A stretch of 43,444 bases of DNA from Meiothermus sp. (GTDB lineage Bacteria > Deinococcota > Deinococci > Deinococcales > Thermaceae): positions 1 through 43,444 of the forward strand of contig NZ_JANXCG010000039.1 in the NCBI RefSeq assembly GCF_025060375.1, in the 5' to 3' direction. This document shows positions 1 to 43,444 of the stretch, piece by piece. The stretch's first letter is position 1. The number at the start of each line of letters is the position of its first letter. A program made the translations under genes and the position numbers. The notes below the pieces were generated by a model that ran no database searches, was not told the origin of the DNA, and worked only from the letters and a program-made list of their open reading frames with translations.

Positions 1-2429
1 CACTCAGCCAGGCCAGCCTCGCGGGCCGGAACCCTCACGCGGTAGAGCTTGCCGCGCCGGTCGCTGGGGCCAGGGGTGTCTCCCGTTACCAGCAGCACGT
101 TGTTGTTCGCGGCGATCCAAAGGGCCCCGGTCTTGTCGAAGGCCAGGCCGAAGACCTGCTGCAGGCCGGTGCTCGCGGGGCCGGGAGAAGCCGTGTAGTC
201 AATGCTGATGCGGTGGTCGATCTGGGCCGGGCGCAGGTTGAAGCCGTCGGGCGCGGGTTCAGGGGTGGTAGTGGCCGTGTTCGCTGTGTTCAGCGGCACC
301 CGGATCAGGGTCTCCTGGTCGGCGTCGGCATCGCGGAAGGCCGCGCCGGTCAGGCCGTTGCTGCCGCCGTAGTCCCCCACCCACAGGGCGTTGTTCACCG
401 CGTCGTAGAGCAGGGCCACCGGCTTCAGGATGCCGCGGGGGCCAGCACCCGGCTGGAGCACGGTGGTTGCCGTCCCAGACGTAGCCTCATACACCCGGCT
501 GGCGTTGCTGATGTCCAGCCGCACCGGAATGTCGGAAAACGTCAGGTTGGTGGGTGCAGCGTGGCTACCGCCCGAGCAGCTCAGCGCCGAGGCGTTGATG
601 CGGGCCAGCACCGAGCGGCGGCCGTAGGTTACGGTCTGGGTAGGGGCCGTGCCCGTGACCACATCTGCCTTGTAGTCGCCTGCGGTGAACCACAGGTTGC
701 CCGCCCCGTCGAAGGCGATGGCGTGGATGTTCTGGGTGAGGGTGTAGCCATCCTGCGGGCGCACCAGCACGTTGGAGGTGTAGACCGCGCTGGGTGCCGT
801 CACATCACCCGGCCCACTCAGGGCCGAGGCCGAGATGCAGACCAGCCGGCTTTCGAAGTCGTTGACCAGCCAGAGGTTGCCACTTGCGTCGAAGGCCAGG
901 TCGGCAGGCTCGGGGTCTGAACCGAGGGCATCGGCGGTGATGGTCTTGTTGCCCGGGGCGCTGGGGCTCCAGTTGCCCGCCGCCAGGTTGGCCGCGCTGA
1001 TGCGGACGATGCGGGCCGGGCTCGAAGGAGAGGTGTACTGGTACATCAGGTACAGGTTCCCCTGCGCGTCGAACTTCACCCGGAACAGGCCCGCTGCGCT
1101 GGGGCCGCTGCCGCCCGTGAAGGCCACCAGGCTGGGGCTGGCCTGGGCCAGCTCAAAGTCGGTGATGGTGTAGCCGGCGTCTGCACCCGCCGGACCCGTC
1201 GGGCCGAAGGCCCCGTTGCCCACCGCAAACACCCGCCCGGTCAGGCCGTCGCTGAAGGTAAGGGTGGTGCTGGCGCTGGGGCTGGCGTTGCTCACGGAAA
1301 TGCTCTGGGAGTCGCTGGTGAGGAGGCTGTCCACCACCTGGCCCTCCACCGCCACCGGCTGGCCGGCCGAGGCGCCGTAGGCGCTCACGGTGTAGCTACC
1401 CAGGCGGCGCAGGGTAAGGGTAAGCGGGCCTGTAAAGGGCAGCGACTGGTTGCTGACCACCTGGGTCTCGACCGGACCGCTGCCGGGCTGAGCCGCCACG
1501 GTAAGGGTGACAACCGTACCCTGCTGGGGCAACCCGGCCAGGGTTACGTTCAGGGTGGGCTTGCTGTAGGTGAGGGCGGCGCTGTCGGAACCGCCCGAGG
1601 CGATGGTCAGGCTGGTTTTGGAGAGGGTGAAGGCATAGTCCTGCGGGCCGTTGTTGGTGATGGCGCTCGCGCTGATGGTGTAGGTGCCGGGAGCCAGGTT
1701 GCTGAAGGTCAGGGTGCCATTGTCCCTAAAGCTCCGGCTTACCGGGCTGCTGGGGCCGCCGGTGAGGGTTACGGTAGCATCGTTGGGCAAGGCCGCATCC
1801 AGACCGGTAATGCTGATGGTGGCCGTGCCGGTGCCCTCCACATAGAGGGCGTTGACGGTGGCCTCCTGGCCAGCGGTTACCGCTACCGTTGAGCCGTTTG
1901 CGGCGGTGCTGTAGGTCGAGCTGCCCTGGGTGCGGTCAGGGGCCTCCACGGTGTAGGTGCCGGGGGCCACATCCTCCAGGGTAGTGTCGGCATTGATGGG
2001 GCTGCTGTTCAGGTTGGAGCCGTTCTGCCGCTTGATGTTGATGCCCGCCTGAAGCCCGCTCGGCAGACCGGAGATGGTGATCTTTATCTTGCCGGTTACG
2101 GCCTGGTAGTTGACCGTGTGGCTCGCGGTCTGGCCAGCTTGCACGGCCACAGTGGCCCCGTTGCCCTCGTAGCCGTAGCCGTTCACCACCCTGCGGGTTA
2201 CAGCAATGGTGTAGTTGCCGGGGTCCAGGTTGGTTAGGGTGGTCTCGCCAGTGGTGGTAATGTCGCGGCTGAAGTTACCTGGGCCGGTGACCCTCACCTG
2301 CGGGGTTACGCCGCTCGGCGCGTTCACCGTAATCTTTAGACTGCCTTTCTGCGGGCCTTGCGGACCGCAGGCCGCCAGCACCAGGGCCAGCAGCGAAACC
2401 AGGAGGAACCAGAAGCTTGGTCGTTTCAT
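1..2429 (-). CDS. Surface lipoprotein with repeated Ig/PEGA-like modules and propeller-like C-terminus (3' end outside window)
   Basis: An open frame runs from ATG at 2429 to the left edge without a stop (809 codons seen; frame checked at five places). An AGGAGGTG ribosome site lies just upstream. The N-terminus is a lipoprotein signal with lipobox LAAC, Cys21. Three modules of about 85 residues follow (about 29-109, 112-197, 201-289), each ending in a pattern such as NLAPGTYTI, then a Y-rich stretch and TVAVTAGQ; a fourth, more divergent one may follow. From about residue 390, motifs like LAFDASGNLWLVN (from residue 511) recur, as in NHL-type beta-propellers. It is a paralogue of the protein at 2627-4051 and probably an envelope-anchored binding or structural protein. 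Function unknown; no catalytic motif seen. Confidence 0.85.
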   Translation of the reverse strand, partial: MKRPSFWFLLVSLLALVLAACGPQGPQKGSLKITVNAPSGVTPQVRVTGPGNFSRDITTTGETTLTNLDPGNYTIAVTRRVVNGYGYEGNGATVAVQAGQTASHTVNYQAVTGKIKITISGLPSGLQAGINIKRQNGSNLNSSPINADTTLEDVAPGTYTVEAPDRTQGSSTYSTAANGSTVAVTAGQEATVNALYVEGTGTATISITGLDAALPNDATVTLTGGPSSPVSRSFRDNGTLTFSNLAPGTYTISASAITNNGPQDYAFTLSKTSLTIASGGSDSAALTYSKPTLNVTLAGLPQQGTVVTLTVAAQPGSGPVETQVVSNQSLPFTGPLTLTLRRLGSYTVSAYGASAGQPVAVEGQVVDSLLTSDSQSISVSNASPSASTTLTFSDGLTGRVFAVGNGAFGPTGPAGADAGYTITDFELAQASPSLVAFTGGSGPSAAGLFRVKFDAQGNLYLMYQYTSPSSPARIVRISAANLAAGNWSPSAPGNKTITADALGSDPEPADLAFDASGNLWLVNDFESRLVCISASALSGPGDVTAPSAVYTSNVLVRPQDGYTLTQNIHAIAFDGAGNLWFTAGDYKADVVTGTAPTQTVTYGRRSVLARINASALSCSGGSHAAPTNLTFSDIPVRLDISNASRVYEATSGTATTVLQPGAGPRGILKPVALLYDAVNNALWVGDYGGSNGLTGAAFRDADADQETLIRVPLNTANTATTTPEPAPDGFNLRPAQIDHRISIDYTASPGPASTGLQQVFGLAFDKTGALWIAANNNVLLVTGDTPGPSDRRGKLYRVRVPAREAGLAE

Positions 2430-2479
2430 CCGCTTTTCACCTCCTGGAAAAAGGGTAGGGGCTAGGGCGTAATCCCAAC

Positions 2480-2485
2480 GTTATA
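2480..2485 (-). promoter_or_regulatory. Candidate -10 box for the partial lipoprotein gene
   Basis: The minus strand reads TATAAC about 50 nt before the ATG at 2429, leaving a leader of roughly 45 nt with the AGGAGGTG site near its end. No convincing -35 is visible, so this is tentative. Confidence 0.35.
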
Positions 2486-2583
2486 GCTGTTTGGGCGATA
2501 ACCCCCGCATGGTTTCCACCCGGCATAACCCCGGGTGCCGTGCTGCACGGGAAGGCTACTCTTCAATAACGCCCCCGGTAACG

Positions 2584-2612
2584 AAAAAATCTCCCCCGCC
2601 CTAGCGGGGGAG
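2584..2612 (-). terminator. Rho-independent terminator after the 2627-4051 lipoprotein gene
   Basis: A perfect 9-bp stem (CTCCCCCGC at 2591-2599 with GCGGGGGAG at 2604-2612) encloses a 4-nt loop. On the minus strand it is followed by a run of T (AAAAAA at 2584-2589 on plus). It lies 15 nt past the stop codon and separates the two paralogous lipoprotein genes transcriptionally. Confidence 0.85.
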
Positions 2613-2626
2613 GCAGGCCGCAACGG

Positions 2627-4051
2627 TCAGGGCAGCTTGTAGATGCGTCCGGGGCTGGGGGCCGGAGCCCCGGCGGTGCTCACCCAAAGCTTGCCGCCGC
2701 CGTCCACCGCGAGGGCGGTGATCTGCCCCTGCAGGCCGGCAATGGTGATGGGCCTAAGGTCTGCGGGAATGTTGGTGCTGCTGGTAGAGAGCTTGAGGAT
2801 GTTGCTGGGCTGGGCCACGTACAGGTCGGGGCCAGCGATGGCGAGGTCCACTGGCTGGGCCAGGGGAGGCCCGCTGAGCACGGTTACCCCGGGGCTGTTC
2901 GTAGCAAGCTCCGCATTGGCCGGGTTCTGGGTTGTGGGGTTGAGGTCGGGACAGCTCAGGGTACCGGCGGCAACCCTGACCAGCCGGGCCGAGGCCCCGC
3001 TGCCCCCGGCCAGCCAGAGGTTCCCCTCGGCGTCGAAGGCCAGGGCGCGCATCCCCTCCACCGCGCTCCCGTAGTAGACCCGTCCTGGGGTGTCCAGGTT
3101 GCCCGTGGTGGAAATGCGCCCTGCCTGGTCGGCGGCGGAGTAGCAGACCAGCCGGCCGGGGGGGCTGAGGATGCCGTCGGAGTTGGCGCGGGCGGTGCTC
3201 TGGGGGTCGAGCACCCAGAGGTTGCCGGCAGCGTCCAGGGCCATATCGGTGGGGCTGTAGAGGTTGTAGTCCTGTATGGTGCTGGAGCCCACGCTGAAGG
3301 AGAAGGCCCCGTTGGTGATGACCAGCGGCGTGGGCGTGAACTGGTTGTTTACCGCGGTACTGCGGGCGTAGCGGCGGATGTAGACCCTAGGCTCAGGGGG
3401 CAAGTCGTCCCGCTTGAGCTCGTACAGGGTGCCGTCAGCAGCGAAGGTTAGGTGGTAGAGGCCCGCTTCGTCCGCGATTTGGCCCGAGGGCACGCTCCCC
3501 CCGCTTCCCCCCAGGTCGGCAGGGGTCAGGTAGAACCGGGCGCTGGGGTCGTCTTTGTTCGCGGCGTTGCCCGTGCCGTAGAGGCGGCCCTGGCCGTCGC
3601 CAGGGCTGCCCAAGAAGGCCAGGCTGCCGATGCCAAAGGGCGCAGCGAAGGTTTTTTCGGGGTTCACCTCGCCCGAGGGAGGGGGTGACGGGGTCTGCTT
3701 GGCGTAGGCCACCGTAACCTGGGTCTTCTGGCCCGCAGCCACGCTTACGGTTGCGGTGTTGCTGTTGCCCGGCGGGCTTACCTTGGCGCTGTAGGTCTCG
3801 CCAGCGGCGCTAACATCGTTAGCGGTAACGGTGTAGTTACCAGGGCCCACCTCCAGTGGGGGATTGGTGCTCCGGGAGAGGGGACGGCTGTAGCCGCCGG
3901 GGCCCTGTACCTGCACGTTCGCGTCCACGTCCGGGGGGAGGCCGGTGATGGTCACCTCGAGCTGACCTTGGGCCTGGGTGCGCACGCTCGGACAGGCGGT
4001 GAGGGGAAGCCCCAGCAGGATAAGAAGGGTTGTCCAGCGCAGCTTTTTCAT
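2627..4051 (-). CDS. Lipoprotein with one Ig/PEGA-like module and NHL/propeller-like repeats
   Basis: This 474-residue protein starts at ATG 4051 with a lipoprotein signal (lipobox LTAC, Cys20). Residues about 29-115 form one beta-rich module of the kind repeated in the neighbour at 1-2429 (PGNYTVTA, then TVSVAAGQKTQVTV). A proline/serine linker (TPSPPPSGE) leads to a C-terminal region with repeats such as MALDAAGNLWVLD, ALAFDAEGNLWLA and ALAVDGGGKLWVS, typical of beta-propeller blades. The pair probably arose by duplication and gain or loss of the N-terminal modules. Likely outside the cell, tethered by lipid. It has its own terminator (2584-2612) and a promoter region with a tandem duplication (4072-4111). 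Ligand and function unknown. Confidence 0.85.
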   Translation of the reverse strand: MKKLRWTTLLILLGLPLTACPSVRTQAQGQLEVTITGLPPDVDANVQVQGPGGYSRPLSRSTNPPLEVGPGNYTVTANDVSAAGETYSAKVSPPGNSNTATVSVAAGQKTQVTVAYAKQTPSPPPSGEVNPEKTFAAPFGIGSLAFLGSPGDGQGRLYGTGNAANKDDPSARFYLTPADLGGSGGSVPSGQIADEAGLYHLTFAADGTLYELKRDDLPPEPRVYIRRYARSTAVNNQFTPTPLVITNGAFSFSVGSSTIQDYNLYSPTDMALDAAGNLWVLDPQSTARANSDGILSPPGRLVCYSAADQAGRISTTGNLDTPGRVYYGSAVEGMRALAFDAEGNLWLAGGSGASARLVRVAAGTLSCPDLNPTTQNPANAELATNSPGVTVLSGPPLAQPVDLAIAGPDLYVAQPSNILKLSTSSTNIPADLRPITIAGLQGQITALAVDGGGKLWVSTAGAPAPSPGRIYKLP

Positions 4052-4071
4052 AGCTCTTCTCTCGGGCCTTG

Positions 4072-4111
4072 GCCAGGCTAGGGGTATTTTAGCCAGGCTA
4101 GGGGTATTTTA
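4072..4111 (-). repeat. Tandem duplication carrying a repeated -10-like element upstream of the lipoprotein gene
   Basis: Two perfect 20-bp copies abut (4072-4091 and 4092-4111). On the minus strand each contains TAAAAT followed by ACCCCTAGCC, so a -10-like hexamer occurs twice, 20 bp apart, 20-60 nt before the ATG at 4051. This is probably a promoter duplicated by slippage, giving two possible start points. No good -35 is seen. Confidence 0.6.
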
Positions 4112-4220
4112 GATAAAGAGGAGCCGTCCTGGGTGTTACGGCCCAGGGTAAAGGCCGGGTTTCACCTGGCAGGCCAGGTTCACGAAGGAAAGGGAAGACC
4201 CTGCAGGGAGCCAGGGGGGC

Positions 4221-4430
4221 TCAGAAACTCAGCGTTACCTGACCAAGCTTACCCAGGATGAGCATGGAGGCCACCGCTGCTGCGGTCAAGATGATGAGCA
4301 GCAGGGCCATGGCGATGTAGCGCAGGTCGGCGGTCTCGCTCTCCACTTCCAGGGTGCGGGGGCGCAAAGCCAGGTACAGAAGCCAGGTGATGGCCACAGA
4401 AAGAACCGCGAAGATGATGGCGAAAAACAT
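4221..4430 (-). CDS. Small two-helix membrane protein
   Basis: I place the start at ATG 4430 because a GGGAGGGAGG ribosome site lies directly before it; an upstream extension to 4544 is possible but has no such signal and is Pro/Gly-rich. The 69-residue product has two hydrophobic segments (about residues 2-20, FFAIIFAVLSVAITWLLYLA, and about 38-58, IAMALLLIILTAAAVASMLI) joined by a short charged loop. An extended -10 (TGGTAGTCT on minus, 4495-4503) may drive it. No family recognised and no functional inference possible beyond membrane location. Confidence 0.7.
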   Translation of the reverse strand: MFFAIIFAVLSVAITWLLYLALRPRTLEVESETADLRYIAMALLLIILTAAAVASMLILGKLGQVTLSF

Positions 4431-4753
4431 CCTCCCTCCCGTACCCTGCTGGTTGGCGCGGGCGCCAGGCTTCCAGCAGGGCCTCCAGGCTTTTAGACTA
4501 CCAGACCCAGGCCAAAGGTGGGTACCCCCGGGCTCAGCCTCCACGCAGGGCCCCTGCCGCAGGGGTAGGGAGGTGGAGGCCTGTCAAGGGGGTTCGTAAG
4601 GCCGTGGCCTAGGGGCGCCTCGAGCCAGCAGGGGCTGCCCAGCCCAGCGCCCGAGAGGCGCATGGCCCTCCAGATGTCCAGCCTCGGGGCAATGCGCCCC
4701 CTGAAGCGGCGGGTGGAAAAACCGGTGGCCCCAGCAGGTATGATTGGGGTGCT
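4431..4753. other. 323-bp divergent intergenic region
   Basis: It holds a minus-strand extended -10 (TGGTAGTCT, 4495-4503) for the small membrane protein gene and, at the right end, TATGAT (4739-4744) for the plus-strand metallophosphoesterase gene. Between them I see only GC-rich sequence with no ribosome-site-preceded ORF, no tRNA and no SRP-RNA-like signature. Confidence 0.4.
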
Positions 4754-5488
4754 GTGCGCTACCTTGTGGTTTCTGACCTGCACGGCAACTGGCCGGCCCT
4801 GGAAGCGGTCTTGCGGGAGGCCAGGGGCTACGAGGCGGTGCTCTTTCTGGGCGACGCAGTAGGGTACTACCCCGACGCTAACCGGGTGCTGGACTGGCTG
4901 CGCTCGGTGAACGCCAAAGGGGTGCTGGGCAACCACGACATCTGGCTCCTGGAGATCAACTCCATGCAAATTGACGGGCCGGTGCTGGAGATTCTGGCCT
5001 GGCAGGCCGAGCGACTCAGCCCGGAGAACCGGGCCTACCTGGCAAGCCTGCCCTGGACAACCGAAGTAGAGGGGGCTCTGCTGGTGCACGGCAGCCCGCT
5101 GGACCCTTTGGCCTACCTGGAGGAGCTGGAGCAGGCGCGGGAGGTTTTCGAGCGGGTGCCCCATCGCTTTGTCTTCCACGGCCACACCCACCTGGCAGGA
5201 AGCTACCTGGCCCTGGAAAGGCCGGGCCAGGACCGGCTGGTGCGCTACCAGCGCTACGCCAACGGAGGGGAGCTCATCGTGGCCCCCCGGGTTCGGGCCA
5301 TCGTAAACCCAGGCTCCACCGGCCAGCCCCGCGACGGGGTGGTGGGGGCGGCCTATGCGATATGGGACCTCGAGGAGAACCTGATTGAGTTCCACCGGGC
5401 TCGGTACAACCTCGAGCACGTCCTGGCCCGGCTGCACCACGAGCGGTTCCCGATGTGGCTCTACGAGCGGCTGGTGCTGGGGAAGTAG
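4754..5488 (+). CDS. Calcineurin-like metallophosphoesterase
   Basis: This 244-residue protein has the full set of metallophosphoesterase motifs in order: D8-x-H10 (SDLHGN), GD at 33-34, GNHD at 59-62, VHGSP with H112, and GHTH at 143-146. These bind a dinuclear metal centre and hydrolyse phosphoester or phosphodiester bonds. Its length and single-domain form suit the small YfcE/MJ0936-like cytoplasmic phosphodiesterases; the physiological substrate cannot be told. The start is GTG at 4754, 9 nt after TATGAT (4739-4744), so the mRNA may have almost no leader. holB begins 2 nt after its stop, so the two are very likely co-transcribed. Confidence 0.88.
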   Translation: MRYLVVSDLHGNWPALEAVLREARGYEAVLFLGDAVGYYPDANRVLDWLRSVNAKGVLGNHDIWLLEINSMQIDGPVLEILAWQAERLSPENRAYLASLPWTTEVEGALLVHGSPLDPLAYLEELEQAREVFERVPHRFVFHGHTHLAGSYLALERPGQDRLVRYQRYANGGELIVAPRVRAIVNPGSTGQPRDGVVGAAYAIWDLEENLIEFHRARYNLEHVLARLHHERFPMWLYERLVLGK

Positions 5489-5490
5489 CC

Positions 5491-6372
5491 ATGCGGGTTC
5501 TAGGACACGAACCTATCCTGGAGTTTCTGCCCAGGGCCCGAGCCCAGGCCTTCCTCTTCACCGGGCCCGAAGGGGTAGGCCGGCGCACGGTGGCCCGCTG
5601 GTACGCGGCTGGTCTCAACTGCCCTCAGGGCTTCCCTCCCTGCGGCCGGTGCGCCTCGTGCCGGCTGGAGCCCCACCCCGACTACCTGGAGGTGGCCCCG
5701 CAGGGTGAGACCAGGTCCGGCCGCCGCTCCCGCCAACCCCAGATACGCCTGGAACAGATTGCCCCCCGGGAGGAGGGGGAGGAGGTGAGCCTTCTGGAGT
5801 GGCTTACCACCCATCCCCGCTACCGGGCCAAGGTAGCGGCCATCGATGGGGCCCATCTCCTGAGCGAGCCCGCCGCAAACGCCCTTTTGAAGGTGCTGGA
5901 GGAGCCCCCGAGCTTTGCCCGGCTGGTCCTCATCGCCCCCAGCCGAGCGCAGGTGCTGCCCACGCTGGCCAGCCGATGCCTGGAGGTGGCTTTCGCCCCC
6001 CTGCCCGAGGCCCTACTGCGCACCCTGAGCCAGGACCCCGAGGTGCTGGCCTACGCGGAAGGCTCGGTGGGTCGGCTGCGCTTTGCTTTGGAGCAACCCG
6101 CGGCGTTCAACCGGCTCACCGACCGGACCCAGGGGGTGCTGGAGGCGATGGGCCGGGGCCCCGCCCAGACCCTGGAGGCCCTGGGGCTCCTGCTGGAACA
6201 CGAGGAGGCCCTCCCCTACCTGGCCCGCCGCCTAGGCCAGGTCTTGCCGGTGGAAAGCCCGGCCTACAGGCAGGCCCTGGAAGCCATCCAGAAGGCCCAG
6301 GAGGCGCTTGGGGCCTACGTGGGCGAGGAGCTGGTGCGGACCTGGCTGGCCCTCAAGCTAGCACCCAGGTAG
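5491..6372 (+). CDS. holB: DNA polymerase III clamp-loader subunit delta'
   Basis: HolB is the stator of the clamp loader that opens the beta sliding clamp. The start is ATG 5491, preceded by GGGGAAG inside the end of the upstream gene; a longer in-frame start at 5455 overlaps that gene and lacks a site. The 293-residue product has a degenerate P-loop (GPEGVGRRT, 25-33, Arg replacing the usual Lys), as expected for the non-ATPase delta' subunit. Four Cys at 44, 51, 54 and 57 form the zinc site typical of the family. AIDGAHLLSEPAANALLKVL (117-136) and a late Ser-Arg motif match the AAA+ core. It is followed by ricT, an arrangement also known from Firmicutes. Confidence 0.92.
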   Translation: MRVLGHEPILEFLPRARAQAFLFTGPEGVGRRTVARWYAAGLNCPQGFPPCGRCASCRLEPHPDYLEVAPQGETRSGRRSRQPQIRLEQIAPREEGEEVSLLEWLTTHPRYRAKVAAIDGAHLLSEPAANALLKVLEEPPSFARLVLIAPSRAQVLPTLASRCLEVAFAPLPEALLRTLSQDPEVLAYAEGSVGRLRFALEQPAAFNRLTDRTQGVLEAMGRGPAQTLEALGLLLEHEEALPYLARRLGQVLPVESPAYRQALEAIQKAQEALGAYVGEELVRTWLALKLAPR

Positions 6373-6430
6373 CCCCCTGCCTTAGGCTAGACATGGACCA
6401 AGGCGCTCAGCCTGGCCGAATGGAGGGAGC

Positions 6431-7210
6431 ATGAACTGCGTTGGCGTGCGGTTTCCGCACAGCCCCAAAATCCACGATTACGGCTACAGCGGAGAGCCCC
6501 CTCCGGTGGACAGCTGGGTGGTGGTGCGCAGCCCAAGGGGCCTCGAGCTGGCCAAGGTGCGCTCCAGCCCCCACCCGGGACGGGCGGCGGGCCAGGTGGT
6601 GCGGCCCGCCACCCCAGAAGACCTGGACAAACACGCCCGGCTCAAGGCCCGCGGCGAGGACATCCAGTGGTGGCTCCGGGCCCGGCTGCGCCGGGAAGGG
6701 GTGCGGGCTAAGGTGCTGGGCTGTAGCTTCACCCTAGACGGCAACCACATTGTGGTGCACTACGCCGCCGAGGAGCGGATTGACCTCCGGCGCTGGGTCG
6801 GCGAGCTGGGCCGCATGTCCGGAGCCCGGGTAGAGTTCGTGGCCCTGGGGCCCCGCGACCAGACCGCCTTCCTGGGCACCCTGGGGGCTTGCGGGATGGA
6901 GGCCTGCTGCTCAACCTGGCTGGGGGAGTTCGCCCAGGTCTCCATCAGGATGGCCCGCGACCAGCAGCTGCCGCTTTCACCGGAGAAGATTTCTGGCCCC
7001 TGCGGCCGCCTCCTTTGCTGCTTGCAGTACGAGCACGAACACTACCAGGAGCTCCTGGCCGACCTGCCGCGCAAAAACGCCCGGGTCTGCAGCCTTCAGG
7101 GGGTTTGCGGCAAGGTTGCCAAGCTCAACCCCCTTTCGGGCACCGTGGAGGTGCTCACCGAGGAGGGCAGTCTGGTGACCCTACACAAAAGCGAGCTGAA
7201 CCCCGGGTGA
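6431..7210 (+). CDS. ricT: PSP1-family protein RicT/YaaT
   Basis: This 259-residue protein has the PSP1 C-terminal signature of YaaT/RicT: Cys-rich GACGMEACC (152-160) and GPCGRLLCC (189-197), with further Cys at 220 and 226. In Bacillus subtilis RicT joins RicA and RicF in an FeS-containing complex that affects RNase Y-dependent mRNA maturation, and it lies beside holB, as here. I see no RicA or RicF partner in this window, so the role in this organism is uncertain. GGAGGGAGC sits directly before ATG 6431. The next gene starts 3 nt after the stop. Confidence 0.87.
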   Translation: MNCVGVRFPHSPKIHDYGYSGEPPPVDSWVVVRSPRGLELAKVRSSPHPGRAAGQVVRPATPEDLDKHARLKARGEDIQWWLRARLRREGVRAKVLGCSFTLDGNHIVVHYAAEERIDLRRWVGELGRMSGARVEFVALGPRDQTAFLGTLGACGMEACCSTWLGEFAQVSIRMARDQQLPLSPEKISGPCGRLLCCLQYEHEHYQELLADLPRKNARVCSLQGVCGKVAKLNPLSGTVEVLTEEGSLVTLHKSELNPG

Positions 7211-7213
7211 GGC

Positions 7214-7813
7214 ATGCTCGAGCCGGGCCGGGTACTCGCGCAAAGCCTAGCGCTGTTGTTCCGGCGGCCGCTGGGGGTGCTGGGATTGCTGGGCCAGGCC
7301 CTTCTGGTAAGCCTCCTCAGCCTGGGCCTGCTGACCGGACCAATGCAGGTGGGGGTCTACACCGTGCTCCTGGACTACGTCCGCGGCGGTTCCTGGCGGC
7401 CCCAGGGGCTTTGGGGCCACCTTACCCTACCCCACCTGGTGGCGGGCTGGGTGTACGGGGCCAGCGTGCTGGCGGTCTTCTGGGTAGGCCTATCCCCAAT
7501 TGCGCCCCAGCCCGGCCTGGCAGGGGTGCTCGGCTTTTTGGGAATGGTGGCCGTGCAACTCCTCTGGTTCTACACCTTCCAGATCTTGGCCGAAGGCCCC
7601 ACCCCCTGGCCGATGGCCCTGCGGCAGGGGTGGAACCTAATCCTGCAGGGCGGCCTGCTCCGCCACCTGTGGCTCATCGCCCTGCTCGAGGCCCTCATCC
7701 TGCTGACCTCCCTCCTGGGCTGGCTTCCCCTACAGCTCGCCGTCTACCTGGCCCTGCTGGGGCTCTCCACCCTGGTCCGGGCGGTGGCCTATGTCCGGCT
7801 GCGGAGCACCTAG
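7214..7813 (+). CDS. Integral membrane protein, five predicted helices
   Basis: No family is recognised with confidence. The 199-residue product has five hydrophobic stretches (about 21-41, 75-97, 101-125, 152-172, 174-194) and no signal peptide. The pattern suggests a small multi-pass inner-membrane protein whose N-terminal arginines would favour a cytoplasmic N-terminus. It starts 3 nt after ricT and is presumably translated from the same mRNA. Its stop codon overlaps that of convergent hflX by 4 nt. Confidence 0.75.
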   Translation: MLEPGRVLAQSLALLFRRPLGVLGLLGQALLVSLLSLGLLTGPMQVGVYTVLLDYVRGGSWRPQGLWGHLTLPHLVAGWVYGASVLAVFWVGLSPIAPQPGLAGVLGFLGMVAVQLLWFYTFQILAEGPTPWPMALRQGWNLILQGGLLRHLWLIALLEALILLTSLLGWLPLQLAVYLALLGLSTLVRAVAYVRLRST

Positions 7814-9489
7814 CCTTTCGCCAGCGGAACCCCTGCCTGCGTTGGGAAGCTGGCCCAGGCCGCTGGGCGCACCCCCTGGGCCAGCAGGCGCTGGGCCAGG
7901 GCCTGCTTCAGCTCGTCCAGACCCAGCCCGCTCAGGGCCGAGACCGGCAGGCCGGAAAGCCGCTCCTTCAGGAATTCCAGGTCGTACCCCCCCGCCGCAT
8001 CGGCCTTGGCCAGCACCAGCAGGCGCGGGGCTTCCACCCCCAGCTCACCCAGCAGGTCCTCAACCACCCCGTAGCGCTCCAGGGCCCCTTCCTGGGAGGC
8101 GTCTAGAACGTGCAACAGGACATCTGCATCGCGCAGCTCCTCCAGCGTGGAGCGAAACGCCTCGAGCAGGTCCTCCGGCATCCGGCGGATGAAGCCCACT
8201 GTATCGGTGTAGAGCACCTCGCCTACCCCGGGCAGGAAGCCCCGCCGGGTAAGCGGGCGCAGGGTAGCAAAGAGCTTGTTCTCGCCCTGGTCGCCTTTCC
8301 TGGCCAAAGCGTGCATCAGGGTGGTTTTGCCGGCGTTGGTGTAGCCCACCACGCTCACTATGGGAACCCCGGAGCGCTCCCGCTGGCGGCGGGCCTCCTG
8401 GCGACGGGCAGCCATCTCGCGAAGCTTGCGGGTAAGTTCGGCAATTCGGTCCTGCAGCCGGCGCCGGTCCAGCTCGAGCTTGGTCTCCCCTGGCCCCCGG
8501 GTGCCAATCCCGCCGCCCAGCCGGGAGAGGACCCGGCCCTGGCCCACCAGGCGGGGCAGCAGGTACTTGAGCTGGGCCAGCTCCACCTGCACCTTGGCCT
8601 CGGGGGTGCGGGCGTGCTGGGCGAAGATGTCCAGGATAAGCTGGGTGCGGTCCAGCACCTTGAGGCCGGTAACCGCCTCCAGCTCCCGGGCCTGCGCCGC
8701 GGAGAGCTCCACCCCGAAGATAAGGGTGCCGGCGTTCTGGTGGTAGGCGTGGGAGACCAGCTCGTCCACCTTGCCCCGGCCCACCGCGTAGCGGGGGTCC
8801 AGGCTGGGCCGGTAGACCAGCTCCTTGTAGGCCACCACCGCCCCCGCGGTGCGGGCCAGCTCCACCAGCTCGGCCAGGTCGGCCTCGGCCTGCACCCCCT
8901 CCCCGCGGTCAATCCCCACCAGCACCGCCCGCTCCCCTGCCCCATCCCGCAGGTCAAGCCCCCGGGCCTGCCGGGAAAGCTCCTCCTCCAACGCCGCCAC
9001 CGCCGCCCCCAGGTCCCAATCCAGGTACTCGTGGTAGGGCCGCACGGGCAGAATCTGCCAGTCCTCCTCAATGGCCTTGGGCGGCGAAAGCAGGGCTAGG
9101 TGGAGCTGGGTTGGGTGCCCCTCGGCCACTTCCAGGGCTGCGATGGCGTCCAGACGGTTCAAGAAGAGCACCGAGAGGTCGGGGCGTGAAAGCCCCCCTC
9201 CCCCCAGGTGGGTGTGCAGCAGGCGGTAGCCCGACAGGCGGGTCTCCACCAGGGCCGACTCTGGGATGGGCAGCTCCCGGGCATCGCCCACCGCCACCCT
9301 GAGCACCCGCCCACCCCGGTCCATGAGCAGGCCGATGGGCTTCCCCAGCTCAGCCGAGAGGGCCGCCAGGGTGCGGGCCAGCTCAGCGGTGAGCACCCGG
9401 TTGGGGGGTACGCGGCGGTTATAGAGGTTGGCCAGCCGCTTCCTTTCGCTGGGCTTTAGACCGTTGGTACGTCCAAAGATTTTCTCCAC
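7810..9489 (-). CDS. hflX: Ribosome-associated GTPase HflX, long form
   Basis: HflX binds the 50S subunit and splits stalled 70S ribosomes after heat or antibiotic stress. The 559-residue protein has an N-terminal extension of about 180 residues before the core HflX domain (from about 187; GGGIGTRGPGETKLELDRR at 325-343), then the G domain: G1 GYTNAGKTT (382-390), switch I FATLRPLTRR (407-416), G3 DTVGF (429-433). G4, normally NKxD, reads AKAD (494-497), and the switch I Asp common in HflX (FATLDP) is Arg, so nucleotide binding may differ. Start is GTG 9489 with AGGTGG upstream; a TGCTATACT extended -10 (9575-9583) would give a leader of roughly 80 nt. Confidence 0.95.
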   Translation of the reverse strand: MEKIFGRTNGLKPSERKRLANLYNRRVPPNRVLTAELARTLAALSAELGKPIGLLMDRGGRVLRVAVGDARELPIPESALVETRLSGYRLLHTHLGGGGLSRPDLSVLFLNRLDAIAALEVAEGHPTQLHLALLSPPKAIEEDWQILPVRPYHEYLDWDLGAAVAALEEELSRQARGLDLRDGAGERAVLVGIDRGEGVQAEADLAELVELARTAGAVVAYKELVYRPSLDPRYAVGRGKVDELVSHAYHQNAGTLIFGVELSAAQARELEAVTGLKVLDRTQLILDIFAQHARTPEAKVQVELAQLKYLLPRLVGQGRVLSRLGGGIGTRGPGETKLELDRRRLQDRIAELTRKLREMAARRQEARRQRERSGVPIVSVVGYTNAGKTTLMHALARKGDQGENKLFATLRPLTRRGFLPGVGEVLYTDTVGFIRRMPEDLLEAFRSTLEELRDADVLLHVLDASQEGALERYGVVEDLLGELGVEAPRLLVLAKADAAGGYDLEFLKERLSGLPVSALSGLGLDELKQALAQRLLAQGVRPAAWASFPTQAGVPLAKG

Positions 9490-9574
9490 GAGCCACCTGT
9501 GGTTCCCAAAGGCAAGCCCGCCCCCTAGACCGCTGGTGCCTGGGGGACGGGTTCCGAACGCTCAACTTGGTAAA

Positions 9575-9583
9575 AGTATAGCA
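9575..9583 (-). promoter_or_regulatory. Extended -10 promoter for hflX
   Basis: The minus strand reads TGC-TATACT, an extended -10 with five of six consensus bases, 85 nt before the hflX GTG. No -35 match is visible at 16-18 bp, which the extended -10 can offset. Confidence 0.55.
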
Positions 9584-9633
9584 CCCCAGGCCCGGGAGAT
9601 AATGGCCGGACTCACAACTCCGACCCGGGGGCT

Positions 9634-9642
9634 TGGTATAAC
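9634..9642 (+). promoter_or_regulatory. Extended -10 promoter for the YdcF-like gene
   Basis: TGG-TATAAC ends 14 nt before ATG 9657, giving a leader of only about 7-8 nt. It lies about 50 bp from the divergent hflX promoter. Confidence 0.5.
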
Positions 9643-9656
9643 TTGGGCGGGAAATT

Positions 9657-10184
9657 ATGCGCCTGCTGACGGCAATTCTGGTGGTGGGCTTAGGGGTACT
9701 GGCCTTCACCCCTAAAGCCGCCTCAAGCCCTGGAAAGGCCGACTGGATCGTGGTCCTCGGGGCCGCACAGTACAACGGCGAACCCTCGGTCATCTTCCGC
9801 AATCGGCTTGAGGCCGCTCTCCAGCTCTACCGCCAGGGCTATGCCCCGCGCATTGCGGTGACCGGGGGGCGCCGGCCGGGCGACCGCTACAGCGAGGGGG
9901 AGGTGGGCTGCCGCTACCTGGAGGCCCGGGGGGTGCCCCGAAGGGCGCTGTTCTGCGAACAGAAGAGCCGGCGGACCTGGGAGAACCTCAGCAACATCGC
10001 CCCAGTGCTGGGCGGCTCGAGGGCCATCATCGTCACCGACGAACCCCACCTGCCCCGGGCGCTCATCCTGGCCGATCAGCTCGGCCTAAGGGCCACGGGC
10101 TACGCGGTCCGGGGGAATTTCAGGGAGTCCTACCGGCAGCGGGAGGCCTGGCTGGCCCTCCTGGCCCGGCTGGGGATTCGCTGA
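9657..10184 (+). CDS. YdcF/SanA/ElyC-type DUF218 protein with N-terminal membrane signal
   Basis: The 175-residue product begins with a hydrophobic signal or anchor (about 3-18), then a Rossmann-like DUF218 domain: DWIVVLGAAQYNGEPS (29-44), an RNRLEAALQLYRQG helix, IAVTGG, EGEVGCRYLEARGVP, a TWENLSN motif, and AIIVTDEPHLPRA. DUF218 members such as SanA and ElyC act at the envelope, affecting barrier function or peptidoglycan/lipid-carrier metabolism, but their reaction is not settled. Expected to sit outside the inner membrane, tethered by the N-terminus. Convergent with pgm; the 137-bp gap between them shows no clear terminator. Confidence 0.85.
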   Translation: MRLLTAILVVGLGVLAFTPKAASSPGKADWIVVLGAAQYNGEPSVIFRNRLEAALQLYRQGYAPRIAVTGGRRPGDRYSEGEVGCRYLEARGVPRRALFCEQKSRRTWENLSNIAPVLGGSRAIIVTDEPHLPRALILADQLGLRATGYAVRGNFRESYRQREAWLALLARLGIR

Positions 10185-10321
10185 ACCAAGGCTCGGAACG
10201 GGCACCAGCACAAATCGCCGCAACAGCCCACCAACCCTGCCGCTGGACCCAAGCTCGCATCTGCCGCGGGAAAACCTGCTAAACGGCAATCTTGGGTTGG
10301 CCCGACCGAAGCCCCTCAAGC

Positions 10322-11968
10322 CTATCCTACCCCCGCAGCCTGAAAAGCCCCGGCCACCACCTCCTGAGCCTCCCGCACCACCTGCTCCAGGTGCTCAGGC
10401 CCCCTGAAGCTTTCGGCGTAGATTTTGTAGACATCCTCGGTGCCCGAAGGCCTGGCGGCAAACCAAGCACTCTCGGTAACCACCTTCAGCCCCCCGATGG
10501 GCTGGTTGTTGCCGGGGGCGTGGGTTAGTTTGGCCAGGATGGGCTCCCCAGCCAGCTCGGTGGCCCGAACCATCTCGGGGGAGAGGCTTCCCAAGACCCT
10601 CTTCTGCTCAGGGGTAGCTTCGGCGTCTATGCGGGTGTAGGCCGAGGCGCCGAAGCGAGCCTCCAGATCCCGGTAGTGCTGGTGGGGCGAAGCACCGGTC
10701 TTAGCCAGAATCTCGGCGGCCAGAAGGCCCAGCACAATACCGTCCTTATCGGTGCTCCAGACCCGGCCGTCCATGCGCAGGAAGGAGGCCCCAGCACTCT
10801 CCTCCCCAGCAAAACCCAAAGCCCCCGAGCGCAGCCCCTCCACAAAATACTTGAAGCCCACCGGCACCTCGTAGAGCCGTCGGCCCAGGGCCTGGGCCAC
10901 CCGGTCAATCATGCTGCTGCTGACCAGGGTCTTTCCCACAGCGGTCTCCGGCCGCCAGGCCGGGCGGTGCTGGAAGAGGTAGTTCACGCAGACGGCCAGG
11001 TAATGGTTGGGACTCATCAGCCCCTCAGGGGTCACGATGCCGTGCCGGTCGGCATCGGGGTCGTTGCCTATGGCTAGGTCAAAGCGGTCCTTGAGACCGA
11101 TGAGCGAAGCCATGGCGTAGGCTGAGGAACAGTCCATGCGAATCCGGCCGTCCCTATCGAGGGTCATGAAGGCAAAGCTTGGGTCTACACGCTCGTTGAC
11201 CACGCTCAATTCCAGGCGATACCGCTCAGCTATGCGCCGCCAGACCCCCAAAGAGGCCCCTCCCAAGGGGTCTACCCCGATGCGCACCCCCGCTGCCCGG
11301 ATAGCCCCCATGTCCACAATCCCCTCGAGGCCCTCCACATAAGGGGTCACAAAGTCGTACTCGCGCACCGCCTGCAGGGCTTTGGCCAAGGGCCAGCGCC
11401 GCACCTCCGAAAGCCCCCCGGTCAGAATTTGGTTGGCCCGCTCCTGGATGGCCCGGGTTACCTGGGTGTCCGCAGGGCCCCCATGGGGCGGGTTGTACTT
11501 GAAGCCGCCATCTTGGGGCGGGTTGTGGCTCGGGGTGATCACGATTCCATCGGCCAAACCCTGGCTGCGACCCCAGTTGTGCGTCAGGATGGCGTGGGAG
11601 ACCAAAGGGGTCGGGGTATAGCCCCGGCCCTCAGCTACCCAAACCTCCACCCCGTTGGCCGTGAGGACCTCCACCGCGCTCATCCAGGCTGGTTCGGAGA
11701 GGGCGTGGGTGTCCATCCCCAGAAAGAGGGGGCCGGTAACCCCCTGGGCCTTGCGGTGCTCGGCCACAGCCTGAGCGATGGCCAGGATGTGGGCCTCATT
11801 GAAGGTACCCAGAAGGGAACTGCCCCGGTGCCCGCTGGTGCCGAAGGCCACCCGCTGGGCCGGGTCGGCCGGGTCGGGCCTTATGGTGTAGTAGCTGCTG
11901 ACCAACCGGGGAACGTTGACCAAAGCGTCCAGAGGGGCAGGCTGACCGGCTAAGGGATGGGCGGGCAT
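10322..11968 (-). CDS. pgm: Phosphoglucomutase (alpha-D-glucose-specific)
   Basis: Interconverts glucose 1-phosphate and glucose 6-phosphate in the cytoplasm, linking glycolysis to glycogen, trehalose and envelope sugars. The 548 residues match the bacterial Pgm length and motif order: GTSGHRG (43-49), the phosphoserine loop TPSHNPP with Ser147, the metal loop DPDADRHG (303-310), the sugar-specificity loop GEESAG (388-393), and the phosphate-binding RPSGTED near the C-terminus. ATG 11968 is preceded by AGAAGGAGCC, and a TACAAT -10 (11991-11996, minus) lies just upstream, between pgm and the same-strand lhgO, so pgm probably has its own promoter. Confidence 0.93.
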
Positions 11969-11990
11969 AGCGGCTCCTTCTGCGGAGTCT

Positions 11991-11996
11991 ATTGTA
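11991..11996 (-). promoter_or_regulatory. Candidate -10 for pgm
   Basis: TACAAT on the minus strand, 22 nt before the pgm ATG, in the 49-bp gap after lhgO. No clear -35. Confidence 0.4.
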
Positions 11997-12017
11997 AGCC
12001 GGGCAACCCAGCCAGGG

Positions 12018-13238
12018 TTAGGCCTGTGAGAGCTCCCGGCCTTTGTGCAGGGCCTCTATCCGGTCCACCACATACTCAGCAAAAGGCATGGCCGCAGTCC
12101 AGGCAGGGGATATAGCGTTGAGCACATGCAGGCCCTCAGCGTTGCCCTCGAGGGTGAAGTCCATCACCAGCTTCTTTTCCTGATGGTCGAAGAGCTGGGC
12201 CCGGATGCCCGGGCGGCCCCAGGTGCGGAAGTTCTCCCGCCGAACCCCCTCCGCGAGGGCCGAGGCCTGGGCCACCAGGTAGGCCTGGGAGTATTTCCTG
12301 ATTTCCTCAAGGGCAATCCCCCGGAAGTTGAAGTCGTTGCGGAGGAAAAGGATGGCCTCATCGCGGAGGATGGAGAGGGCCTCCCGGGCATCAAAACCGG
12401 AAAGCCCCTGGTAGTTCTCCCGCCAGAAGGCAGGGATGGCCGTGGGGCCCACCTTTACCTTTCCGTCTACCGTGACCGTGAAGTGAACCCCCAAGAAGGT
12501 GTTCCGGAGGTCTGGAACCGGGTAGATGTTGGTCCTCAAGGAGCCCGGCGGCTCGGAGCCGTAGAGATAAAGCCCCTTGAAGGGCAGGATGCGGTAGCGC
12601 AGCCCCAGGCCAAAGTCGTGGGCCACCCTATCGGCGTGCAGCCCCGCTGCGTTGACCACGAAACCCGCGCTGTAAACCTGCTGCGGGGTGATGATGTCGG
12701 TGCCGCGCCGAGCCTGGTAGGGGGTGTTGAGGTGGATTTCTATACCCCGCTCCCGGCACTCCCTCGCCACTGCCGCCATGCACTCCTGGGGGTCTACGGT
12801 GGCGGTGTTGGGCGACCAAAGGGCCAGCTCCGTGGTCTTGACCCGAGGCTCTATCCCCTTGGCCTCCTTGGCGGAGATGAGGTAGGTCTCCACCCCGTTG
12901 AGATCGCCCCTGCGCTTGAGCTCCCGCAGGCCTTCTACTTCCTGCTCGTTTTTGGCCACCACCAGCTTGCCGCAGCGGTTGATCCGCAGGCCCCGCTCCT
13001 CCACAAAGCGCTTCCAGCGAGCGTTTCCCTCCCGGGTAAAGCGGGCCTTGAGGGAGTCGGCGGTGTAGTAGAAGCCCGCGTGGAGCACCCCGGAGTTGCG
13101 CCCGGAGCCATGCTGGGCCAGCTCTTTTTCCTTCTCGAGCACCACGATTTTGGCGCTGGGGTTGCGCCGGGCGAGCTCGAGGGCGATGGTCAGCCCCACA
13201 ATGCCCGCACCGATGACCAGGTAGTCGCAGGTTTTCAT
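12018..13238 (-). CDS. lhgO: L-2-hydroxyglutarate oxidase family flavoprotein
   Basis: The 406-residue protein opens with an FAD-binding GAGIVG fingerprint (10-15) and an acidic strand end (VVLEKE), followed by [15 protein letters not shown], the signature of LhgO. Family enzymes oxidise L-2-hydroxyglutarate to 2-oxoglutarate, clearing a side product of central metabolism and passing electrons to oxygen or the respiratory chain. The DAO-fold C-terminus (VNAAGLHAD, then the HFTVTVDG region) is intact. TAGAAT (13245-13250, minus) sits exactly 6 nt before ATG 13238, so the transcript is probably leaderless, although the intervening GGAGGG would also pair with 16S rRNA if transcribed. Glycerol-3-phosphate dehydrogenase-like activity is a less likely alternative. 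Confidence 0.86.
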
Positions 13239-13244
13239 CCCTCC

Positions 13245-13250
13245 ATTCTA
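13245..13250 (-). promoter_or_regulatory. -10 box of lhgO, leaderless geometry
   Basis: TAGAAT on the minus strand followed by 6 nt and ATG, so transcription should begin at or within 1-2 nt of the start codon. Confidence 0.55.
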
Positions 13251-13329
13251 AAGCGCCCACCCGCCAACTCTCCCCCAAAGCCCCCGCGGAAAGCCCCTGG
13301 CACACCGGGAGCCCGTGCCAACGAAAAGC

Positions 13330-14580
13330 CTAGCGGGGCTGGCCCACGCCCGGCGCCAGCCGCAGGGCCGCGGGCAGCCGCAGCCAGATGAACTCGTTGG
13401 CGTCCTTCACCTCTGGACCGCGCCCCCCCGTCGCAGGGTAGTTGTTGTCGTTGAGCACCAGCAGGGTCTGGGGGTCTAGCACCAGCACCGACTCTATGGT
13501 GAAGTAGGGGAAGCGGAAAAGGCCCCCCTGGGTGTGCGGGGAGAGGCCCTGGGGGTCTGCGATGTTGAGGAGGTCCGCCACCAGCTCCTTGGCGAAGACC
13601 CCCTCGGCGTCGCGCCGGCCCAGGTCTATCCTGTAAATCCGCTTGAAACGGGCCTCGGCCCCCTGGCGGTTATCCCGCTCAATGACCAGAAACTCGCTCT
13701 CGTTGACCACGGCTATCTCGCCGATGGCGTGGGCGGGGTCGTCAAGGCGGTAGCGGCCCACCAGCCCCACCCAGCGCTTTGCCGCGGGGTCAAACTCCAT
13801 AAGCCGCACCGTGCCGGCCGGATCGCCCAGCACGGTGCCCTCCAGCATGGCGTAAATCCGGGTGCGGCCCGGGTTGGTGGTCATGCCCTCAAAGCCACGG
13901 GAGGTGGGCAGGTTGGCCGGGCTGGGCTGGCCGGGGGCCACCGGGTTCATGATGAGGGCGTGGTTCTGCGGCGCCCGCACGAAGTCCTTGCTGGGGTCCT
14001 TGCCGGCGCCGAAGTCCGGGGTGGCGAAGGGAGGGTCGAGCAGCACCCCGTTGGCGTCGAAGTGCAGCAGGTAGGGGCCAAACTCATCGCCCACCCAGAG
14101 CGTCCCATCGGCGGCAAAGACAAAGGACTCGGGGTCAAAGTCATACCCCGTCAGGAGCCGGTCGGGGGTGTTTTCGTTGAGAATGGGAAAGGGCACCCGC
14201 CGGTTGGGGTCCCGGAGCTGGACGAAGCGGTTCACCTGAACCGTTCCCGGCCCACCCTGGGCGGTCCGGGGCTGGGGGGTGAGCAGATAGAGCCGAAGCA
14301 GGTAGTCGGGGCTGTTGGCCTTGGAGCCGAAGCCGTTGTCGGAAAGCACCCAGTAGCTCCCTGGCTGGGGGCCAAACTGGACGGCGCTGAAACCCTGCAC
14401 CGGCTGGCTCGAGAAGGGGGGCCGCTCCGCGCGGAAGCCGGGGGTCTCGCGGTAGGCCCCGCTCGGGGGGCCTTCGGAAAAGGTGTCGGCGGGCAGCACG
14501 GCAAAACCCACCAGCTCCACCCTTGGAGCCTGGGCCAGGCCGGAGGCCAGGAGGATTCCAGCCAGCAGCGCTCTTCTCAT
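13330..14580 (-). CDS. Secreted esterase-like/phytase-like protein
   Basis: I choose ATG 14580 because GGAGGTGTGT lies directly upstream; an upstream ATG at 14598 is in frame but has no site. The 416-residue product has a signal peptide ([18 protein letters not shown]) and the features of the esterase-like-activity-of-phytase family: [21 protein letters not shown] near residue 70, [27 protein letters not shown] near 155, then [20 protein letters not shown] and VLNDNNYP near the end. Such proteins are predicted periplasmic or extracellular beta-propellers that may release phosphate from organic esters; the activity here is inferred from family only. Confidence 0.8.
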
Positions 14581-14621
14581 ACACACCTCCGCAGGCATTC
14601 TCCAAAACCGAGGTCAGACCA

Positions 14622-14642
14622 GCTTCAAGGCCCCTTTGAAGC
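14622..14642. repeat. Inverted repeat overlapping the pyrF -35
   Basis: GCTTCAA (14622-14628) and TTGAAGC (14636-14642) form a perfect 7-bp inverted repeat with a 7-bp centre in the 90-bp gap between the divergent esterase and pyrF genes. The right arm overlaps TTTGAA (14635-14640), a plausible -35 exactly 17 bp before TAGCCT. It could be an operator; no ligand can be proposed. Confidence 0.45.
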
Positions 14643-14663
14643 CCCGCCGGCACAGGGTAGCCT
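14635..14663 (+). promoter_or_regulatory. Promoter of pyrF
   Basis: TTTGAA (14635-14640), 17-bp spacer, TAGCCT (14658-14663), then 7 nt to ATG 14671; leaderless or nearly so. Confidence 0.5.
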
Positions 14664-14670
14664 GGTTGGG

Positions 14671-15456
14671 ATGGAGTTCGTAGAGGAGGTTCTACAACGC
14701 CCCCCCCTGGTCCTGGGGGTTGACCCCCGGCCCGAACTACACGGCCCGGAGCCCCTGGGGCACATCCGCCGCTACACCCTCAGCCTGATGGAGGCGCTTT
14801 TGGAAAAGGTCTGCGCGGTAAAGTTCCAGACCGCCTTCTTTGAGGCCCTGGGCCCGGCGGGCTTTGCCCTGATGCACGAGCTGGTGGTGGGGGCGCGGGT
14901 GCTCTCGCTCCCGGTAATTGTGGACGCCAAGCGGGGGGACATCGGCTCCACCGCAGAGGCCTACGCCCGGGCCTACCTGGAAGCCTACCCAGGCTCGGCC
15001 CTGACCGTGAACCCCTACCTAGGCCAAGACGCCCTGGAACCCTTCATCAAAGCGGCAGCCCGGTCGGGAGGTGCGGTCTTCGTCCTGGTCAAGACCTCCA
15101 ACCCCGGCTCGAGCCTCTTCCAGGACCTCCTGCTGGCCAACGAGCGCAGGCTCTACCAGGCTGTCGCCGACCACCTGGCCCAGGAGGCCGAGCGGCAACG
15201 GATGGGCGCCTGGTCGCGCCTGGGGGCGGTGGTGGGGGCCACCTACCCTGCCCAGGTATGGGAGCTGCGGGAGCGGCTGCCCCGGTCGCTGTTCCTCCTG
15301 CCCGGCCTGGGCGCTCAGGGAGGCCAGGCCATCCGCGGCCCCGGCCTGCTCAACGCGGCCAGCCGGGCGCTGTACTACCCCGGCGGGCGGCCCGACCTGG
15401 AGGGGGCGGTTCGCCAGGCTGAGGTCTACCTTGCCAGCCTGGCCCCTAGCCCTTGA
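14671..15456 (+). CDS. pyrF: Orotidine 5'-phosphate decarboxylase, type 2
   Basis: Catalyses the last step of UMP synthesis, decarboxylation of OMP, in the cytoplasm. The 261-residue barrel carries [10 protein letters not shown] (13-22) and the catalytic signature [16 protein letters not shown] (84-99), in which the Asp-Lys-Asp charge network sits, and length and order suit the type 2 (PyrF2) group. In-frame ATG or GTG codons farther upstream would extend the frame into unrelated sequence antisense to the esterase gene, so ATG 14671, 7 nt after the TAGCCT -10, is the start. Its last 11 nt overlap the 3' end of the convergent fusion gene. Confidence 0.94.
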
Positions 15457-18223
15457 GGGCCCGGCGGAGTATCTGGGGGGCAAACTCACCCAAGGCCCGC
15501 AAAAACCCCGTTACCCCGCGGGCCCGCCCCGGGGTGATGTAGACCGGCACCCCCAGCTGCTCTGCCGCAAGGCGCACCGGTTCGGAAAGGTCGTGGCCCA
15601 CATAGCTGCTGATGATCATCAGGCCGTGGGCCCGCTCGAGCCGGCTGTGGATACGCCGGATGACCTCTCGGCCAGCAGCGTAGCTGTCCGAGTCGAACCA
15701 GTCCAGCTTAAGCCCCTGCCCCTCCAGGATGGGGCTCAGGCGGCTGCGAAGCTGGGTGTGCCCCCCAACCACGATGAGGTACTCCCCGTGGAAACGCGGC
15801 AACCCCTCCCGCATCAGGCCCTCAGGGGTAGCCCCAGCCAAGGCATCAGGGGTGCCCTCCAGGAGGGAGAGGGCCTTCGAGGTAGCCTTGAGCTCCTCCA
15901 GGTAGAGCTGCAGGTCGGGGTCGGTGGGGTTCAAAAAGAGCAGGTTCCGCAAAATCTCCCGCGAAAGCGCCAGGTCCTTCTCCCAGTAGTAGGCGATTTC
16001 CAAGGCCTTGCGCCAGGTTTCAGCAGCCTTCTGGTAGGCTCCGGTGCGCTCGTAGTGCTCGGCCAGGTCGTAGAGCACTTCCAGGGCCTCGGGATTACGG
16101 GAGAGCTCGGAGAGCAGCAACCCCTCGGCCCCCAGGGCCTGCCCAGCGCTGTAGAGGGCGGCCAGGTACTGGCCCCGTACCGCCTGGGCCTCGTGGCTTT
16201 GGGAGAAGTTGCGGGAGAGGCGGTAGGCCCGCTCGAGGTGCTCCAGGGGAGGCTCAGGGGTCTCCTCCAGACTCTGAGCTAGCATGCGAAAGGCCTCCCA
16301 AGGACCCTCCAGGGTTTCCACCAGCCTCAAGACCGGCTCCACATCGCTAAAGTGCTGCAGCCCAGCCTCACGCACCCGCCCCAAAAACTCGCGGGCCAGC
16401 ACCGGCTCCCCAGCCTCCAGGGCCTCCTGGGCCAGCTCAAAGAGCTGGGTCACCGGGTAGGCTCGGTGGGCGTGGGCCCGCTTGTGGTCCCCCAGCACCT
16501 CCAGCACTGGGTACCCTAAGGCCCGCTTGGAGAGGGCCAGCAGGTGGTAGGCCAGCCCTGCGGGCTCGCCCCGGGAGGCCCGTGCGGCCCGCTCGAGGTA
16601 GCGCACCGCCTCGGCATGCCGCCCTTCCCGGTGGCGCAGCATCCCCAGGGCCAAAAGGGCGGTGGCGTCCTCCGCCCGGGCCACCGCATCGGTCAGGTAG
16701 GGTTCCACCCCCTTCAGGTCAGCCAAGGGCACGCTGTCCAGGGCCTCCGGCCCCCGCACCTTCAGGCCCGCCAGCGCCAACCCCAGCGCCCCGTGCGACT
16801 CTCCAAGGACATAAAGCCGCTGGGCGTAGCGGGCCGCCCGGCCCCAAAGCCCCTGCTGCAGGGCGGCCTGAAGCCCGAGGCGCAACAGCCCGCGGGTGAG
16901 CAGCTCGGGCGAGAGGTCCTCCACGAACTCCACCCGACGGCTCACCTCACTCCACTCTCCCTCCCGGCAGAGCCGTAGCACCCGCTCCTCGGTGCGCTCG
17001 AGGGCGGCCTTCAGGTAGATCTCCGCCTCAGGCAGGCCGCACTCCCAAAGCTGGCGCAGGGCATCCGAAAGTCGGCCTAGCCCCAGGTACGCCTTGCCCA
17101 AGGCCAATCTGAAGCGACCTCCCCGGCTAGCCAGGGCTTCCAGGCGGGGCAGAGCCCGCTGGTAGTCCTCCAGCTCGGCCCAGCACAGCGCCCGCAAGTC
17201 CTCGGCCTCCGGCCGGCCTGCCCGGGCCAGGGCCTCTTCGGCCTCCGCGTAGCGCGAAAGCGCCAGCAGGGCCCGGCCGCGCAGGTAGGCCAGCTCACCA
17301 ACAGCCCCTGGAGGCACCCGATCCAACACCCCGGCGTAGTCCCCCGCCTCGAGCAGGGCCCAGACTTCCTGCGGGCTGGTAGGGGGCACCTGGAGGGGAG
17401 GCTCGGGCGAAATACGGATGGGGCCTGGGGCCATCTCCTCCATCGGGGCCAGGGCCTCGGGCATCCGCGCGGTAATCAGCGTGTAGTCCCCGTCGCCCAC
17501 CTGGCCTACCCCGGTGAACCCCAGCCTCTCCAGGGCCCGCACCACCGCCTTTGGGTTCTTCCCCAGGAAGGGGCCGTGCCCGTAGACCAAAAGCCCTCCG
17601 GGCCGCAGGAGCCCTTCCAGGCCCCGCAAACGTTCTACAAAGCGAAAGTGCTCTAAGTAGCGGCTCTCCTCCAGGGTAGGCCCAATCCCCCCCAGGTGGC
17701 CTTCCGGCAGGCAGGAAAGGAGCAGGACCGCGTCCATGGGGGGCAGTTCCAACCGCTGGGGGAACCACCCCTCATGCCAGGTCACCGCAGGGCCGGTGCG
17801 GGCCTGGCCCAGCGCCACGGCCTCGCCCACCCCCTCCAAGGCGTGCCACTCCAGCTCCGGCCGGGCCTCCTGGAGGAGCTTGACCAGGCCTCCGGTAAAG
17901 GCCCCCACCTCGAGCACCCGCCCCTCCTGGGGCAGGTGCTGCGGCAGGGTCTGCACGTAGAACTCAATGAAGGGGAGGTGCATGGCGTAGACCATGCCCT
18001 CCAATCGCTCGCGGGGGTGAAGCAACAGCTCGGAATAGAAACTTCGCACCGCGTCCAGGTCCCCGCCCTGGGCTGAAAGATATGCCTCCCAGGCGTTTAG
18101 AATCGGCCTTCGGCGCGAAGGGCTACCAATCCGCCGGGCCAGCTCCCGCTCGAAATGCCCCGGGGAAAGGGGGCTGTTCACGTGAAGCTGGCTACGAAAG
18201 TAGCGCCTGACCTGGGTATCCAC
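15446..18223 (-). CDS. Methyltransferase-like / TPR / DUF2325 fusion protein
   Basis: Three parts are visible in 925 residues. Residues about 75-260 resemble a SAM-dependent methyltransferase: [10 protein letters not shown] (103-112) is motif I, followed by an acidic strand end (LEWHALEG) and [13 protein letters not shown]. About 300-790 is helical repeat sequence with TPR spacing ([39 protein letters not shown]). The last 113 residues (813-925) match DUF2325: [47 protein letters not shown]. The start is GTG 18223, 6 nt after GGAGG; an ATG at 18322 is in frame but overlaps pxpBC and lacks a site. This fusion is new to me; the function is unknown. The TPRs suggest a scaffold and the ends suggest modification or sensing. 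Confidence 0.8.
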
Positions 18224-18267
18224 CAACCACCTCCCGTAGGGGTATCTGCGTCCCGTAATTGGTGTGT

Positions 18268-18296
18268 ATTTTGGCAGGTCGTGCGCTATCTGTAAA
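18268..18296 (-). promoter_or_regulatory. Promoter of the methyltransferase-TPR-DUF2325 gene
   Basis: On the minus strand TTTACA (18291-18296), 17-bp spacer, CAAAAT (18268-18273); expected start near 18260, leaving about 38 nt of leader with the GGGAGGTGG site. The -35 abuts the pxpBC stop codon, so the gene is probably not simply part of the pxp operon. Confidence 0.5.
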
Positions 18297-19829
18297 CTAC
18301 ACAGGGTACTCCCAACCGCCATACCCCAAAGGGGTACCTCCCGCCCAAACGAAGCGCAGACCCTCTCCAGGACGAAGCTGGGCCAGCCGGGGCAGGTCGG
18401 CGGGGTGCACCTGGGCTGGCTTGGTATAGCCCCCCATCCGGCCTCGGTCGTTGAGCAGGACGATGGGCTGGCCCTGAGGGGTCATCTGGATAGCCCCCAG
18501 CGGCGTGGCCTCGCTGGTCAGCTCCCCCCCGGGCACCCAGGGCCCTTCCAGGCGCAGCCCCATCCGGTCGCCCGCCGCCAGGGTATAGGGCCCTGAGCAA
18601 AGGGCCTCCAGGGCCTCCGGGGTGAACTGGGGCCCCGGCAGCAACCGCACCACCGCGGGGACCAGCCGCGGCATCGGCCAGGCCCGACCGGGCCGCACCG
18701 GCCGAGGATGGTCCACCCCTAGCACATCCCCAGCCTGCAGGGGCCGACCGATCAGCCCCCGCACATCGGCCCCGGCACTTCCCCAGAAGCGCCGGCTCTC
18801 AAAGCCCCCTGCTAGGGCCAGGTAGCCCCGGGCACCCTCCGGCCGGCTCCTGAAGCCCAGCACATCCCCTCTCCGCAGGGCAAAGCTCTGGCCCGCCGCC
18901 AAGGGCTCGCCGTTGAGCAGCGGTTCCATACCGTAGCCTGCAAAGGCCACCACCACCGGCCTCAGCGCCTCCAGAAGGGGCCCCTTTAGGGTGAGCTCGA
19001 GCAGGGGCGTATGGGGCGGGTTGCCCACCAGGGCGTTGGCCACCCGAGCTGAGCGGGCGTCCAGCGCTCCCCCCGCGGCCAGCCCCAGGTGCCCGCCAAA
19101 CCGCCGGCCCCCATCCACCACCAGGTCCAGCAGGCCCGGCTCCAGCACCCGCAGCGCTGGGTAGCGGGGCTCAGAGGGAAGGAGCTCGAAGGGCTCCGGC
19201 AGGGGGGGAGTGGGGCCTTCCGCTGGGACGAAGCGCACCCGGTCGCCAGCCTGGAGGTAGAAGGGCTGGGGTCGGTGGGGGTTGTACATCTGCACCAGGG
19301 CCGTGCCCAGCAAGTGCCATCCCCCTGGGGAGGGCAGGGGGTAGATGCCGGTCTGATCGCCTGCGATGGCCACTGCATGGGCGGGAACCTGCGGGCGCGG
19401 GGTGGGCCGCCGGGGCAACCGCAGGCGCTCGGACAAGGGCCCCAGAAAGGGAAAGCCGGGGGTGAAGCCGGTGGCGAAGACCCGGTAGAGGGGCTCGCTG
19501 TGGAGCCGCACCACCTCCTGGGGGGAAAGCCCCGTGCGCTCAGCCACCCAGACCAGGTCTGGACCGTCGTAGCGGACGGGCACCTCCACCTCCCGGCCCT
19601 CCTCCCCCTCGGGCAACCCCCGCAGGGCCCGCTCCACCAGGCCCCGCAAACGGCCCAAAGAGGTCCTCTCAGCGTCAAACTCCAGGTAGAGGTTGCGGTA
19701 CCCCGGGACCAGATCGGTCACCCCAGCCGGTGGGCTATGGAGCAGGCGGCGGAACAGGGCCAGCATCCGGGCGTTGGCCTTTGGATCGAGTCCTTCGGAG
19801 AAGGCCAGGTACAAACCGCGCAGGGTCAT
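18297..19829 (-). CDS. 5-oxoprolinase subunits B and C fused (PxpB-PxpC)
   Basis: PxpABC hydrolyses 5-oxoproline (pyroglutamate) to glutamate using ATP. This 510-residue protein joins both small-subunit families. Residues about 1-210 are KipI/PxpB-like (GFTPGFPFLG at 121-130, GIYPLPSPGGWHLLG at 161-175). About 225-510 are KipA/PxpC-like (LRVLEPGLLDLVVDGGR, GLAAGGALD, ELTLKGP, LALAGG, RMGLRLEG, SEATPLGAIQMTPQGQPIVL). The two are usually separate genes or a fusion of this type; the reading frame is continuous here. ATG 19829 follows GAGGTGGGG, 17 nt after the pxpA stop. Its position behind pxpA and a TRAP transporter supports a pyroglutamate pathway. Confidence 0.88.
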   Translation of the reverse strand: MTLRGLYLAFSEGLDPKANARMLALFRRLLHSPPAGVTDLVPGYRNLYLEFDAERTSLGRLRGLVERALRGLPEGEEGREVEVPVRYDGPDLVWVAERTGLSPQEVVRLHSEPLYRVFATGFTPGFPFLGPLSERLRLPRRPTPRPQVPAHAVAIAGDQTGIYPLPSPGGWHLLGTALVQMYNPHRPQPFYLQAGDRVRFVPAEGPTPPLPEPFELLPSEPRYPALRVLEPGLLDLVVDGGRRFGGHLGLAAGGALDARSARVANALVGNPPHTPLLELTLKGPLLEALRPVVVAFAGYGMEPLLNGEPLAAGQSFALRRGDVLGFRSRPEGARGYLALAGGFESRRFWGSAGADVRGLIGRPLQAGDVLGVDHPRPVRPGRAWPMPRLVPAVVRLLPGPQFTPEALEALCSGPYTLAAGDRMGLRLEGPWVPGGELTSEATPLGAIQMTPQGQPIVLLNDRGRMGGYTKPAQVHPADLPRLAQLRPGEGLRFVWAGGTPLGYGGWEYPV

Positions 19830-19846
19830 GCGAAAGCAGCCCCACC

Positions 19847-20599
19847 TCAGTAGGTGCGGACGACAACCCCTTCGCGCTCCAGGGCCTCGCGCACCGCCTT
19901 TGCAATGGCCAGGGCCTGAGGGTTATCGCCGTGGATGCAGAGCGTCTGGGCCCGCACCGGCACCACCCCTCCGTCCACCGTCTCTACCTGGCCCCGCAAC
20001 ACCATCTGGACCGCCCGGCGGGCTGCCAATTCTGGGTCATGAATCCAGGCCCCTGGGGTCCCCCGAGGGGCCAGCCGGCCGTCTTGGGTATAGCCCCGCT
20101 CGGGAAAAGCCTCGGCCACGGTTCGCAGGCCCAGCCGCTGGGCCTCCACCTCGAGGGGGGTGCCGGGCAGCACCACCAGCGGCAGGCCGGGGTCGTAGTC
20201 CCGCACCGCCCTGGCGATGGCCGCGGCGGTGGGCGCATCCCGGGTAGCCCGGTTGTAAAGGGCTCCGTGGGGCTTCACGTGGTGCAGGGGCATTCCCGCC
20301 ACCCTGAGAAAGGCCGCCAAGGCCCCCACCTGGTAGAGCACGTCCGCGTAGACCTCCTCGGGCGTGGCGGCCATCTCCCGCCGCCCAAAGCCCACCAGGT
20401 CAGGGAAACCCGGGTGTGCCCCCACCGCAATCCCCGCCCGCTGGGCCAGCTCGAGGGTCCGCCTCATGGTGAGCGGGTCGCCCGCATGAAACCCGCAGGC
20501 CACGTTGACCGAACTGACCAGGGGGAAAAGCGCTTCGTCCAGGCCCAGCTTCCAGTTGCCGAAGGACTCGCCCGCATCAACGTTCAGGTCAATCCACAT
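19847..20599 (-). CDS. pxpA: 5-oxoprolinase subunit A (LamB/YcsF family)
   Basis: The 250-residue protein has the LamB/YcsF signatures: DLNVDAGESFGNW (4-16), SVNVACGFHAGDP (29-41), GAHPGFPD, VKPHGALYN, ERGY, DGG and CIHGDNP. PxpA forms 5-oxoprolinase together with PxpB and PxpC, fused in the next gene 17 nt downstream. Cytoplasmic. The ATG at 20599 lies 15 nt after dctM in the same direction. Family-wide use of ATP to open the lactam ring is established; that this operon handles imported pyroglutamate is inference from gene order. Confidence 0.92.
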   Translation of the reverse strand: MWIDLNVDAGESFGNWKLGLDEALFPLVSSVNVACGFHAGDPLTMRRTLELAQRAGIAVGAHPGFPDLVGFGRREMAATPEEVYADVLYQVGALAAFLRVAGMPLHHVKPHGALYNRATRDAPTAAAIARAVRDYDPGLPLVVLPGTPLEVEAQRLGLRTVAEAFPERGYTQDGRLAPRGTPGAWIHDPELAARRAVQMVLRGQVETVDGGVVPVRAQTLCIHGDNPQALAIAKAVREALEREGVVVRTY

Positions 20600-20614
20600 A
20601 CCGCCTCGCCGGGG

Positions 20615-21919
20615 CTACTGCCCCACCATGTTCCGCGGCAGCCAGGTCACAATCTCCGGGAAGGCCGTGATGATGGCCGCCGCCAGGAGCAACAGGAACA
20701 AAAAGGGCAGGGCCGAGCGGGCGATGGTAAAGATGTCCCGCCCCGAAAGACCCTGCAGCACGAACAGGTTGAACCCCACCGGCGGGGTAATCTGGGCCAG
20801 CTCCACCGCAATCACCAGGAAGATGCCAAACCAAAGCAGGTCAATCCCCACCGCCTTGGCCATCGGCAGAACGACCGAGGTGGTTAGCACAATGATGGAT
20901 ATGCCGTCCAAAAAGGCTCCAAGCACCAGAAAAAGCAGCATCAGCGTGGCCAAAAGGGCGTACTTGGATAGCCCCAGCTCCCCCACCCAGGCCGCCAGCG
21001 CCGCGGGGATGCCGGTAAAGCCCATGGCGATGGAGAGCACCGCTGCGCCGGCCAGGATAAACCCAATCATGCTGGTGGTGCGCACCGCACCCATCAGACT
21101 GTCCAGGAAGCTCTGCCAGGTCAGGCTGCGGGTCCCCAGGGCGATGAGAAGGGCTCCCAGCACCCCTAGGCTGGCCGCCTCGGTAGGGGTAGCCACACCG
21201 GTGTAGATAGAGCCGATAACCGCCACCACGAGGAGGAGCACCGGCAGAATTTTGAGCAGGCCACGTAGCCGCACCCCCAGCGGCACCGGGGGGTCAGGCG
21301 GAGGCATCCTCTTTGCGTTCAGGAGGCCTGCCAGCATCACCCAGGCCATGAACAGGAGCATCACCAGGAGGCCCGGCAGCAGCCCCGCGATGAAGAGCCG
21401 GGCCACCGAGACTTCAGCGGCCACCCCGTAGACGATCATCATCACCGAAGGGGGGATCAGAAGGCCCAGCGTGCCGGCGCCGGCCAGCGAGCCCAGGACC
21501 AGCCGCTCAGGGTAGCCGCGCCGCAAGAGCTCGGGCAGGGCAATTTTCCCCACGGTGGCCGTGGTAGCGGCTGAAGAGCCGATCACCGCCGCAAAGATAC
21601 CCGAGGCCAGGACATTGATGTGCAAAAGGCGGCCCGGGATGTTTCGCAACCAGGGCGAAAGCCCCTCGAAGAGGTCGGCGGCCAGGCGGGTGCGATAGAG
21701 GATCTCCCCCATCCAGATGAACATGGGCAGGGCCGCCAGGGACCAGCTCGAGACAGAGGCCCAGAGGCTGCTGGCCACGCTTGCCCCCGGTGGGGTGTTG
21801 GTGAAAAACTGAAGCCCTACCCAACCCACCCCCAGGAGGGCCAGGGCAATCCAGACCCCACCGCCTAGGAACAGAAACAGCAGCAGGACCAAAAAGAGGG
21901 CTACCTGGGTCAGCTCCAT
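20615..21919 (-). CDS. dctM: TRAP transporter large permease (DctM)
   Basis: The 434-residue, strongly hydrophobic protein is the ion-coupled translocating subunit of a tripartite ATP-independent periplasmic (TRAP) transporter. It shows the DctM-type repeats: AAVIGSSAATTATVGKIALP (about 115-134), GTLGLLIPPSVMMIVYG (about 154-170) and GVATPTEAASLGV; the second half repeats the fold and ends with the ITPPVGFNLFVLQG motif typical of the family. About a dozen membrane segments are expected. Start ATG 21919 is 3 nt after dctQ. The substrate is inferred from the attached 5-oxoprolinase genes, not from this protein. Confidence 0.93.
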   Translation of the reverse strand: MELTQVALFLVLLLFLFLGGGVWIALALLGVGWVGLQFFTNTPPGASVASSLWASVSSWSLAALPMFIWMGEILYRTRLAADLFEGLSPWLRNIPGRLLHINVLASGIFAAVIGSSAATTATVGKIALPELLRRGYPERLVLGSLAGAGTLGLLIPPSVMMIVYGVAAEVSVARLFIAGLLPGLLVMLLFMAWVMLAGLLNAKRMPPPDPPVPLGVRLRGLLKILPVLLLVVAVIGSIYTGVATPTEAASLGVLGALLIALGTRSLTWQSFLDSLMGAVRTTSMIGFILAGAAVLSIAMGFTGIPAALAAWVGELGLSKYALLATLMLLFLVLGAFLDGISIIVLTTSVVLPMAKAVGIDLLWFGIFLVIAVELAQITPPVGFNLFVLQGLSGRDIFTIARSALPFLFLLLLAAAIITAFPEIVTWLPRNMVGQ

Positions 21920-21922
21920 GGG

Positions 21923-22429
21923 CTACTCTTGCCCCCTGTCCTCGGAAAGGTAGCCCGGGAGCTCCCCCCTGAGCAGGGCCACCAGGGTATCGGCCAGGGC
22001 CACGCAAAAAATGCTCATGCCCAGCGCCAGAAAGCTCTGCGGCAGCCAAAGGGGCAGGGGCAGGAGCCCTGGGGCCAGGTCGCCGTATGCGTAGGAGTCC
22101 AGCACCAACCGCCAGAGGTGGAAGGCCGCGTACAGCGCGGCCAGCAAGGAGAGGCCCCCTGCCAAGACCTCCACCCAAAGCCGGGCCCGCCCGCGCAGCC
22201 GGCGCAGCAGTACCCCCACGCGGATGTGCCCCCCGGCCCGCAGGGTAGGAGCCAGGGCAAAGAAAACCGCCCCTGCCATGGCAAACCCCGCCAGCTCATT
22301 GGCCGAGGGGACCACGAGCCCCAACCGCCGCCCCACAATCTGGGCCAGGATGACGAGAAAGATAAACACCAACAGAATCCCGGCCAGGAAACCCGAAAGG
22401 CGATAGAGTTCGTCCAAGAACCTGCGCAC
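21923..22429 (-). CDS. dctQ: TRAP transporter small permease (DctQ)
   Basis: The 168-residue protein has four hydrophobic helices (about 12-32, 48-66, 88-110, 128-152) and the family-typical NELAGFAMAGAVFFALA and HIRVGVLL stretches of the small TRAP membrane subunit, which partners DctM. It lies between dctP and dctM, 3 nt from the latter and 71 nt from the former; the dctP-dctQ gap holds a stem-loop (22465-22479). Confidence 0.9.
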   Translation of the reverse strand: MRRFLDELYRLSGFLAGILLVFIFLVILAQIVGRRLGLVVPSANELAGFAMAGAVFFALAPTLRAGGHIRVGVLLRRLRGRARLWVEVLAGGLSLLAALYAAFHLWRLVLDSYAYGDLAPGLLPLPLWLPQSFLALGMSIFCVALADTLVALLRGELPGYLSEDRGQE

Positions 22430-22464
22430 CGAAGCCCCCTTTAGAGAGCAAGGGCCCCGGCACC

Positions 22465-22479
22465 AGGGGCAAAGCCCCT
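22465..22479 (-). other. Intercistronic stem-loop between dctP and dctQ
   Basis: AGGGGC-AAA-GCCCCT forms a 6-bp GC-rich hairpin with no T-run, 22 nt past the dctP stop. In binding-protein transporter operons such hairpins often protect the upstream mRNA so the binding protein is made in excess; that role is inferred here. Confidence 0.5.
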
Positions 22480-22500
22480 AGGGCGCCGCGGGCCGCAGGC

Positions 22501-23466
22501 CTACCTGCCCAGGTACTCCCGGTAGATCTTAACCCCAGTGGCCCCAGCCCGCCGGAGCCACTCGTTGACCATGGTCTCGCCCACCTTCCTCAGATCAGCC
22601 ACCAGCTGCGGGCTGGGCTGCGAGACCTGCATCCCCCGCTGGGCCAGGATAGCGGTCTTGCTGGCCGCCTCCTGCTGGCTGGCCTGCCAGCCCCGCTGCT
22701 CCGCCCGGCGCGCAGCCGCCAGCAGCGCTTCCCGGTCAGCGGGGCTCAGGGCCTCCAGGGCCCGCCGGTTCACGATGACCATGTTCTTGGGAATCCAGGC
22801 CCTAAGGTCGTAGTAGTAGCGGGCAAAGTCCCAAGCCTGGCTGTCCACCCCCGTAGAGGCAGAGGTGATCATCGCCGCGACGATGCCGGTGGCGAAGGCC
22901 TGGGGTATATCGGCGGCCTCCACCTGGGTGGGCACCATGCCGGTGAGTTCGGCGATCCGGGCGGTGGCCGGGTTGTAAGCCCGGAAGCGCACTCCCCGGA
23001 GGTCGGCCACGCTGTTCACCGGCTGCTTGGTGTAAAGACCCTGCCCGGGCCAGGGCACCGAGAACAGAAGTGCCATGCCCCGCCGTGAGAGCCAGCTCTC
23101 TATCTCGGGCCTAGAAACCCGGTAGAGCCGCTGGGCATCCTCGTAGCTGCTCACCAGGAAGGGGATGGAGTCCAGAGCGAAGATGGGGTTTTCGTTGGCC
23201 AGCAAGGAGATGAGCACCTCGCCCAGCTGCACCTGTCCGCTGCGCACCCCCGGCAGAATCTGGGGGTGAGGCAGCAGGGAGCCCCCGCTGTTGACCCGGA
23301 TGACCAGACGGCCCTGGGTGGCGCTCTCCACATCCCTGGCGAACTCGCGGATGTTTATGGTGTGGAAGTTCCCGTCGGGGTAGGGGGTCGCCATCGTCCA
23401 GGTCTGGGTCTGGGCACTGGCGATACCCAGGGCCAAGCCTACCAAAACTCCGATCCATCGCTGCAT
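22501..23466 (-). CDS. dctP: TRAP transporter solute-binding protein (DctP)
   Basis: The 321-residue protein has a signal peptide (cleavage after about ASAQ, residue 19) and the DctP fold. Residues TMATPYPDGNFHTI open the first lobe, and RFRAYN carries Arg162 in the position where TRAP binding proteins hold the carboxylate of their ligand. Periplasmic. AGGAGG lies just before ATG 23466, only 15 nt after iclR, so regulator and transporter are co-transcribed. Pyroglutamate is a credible ligand because pxpA and pxpBC follow and because related DctP proteins that bind pyroglutamate are known. Confidence 0.92.
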   Translation of the reverse strand: MQRWIGVLVGLALGIASAQTQTWTMATPYPDGNFHTINIREFARDVESATQGRLVIRVNSGGSLLPHPQILPGVRSGQVQLGEVLISLLANENPIFALDSIPFLVSSYEDAQRLYRVSRPEIESWLSRRGMALLFSVPWPGQGLYTKQPVNSVADLRGVRFRAYNPATARIAELTGMVPTQVEAADIPQAFATGIVAAMITSASTGVDSQAWDFARYYYDLRAWIPKNMVIVNRRALEALSPADREALLAAARRAEQRGWQASQQEAASKTAILAQRGMQVSQPSPQLVADLRKVGETMVNEWLRRAGATGVKIYREYLGR

Positions 23467-23481
23467 AAGACCTCCTTTGCG

Positions 23482-24297
23482 CTACGGCATCTTTGCCGCA
23501 AGCAACGCTAAAAAACCCTCGGGGTCGGCCTGCCATGCACCGGCAAAACCGAGCCGCCGCGACACCTCCCAGGCCGTCTGGTTCAGCGCGCGCAGGTACT
23601 CCCCGAGCCGCTCCTCCTCCCGGTACAAGGCCTCGGCCCCGGCCAGGCTCAAAGCCGCCAGCACCTCCCCCTCTGGCCCGCGAATGGGGGCGGCCAGCTC
23701 GGCAGAGTGGGGCTCGAGCTCGCCAAAACTGGCCGCAAAACCGGTCTTTCGGGTCTGCGCCAAGAGCTCCCGAAGCCGCGCCGGGTCCACCGGGGTGGCT
23801 GGGGTGTAGGCCCTGCGTTCGGCTGAGAAGACCGCTCGCTGCACCTCCTCCGGGGCAAAGGCCAGCAGGAGCCGGGTGGAGGCCCCGGCGTACAGGGGGG
23901 CCCGTCGGCCCGGGGCAATGTAGAGCCGGACCCTCCCCCGGGCCTCCAAGACCTCCAGGTACACCCCCTCCAGCCCATCCCGCACCACCCACTGCACCGA
24001 CTGGCCGGTCGCCTCGCGCAGGGCCTGCATCAGGGGTAGGGCCACTCCTCGAGCTGGGTAGGCCGCCTTGACCACAGCGCCCAGGTGGAGGAGGCGGGGA
24101 CCCAGGCGGTACCGCTCCCCCTCCCGCACCAGCATCCCGTGCCGCTCCAGCGCCCGGAGGCTACGCAAGCAGGTGGCCTTGGACCAGCCGCTGGCCCTCG
24201 CAAGCTCAGAAAGGCCCCAGTAGGGGCGCTCTTCGCTGAAAAAACCCAGCAAGCGAAGGGGACGCTCTAGGGTGGGGACGGCCTCAGCGGGTTTCAT
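23482..24297 (-). CDS. IclR-family transcriptional regulator
   Basis: The 271-residue protein has an N-terminal winged HTH (about 29-51, GLSELARASGWSKATCLRSL) and a C-terminal IclR effector domain (QSVQWVVRDGLEGVYLEVL; APLYAGASTRLLLAFAP; GFAASFGELEPHSAELAAPI). It is the first gene of the same-strand unit iclR-dctP-dctQ-dctM-pxpA-pxpBC and most likely controls that unit and itself, with pyroglutamate or a related acid as effector (inference). ATG 24297 follows TAGGTGGTT. A near-consensus promoter lies at 24338-24366. Slightly longer at the C-terminus than many family members. Confidence 0.9.
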   Translation of the reverse strand: MKPAEAVPTLERPLRLLGFFSEERPYWGLSELARASGWSKATCLRSLRALERHGMLVREGERYRLGPRLLHLGAVVKAAYPARGVALPLMQALREATGQSVQWVVRDGLEGVYLEVLEARGRVRLYIAPGRRAPLYAGASTRLLLAFAPEEVQRAVFSAERRAYTPATPVDPARLRELLAQTRKTGFAASFGELEPHSAELAAPIRGPEGEVLAALSLAGAEALYREEERLGEYLRALNQTAWEVSRRLGFAGAWQADPEGFLALLAAKMP

Positions 24298-24337
24298 TTA
24301 CCGAACCACCTAGCTGATGACTGAACCTACCAGAGTA

Positions 24338-24366
24338 AGGCTACACCCCACCGCCCGCCCTGTCAA
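24338..24366 (-). promoter_or_regulatory. Sigma-A promoter of the iclR-TRAP-pxp operon
   Basis: On the minus strand TTGACA (24361-24366, full consensus), 17-bp spacer, TAGCCT (24338-24343); start expected near 24331, about 34 nt before iclR. The pentamer GGTTC occurs twice just downstream, 20 bp apart, and might be part of an operator. Confidence 0.75.
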
Positions 24367-24371
24367 GGCGC

Positions 24372-25349
24372 CTACCAGCCAAGTACGATGGCGAAAATCA
24401 GGGGGGCTACGATTGAGGCGTCGGACTCTATCATAAACTTGGGCGTCTCCACCCCCAGCTTGCCCCACGTGATCTTCTCGTTGGGCACCGCACCCGAGTA
24501 GGAGCCATAGCTGGTGGTGGAATCGGAAATCTGGCAGAAGTAGCCCCAGACCGGGATGTCGGTCCGCCCCATGTCCTGGTGCAACATGGGAACCACGCAG
24601 ATAGGAAAATCCCCCGCAATGCCCCCACCAATCTGAAAAAAGCCAATGGATCGGGCCCTGCTGGTCTGCTCGTACCACCGGGCCAGCTCCATCATGTACT
24701 CAACCCCAGTGCGCACCGTGTGGACATTGCGGATGGTTCCGCTCAAGCAGTGACCGGCGTACATGTTGCCGGTGGTGGAGTCCTCCCAGCCCGGCACATA
24801 GATGGGGAGGTTCTTCTCCGCAGCGGCTACCACCCAGCTATCCCGAGGGTCGATCTGGTAGTAGGGCTCGAGCCTCCCCGAACGGAGAACGCGGTAGACG
24901 AACTCATGGGGAAAACAGCGCTCGCCTGCCCCGTCGGCGGCCACCCACTCCTCCAGGAGGGCCGCCTCGAGCCGCCGCATGGCCTCCATCTCGGGGATGC
25001 AGGTATCGGTCACCCGGTTGAGGTGGCGGTCCAACAACCTCTTTTCATCCTGGGCGGTCAGCTCCCGCCAGTTGGGGATGCGCTCGTAGTGGTGGTGGGC
25101 CACCAGGTTGAAGAGGTCCTCCTCCAGATTGGCCCCGGTGCAGCTGATGGCGTGGACCTTGTCCTGGCGAATCATCTCGGCCAGCGACAGGCCCAGCTCG
25201 GCGGTGCTCATCGCTCCGGCCAGGGTGACCATCATCGCCCCACCCCCCTCCAGGTGGGCCCGATAGGCCTCGGCTGCCTCCACCAGGGCAGCGGCGTTGA
25301 AGTGGCGGAAGTGGTGCTTGAGGAACTGGGTGACAGGACCGTTTGCCAT
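24372..25349 (-). CDS. Deoxyhypusine synthase-like protein
   Basis: The start is ATG 25349, preceded by GGAGGATACCT. The 325-residue product belongs to the deoxyhypusine synthase (DHS) family: TLAGAMSTAELG (42-53), SCTGANLEEDLF (69-80), GGGIAGDFP (241-249) and the catalytic-site region ITWGKLG, where Lys297 matches the Lys that forms the imine intermediate in eukaryotic DHS. Bacteria lack eIF5A, so the protein substrate of DHS is absent; bacterial homologues are thought to transfer the aminobutyl group of spermidine, or an equivalent, to small amines and so make homospermidine-type polyamines. That fits thermophiles rich in unusual polyamines, but the product here is inference. Preceded by an extended -10 (25417-25425). 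Confidence 0.87.
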   Translation of the reverse strand: MANGPVTQFLKHHFRHFNAAALVEAAEAYRAHLEGGGAMMVTLAGAMSTAELGLSLAEMIRQDKVHAISCTGANLEEDLFNLVAHHHYERIPNWRELTAQDEKRLLDRHLNRVTDTCIPEMEAMRRLEAALLEEWVAADGAGERCFPHEFVYRVLRSGRLEPYYQIDPRDSWVVAAAEKNLPIYVPGWEDSTTGNMYAGHCLSGTIRNVHTVRTGVEYMMELARWYEQTSRARSIGFFQIGGGIAGDFPICVVPMLHQDMGRTDIPVWGYFCQISDSTTSYGSYSGAVPNEKITWGKLGVETPKFMIESDASIVAPLIFAIVLGW

Positions 25350-25416
25350 AGGTATCCTCCGAACCCATAGGGCGGCCAGGGAAAGCTCCCTCCCTAGGCC
25401 CGGGGTAAACGCCCAA

Positions 25417-25425
25417 AGTCTAGCA
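25417..25425 (-). promoter_or_regulatory. Extended -10 promoter for the DHS-like gene
   Basis: The minus strand reads TGC-TAGACT about 67 nt before ATG 25349. No -35 match. The rest of 25350-25559 shows no gene. Confidence 0.5.
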
Positions 25426-25559
25426 GACCCAAAGACCCGGGCTCGTGCCCAACCCACGTGCAGGCCCCTTCAACACCCACGGGCTGGGGCTTCCCGGGGA
25501 ATGAGGGGTGACCCCTCCTCCTGAGCCGCGTAGGGCCGCATCTGGCGGAGCCCACGCCT

Positions 25560-25781
25560 CTAGCGGAAAAACCGCTGGATAAGGCTGAAAAGCAGGCTCA
25601 AAACCAGGCTCAGCAGGAGCATGGAGGCAAAGGGGAGGTAGAGGCGAAACCCATCCCGCTCAATGCGGAGGTCTCCCGGCAACCGGCCGAACCACCCCAA
25701 AAGCCCCGGGGCATAGGACCAGATAAGGCCCAGGAGCACCAGCACCAGCCCCAGCAACAGCAACAACCGCCCCACTTCCAC
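25560..25781 (-). CDS. DUF2905 family small membrane protein
   Basis: The 73-residue protein has two hydrophobic helices (about 5-24 and 48-68) flanking the conserved WFGRLPGDLRIERDGFRLYLP segment characteristic of DUF2905. Its role is unknown. It begins (GTG 25781, after GGGGGTGG) 17 nt past the era stop in the same direction, so it is probably translated from the era message. Confidence 0.85.
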   Translation of the reverse strand: MEVGRLLLLLGLVLVLLGLIWSYAPGLLGWFGRLPGDLRIERDGFRLYLPFASMLLLSLVLSLLFSLIQRFFR

Positions 25782-25798
25782 AGACCACCCCCCATAGC

Positions 25799-26719
25799 CT
25801 ATATATACCCCAGCTCCCTCAGCGCCTCGGGGTCCTTGCGCCAGTTGGGGTAGACCCTGACCTGCAGGTCCAGGTAGACCTTGCGGCCCAGGAAAATCTC
25901 GAGTTGCTTGCGGGCCGCCGCCCCAATCTCTCTGAGCATCCGCCCCCCTGCTCCAATCAGGATGGGCTTGTGGTTCTCCCGCTCCACATAGATGTTCACC
26001 CGGATGTAAAACATCCCGTTCTCGCGCAGCTCAAATTCCTCGGTTTTGGTGGCAATGGCGTAGGGAACCTCTTCCTTGAGGCGCTTCATGGCCTCCTCGC
26101 GCACAATCTCGGCAGCCCACTCCTCCGCGCTCTGGTCCCCCCGGGCGTAGTTCTCAGGGTAGAAAAAGGGCCCTTCGGGCAAGAGGGCCAACAGCTCGCC
26201 GCGCAGGGCCCGGGCATCCCGCTCATCCTGGGCCGAGATCGCGCGGACCTCCAAGCCTGGCAGAAGCTCCGCATAGGCCCGCATGGCCTCCTCTGGGTAC
26301 TTGGCCACATCCACCTTGTTGCCCACCAGCAAAATGGGCACCTGGTCCCGCAGCGGCCTCAGGGCCCGGGCAACCCGCTCGTCCTCTGGGGTAGGAGGGT
26401 GGCGCAGGTCAACCACCCAGACCACCGCGTTGACTTCGGCCAGGGCCTCGGTAATCTGGCGAACCATGTATTCCCCAAGGGCGTCCTCGGCCTCGTGCCA
26501 ACCCGGGGTATCCACGAACACAATCTGGCGGTTGTCCTCAGTGTAAACCCCCCGCACCCGCTTGCGGGTGGTCTGGGGCTTGGGGCTGATGGGAGCTACC
26601 TTCGCCCCCAGCATCACATTGAGCAGGGTGGACTTGCCTACATTGGGCTTGCCCACCAGGGCCACAAAACCGGAGTAGGTGGTTCCTTCCCTCACTTCTT
26701 CAGTATAGACCCACCCCAT
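25799..26719 (-). CDS. era: Ribosome-assembly GTPase Era
   Basis: Era binds the 3' end of 16S rRNA and checks 30S maturation. The 306-residue protein has G1 GKPNVGKST (23-31), G3 DTPGW, G4 NKVD, and a C-terminal KH domain ([19 protein letters not shown]). The start is ambiguous. ATG 26719 stands 5 nt after TAGGAT (26725-26730, minus). GTG 26695 stands exactly 6 nt after TATACT (26702-26707, minus) and would give a shorter N-terminus beginning [11 protein letters not shown], closer to usual Era length. Both have leaderless geometry and neither has a ribosome site. Followed by a DUF2905 gene; divergent from dprA across 20 bp. Confidence 0.96.
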
Positions 26720-26723
26720 CGGC

Positions 26724-26730
26724 TATCCTA
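26724..26730. promoter_or_regulatory. Shared bidirectional -10 element between era and dprA
   Basis: TATCCTA reads TATCCT on plus (26724-26729) and TAGGAT on minus (26725-26730). It lies in a 20-bp gap between the two ATG codons, 10 nt before dprA and 5 nt before era. Both are acceptable TANNNT -10 hexamers sharing five base pairs. Confidence 0.55.
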
Positions 26731-26739
26731 GGGCATGCC

Positions 26740-27753
26740 ATGCCTGACCCCTTAGCCCTAGCCCTCACCCCCGGCGTCGGACCGAAGCGCCTGGCCCAAG
26801 CCCTGCAGACCGACCTGAGCCCAGAGGCCATCGCCAGGACGCTGGGCAGCGAGGTGGGCCGGGCCTACCGCCAGACCCTGCGGGAAGGCCGGGCTGAACG
26901 GGAACGGGAGAGGGCACAGCGGATGGGGCTGCGTCTCATCGGGCTTTGGGAAGAGGCCTACCCCGAGCGGCTTCGGCACCTGGACAACCCACCCGCGGTG
27001 CTCTACCTGAGAGGGAGGCTCCCTGGAAACCCCAAGAACATCGGCATCGTGGGAACCCGCAAAGCCAGTCCCTGGGCCGTCGCCTGGACGCAGCGGGTGG
27101 CCCGGGAGCTGGCCAAGGCAGGGGTGGGGGTTATCTCGGGGTTGGCCCTGGGGGTTGATGCCGCCGCACACAGGGGGGCACTGGAGGGGGGTGGCTACAC
27201 CCTGGGGGTACTGGGAAGCGGCATGGACCGGCTCTACCCCCCTCAAAACCGCGCCCTAGCCGAGCAGATGCACCTGCTGTCGGAATTCCCTTTGGGAACA
27301 CCCCCCCAGGCTGGCCTTTTTCCCCGGCGCAACCGCATCGTGGCCGCGCTGGCCGATGCGGTCCTGGTGGTGGAGGCCGGGGAGAAAAGCGGCAGCCTCA
27401 TCACCGCCCGGTTTGCCATGGAGCTCGGCCGGGATGTGCTGGCGGTGCCAGGCCGCCCCAGCGACGCCTCCTCGCTGGGCTGCAACCGACTAATCCAGGA
27501 CGGGGCCGGGCTGGTGATGGGCACTGAAGACGTGCTGAACGCCCTGGGCCTAAGGGCCCCGGCAGCGGAGCAGCCCGTTCTCCAAGGGCCTGAGGCCCAG
27601 GTCTACCGGGCTTTGCTCGAGCTCTCCGAAGCCCTGCCCGACGACCTGGCCCAGGCCACCGACCTACCCCCAAGCGAGGTCCTCTCCCTGCTCACCCTAC
27701 TGGAGGTAAAGGGCCTGGTCCAGGCCAGCGGGGGGCGCTACCGGCCAGTCTAG
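26740..27753 (+). CDS. dprA: DNA-processing protein DprA
   Basis: DprA binds incoming single-stranded DNA and loads RecA during natural transformation; Thermaceae are highly competent. The 337-residue protein has an N-terminal helical region (LTPGVGPKRLAQAL), the Rossmann core (NIGIVGTRKAS at 99-109, GVISGLALGVDAAAHRGAL, GSGMDRLYPPQN, SEFPLGTPPQ, FPRRNRIVAAL, VVEAGEKSGSLITA), and a C-terminal winged helix (about 275-337) found in many DprA proteins. The ATG at 26740 follows TATCCT by 10 nt. Its last 4 nt overlap the convergent dusA stop. Confidence 0.95.
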   Translation: MPDPLALALTPGVGPKRLAQALQTDLSPEAIARTLGSEVGRAYRQTLREGRAERERERAQRMGLRLIGLWEEAYPERLRHLDNPPAVLYLRGRLPGNPKNIGIVGTRKASPWAVAWTQRVARELAKAGVGVISGLALGVDAAAHRGALEGGGYTLGVLGSGMDRLYPPQNRALAEQMHLLSEFPLGTPPQAGLFPRRNRIVAALADAVLVVEAGEKSGSLITARFAMELGRDVLAVPGRPSDASSLGCNRLIQDGAGLVMGTEDVLNALGLRAPAAEQPVLQGPEAQVYRALLELSEALPDDLAQATDLPPSEVLSLLTLLEVKGLVQASGGRYRPV

Positions 27754-28778
27754 AACCTCCCCCAGGAGGGCTCTTTAGGGGAGGGACTCCGCCGATCGGC
27801 CACGGCCCGCACCCGCTCCAGTCCCTCCTCCAGCACCTCCACCCCCGCCCCCCGCCGAGGGGCCTTTTCGGAGAGCAACCTACGCCAAAGCCTGCCACCA
27901 GGCTGCCCTTTGAAGAGGTTCAGCATGTGCCGGGCAACCGCCCAAAGGGGCAGGCCCTGCTCGAGCTGACCCCGGGCGTACTCCACCATCCGCTGGGCCA
28001 CCCAGAACCGGTCCACCCTGCGGCTCGAGGAGAAAAACTGCCAGTCCGCCTCAGCGAGCACAAAGGGGTCTTCATAGACCGCCCGGCCCAGCATCACCCC
28101 ATCCACATGGGCCAGGTGGGCCGCGACCTCCCCCAGGCTCTGCACGCCCCCATTGAGCACGATGGTCAGTTGGGGGAAGTCCCGCTTGAGCCGGTAGACC
28201 CAGTCGTAGCGCAGGGGGGGCACAGTGCGGTTCTCAGCAGGCGAGAGCCCCTGCAGGTAGGCCTTGCGGGCATGGATGATGAAGACCTCGACGCCCACCC
28301 CCGCCAGCTTCTCGATGAAACGCGCCACGTATCGGTAGTCCTCCAGCTCGTCCACCCCCAAGCGGTGCTTGGCTGTGACGGGCACCTGTACCGCCTGGCG
28401 CATCGCCGCCATGCATTCGGCCACGAGATCGGGCGAGCGCATCAGGCAGGCCCCAAAGCCACCCCCCTGCACCCGCTCCGAGGGGCAGCCCAGGTTCAGG
28501 TTAATTTCGTCGTAGCCCCACTCTTCCCCAATTCTGGCAGCCTCGGCCAGCTTTTCCGGCACCGAACCCCCAAGCTGCAAGGCCACTGGGTGCTCTTCGG
28601 GGTTGAAATCCAGCAGCTTCGAGCGCTGGCCCAGCAGGATAGACTGATCCACCACCATCTCGGTATACAGGCGGGTTCGCCGGGTGATAAGGCGCAGCAA
28701 ATAACGAAAATGCCGATCCGTCCAGTCCATCATGGGGGCGACGGACAGGAGCCAGGGGCTTGGGGCAACACCCTCCAT
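27750..28778 (-). CDS. dusA: tRNA-dihydrouridine(20/20a) synthase DusA
   Basis: An FMN enzyme that reduces uridine 20/20a of the tRNA D-loop with NADPH. The 342-residue protein shows SVAPMMDWTDRHFR (12-25), the FMN-binding start of the barrel; INLNLGCPSERVQGG with catalytic Cys98; TAKHRLG; HARKAYLQGLSP; and NGGV. The length and the DWTD form of the first motif suit DusA rather than DusB or DusC. AGGTCGTT precedes ATG 28778, 9 nt past the ispH stop, so the two are probably co-transcribed. The C-terminal ~30 residues are basic and may help bind tRNA. Confidence 0.92.
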   Translation of the reverse strand: MEGVAPSPWLLSVAPMMDWTDRHFRYLLRLITRRTRLYTEMVVDQSILLGQRSKLLDFNPEEHPVALQLGGSVPEKLAEAARIGEEWGYDEINLNLGCPSERVQGGGFGACLMRSPDLVAECMAAMRQAVQVPVTAKHRLGVDELEDYRYVARFIEKLAGVGVEVFIIHARKAYLQGLSPAENRTVPPLRYDWVYRLKRDFPQLTIVLNGGVQSLGEVAAHLAHVDGVMLGRAVYEDPFVLAEADWQFFSSSRRVDRFWVAQRMVEYARGQLEQGLPLWAVARHMLNLFKGQPGGRLWRRLLSEKAPRRGAGVEVLEEGLERVRAVADRRSPSPKEPSWGRF

Positions 28779-28787
28779 AACGACCTG

Positions 28788-29816
28788 CTAACGCTGGCTG
28801 GCCCGCCACTCCTCCGGAGATACCCGCCTGGGCTCGCGGAACTCAATGTCCTCCCACTCCCCCTCCTCCACGATCTCCAAGCCGGGGTTTCCCTGCCGGA
28901 AATAGGCCACCACCTCCTGCACCAGGTCATCCGGGGTGGAGGCCGCCGAGGTAACCCCCACGGACCGCACCCCCTGAAACCACTCGGGCCGGATATCTTC
29001 CACGGTGTTTATACGTTCAGCCCGCCCCACCAGAGCCCGCGCCAGCTCCAAAAGGCGCATTCCGTTAGAAGAAGCCAGGCTCGTGAGCACCAGGAAGAAG
29101 TCCACATGCGGAGCGATACGCCGCACGGCGTCCTGGCGGTTTTTGGTAGCGTAGCAGAGGTCGCTGCGGCTCGGGACCACCAGCTTGGGGAAGCGCCGCT
29201 TCAGGATATCTATGGTGGCCAGGGTATCGTCCACCGAAAGCGTGGTCTGGGTCAGCACCACCACCCGATCGGGGTCGGGCACCTCCACGGTATGGGGGTC
29301 GGCCAGGCGGGGATCGCGCCCCACGTGGGTGTGCACCGCCACCAGAATGGTGCGCTCCGGGGCCTCCCCGCGGGTCCCCTTGATCTCCTGGTGGTCTGCG
29401 GAATCGCCGATGAGGAGAATCCAGTACCCCTCGCGGGCGTAGCGCTTGGCCTCGTTGTGTACCTTGGTGACCAGCGGGCAGGTGGCGTCGATCTGGTACA
29501 GGCCGCGTTCAGCCGCCTCGCGCCGCAACCAGGGGGGTATGCCGTGAGCCGAGAAGACCACCGTGTTGGCAAGCTTCCTGCCCTCCTTGGCCCTTTCCTC
29601 GCGCAGGCGGTCTATCTCAGCCAGGTCCTCCACGAAGTGCACGCCGTAACGCTCCCGCAAGCGCTGGGTCACCACCTCGTTGTGCACGATGGCGTGGTAG
29701 ACCAGCAGCTCCCCTTCCTCCTGCAAGGCCTGCGCCGCCCGCTCCACCGCCTCAATCGCCATCACCACACCGGCGCAAAAGCCCCGGGGCTTAGCCAGGT
29801 AGACACGCTCGACCAT
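28788..29816 (-). CDS. ispH: 4-hydroxy-3-methylbut-2-enyl diphosphate reductase
   Basis: Last enzyme of the MEP isoprenoid pathway, a [4Fe-4S] reductase making IPP and DMAPP, the precursors of carotenoids and menaquinone in this group. The start is ATG 29816, 7 nt after an extended -10 (TGC-TATGGT, 29824-29832 minus); upstream in-frame sequence overlaps the next gene. The 342 residues contain the cluster ligands Cys14 (PRGFCAGV), Cys113 ([11 protein letters not shown]) and Cys221 ([12 protein letters not shown]), and the expected HGIPP and TQTTLS motifs. dusA follows after 9 nt. Confidence 0.96.
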
Positions 29817-29823
29817 AACGGGC

Positions 29824-29832
29824 ACCATAGCA
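29824..29832 (-). promoter_or_regulatory. Extended -10 of ispH
   Basis: Minus strand TGC-TATGGT, then 7 nt to ATG 29816: a leaderless arrangement. Confidence 0.55.
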
Positions 29833-29866
29833 CAGACCAAGGGGTCCCTCTGTAAGCCACCACCGC

Positions 29867-31231
29867 TCAGTTCAGCGTTCGGCTGCCGCCCATCAGGTTC
29901 CGAGCCCGCTCGGCGTAACTGCTGAGGGTTTGGTGCCACTCGTCGGAAGGGTGGATGTACGGCAACACCGCCTCACTGCGGGAAACGATCTCTTCGGGAC
30001 GGCGGAAGCCGAGCTGGGCCAGGGTGTCCACCACCATTTGCTGAGCGGTAATCCAGTCCCGGCTGCCCTCAGGGGCCTCCTCGCAAGCCTTGGTGTAGTG
30101 CTCGAGGGCTTCCTCGTAGTGCATCAGATCGTAGGCCAGGTTGCCCAAGATGAGGTACCCCGCCCCCGCATTGCCCAGCAGGATGGCCTGACGAGCCGCC
30201 TGTTCTGCCTCCTCATAGCGCCCCTGGCGGTAGAGGGTCTCCGCCAGGTCGCCGTAGGCCTCTCCTTGGTAGCCGTATTCCGGGTCGCGCAGCACCTCCC
30301 GTAGGGTGGCCTCGGCATCGGCCAGCTTGCCCGCCTCCAGATAGGCCACCGCCAGCTCGTGCAACGCATAGCTTCGCTCAGAGGGCTCAGCGCGGCGCAC
30401 CGCCTCGCGAAAAGCCTCCACCGCCTCCGCAGGCTGACCCAGCTGCATCAGGGTCTGGCCGTGAACCAAAGGCGTCCCGTAGGCGGGCTCAGCCCCCTGC
30501 CGCTCCCGCTCCAAAGCCCGCTGGATGGCCTCCAGGGCCAGCCCCGGGTTGCCCAGCAAAAGGTGGCTGCGGGCCTCGAGGTAGAAGCGGGTGGCGGCAT
30601 CCTCAGGGTCCTCCATCTCGAGGATCTCGGAGGCGGCCTCGTGCAGGGTCTCCAGAGCCTCCTGCCCCATTCCGGCCTCCACAAACATGGCCGCGGCATC
30701 AATCAGGTTCCAGTAGCGCTCCATCCCCACTGCCAGGCGCGCCGCCTCCTTGTAGGCCCAAGCGGCCTCAGCCGCCTTACCCAACCGCTCATAGGCCTTT
30801 CCTCTTAGGGTGTGGGCCCGCCACCGGAGAAACGCGGGCAGCTCGAGGGGCCGCTCCAGTATTCCCAAGGCCTCCTCTGCCAAGCCCAGGTACATCAGGG
30901 CCTGGGCCTGATGGTAGAGCGCCTGCGGGTCGTCGGTTTCGGGCAGAAGGCGCCGCACGTCCTCCTCGGAGGCCCCCTCCAGGGCCCGGACCTCCCCCAG
31001 AAGCGAGCGATAGCGAGGGTGGGCCTCGAGGCCCGGCGAGCTTTCCAAACCCTCCTCCAGGGCCCGGTTAACCCCCTCAATCCCGCCTTCCCCGTACAGC
31101 GAGTAGGCCTCGGCCAGAAGCATCGCCACCTCCGCGGCCTCCTCGCCCTGCGCCAGCGCCAAGGTGCGCACCAGCACGTCAAAGGCGGTATCGTAGTCTC
31201 CCTGGTGAAGGGCCTCTAAAACCACCCGCAT
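29867..31231 (-). CDS. Tetratricopeptide repeat protein
   Basis: The start is ATG 31231, exactly 6 nt after TATCAT (31238-31243, minus); upstream in-frame sequence to 31363 lacks TPR character. The 454-residue product is almost wholly TPR-type helical hairpins ([79 protein letters not shown]). No signal peptide, so a cytoplasmic scaffold or adaptor is likely. Partner unknown. Lies between ispH (same strand) and ftsH (divergent). Confidence 0.82.
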
Positions 31232-31237
31232 CACCCC

Positions 31238-31243
31238 ATGATA
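31238..31243 (-). promoter_or_regulatory. -10 of the TPR gene, leaderless geometry
   Basis: Minus strand TATCAT, 6 nt, ATG. No -35. Confidence 0.5.
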
Positions 31244-31336
31244 AGGGGGAAGGCCCGGGGCACCTGGGGGTGAGCTAGGGCACTTTCCCACCAACCCCCC
31301 CCTAGCACCCATTCCCCGGGGGCAAATTGGGTACCA

Positions 31337-31342
31337 TATACT
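31337..31342 (+). promoter_or_regulatory. Candidate -10 of ftsH
   Basis: TATACT about 58 nt before the ftsH TTG codon; leader of roughly 50 nt ending with GGAGGT. The -35 is not clear. Confidence 0.4.
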
Positions 31343-31399
31343 GCAGGTCTGGGCGCAAGGCAACTTGACGCCCCATTTTAGGGTAACGGAGGTCTGGTT

Positions 31400-33265
31400 T
31401 TGCCTACACGCATCAACCCTTGGAGCCTGGTCCTTGTCGTAATCCTGGCCTACTGGCTCTTTACCCTCTTCGGCAGCAGCACCACCCGCAGCAGCATCAC
31501 CTACACCGACTTTCTTAACTATGTGGAGCAGGGCAAGGTAGCCCGGGTCATCCTCCAGGAGGGCCGCATCAATGGCTTCTTCAAGGCCCCCGAACGCATC
31601 CGCGTGGGCAGCAGCACCGAGACCACCGACCGCTTCACGGTGGTCGCGCTCCCCTCAGGCTACACCGACCCTCAATTTACCCAGCTCCTGCGGCAGCACG
31701 GCGTGGTCATAGAGAACCGCCCCCCAAGCATCTGGCCCCAGCTGCTCTACACGCTGGTGCCCATCCTGGTGCTCATCGGCTTCTGGTGGTTTTTCTTCAT
31801 GCGGGCCCAGGGAGGGGCCGGCCAGGTCATGCAGTTTGGCCAGAGCCGGGCCCGGCTGTACGGAAAGGAGAAACGGGTCAACACCACCTTCAAGGATGTG
31901 GCCGGGCACACCGAGGCCAAGCGGGAGCTGATGGAAGTGGTGGACTTCCTGAAAAACCCGCAAAAGTACATTGCCATCGGCGCGGAAATCCCCAAGGGGG
32001 TGCTCCTGGTGGGGCCGCCCGGTACCGGAAAGACCCTCCTGACCCGGGCGGTAGCCGGGGAGGCCGGCGTGCCCTTTTTCTCGGTCTCGGCCTCGGAGTT
32101 TATGGAGATGTTCGTGGGGGTGGGGGCCAGCCGGGTCCGCACCCTCTTCGAGGAAGCCCGGCGCAACGCCCCGGCGATCATCTTCATTGACGAGCTCGAC
32201 TCAATCGGGCGCAAGCGGGGGGCCGGCATCGGCGGGGGCCACGACGAGCGGGAGCAGACCCTGAACCAAATCCTCTCCGAGATGGACGGCTTCGAAAAGG
32301 ACAGCAGTGTGATCGTGTTGGCCGCAACCAACCGCCCCGACATCCTGGACCCAGCGCTGCTGCGCCCGGGCCGCTTTGACCGGCAGGTGGTGATTGGCCT
32401 GCCTACGCTGGAGGAGCGGAAGGAAATACTGCAGGTACACATGCGGGGCAAAAAATTCGCCCCGGACGTGGATGTGGAAACCTTGGCCCGCCTGACCCCT
32501 CAATTCAGCGGGGCCGACCTCAAAAACCTGGTCAACGAGGCTGCGTTGCAGGCTGCCCGTGAGAACGCCAACGAGATTACCCAGGCCCACTTCCAGGCTG
32601 CCCTGGACAAGATCATGCTGGGCCTCGAGCGGGGCACCCTAAAGCTCAGCGAGCAAGAGAAGCGGGCGGTAGCCTACCACGAGGCAGGGCACGCCATCGT
32701 TGGTGAGGTGCTGCCCTACGCCGACAAAACCGAGAAGGTCTCCATCGTGCCCCGCGGGATGGCCCTAGGGGTACGCTGGAGCAGGCCTGAAGAGCGCATC
32801 CTGATGAGCAAGGAGCACCTCGAGGACAGCCTGGCCATGACCCTAGCAGGCCGGGCCGCCGAGGAGCTTTTCGTGGGAACCATCACCACCGGTGCCGCAG
32901 GCGACTTCAAACAAGCCACTGCCTTGGCCAAGCAGATGGTTTTGGACTGGGGTATGGGCGACCACTTCAAAAACGTGGCCTGGGGTTCCAACACAGGGCC
33001 CATTTTCCTAGGCGAGGAGATCGCCAAAAAGCAGGACCACTCCGAAGAGACCAGCCGCCTCATCGATGCCGACATCCGGGCCATACTGGACCGGGCCTAT
33101 GAGCGGGCCAAGGAGGTTCTAGCCGCCCACGCCGAAGCGGTGCACAAGCTGGCCGCCGAGCTGCTGGAGCGGGAGGTGGTGCAAGGCGAGCGGGTGCGGG
33201 AAATCCTGGCTCAGACGCGGGCCCCCGAGGCCATAGCCCCCACCACCCTTCAGCCCGAGGGCTAG
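31400..33265 (+). CDS. ftsH: ATP-dependent zinc metalloprotease FtsH
   Basis: Membrane AAA+ protease for membrane-protein quality control and regulated proteolysis. The 621-residue protein starts at TTG 31400, which is decided by GGAGGT 6 nt upstream. Order: membrane helix 1 (about 9-25), extracytoplasmic domain, helix 2 (about 116-134), Walker A GPPGTGKT (205-212), pore loop FMEMFVGVG (234-242), Walker B IIFIDE (260-265), second region of homology (ATNRP to RPGRFDRQ), zinc site HEAGH (427-431), and third ligand Asp in TGAAGDF. All key residues are present. Followed by 113 bp to the convergent rplL gene. Confidence 0.97.
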
Positions 33266-33341
33266 CCTACCCCACCCTACCCTGGGAAAACGGCAATCCC
33301 ATCCCAGGCATCAACTTCCTGTCAAAACAGGACAAAAGGCA

Positions 33342-33365
33342 AGCCCCCGGCGCTCGCCGGGGGCT
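33342..33365 (-). terminator. Terminator of rplJ-rplL
   Basis: AGCCCCCGGCG (33342-33352) and CGCCGGGGGCT (33355-33365) form a very stable stem just past the rplL stop; on the minus strand it is followed by T-rich sequence (TGCCTTTTG). Confidence 0.8.
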
Positions 33366-33378
33366 CCAGCCAACACGG

Positions 33379-33762
33379 TTACTTGAGCTCCACCTTGGCG
33401 CCGGCGCCCTCGAGCTGCTTTTTGATCTTCTCAGCTTCCTCTTTGGAGACGCCTTCCTTCACCACACCGCCCTGCTCAGCCAGGTCCTTGGCCTCCTTCA
33501 GGCCTAGGCCGGTGATGGCCCGCAGCTCCTTGATGACGTTGAGCTTGTTGGCACCGGCCTCTTTGAGGACCACGTCAAACTCCGTCTTCTCCTCGGCCGC
33601 CGGGGCCGCAGCCCCGCCTGCAGCAGCTCCCGGGACTGCCACAGCCACAGGAGCAGCCGCGGTTACGCCCCACTCCTCTTTGAGCTCATCAATGAGTTGC
33701 TTGAGTTCCAGAACCGTCGCGTTGGAAAGTTGGGCCTTGATCGCAGCAATGTCCAAAGCCAT
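33379..33762 (-). CDS. rplL: Ribosomal protein bL12 (L7/L12)
   Basis: The 127-residue acidic stalk protein recruits translation factors. It has the N-terminal dimerisation region (about 1-32), an Ala/Pro-rich hinge (about 35-56), and the C-terminal factor-binding domain from about 58 ([21 protein letters not shown]). AAGGAGGTAC precedes ATG 33762, 13 nt after rplJ. The two genes form a unit with its own promoter and terminator; rpoB does not follow, unlike in many bacteria. Confidence 0.97.
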
Positions 33763-33775
33763 CTCTGTACCTCCT

Positions 33776-34300
33776 TCAAGCCGCTTCTAGCTTCTGCACC
33801 CGGGCTTCTAGGATGCCCACCAGCTCCTGTGCCTTGGCTCCCAGCACGCCCACCAGGTTGGAGAGTGTAGCCGAAAGCACCCCCACCAGCTCGGCCTGCA
33901 GCTCCTTTTGGCTGGGCAGGTCAGCCAGGGCCTCCACCTGCTTGGCGTCCAACACCTGACCCGCGAGCATCCCCGCCTTGAAGGCCGGGATGCCTTTGTC
34001 GTTCGTCTTGGCAAACTCCTTTAGGGTTTTGGCCACCGCGGCCGGGTCGCTAAAAACCACCACCGCCGAAGGGCCGCTGAGCCCCTCGATGGGGGGCAGC
34101 CCCAGGTCGCCCATGGCCTTGCGAATCAGGGTGTTTTTAGCCACTATGAGCTCCCCACCCTTCTCCCGCACCGCCTTGCGAAGCTTGGCCGTGGGTCCCG
34201 CCGCCAGCCCCTGGTAGTTCACCAGGAAGAACGAGCCTTGGGCAGCCCTGAGGACCCCTGTGAGTGCCTCGAGGTTCTCTACGTTGCGCTTACTCGGCAA
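33776..34300 (-). CDS. rplJ: Ribosomal protein uL10
   Basis: L10 anchors the L12 dimers to the 50S stalk base. The start is TTG 34300, set by AGAGGAGGGACT directly before it; sequence in frame farther upstream belongs to the untranslated leader. The 174-residue product begins [12 protein letters not shown], has the central KNTLIRKAM and GPSAVVVF strands, and ends with the long helix (about 130-174) that carries L12 dimers ([20 protein letters not shown]). In bacteria L10 with L12 binds its own leader and represses translation; such a leader is visible here. Confidence 0.96.
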
Positions 34301-34455
34301 AGTCCCTCCTCTCGTGCCGCAAACGCAGCTAGAACCGTTCGGATTTAGGGAGATCCGAAGCCTGTGTTGCGAAAAACGCTTCCCTACTAGCGCCTCGGCG
34401 ACATTTTTAAGGCCATAGCCCGTCGCTGTCTCCGGCCACTCAAACGAGTGCCAAG
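34301..34455 (-). ncRNA. L10 leader (autoregulatory 5' UTR of rplJ-rplL)
   Basis: About 155 nt lie between the expected transcription start and the rplJ TTG. The leader holds a hairpin with arms TTCGGAT (minus; 34353-34359) and ATCCGAA (34338-34344) flanked by internal-loop-like sequence, as in L10 leaders that bind L10(L12)4. The family is established; the exact kink-turn was not modelled. Confidence 0.65.
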
Positions 34456-34460
34456 CTAGG

Positions 34461-34489
34461 ATTATAAGGGGCGAAGCCCCATTCCGCAA
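34461..34489 (-). promoter_or_regulatory. Promoter of rplJ-rplL
   Basis: On the minus strand TTGCGG (34484-34489), 17-bp spacer, perfect TATAAT (34461-34466). It is one of two perfect -10 boxes I note in the window, in keeping with strong ribosomal-protein expression. Confidence 0.75.
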
Positions 34490-34629
34490 GCCGCCCACCC
34501 AAACAATCGCTCAAGCAGCCCACCTGGCCGGCTGAGGGCGACTGCTGCCGGAGGTCGCACCGGGCCAGCCTCGCAGGCTTGCGCCCGTCAGCATCCCAAG
34601 ACCAGCAGGCGCTCGGAGCACACCGCCCC

Positions 34630-35388
34630 TCACCGCCTTCTGGGGGCAAAACCGGCGAACCACTCCCGCAGCGAGGGCTCGAGGCTCACCAAAAGCTTGT
34701 GAACCGTGCTTCGGCCCAGCGGGGCCGCCGCCAGCAAACCCCTCAACAACCCGTCACCCCGGGCCTCCACCAGCTCCGCGGCCTCGGTGGTAAAGCGCCC
34801 TTGAAACCAGAGCTGGTCGGTTAGGGTCCTGGCCCTCCCCTCGTAGCTACCCAGGCTGGGCTGGCTCGGGGCTAAAGCGGCCAGCCAGCGTCCCCACCGC
34901 TTGGCCTCGGGGTAAAGCTCCGGCCGAGCTTGGTGCAGGGCCAGCAGGAAGAGGTAGTTGGCCAAAAACTCGTCCACCCACCGCACCCGCACCCGCAGCT
35001 GCCAGGCCACGGCCACCGCGTGGGCGTACTCATGCCCCAGGTTTATATCCAAGAACTCCTCCACCTGGCCCAAGGGCTCGCCCAACTGCCTGGCCGCAGG
35101 GACCAAAGCCTCGCGCAACCGCCAGAGCAGCCGCTCGGGATAGCGGGCTGGCACGAAGACATACAGCCCCTCCCGCAAGCTGGTGCGCTGAAAAGGAAAG
35201 CCATAGGGATGGCGGGTGCGGGCTTTCCAGTCCGTCTCATCCAAAACCAGCAGGTGAACCGGAGGGATGGGAGCGTAAGGCTGTAGCACAGCCCGCAGCT
35301 CGAGCAGGTAGGCCTGTAAAGCCCGGGCCCGTAGCGCAGCCCCTCCAGACGCCTGCAGGGGAACATGCGGGTGAGGTAGGGCCAGCAC
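34630..35388 (-). CDS. Predicted zinc metallopeptidase (HExxH)
   Basis: I do not recognise a named family. The 252-residue product has HEYAH (119-123), an HExxH zinc-protease motif, followed by WVDEFLANY with Glu140 about 17 residues later, the spacing expected for a gluzincin-like third ligand. No signal peptide or membrane segment is clear, so it is probably cytoplasmic. Hydrophobic and Arg-rich helices surround the motif. Start GTG 35388 stands exactly 6 nt after TAGAAT (35395-35400, minus), pointing to a leaderless mRNA. The 131 bp between this gene and the rplJ promoter hold nothing I can identify. Confidence 0.72.
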   Translation of the reverse strand: MLALPHPHVPLQASGGAALRARALQAYLLELRAVLQPYAPIPPVHLLVLDETDWKARTRHPYGFPFQRTSLREGLYVFVPARYPERLLWRLREALVPAARQLGEPLGQVEEFLDINLGHEYAHAVAVAWQLRVRVRWVDEFLANYLFLLALHQARPELYPEAKRWGRWLAALAPSQPSLGSYEGRARTLTDQLWFQGRFTTEAAELVEARGDGLLRGLLAAAPLGRSTVHKLLVSLEPSLREWFAGFAPRRR

Positions 35389-35394
35389 AGCCCG

Positions 35395-35400
35395 ATTCTA
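35395..35400 (-). promoter_or_regulatory. -10 of the metallopeptidase gene, leaderless geometry
   Basis: Minus strand TAGAAT, 6 nt, GTG; same hexamer and spacing as lhgO. Confidence 0.55.
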
Positions 35401-35475
35401 AGCTTTAGCCGCTTTGAAGCTTAACTCAGAAGAGGCTCAGCTGAAGCCCGTAGGGTTTCTGGTGTAGGAGACCCT

Positions 35476-36663
35476 ATGCGGTACATCACCCCCCTTTTGT
35501 TGATTGCCCTGGCCGGTTGCCAAGAGGCCAGCCCATCCCTCCCCGAGCCTACCCCACCCACGCCCACCGGAGAGCCCAACCTCCGCCTGATCGAGGTGGC
35601 CTCCGGGCTGAGCCAGCCCCTCTACCTGACCCACGCCGGCGACGGTAGCGGCGACCTTTACGTGGTCGAAAAAGGGGGGCGCATCCGGCTCATCCAAGGA
35701 GGCAGCCTCCGCTCCCAAGCGGTTCTGGACATCTCCGGAAAAATCTCCACAGGGGGCGAACAGGGCCTTTTGGGCCTGGCCTTCCACCCCGGCTTCCGCA
35801 ACAACGGCTATTTTTACGTGAACTACACCAACACCGCGGGCGACACCGTAATTGCCCGCTACACCATGAACCGGAGCACCAAGGTGGCCGACCCGAACAG
35901 CGAGCGGGTGGTGCTCACCGTAGACCAGCCCTATGCCAACCACAACGCAGGCTGGCTGGGCTTCGGCCCCGACGGGATGCTCTACATCCCCCTAGGCGAT
36001 GGGGGTTCAGGAGGCGACCCCCAGAACTACGCCCAGCGCCTGGAGGCCCAAACCGGCAACCGCCACCTGCTTGGAAAGGTAGTGCGCATAGACGTGAACA
36101 CTTCCGATTCTGGGCGCAACTACCGAATCCCCCCCGACAACCCTGTCCTGGGTGGGCAGGTCTCGGAAATCTGGGCCTACGGACTGAGGAATCCCTGGCG
36201 AGCCAGCTTTGACCGAGCCACGGGCGATCTCTGGATAGGGGATGTGGGAGAAGGGGCAATGGAGGAGATCAGCTTGGGCCCCAAGGGCGGAAAAGGGCTC
36301 AACTACGGCTGGAGAATCATGGAGGGCACCCGATGCAACGACAACAGCCTCCCACCTGGCTGCAACCACCCCAGCCTGACCCCACCCGTCCACGCCTACG
36401 GCCGAGGCGACGGCTACTCCGTCACCGGAGGGTACGTCTACCGCGGCAGGCGCTTCCCCCGGATGCAGGGCCGCTACTTCTTCACCGACTTTGGCACCGG
36501 CCGCCTCTGGAGTCTGCGTCAGGTAAACGGCACCTGGCAGCGCAAGCTCGAGCTTTCCCAATTGGGAACTGGCCTGGCTTCTTTCGGTGAGGACGAGCAG
36601 GGTGAGCTGTACCTGGTAAACCTCCTTAGCGGAAAGGTTTGGCGGATGGAGGATCAACCCTAA
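35476..36663 (+). CDS. PQQ-dependent aldose sugar dehydrogenase-like lipoprotein
   Basis: The 395-residue protein has a lipoprotein signal (lipobox LAGC, Cys15), a Pro-rich linker, and a six-bladed soluble-glucose-dehydrogenase/sorbosone-dehydrogenase domain: GEQGLLGLAFHPGF (94-107), NHNAGWLGFGPDGMLYIPLGDGG (155-177) with the probable catalytic His156, YGLRNPWRASFD, GDVGEGAMEEI and GGYVYRG. Relatives oxidise aldoses with PQQ at the outer face of the membrane. PQQ synthesis genes are not in this window, so cofactor supply is unknown. GGAG lies 5 nt before ATG 35476, and TAGGGT about 20 nt upstream may be the -10. Confidence 0.87.
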   Translation: MRYITPLLLIALAGCQEASPSLPEPTPPTPTGEPNLRLIEVASGLSQPLYLTHAGDGSGDLYVVEKGGRIRLIQGGSLRSQAVLDISGKISTGGEQGLLGLAFHPGFRNNGYFYVNYTNTAGDTVIARYTMNRSTKVADPNSERVVLTVDQPYANHNAGWLGFGPDGMLYIPLGDGGSGGDPQNYAQRLEAQTGNRHLLGKVVRIDVNTSDSGRNYRIPPDNPVLGGQVSEIWAYGLRNPWRASFDRATGDLWIGDVGEGAMEEISLGPKGGKGLNYGWRIMEGTRCNDNSLPPGCNHPSLTPPVHAYGRGDGYSVTGGYVYRGRRFPRMQGRYFFTDFGTGRLWSLRQVNGTWQRKLELSQLGTGLASFGEDEQGELYLVNLLSGKVWRMEDQP

Positions 36664-36715
36664 GGTTCTTGCAGCCCCGGGAAAATAGTGTACCCTCAGT
36701 ATTGGCTGGAGCAAA

Positions 36716-36765
36716 CCAACCTACACCTCCAGGATTGACACCCCTTGGTGTAGGTTGGGTAGAAT
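36716..36765 (+). promoter_or_regulatory. Promoter of the binding-protein gene, inside a 12-bp inverted repeat
   Basis: CCAACCTACACC (36716-36727) and GGTGTAGGTTGG (36747-36758) are perfect inverted repeats 19 bp apart. The full-consensus -35 TTGACA (36735-36740) lies in the loop and TAGAAT (36760-36765) directly follows the right arm. The 19-bp -35/-10 spacer is long, which often goes with activator-dependent or MerR-type control. Likely an operator. Confidence 0.6.
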
Positions 36766-36812
36766 AGGCCAGCCGTACTTGGCTAAGGAAAATCTTTTCA
36801 GGAGGAATCGGT

Positions 36813-37973
36813 ATGAGGAAAATCGCGATCCTTGCGCTGGGGGCTTTGGCCTTGGGCATGGCCAGCGCCCAGTCAAACGTGATTAAGATCGCCTCGGTTT
36901 CCCCCCTGTCGGGACCCCAGTCGGCCTTGGGAACCGCCATTGCCCAAGGGGCCCAGATGGCCATTGAGGACGCCCAAGCCCGCTTCCAGCAGCTCGGCTT
37001 CCAGCTCCAGTTTGCCCCCCAGGATGACCAGGCCTCTCCCGACGTAGGGGTAGCGGTAGCCCGGCGCATCGTCAACGACCCTGACCTGCTGGGCATCGTG
37101 GGGCACCTGAACTCCGGCGTGGCCATCCCGGCCTCCGAGATTTACAAGGACACCAACCTGGTGATGGTCTCCCCAGCCAACACCAACCCCCGCGTCACCG
37201 ACCGCGGCTACCTGAACGTAAACCGCATCTGCGGTCGCGACGATGTGCAGGGCCCGGTAGGCGCTGAGTACGCGGTGCGGGTGTTGCGCAAGCAGCGGCT
37301 CTTCGTGATTCACGACAAAACCCCCTACGGCCAGGGCCTGGCCGAGGCTTTTGCTGCCCGGGCCCGGGAGTTGGGAGCCCAGGTGGTTGCCCTGGTGGGC
37401 ACCGAGGAAGCCTCCAACTTCCAGCCCCTCATCCTCCAGATGCGGGCCCAGCGCCCCGACCTGGTCTACTATGGCGGCATCTACGACAAAGGGGGTGTTC
37501 TGATCAAGCAGATGCGGGAGCGGGGCATCACCGCTACCTTCATGGGCGGCGATGGCCTGGACTCCTCCGACCTGGTGAGGATTGCGGGCAGCGCGGCTAA
37601 GGGGATTATCTACACCACCACCGCCGGCCCCATCAGCACCCTGCCCAAGGCCGCCGAGTTTGCCAGACGCTACAAGGCCAAGTTTGGCAAAGACCCTGAA
37701 GCCTACGCGGTCTACGCCTTCGACGCGGCCAACGTGATCATCAACGCCATCGAGGCAGCCATCAAGGCCAACAACGGCCGCAAGCCCACCCGCGAGCAGG
37801 TGGCCCGTGCGGTGCGCGAGGTCAAGATGGACGGCCTGACTGGTCGGATTGAGTTTGACAGCAAGGGCGACCGCAAGCTCGCCGACTACTACGTGATCCG
37901 CCTCAACGAGGCCAAGTACCCCGGCGAAGTTGCGCGGGTTATCCAGTTCGCCCCACCCGCAGCCCGCCAGTAA
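36813..37973 (+). CDS. Branched-chain amino-acid-type ABC transporter substrate-binding protein
   Basis: The 386-residue periplasmic binding protein of the LivJ/LivK class has a signal peptide ending ASAQ (about residue 20), then KIASVSPLSGPQSALG, GIVGHLNSGVAIPASEIY, MVSPANTNP, DVQGPVGAEYAV, HDKTPYGQGLAEAF, LVYYGGIYDKGG and FMGGDGLDSS, all normal for the family. Ligands are usually Leu/Ile/Val but can be other amino acids or amides. No permease or ATPase genes are next to it, so it is an orphan here. AGGAGGAATCGGT precedes ATG 36813; a strong terminator follows. Confidence 0.93.
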   Translation: MRKIAILALGALALGMASAQSNVIKIASVSPLSGPQSALGTAIAQGAQMAIEDAQARFQQLGFQLQFAPQDDQASPDVGVAVARRIVNDPDLLGIVGHLNSGVAIPASEIYKDTNLVMVSPANTNPRVTDRGYLNVNRICGRDDVQGPVGAEYAVRVLRKQRLFVIHDKTPYGQGLAEAFAARARELGAQVVALVGTEEASNFQPLILQMRAQRPDLVYYGGIYDKGGVLIKQMRERGITATFMGGDGLDSSDLVRIAGSAAKGIIYTTTAGPISTLPKAAEFARRYKAKFGKDPEAYAVYAFDAANVIINAIEAAIKANNGRKPTREQVARAVREVKMDGLTGRIEFDSKGDRKLADYYVIRLNEAKYPGEVARVIQFAPPAARQ

Positions 37974-37996
37974 GCAAACCCTCGCGTCTGCCCTTC

Positions 37997-38019
37997 GCCC
38001 CCCTTCTGGGGGGCTTTTT
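37997..38019 (+). terminator. Terminator of the binding-protein gene
   Basis: GCCCCCC (37997-38003), loop TTCT, GGGGGGC (38008-38014), then TTTTT. The end of the T-run is also part of the stop codon of the convergent gene (TAA on minus, 38018-38020). Confidence 0.9.
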
Positions 38020-40390
38020 ATCGCTGTACCAGCAGGGAGGTGTGGGTAAAGAGCTTGAGGTAGATGCGCCCAGCAGAAGCGTCGTAATGGTACGCAACCT
38101 GGCGCGCGCCCTCTAGCTCGGCAAGGCTCTCCAAAGGGTCCAGTCGGGTTTTCCCCGCACACTGAGCGCCAGGCTGCTGAAGCTCCAGGGCACAGCGATA
38201 CACGGAAAAAGCCGGGGTACTGCTGGGCAGAACCACCACCGCAGCCCGAGGAGGGCCGTCGTAATTCCTGTACTTGGGGTACAGCCGTAGGCGCACATAC
38301 TGCCAGGCAACCAGGTCGGTCTGAAGGGTATAGCGCCGACCCTCTATGAGCGTCCAGTAGAAGGGAGGGTTGACCACGTCGCTGCTGCTTTGCACCACCC
38401 CGTCGTCCCGAAGAAGGCTGGGGGCGTCTGGCACGTAGCTACGAAAGAAGCGATCGGTCTCGAGCAGGAGATTGAAGTACTCCTGCATGGGACAGATACG
38501 GGCGTTGGCCGCCGCGTTGAGCTCACACTCCTGGGTGTACATAGCCCGAGAGCCGGGCGCGGCAGGAACCACCACGCTCGCCCTTCCACTCCCGCTCAAG
38601 CTACCGTCCTGGTCAAAGATAGCCAAGTCGCTGCTCCCGCTGCATAGACTGAACTGGGCCTCGACCCAGCGCAGGTTTTCCACCACCATGTTGGGCCCCT
38701 CGCGGAAGCAATTGCGGGTGGCGATGGCGCTGGTGCCCGGGCCGAAGTTGACAAAGGTGACGTTCTTTAGGGTGGTGGTACCTCCGTACTCCTGTACCCC
38801 CAGGCGACCGATTTCCCCCTCGGCATCCAGGTTGGCGCTTTTCCCCACGATGAGGGAATCACGAATGCCGTGGCTACCGATGGCCACCCCGTTGTCGGCC
38901 AGAACAGAGTTGCGCACCTCCATCCGCACCTCCCCCGCCGGGTCGCCCACTGGATTGGCCCAAAGGGCCGAGCGGGTCTTGTAGATGGTTAGGCGCTCGA
39001 ACAGGAAAGGCCCATGGACTCTGGGTGCAGCGCGGTCCCCGGTAATCCACAAGGCCCCCAGATCGCCCACGTTGCCTGGAGCCCCGATGGCCTTGCCCAA
39101 CAGGTAGGAGTGGATCACGTTGTCGCGGAACTCAAAGCGGCCGGCGTCCACTTCCCCCACGTTGTCAAACCAGAAGGCGGTAAACTCGCCCCCCGCTGCC
39201 GCGTTGCCCACAAAGGCATTGCTGGGCCCCTTAATCCAGAAAGAGGCGGCCTTATGGTCGTTCTGCTCTTGGAGGTGGCTGGAAAGGTAGGGAAAGGCCC
39301 GGGTCAGCACCACCAGGTTGCGCTCAAAGCGGTTACCCTGCTCGCTGCCGTCCTCGGTCATGATGCTGTGGCCCAGGGTATTGTAAAGCACGTTGTTCCT
39401 GACGAGGACGTTGTCGGTGCTGTGCACCACAATACCCCGCTGGAAGTTGCTGTGAAAGCTGGAGTTCTCCAGATAGTCCCCGCTCGAGTCGCCGTTGTAG
39501 TGCCAGTGGAAGGGGTAGCGAGCCAGGCGACCAAACTGGCCCAGCCGGCGAAACTCCACCCCCCGTACCCGGGCGCGGCTGCGCAGGGCAGGGTTGGTCT
39601 CTCGGCGGGAGGGGCTGGCCCCCATCACCATTACGTGACCGCCGAAGCCCCCAGGGGGGTTCTCGTCCCCTTGAATCACGATGTTGCGGGAGAGCAGGCC
39701 TACCTCAGCCCGCTCGTCCAACACCCGGCCAGCAAAGGTCTGGAGCTCGCCAAAGTGCCCATAGGTCAGCGGCCTATCCAAGGTGATCTGGGTGCCCTGA
39801 ACCGCCCGGATGGTGCGCACCTCAGCCTGGTAGGGGTCAAGCGCGGTGGAGGCAATCACGATCTCCTCCCCCACCCGCCAGTCCACCGGCTCCACCAGCC
39901 GGATCTGTGTGCTTCCGGCGGGCGCGGTCTCGGCCAGTTTTGTCCAGGCCACCCGGTTTTCGCCGATAATTTCCAACCGTCCCCCCATCATGGCCCCCAG
40001 GAACTTGGTGCCCATTCCCAACATCACGTCCTCGTCGCTGGGCGGGCCGCTCAGGGTGATGACCGCACGATGGCTAAAGGGAGCCTCTTCGGAACCAATC
40101 CGCAGGACCCCAGGACCATGCACCATCAGGTAGCGCACCGTGAGGTTGAGGTTTTTTCGGGCGAACTCTAGCTCGCCCAGCACGGTAATCCCCCCAAGCG
40201 GAGGCGGGCTTTCGTCCAGGATCACCCGGACGCCTGCCGGGATGGTCACATCCTGGCCCTCCTGGGGCTTGCTCAGGCCCAAACCAGCCCAGAAGCGGGC
40301 ATCGGACCAGTAGCCGGTGTTAGGAGGCAGCCCCGGGGTCACCTGACAGGCTGCCAGGAGCACAGGCAAAGTTGCCCATAGGAGGCGCAT
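38018..40390 (-). CDS. G8-domain/right-handed beta-helix lipoprotein resembling CEMIP and TMEM2
   Basis: The start is ATG 40390, giving a lipoprotein signal (lipobox LAAC, Cys15); an in-frame ATG at 40438 would bury it. Of 790 residues, about 27-117 form a G8 domain (WSDARFWAG, GQDVTIPAGVRVILDE, LGELEFA, GPGVLRIGSEEAPFSHRAVI). About 120-600 is parallel beta-helix. RYPFHWHYNGD (291-301), SSFHSNFQRGIVVHSTDNVL (310-329) and NTLGHSIMTEDG (337-348) closely follow the core of animal CEMIP/TMEM2, which act in hyaluronan breakdown. The C-terminal ~200 residues are unrecognised. Likely on the cell surface, perhaps binding or cutting an anionic polysaccharide (inference). High interest as a bacterial homologue. 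Confidence 0.83.
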   Translation of the reverse strand: MRLLWATLPVLLAACQVTPGLPPNTGYWSDARFWAGLGLSKPQEGQDVTIPAGVRVILDESPPPLGGITVLGELEFARKNLNLTVRYLMVHGPGVLRIGSEEAPFSHRAVITLSGPPSDEDVMLGMGTKFLGAMMGGRLEIIGENRVAWTKLAETAPAGSTQIRLVEPVDWRVGEEIVIASTALDPYQAEVRTIRAVQGTQITLDRPLTYGHFGELQTFAGRVLDERAEVGLLSRNIVIQGDENPPGGFGGHVMVMGASPSRRETNPALRSRARVRGVEFRRLGQFGRLARYPFHWHYNGDSSGDYLENSSFHSNFQRGIVVHSTDNVLVRNNVLYNTLGHSIMTEDGSEQGNRFERNLVVLTRAFPYLSSHLQEQNDHKAASFWIKGPSNAFVGNAAAGGEFTAFWFDNVGEVDAGRFEFRDNVIHSYLLGKAIGAPGNVGDLGALWITGDRAAPRVHGPFLFERLTIYKTRSALWANPVGDPAGEVRMEVRNSVLADNGVAIGSHGIRDSLIVGKSANLDAEGEIGRLGVQEYGGTTTLKNVTFVNFGPGTSAIATRNCFREGPNMVVENLRWVEAQFSLCSGSSDLAIFDQDGSLSGSGRASVVVPAAPGSRAMYTQECELNAAANARICPMQEYFNLLLETDRFFRSYVPDAPSLLRDDGVVQSSSDVVNPPFYWTLIEGRRYTLQTDLVAWQYVRLRLYPKYRNYDGPPRAAVVVLPSSTPAFSVYRCALELQQPGAQCAGKTRLDPLESLAELEGARQVAYHYDASAGRIYLKLFTHTSLLVQR

Positions 40391-40434
40391 GGTCGGTCTA
40401 TCCAGAACAAACCTAGCAAGCCAAGCCCCCCCTC

Positions 40435-40722
40435 TCAAGGGTTAAACCCGGATTCACGCCCTTCGAAACGCAGGTGTCCGCAGCTCCTGAGAACCTCTTC
40501 GGCCTGATCGAAGTAGCCGTCCATGGGGATGAAGACGTAGCCCTGTTCAGCCCTGGCCGGGTAATAGGGGATGTCCAACCGCAACGGCGCCCTCAGCCTC
40601 TCGCCAAAGCGCACCTGGGCAGGCCGTGGCGGGGGCCTAAGGTGCAGGGCCAACGCCAAGGGGAGGCGCTCGAGCCACCAAACAAAACAGGCCGCCCGAC
40701 CCCAACGCTGAGCAATTCTCAC
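40435..40722 (-). CDS. Small protein of unknown function
   Basis: No family recognised. I choose GTG 40722 because TAGACT (40729-40734, minus) stands exactly 6 nt before it; an in-frame GTG at 40728 directly abuts the hexamer and is less likely. The 95-residue product is basic with a short hydrophobic stretch near the start (FVWWLERLPLALAL), a Pro/Arg-rich middle (LRPPPRPAQVRFGERLRAP) and an acidic, aromatic C-terminus (YFDQAEEVLRSCGHLRFEG). It ends 44 bp before the G8 lipoprotein gene on the same strand, so they may share a transcript. Confidence 0.6.
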   Translation of the reverse strand: MRIAQRWGRAACFVWWLERLPLALALHLRPPPRPAQVRFGERLRAPLRLDIPYYPARAEQGYVFIPMDGYFDQAEEVLRSCGHLRFEGRESGFNP

Positions 40723-40728
40723 AGCCAC

Positions 40729-40734
40729 AGTCTA
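40729..40734 (-). promoter_or_regulatory. -10 of the small unknown gene, leaderless geometry
   Basis: Minus strand TAGACT, 6 nt, GTG 40722. The same hexamer and spacing recur at 43124-43138. Confidence 0.45.
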
Positions 40735-40824
40735 AGCCCCCTCAATCCGTTATCCGAAAAGCACCCACGTTTCACCAAAAGGTCTACCCCCTGCTGAGCT
40801 TCAAAAGGCCAACGGACAAGAGGC

Positions 40825-40830
40825 TATCCT
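40825..40830 (+). promoter_or_regulatory. -10 of the DUF4388 gene, leaderless geometry
   Basis: TATCCT, 6 nt, ATG 40837. No -35 match. Confidence 0.55.
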
Positions 40831-40836
40831 GTAGGC

Positions 40837-41595
40837 ATGGAGGGCACCTTCGAGCTGTTGGGGCCGATAGAAATTCTCCAGTTGCTGGCCCAGGCCCGGC
40901 AGACAGGGGTGTTTAGGGTTCCGGGGGGTGAGGTCTACCTCGAGCGGGGCCAGCCCGTACACGCCCAGTACCGCGGCCAGGTTGGGCGCGAGGGGCTGTT
41001 CCAAATCCTCGCCCTAAAGGAGGGGAAGTTCCGCTACCTGCCTGGTGAGCGGCCCCCCTGCACGAGCCTGGAGGGTCCCTTGGACCACTACCTGCTCGAG
41101 GCCATCCGCTCTATGGATACCTGGCCCAGCCTAAGCCCCTTTGACCTGGTGGGGCTTGCCCGTGCTGAAGGGTCGGCCCACCTCGCCCTCTCTCCCGAGG
41201 AGCTCGAGCTGCTGCCCCACCTGAGCACCCCTGTAAGCCTCTTTGAGCTTGTGGCTAGAAGCGGAGCGAGGGGCGAATCGGTTCAGCGGGCCGTTGCCCG
41301 GCTGGCCCGGTTGGGGCTGGTGCGCATCACCCGCCGTACTCCCCACCCGGCACGCCTCACCATAGACCGGCTGGAGGGCTCCCTCCACGCCCGCCTGGAC
41401 ACCCAGCTCCTGCGGGCCTGGCGGGACCACTACGGCCCTTTTAGCGAGGTTGAGGTCCGGGCCGATGGTCGTACCCTGCGGCTTTCAGTGGAGCCTAGGG
41501 GAAATCTGGGACCTCGGCTCCTGCTCTCTTCCGACGCTCTGTTCTTCTACAACCTGCGGGTGGGCCAAGAGGTGCTGGTCTGGCCCTCCCTATAG
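40837..41595 (+). CDS. DUF4388 (PATAN-like) domain protein
   Basis: The 252-residue protein begins with a DUF4388 domain (about 2-75: FELLGPIEILQLLAQARQTG, VYLERGQPVHAQYRG, GLFQILALKEGKFRY). This domain is common in proteins linked to two-component signalling and gliding or polarity systems. A middle segment (about 125-168, SLFELVARSGARGESVQRAV to GLVRITRR) resembles a winged helix, and the C-terminus (about 180-252) is a separate beta-rich region. Cytoplasmic; probably a signalling adaptor. Convergent with the sigma-region-4 gene, 21 bp away. Confidence 0.8.
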   Translation: MEGTFELLGPIEILQLLAQARQTGVFRVPGGEVYLERGQPVHAQYRGQVGREGLFQILALKEGKFRYLPGERPPCTSLEGPLDHYLLEAIRSMDTWPSLSPFDLVGLARAEGSAHLALSPEELELLPHLSTPVSLFELVARSGARGESVQRAVARLARLGLVRITRRTPHPARLTIDRLEGSLHARLDTQLLRAWRDHYGPFSEVEVRADGRTLRLSVEPRGNLGPRLLLSSDALFFYNLRVGQEVLVWPSL

Positions 41596-41629
41596 CTCCC
41601 GCTGCGGCAGGGTCCCCTAAGGCGGGAGC
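41595..41629. other. Long-loop inverted repeat in the convergent gap
   Basis: GCTCCCGC (41595-41602) and GCGGGAGC (41622-41629) form an 8-bp stem with a 19-nt loop spanning the stop codons of both convergent genes. There is no T-run on either side, so a terminator role is only possible. Confidence 0.35.
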
Positions 41630-42264
41630 ATAAATCGGAAGGGGTAATCATCGCCAACTTCGGCCCGCCCCTCCGCCACCAGCTCCTGCATCAGCCGGGC
41701 AAGCCGGCGGCGGGACATGGGGAAAAGCCGCTCCAGCTCCCCATAGGTCAGCGGCCCCTGTGCCAAAGCGGAGACCACCGCAGCCTTGAGCTCAGCCCAG
41801 CGCCCCGCCCGTGAACCCCGCTCCTCCCCCAAAAGGCGGGCAATCCCCTGGTCCCGCAGCGCTAGGGCCTCGCAAAGGCTCAACCCCAACCCAGAGGCCA
41901 GCGGGAGCACCGGTTCGCCCCGGGCATGGGCCAGCACCAGCCGGGCTTGCAGCCTGGGTAGCCGGTGCAACGCCCGCTCCAGAGGCACCCCCAACCTCTG
42001 CTCCACCGCCTGACGAAATCGCTCTCCCTCAGCCTCATCGCGAAGAACCCCAGCCCGTAGCTTCCCCAGGGCCCTCCGTTCCACCTGACGCACCCCCTCA
42101 GCGGTCAGATTGTACCGCCTGCCGATCTGACGGAGGGGCTCCCCAAGGGCCCGGCCCAGCAGAACCTCTCGCTCCAGCGGCAAAAGCAGCTCGAGGCGTT
42201 CAGTTAGAACATCCGGCGCCACTCCCCTCTTCAAGAAGTACTGCCCTGGCGTCCCCTTTGGCAT
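41617..42264 (-). CDS. Stand-alone sigma-70 region 4-like regulator
   Basis: The 215-residue protein has a sigma-70 region 4 HTH at about 20-73 (LPLEREVLLGRALGEPLRQI, then YNLTAEGVRQVERRALGKLR), matching the -35-binding domain. There is no region 2, so it is not a complete sigma factor. A second, winged-helix-like domain lies at about 158-205 (LTYGELERLFPMSRRRLARL). The start is either ATG 42264 or, five codons earlier, GTG 42279, which better suits the TATAAG on minus (42292-42297). It may act as a DNA-binding regulator or a sigma accessory. Divergent from the gene at 42379. Confidence 0.75.
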   Translation of the reverse strand: MPKGTPGQYFLKRGVAPDVLTERLELLLPLEREVLLGRALGEPLRQIGRRYNLTAEGVRQVERRALGKLRAGVLRDEAEGERFRQAVEQRLGVPLERALHRLPRLQARLVLAHARGEPVLPLASGLGLSLCEALALRDQGIARLLGEERGSRAGRWAELKAAVVSALAQGPLTYGELERLFPMSRRRLARLMQELVAEGRAEVGDDYPFRFMLPP

Positions 42265-42271
42265 GCTGGCT

Positions 42272-42299
42272 TTGGACACTCCGTCTTTCAGCTTATAAT
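42272..42299 (+). promoter_or_regulatory. Plus-strand promoter overlapping the start of the divergent regulator gene
   Basis: TTGGAC (42272-42277), 16-bp spacer, perfect TATAAT (42294-42299), directed to the gene at 42379. The -35 overlaps the alternative GTG start of the minus-strand regulator gene, and the -10 overlaps TATAAG on minus. Confidence 0.55.
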
Positions 42300-42340
42300 G
42301 CGGCTCTGAACGACGGCAAGCCGGCCCAGTGGAATTCCGG

Positions 42341-42346
42341 TACAAT
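42341..42346 (+). promoter_or_regulatory. Second candidate -10 for the 116-aa gene
   Basis: TACAAT, about 33 nt before ATG 42379; would give a leader of about 26 nt ending with GGGGTG. No -35. Confidence 0.35.
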
Positions 42347-42378
42347 CTTCTTTGGGTGTTTTGAAAAGCCGGGGTGCC

Positions 42379-42729
42379 ATGAAGCAAGCCGTCCTCATCC
42401 TAAGCTCAGAAAAGATACCGCAGGGCAAACGTCCTGCCACCCCTTCGGAGTGGAACCGGCTCTACCAGGTAGCGGACTGCTATCTAGACCTGGGCCTCCG
42501 GCTCGAGGGCACCCAGCGGGTTTTAGTGGGCCACCTCTTGAGGCCAGAAGGCGCTCCAGGGCTGGGGGAACCGGTCCTCATCACCCTCAAAAAACCCGAT
42601 GGAAGCCAGCTCCAGAAGGAAATAACCCCCAACCTCCCCTTCCAGCTCCCCCTGGAGGAAGGCTGCGGGCTCGAGCTAACCCTGGAGGGCACCACCTACT
42701 GGGTACCCCTACCCCAATCCACTGCGTAA
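42379..42729 (+). CDS. Small protein of unknown function, beta-sandwich-like C-terminus
   Basis: The start is ATG 42379 (GGGGTG 3-8 nt upstream). The 116-residue product has no signal peptide. Its N-terminus (SEWNRLYQVADCYLDLGLRL) and the following VLVGHLLRPEG, PVLITLKKPDG and LELTLEG strands recall the small carboxypeptidase-regulatory-like proteins seen near ECF sigma factors in other bacteria, but this is weak resemblance. The divergent sigma-region-4 gene makes a regulatory role plausible. Followed by a stem-loop (42799-42814) without a T-run. Confidence 0.6.
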   Translation: MKQAVLILSSEKIPQGKRPATPSEWNRLYQVADCYLDLGLRLEGTQRVLVGHLLRPEGAPGLGEPVLITLKKPDGSQLQKEITPNLPFQLPLEEGCGLELTLEGTTYWVPLPQSTA

Positions 42730-42798
42730 CGCCCCACCCCCTTCCCCCTGTTCAAATATCACCGCCTTCCCCTCGGCGCTCCTCTAGGCTAGGGCTGT

Positions 42799-42814
42799 CC
42801 TGCCCCTGGGCAGG
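42799..42814 (+). other. Stem-loop after the 116-aa gene
   Basis: CCTGCCC (42799-42805) and GGGCAGG (42808-42814) form a tight 7-bp hairpin, possibly a terminator or 3' protector. The nearest T-rich stretch is about 17 nt further on (TTGTATTTTT, 42831-42840). Confidence 0.35.
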
Positions 42815-42839
42815 CGCAGAATCGGGCAAATTGTATTTT

Positions 42840-42971
42840 TGCTACATTTTAAACCTGGTGTGGCTAAGAACCCGTGTGGCTTGACTCAACGGGGGGTCTT
42901 ACTTTATTGTCTTGCCCAAGGTTGGAAGGCAGAGCAAAAAGCGCTTCCACACCGTCCAGGAGGGAAAAACT
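42840..42971 (+). promoter_or_regulatory. Promoters and structured leader of the 29-aa peptide gene
   Basis: Two promoters are visible: extended -10 TGC-TACATT (42840-42848), and TTGACT (42881-42886)-16-TTTATT (42903-42908). From the first, the leader contains the direct repeat GTGTGGCT at 42858-42865 and 42874-42881. CCTGG (42854-42858) and TGTGG (42859-42863) can pair with CCAGG (42956-42960) and CCACA (42947-42951). The CCAGG arm overlaps the start of the AGGAGGG ribosome site (42958-42964), so the fold could hide it. Confidence 0.5.
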
Positions 42972-43061
42972 ATGAAGAAGCTCGCTTTTAAGATCCTGAC
43001 CCTGGTCGCCTCCCTTGTCGCCCTGGCCATGGCCGCTGGTGCAGATCTGAACTGGCAGTAA
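42972..43061 (+). CDS. 29-residue exported peptide (pheromone-like precursor)
   Basis: An ATG at 42972 lies 7 nt after AGGAGGG, among the strongest ribosome sites in the window, and the frame is 29 codons long before TAA at 43059-43061. The product starts MKKLAFK, has a hydrophobic core ILTLVASLVALAMA, and ends AAGADLNWQ. It looks like a signal peptide followed by only about eight residues; cleavage after AMA or AMAA would release a short peptide ending in NWQ. An unprocessed membrane-anchored micropeptide or a translated leader is the alternative. It is flanked by its own promoters, a possible SD-masking leader and a hairpin at 43083-43105. A gene for a membrane protein follows 75 nt later. 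Confidence 0.6.
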   Translation: MKKLAFKILTLVASLVALAMAAGADLNWQ

Positions 43062-43082
43062 AAAAGTAACGATTCAACAGGC

Positions 43083-43105
43083 GCGGGTGTGCGAATTCCA
43101 CCCGC
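43083..43105 (+). terminator. Possible weak terminator after the peptide gene
   Basis: GCGGGTG (43083-43089), 9-nt loop, CACCCGC (43099-43105), followed by CTCCTTTGTTG. The T-tract is poor, so read-through into the next gene is possible. Confidence 0.45.
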
Positions 43106-43123
43106 CTCCTTTGTTGCGGGCTG

Positions 43124-43129
43124 TAGACT
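43124..43129 (+). promoter_or_regulatory. -10 of the right-edge membrane protein gene, leaderless geometry
   Basis: TAGACT, 6 nt, GTG 43136; same hexamer and spacing as at 40722-40734. Confidence 0.5.
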
Positions 43130-43135
43130 CGAGGT

Positions 43136-43444
43136 GTGGCCCGCCGCCCTGTGCTTCCACCCGCCCAAGTCCTGGTGTTTATCCTCGGCCTGTTCCTGGG
43201 GTTGGTGGGCCTGCTCTTTGTGCTCGCCCAGCTCCCCAGCCCCAACAGCCACCGCTTCAATGCGCTGGATCTGGTTTTCTGGGGAGCTTTGGTCTTCTTG
43301 GCCAGAAGAACCGCCGTAAACCTTCCCTTCAAAGCTTCAATGTCGCATGTCTTCATCGTCGCCCTGGCCTCGGCGACAATTTTTCCGGCATGGCTCGCGG
43401 CGGCGCTGGTCTTCTCCTTTTCCTTCAACAAAGACCTGGGGAAA
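43136..43444 (+). CDS. N-terminus of a multi-pass membrane protein (cut by window edge)
   Basis: The frame opens with GTG 43136 and stays open for 103 codons to the edge. It has a short basic N-terminus (ARR), then hydrophobic segments at about 11-33 (QVLVFILGLFLGLVGLLFVL), 44-58 (ALDLVFWGALVFLA) and about 69-97 (SHVFIVALASATIFPAWLAA). The arrangement resembles the membrane sensor regions placed before HD-GYP or GGDEF domains in this phylum, but the diagnostic part is outside the window. Its position after the exported peptide makes a peptide-sensing role worth testing. Confidence 0.6.
   Translation, partial: MARRPVLPPAQVLVFILGLFLGLVGLLFVLAQLPSPNSHRFNALDLVFWGALVFLARRTAVNLPFKASMSHVFIVALASATIFPAWLAAALVFSFSFNKDLGK

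Follow-up and report, generated by a model that had tools for sequence, protein, structure and literature searches.

A conserved short peptide gene paired with MASE9-HD-GYP genes in the Thermaceae and other bacteria: a candidate peptide signal and its predicted receptor

The end of a Meiothermus sp. contig raises the question of whether a very short frame that precedes the start of a membrane protein gene is a gene at all and, if so, whether its product is a peptide signal perceived by that neighbor. The window analyzed here is the entire contig (C42) of its genome, 43,444 nucleotides in length, and the contig end cuts the membrane gene. A first-pass annotation, made from the letters of the window, had taken the frame and its strong ribosome site to specify an exported peptide and had likened the arrangement to a pheromone precursor and its receptor. 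The frame, 42972-43061 on the forward strand, opens with an ATG at 42972, closes with a TAA at 43059-43061 and codes for the 29-residue product MKKLAFKILTLVASLVALAMAAGADLNWQ. The features of the locus are collected in Table 1.

Table 1. Features of the peptide gene and of the start of its neighbor, in window coordinates
Feature	Position	Strand	Basis
Promoter of the peptide gene, TTGACT-18-TATTGT	42881..42910	+	Consensus match; TTGAC and TATTGT conserved in Meiothermus
5' untranslated region, possible stem TTGGAAG/CTTCCA	42917..42957	+	Near-invariant in Meiothermus
Ribosome site AGGAGGG	42958..42964	+	Sequence, 7 nt 5' of the ATG; kept in all relatives read
Peptide gene, 29 codons	42972..43061	+	Conserved, under purifying selection
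Codons 1-24, signal-peptide-like, ending AAGA	42972..43043	+	dN/dS 0.07-0.21; codons 21-24 0.00-0.03
Codons 25-29, species-specific tail DLNWQ, aromatic fixed at 28	43044..43058	+	52 tails in 56 loci; tails of tandem paralogs identical elsewhere
Terminator-like hairpin (43083-43105) and T-rich tail after the peptide gene	43083..43115	+	Fold; covariation in Meiothermus
-10-like box TAGACT, probable leaderless promoter of the next gene	43124..43129	+	Position conserved in Meiothermus; Thermus has comparable boxes
Start of the MASE9-HD-GYP gene, truncated at the end of the contig	43136..43444	+	141-nt identical overlap with contig C68 of the same genome (G000), ORF, Pfam on the M. luteus ortholog, models

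We recovered the peptide in 49 of the 50 Thermaceae genomes at E<1e-9 with a profile built from 17 peptides, while a broader profile detected it in 60 of the 111 genomes of the order at E<1e-6, 11 of these genomes belonging to the sister family; the region was already matched in both Meiothermus and Thermus by DNA search. The named genera are Meiothermus, Calidithermus and Thermus, and the nearest relative of the window locus is that of M. luteus (G008). Among 56 distinct loci the frame has 29 codons in 51 and 30 in five; M1, L15, A17, G23 and A24 are invariant, and position 28 is a tryptophan in 51 and a phenylalanine or tyrosine in the other five. Expressed as averages over non-independent pairs and not as tests, dN/dS is 0.20-0.21 over codons 2-24 (0.07-0.09 for close pairs) and 0.00-0.03 over codons 21-24, and the tail codons 25-27 give 0.27-0.28 in Meiothermus and 0.75-1.08 in Thermus. 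The constant length together with the low dN/dS places the frame far beyond chance expectation and marks it as a real gene; hence, a chance frame, which would have to account for 29-30 codons in 56 of 56 distinct loci and for a dN/dS of 0.07-0.21 in codons 2-24, is ruled out. The short frame and strong ribosome site of the first-pass annotation therefore belong to a genuine gene, with its ATG, TAA, AGGAGGG and conservation, and the comparison with Thermaceae relatives that it had proposed as a check finds the start codon, the length and the tryptophan kept and the synonymous sites indicative of constraint at the protein level. Most Thermus copies (L020-L026 and other loci) have a possible start two codons upstream, giving MKMKK or MRMKK, and their exact N-terminus is uncertain.

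The peptide gene was also supposed to have its own promoter, and the one listed in Table 1, conserved in Meiothermus, is the single promoter-like match in 42700-43444, where 0.2 are expected. A search for covariation in the possible stem of the 5' untranslated region found none. Two elements that the earlier annotation did not mention lie in the intergenic space, namely the terminator-like hairpin and the probable leaderless promoter of the membrane gene. The hairpin in Meiothermus stands about 15-20 nt past the stop and shows compensatory change in 3 of 9 pairs, with 96.6% of cells paired, the copy in the window being weaker; in Thermus a canonical stem and T-run follow only a few bases past the peptide stop. 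In the relatives, the -10-like box directly precedes the start codon, GTG or ATG, of the next gene. Because a hairpin comes after the peptide stop and the next gene has a -10-like box of its own, the peptide and the putative receptor are probably made from separate transcripts, with the stronger signals on the peptide gene. Just 3' of the peptide stop, at 43064-43073 and outside the terminator stem, the motif (AC)GTAACG(C)T is almost invariant in Meiothermus. A short frame with a terminator-like hairpin behind it and a conserved gene downstream would also suit a leader that acts on that gene through attenuation or arrested translation, but the gene has its own -10-like box at the start codon, the distance from stop to hairpin varies among genera, the peptide gene is present in two or three tandem copies in other phyla, and the tails vary by species, whereas arrest motifs should be shared; we accordingly regard a leader as very improbable.

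The membrane gene announced just downstream begins with a GTG at 43136, 74 nt past the peptide stop. The rest of it lies on contig C68 of the same genome (L002 1-1230), with which the last 141 nt of the window overlap identically, and this overlap, together with the intact orthologs, is our basis for inferring the join. Extension of the contig had been suggested in order to identify the domain beyond 43444; completed through C68, it is an HD-GYP domain. The M. luteus ortholog matches MASE9 (PF20972) with E 2.3e-19 and 70.6 bits against a cut-off of 24.3, and HD_5 (PF13487) with E 9.7e-43, while C68 itself gives 63 bits for MASE9. The residues of the HD and GYP motifs (HDIGK and HHERWDGxGYP) are invariant in 47 orthologs, and the model of the M. 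luteus protein matches 4mcw, 4r8z and 9rbz, in agreement with HD-GYP membership. By Pfam score, catalytic motif and predicted fold, the neighbor is an HD-GYP protein of the c-di-GMP-phosphodiesterase type and a member of the MASE9 HD-GYP phosphodiesterases (PF13487 plus PF20972).

Two AlphaFold models, one of the M. luteus protein (pLDDT 84.5) and one of a MASE9 domain from a second phylum (pLDDT 90.4), match the ECF S-components NikM, CbiM, RibU, FolT, ThiT and BioY in Foldseek searches, with probabilities mostly of 0.9-1.00, TM-scores by target of about 0.5-0.68 and weak E-values, the best being 0.014. Of the 20 best matches of the second-phylum model, 19 are titled S-component or ECF-transporter, and the remaining one, 4huq, is titled 'a transporter' and is likewise an ECF transporter. 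A sequence search with MASE9 against the PDB gave no match. The models predict an ECF S-component fold for MASE9, and the surmise that the neighbor is a membrane sensor gains substance from this sensory domain, with a predicted fold of the ligand-binding type joined to an enzyme. In the Thermaceae the MASE9-HD-GYP gene meets or overlaps, at its 3' end, a frame for a small multi-pass membrane protein (L002 ~1104-1641, L004 3207-3708, L136 4673-5158), and such a frame also follows the T. scotoductus MASE9 paralog; the scanned fragment has no Pfam match, and the protein is a possible third component of the system.

In the Thermaceae and the sister family, the peptide gene always lies beside the same MASE9-HD-GYP gene, save at contig ends or in rearranged loci. 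MASE9 was found in 60 of the 111 genomes of the order, and 58 carry both MASE9 and the peptide. The two genomes with the peptide alone (G020, G066) have loci cut by contig ends; MASE9 alone was seen in G082, as a weak match with a different architecture, and in T. scotoductus DSM 8553 (G039), the main locus of which has lost the peptide together with MASE9's N-terminal half. What the first-pass annotation described at a single locus, a peptide gene next to a membrane sensor, is thus a strictly linked and conserved pair (58 shared genomes). The upstream neighbors differ among genera, which argues that the pair is not merely carried along in a conserved cluster. Such a strict tie to one enzyme gene in several phyla, along with the core-genome and essentially single-copy nature of the peptide gene, leaves next to no credence for the idea that a small hydrophobic peptide with a strong ribosome site represents the toxin of a type I toxin-antitoxin pair.

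Several further features of these neighborhoods were observed. Upstream of the pair, the window codes for a protein with DUF4388 and a winged-helix-like region (40837-41595, forward strand) and for a protein with sigma-70 region 4 and an HTH (41617-42387, reverse strand), the latter adjoining the pair in most Meiothermus loci read and not in Thermus. One Meiothermus genome (G016) has the whole pair twice, on two contigs (L010, L027), with identical match scores. In two Thermus genomes MASE9 is interrupted while the peptide is intact, by a transposase gene in G048 (L068 1086-1931) and by a largely masked insert in G026 (L066 421-1886); these constitute natural knock-outs of the putative receptor.

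When the search was widened to 390 genomes, MASE9 turned up in 18 that lie outside the phylum, and many of these MASE9-HD-GYP genes have analogous peptides upstream, such as MARLVSILLGLLAIVLASGAGFSWR and MKAKVLKALFVLASLLLAGGAHFRW, others being very short and ending in NDW, DTDW, NWG, THW or AGW. We take the phylum of G301 to be the Thermotogota because T. maritima was a MASE9-positive control genome. In this presumed Thermotogota set, MASE9 occurs in 42 of 103 genomes and the peptide likewise in 42 of 103 at E<1e-4, with 41 genomes common to both and each gene alone in a single genome, both exceptions falling at contig ends. In at least two further phyla, MASE9-HD-GYP genes likewise have similar peptides upstream. 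A strict upstream test, calling for a frame of 18-40 codons within 350 nt with a ribosome site, a hydrophobic run and a tryptophan in the last two residues, was positive for 28 of 38 MASE9-HD-GYP genes, as against 3 of 760 shuffles and 1 of 61 other genes (a MASE9 fragment), and for 7 of 10 genes versus 1 of 200 shuffles in a mixed set of other phyla. One phylum with weak MASE9-HD-GYP matches has the peptide in just 2 of 14, which indicates that the link is confined to strong MASE9-HD-GYP proteins and does not extend to every MASE9-like protein; nearly every strong MASE9-HD-GYP locus with sufficient upstream sequence has a peptide gene. MASE9-like domains in other architectures were seen in L164, L166 and L176 (784-aa, 699-aa and 1066-aa frames). 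Profile comparison across phyla gave P of 7e-6 and 1.8e-6, with hhalign probabilities of only 84-90% over 23-29 columns, which supports homology of the peptides across phyla. Pfam and NCBIfam returned no family above cut-off for the peptides of three phyla. In L172 (G185) the stretch TGGGGTCGTACCAAGTGTG is repeated at 96-nt spacing upstream of a MASE9-HD-GYP gene, with no intact W-peptide seen; these repeats are perhaps decayed tandem peptide genes.

The peptides share a layout of a basic N-terminus, a hydrophobic core, a small residue and, four or five residues on, an aromatic residue that is usually tryptophan. At least two K/R residues occur within the first eight positions in 56/56, 36/36 and 8/8 peptides of three phyla, and the combination of a small -1 position, a small or aliphatic -3 position and an aromatic +4 or +5 position is found in 56/56, 35/36 and 8/8, respectively. 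As the pattern class is permissive, this spacing is consistent with signal peptidase I without being proof of it. Of the AMA-type cleavage site put forward earlier, the small residues before the tail hold up, but AMA at 19-21 does not, the better conserved triplet being A22-G23-A24, in which G23 and A24 are invariant in the 56 loci.

Throughout Thermus and Meiothermus the core is conserved and the tail is almost unique to each species, with 52 distinct tails among the 56 loci. Residue classes nevertheless persist in the tail: small or polar at position 25, aromatic at 28, and polar, charged or glycine at 29, with position 26 mostly small or hydrophobic and position 27 mostly polar. Tandem paralogs bear directly on the role of this segment: all three in G490 end in NVTWW, both in G489 in SITWW and both in G491 in NLEWW, so that in these three genomes paralogs with cores only 48-68% identical agree in five of five tail residues, whereas core-matched copies of G490 and G489 have cores 83-85% identical and agree in three of five. 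The codons for N, V and T in G490 differ synonymously among the copies, and recent gene conversion hence does not explain the equal tails. Such concerted evolution is the pattern that a tail matched to a receptor would leave. Since paralogs with diverged cores keep equal tails and species differ, the tail is, on this small set of genomes, probably the part recognized by the partner and the specificity determinant, a statement that says nothing about cleavage. A second MASE9 paralog is present in two Thermus species, and in both it comes with a distinct peptide of its own that ends in AAGGGWVW; in T. scotoductus a TnpB-type gene (L136 1985-3465) separates this second peptide (GGGWVW) from its MASE9 paralog.

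The same data must be weighed against the main rival, an uncleaved single-pass membrane micropeptide with its N-terminus inside and its tryptophan at the outer interface, which would serve as a regulatory subunit on the MASE9 helices while its tail touches the outer face. The constant length and the strongly conserved core, with L15, A17, G23 and A24 fixed in 56 loci, speak for it, and S-component folds work with partner membrane proteins in ECF transporters. The distances between cores also follow those of MASE9 once HD-GYP divergence is taken into account (partial Mantel r 0.43, p 0.0005). The corresponding signal for the tail and MASE9 in the Thermaceae, with overall divergence removed, is only weakly positive (partial Mantel r 0.11, p 0.04); this weakness counts against the cleaved signal, and we do not use the value as main evidence. 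The Thermaceae core is in fact more conserved than a disposable signal peptide requires, a point that counts against a cleaved signal and that a micropeptide fits equally. Nevertheless, tandem paralogs hold their tails equal as their cores drift to 48-68% identity, so that the helix is not the specific part there, and small residues stand at a fixed, signal-peptidase-like distance before the tail in three phyla; on balance we deem the micropeptide unlikely, if well short of negligible. Alternatively, the peptide might serve the cell as its own probe of protein export or of the state of the envelope, with MASE9 reading the rate of export or cleavage rather than the amount outside other cells. 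A signal-peptide-like build with scarcely any cargo, and a ligand and receptor that share one cell envelope, would agree with such a probe; yet tails nearly unique to each species (52 different tails in 56 loci) are needless for a private device, and tandem duplication of the precursor suggests that the dose of the product matters, which makes this a distinctly improbable reading.

As a whole explanation, we consider it moderately probable that the frame is the precursor of a short peptide signal and that the next gene is its receptor. The basic, hydrophobic residues 1-24 would act as a Sec signal peptide, and cleavage would take place behind the conserved small residue, which closes A-G-A in this locus and A-V-G or G-G-A in others. 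The tail set free would be some five residues long, DLNWQ in this case, and carry an aromatic residue, mostly tryptophan, at position 4 or 5. This tail would bind MASE9, with its predicted ECF S-component fold, from outside, and binding would alter how the fused HD-GYP domain hydrolyzes c-di-GMP; the peptide would probably report cell density or periplasmic diffusion and adjust surface behavior. Export, cleavage, binding, the direction of the c-di-GMP change and cell-cell signaling are steps that we infer. The pheromone and receptor reading of the first-pass annotation is thereby strengthened by the linked pair, by the predicted sensory fold joined to an enzyme and by the apparent specificity of the tail, although it falls short of proof. 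Loss of c-di-GMP binding by PilF lowers twitching and adhesion in T. thermophilus (PMC11731258), which provides a testable phenotype and makes twitching and adhesion via PilF a plausible output of the pair.

Comparison with known systems brings out both likenesses and differences. In the Phr/RRNPP systems of the Bacilli the precursor is little beyond a signal peptide and its C-terminal pentapeptide is the signal, much like the arrangement proposed here. Phr peptides, however, are re-imported and act on cytosolic TPR receptors, whereas here the linked gene codes for a membrane c-di-GMP enzyme and the tail has an aromatic residue; an RRNPP system was rejected, the adjacent gene in complete loci being MASE9-HD-GYP and not a cytosolic TPR receptor. 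The enterococcal sex pheromones are short signals derived from lipoprotein signal peptides, a comparable origin, but here a whole gene is dedicated to the peptide and there is no lipobox Cys. AgrD resembles it as a short peptide with an amphipathic leader and a membrane receptor alongside, although the receptor here is not a histidine kinase. An AgrD-type peptide was likewise rejected: AgrB (PF04647) is present in 0 of 50 Thermaceae genomes, no AgrD profile of NCBIfam matches, and the tails (e.g. DLNWQ, SAHWK, NIEVW) show neither a ring Cys/Ser motif nor an acidic C-tail. ECF S-components (CbiM/NikM, RibU, FolT, ThiT, BioY) are alike in predicted fold, but MASE9 here is fused to a signaling enzyme and its partner is a 29-residue peptide. 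Thermotoga maritima has been suspected of density sensing by a peptide, which a review (PMC4187201) connects with exopolysaccharide in dense cultures; the likeness is that of a suspected peptide-type signal in a genus whose presumed phylum carries this pair. In the literature searched we found no gene-encoded peptide partner for the MASE9-HD-GYP class, no relevant paper on MASE9, TM0504 or an HD-GYP joined to a peptide pheromone, and no report of what MASE9 domains sense, the sole paper with the term being unrelated.

We also put forward, with a little less than even confidence, a cross-phylum class of gene-encoded, exported, tryptophan-containing peptides, each about five residues long, that use a one-protein receptor of ECF S-component type plus HD-GYP to gate c-di-GMP breakdown directly, providing species-specific communication in thermophiles without two-component kinases or peptide importers. 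To our knowledge, no other gene-encoded peptide feeds straight into c-di-GMP turnover, and, if the proposal is true, this would be the first one known. The linked ligand gene would make the question of the MASE9 ligand directly testable, and bacteria of the Thermus, Meiothermus and Thermotoga type would, should the proposal hold, possess a peptide-signal route.
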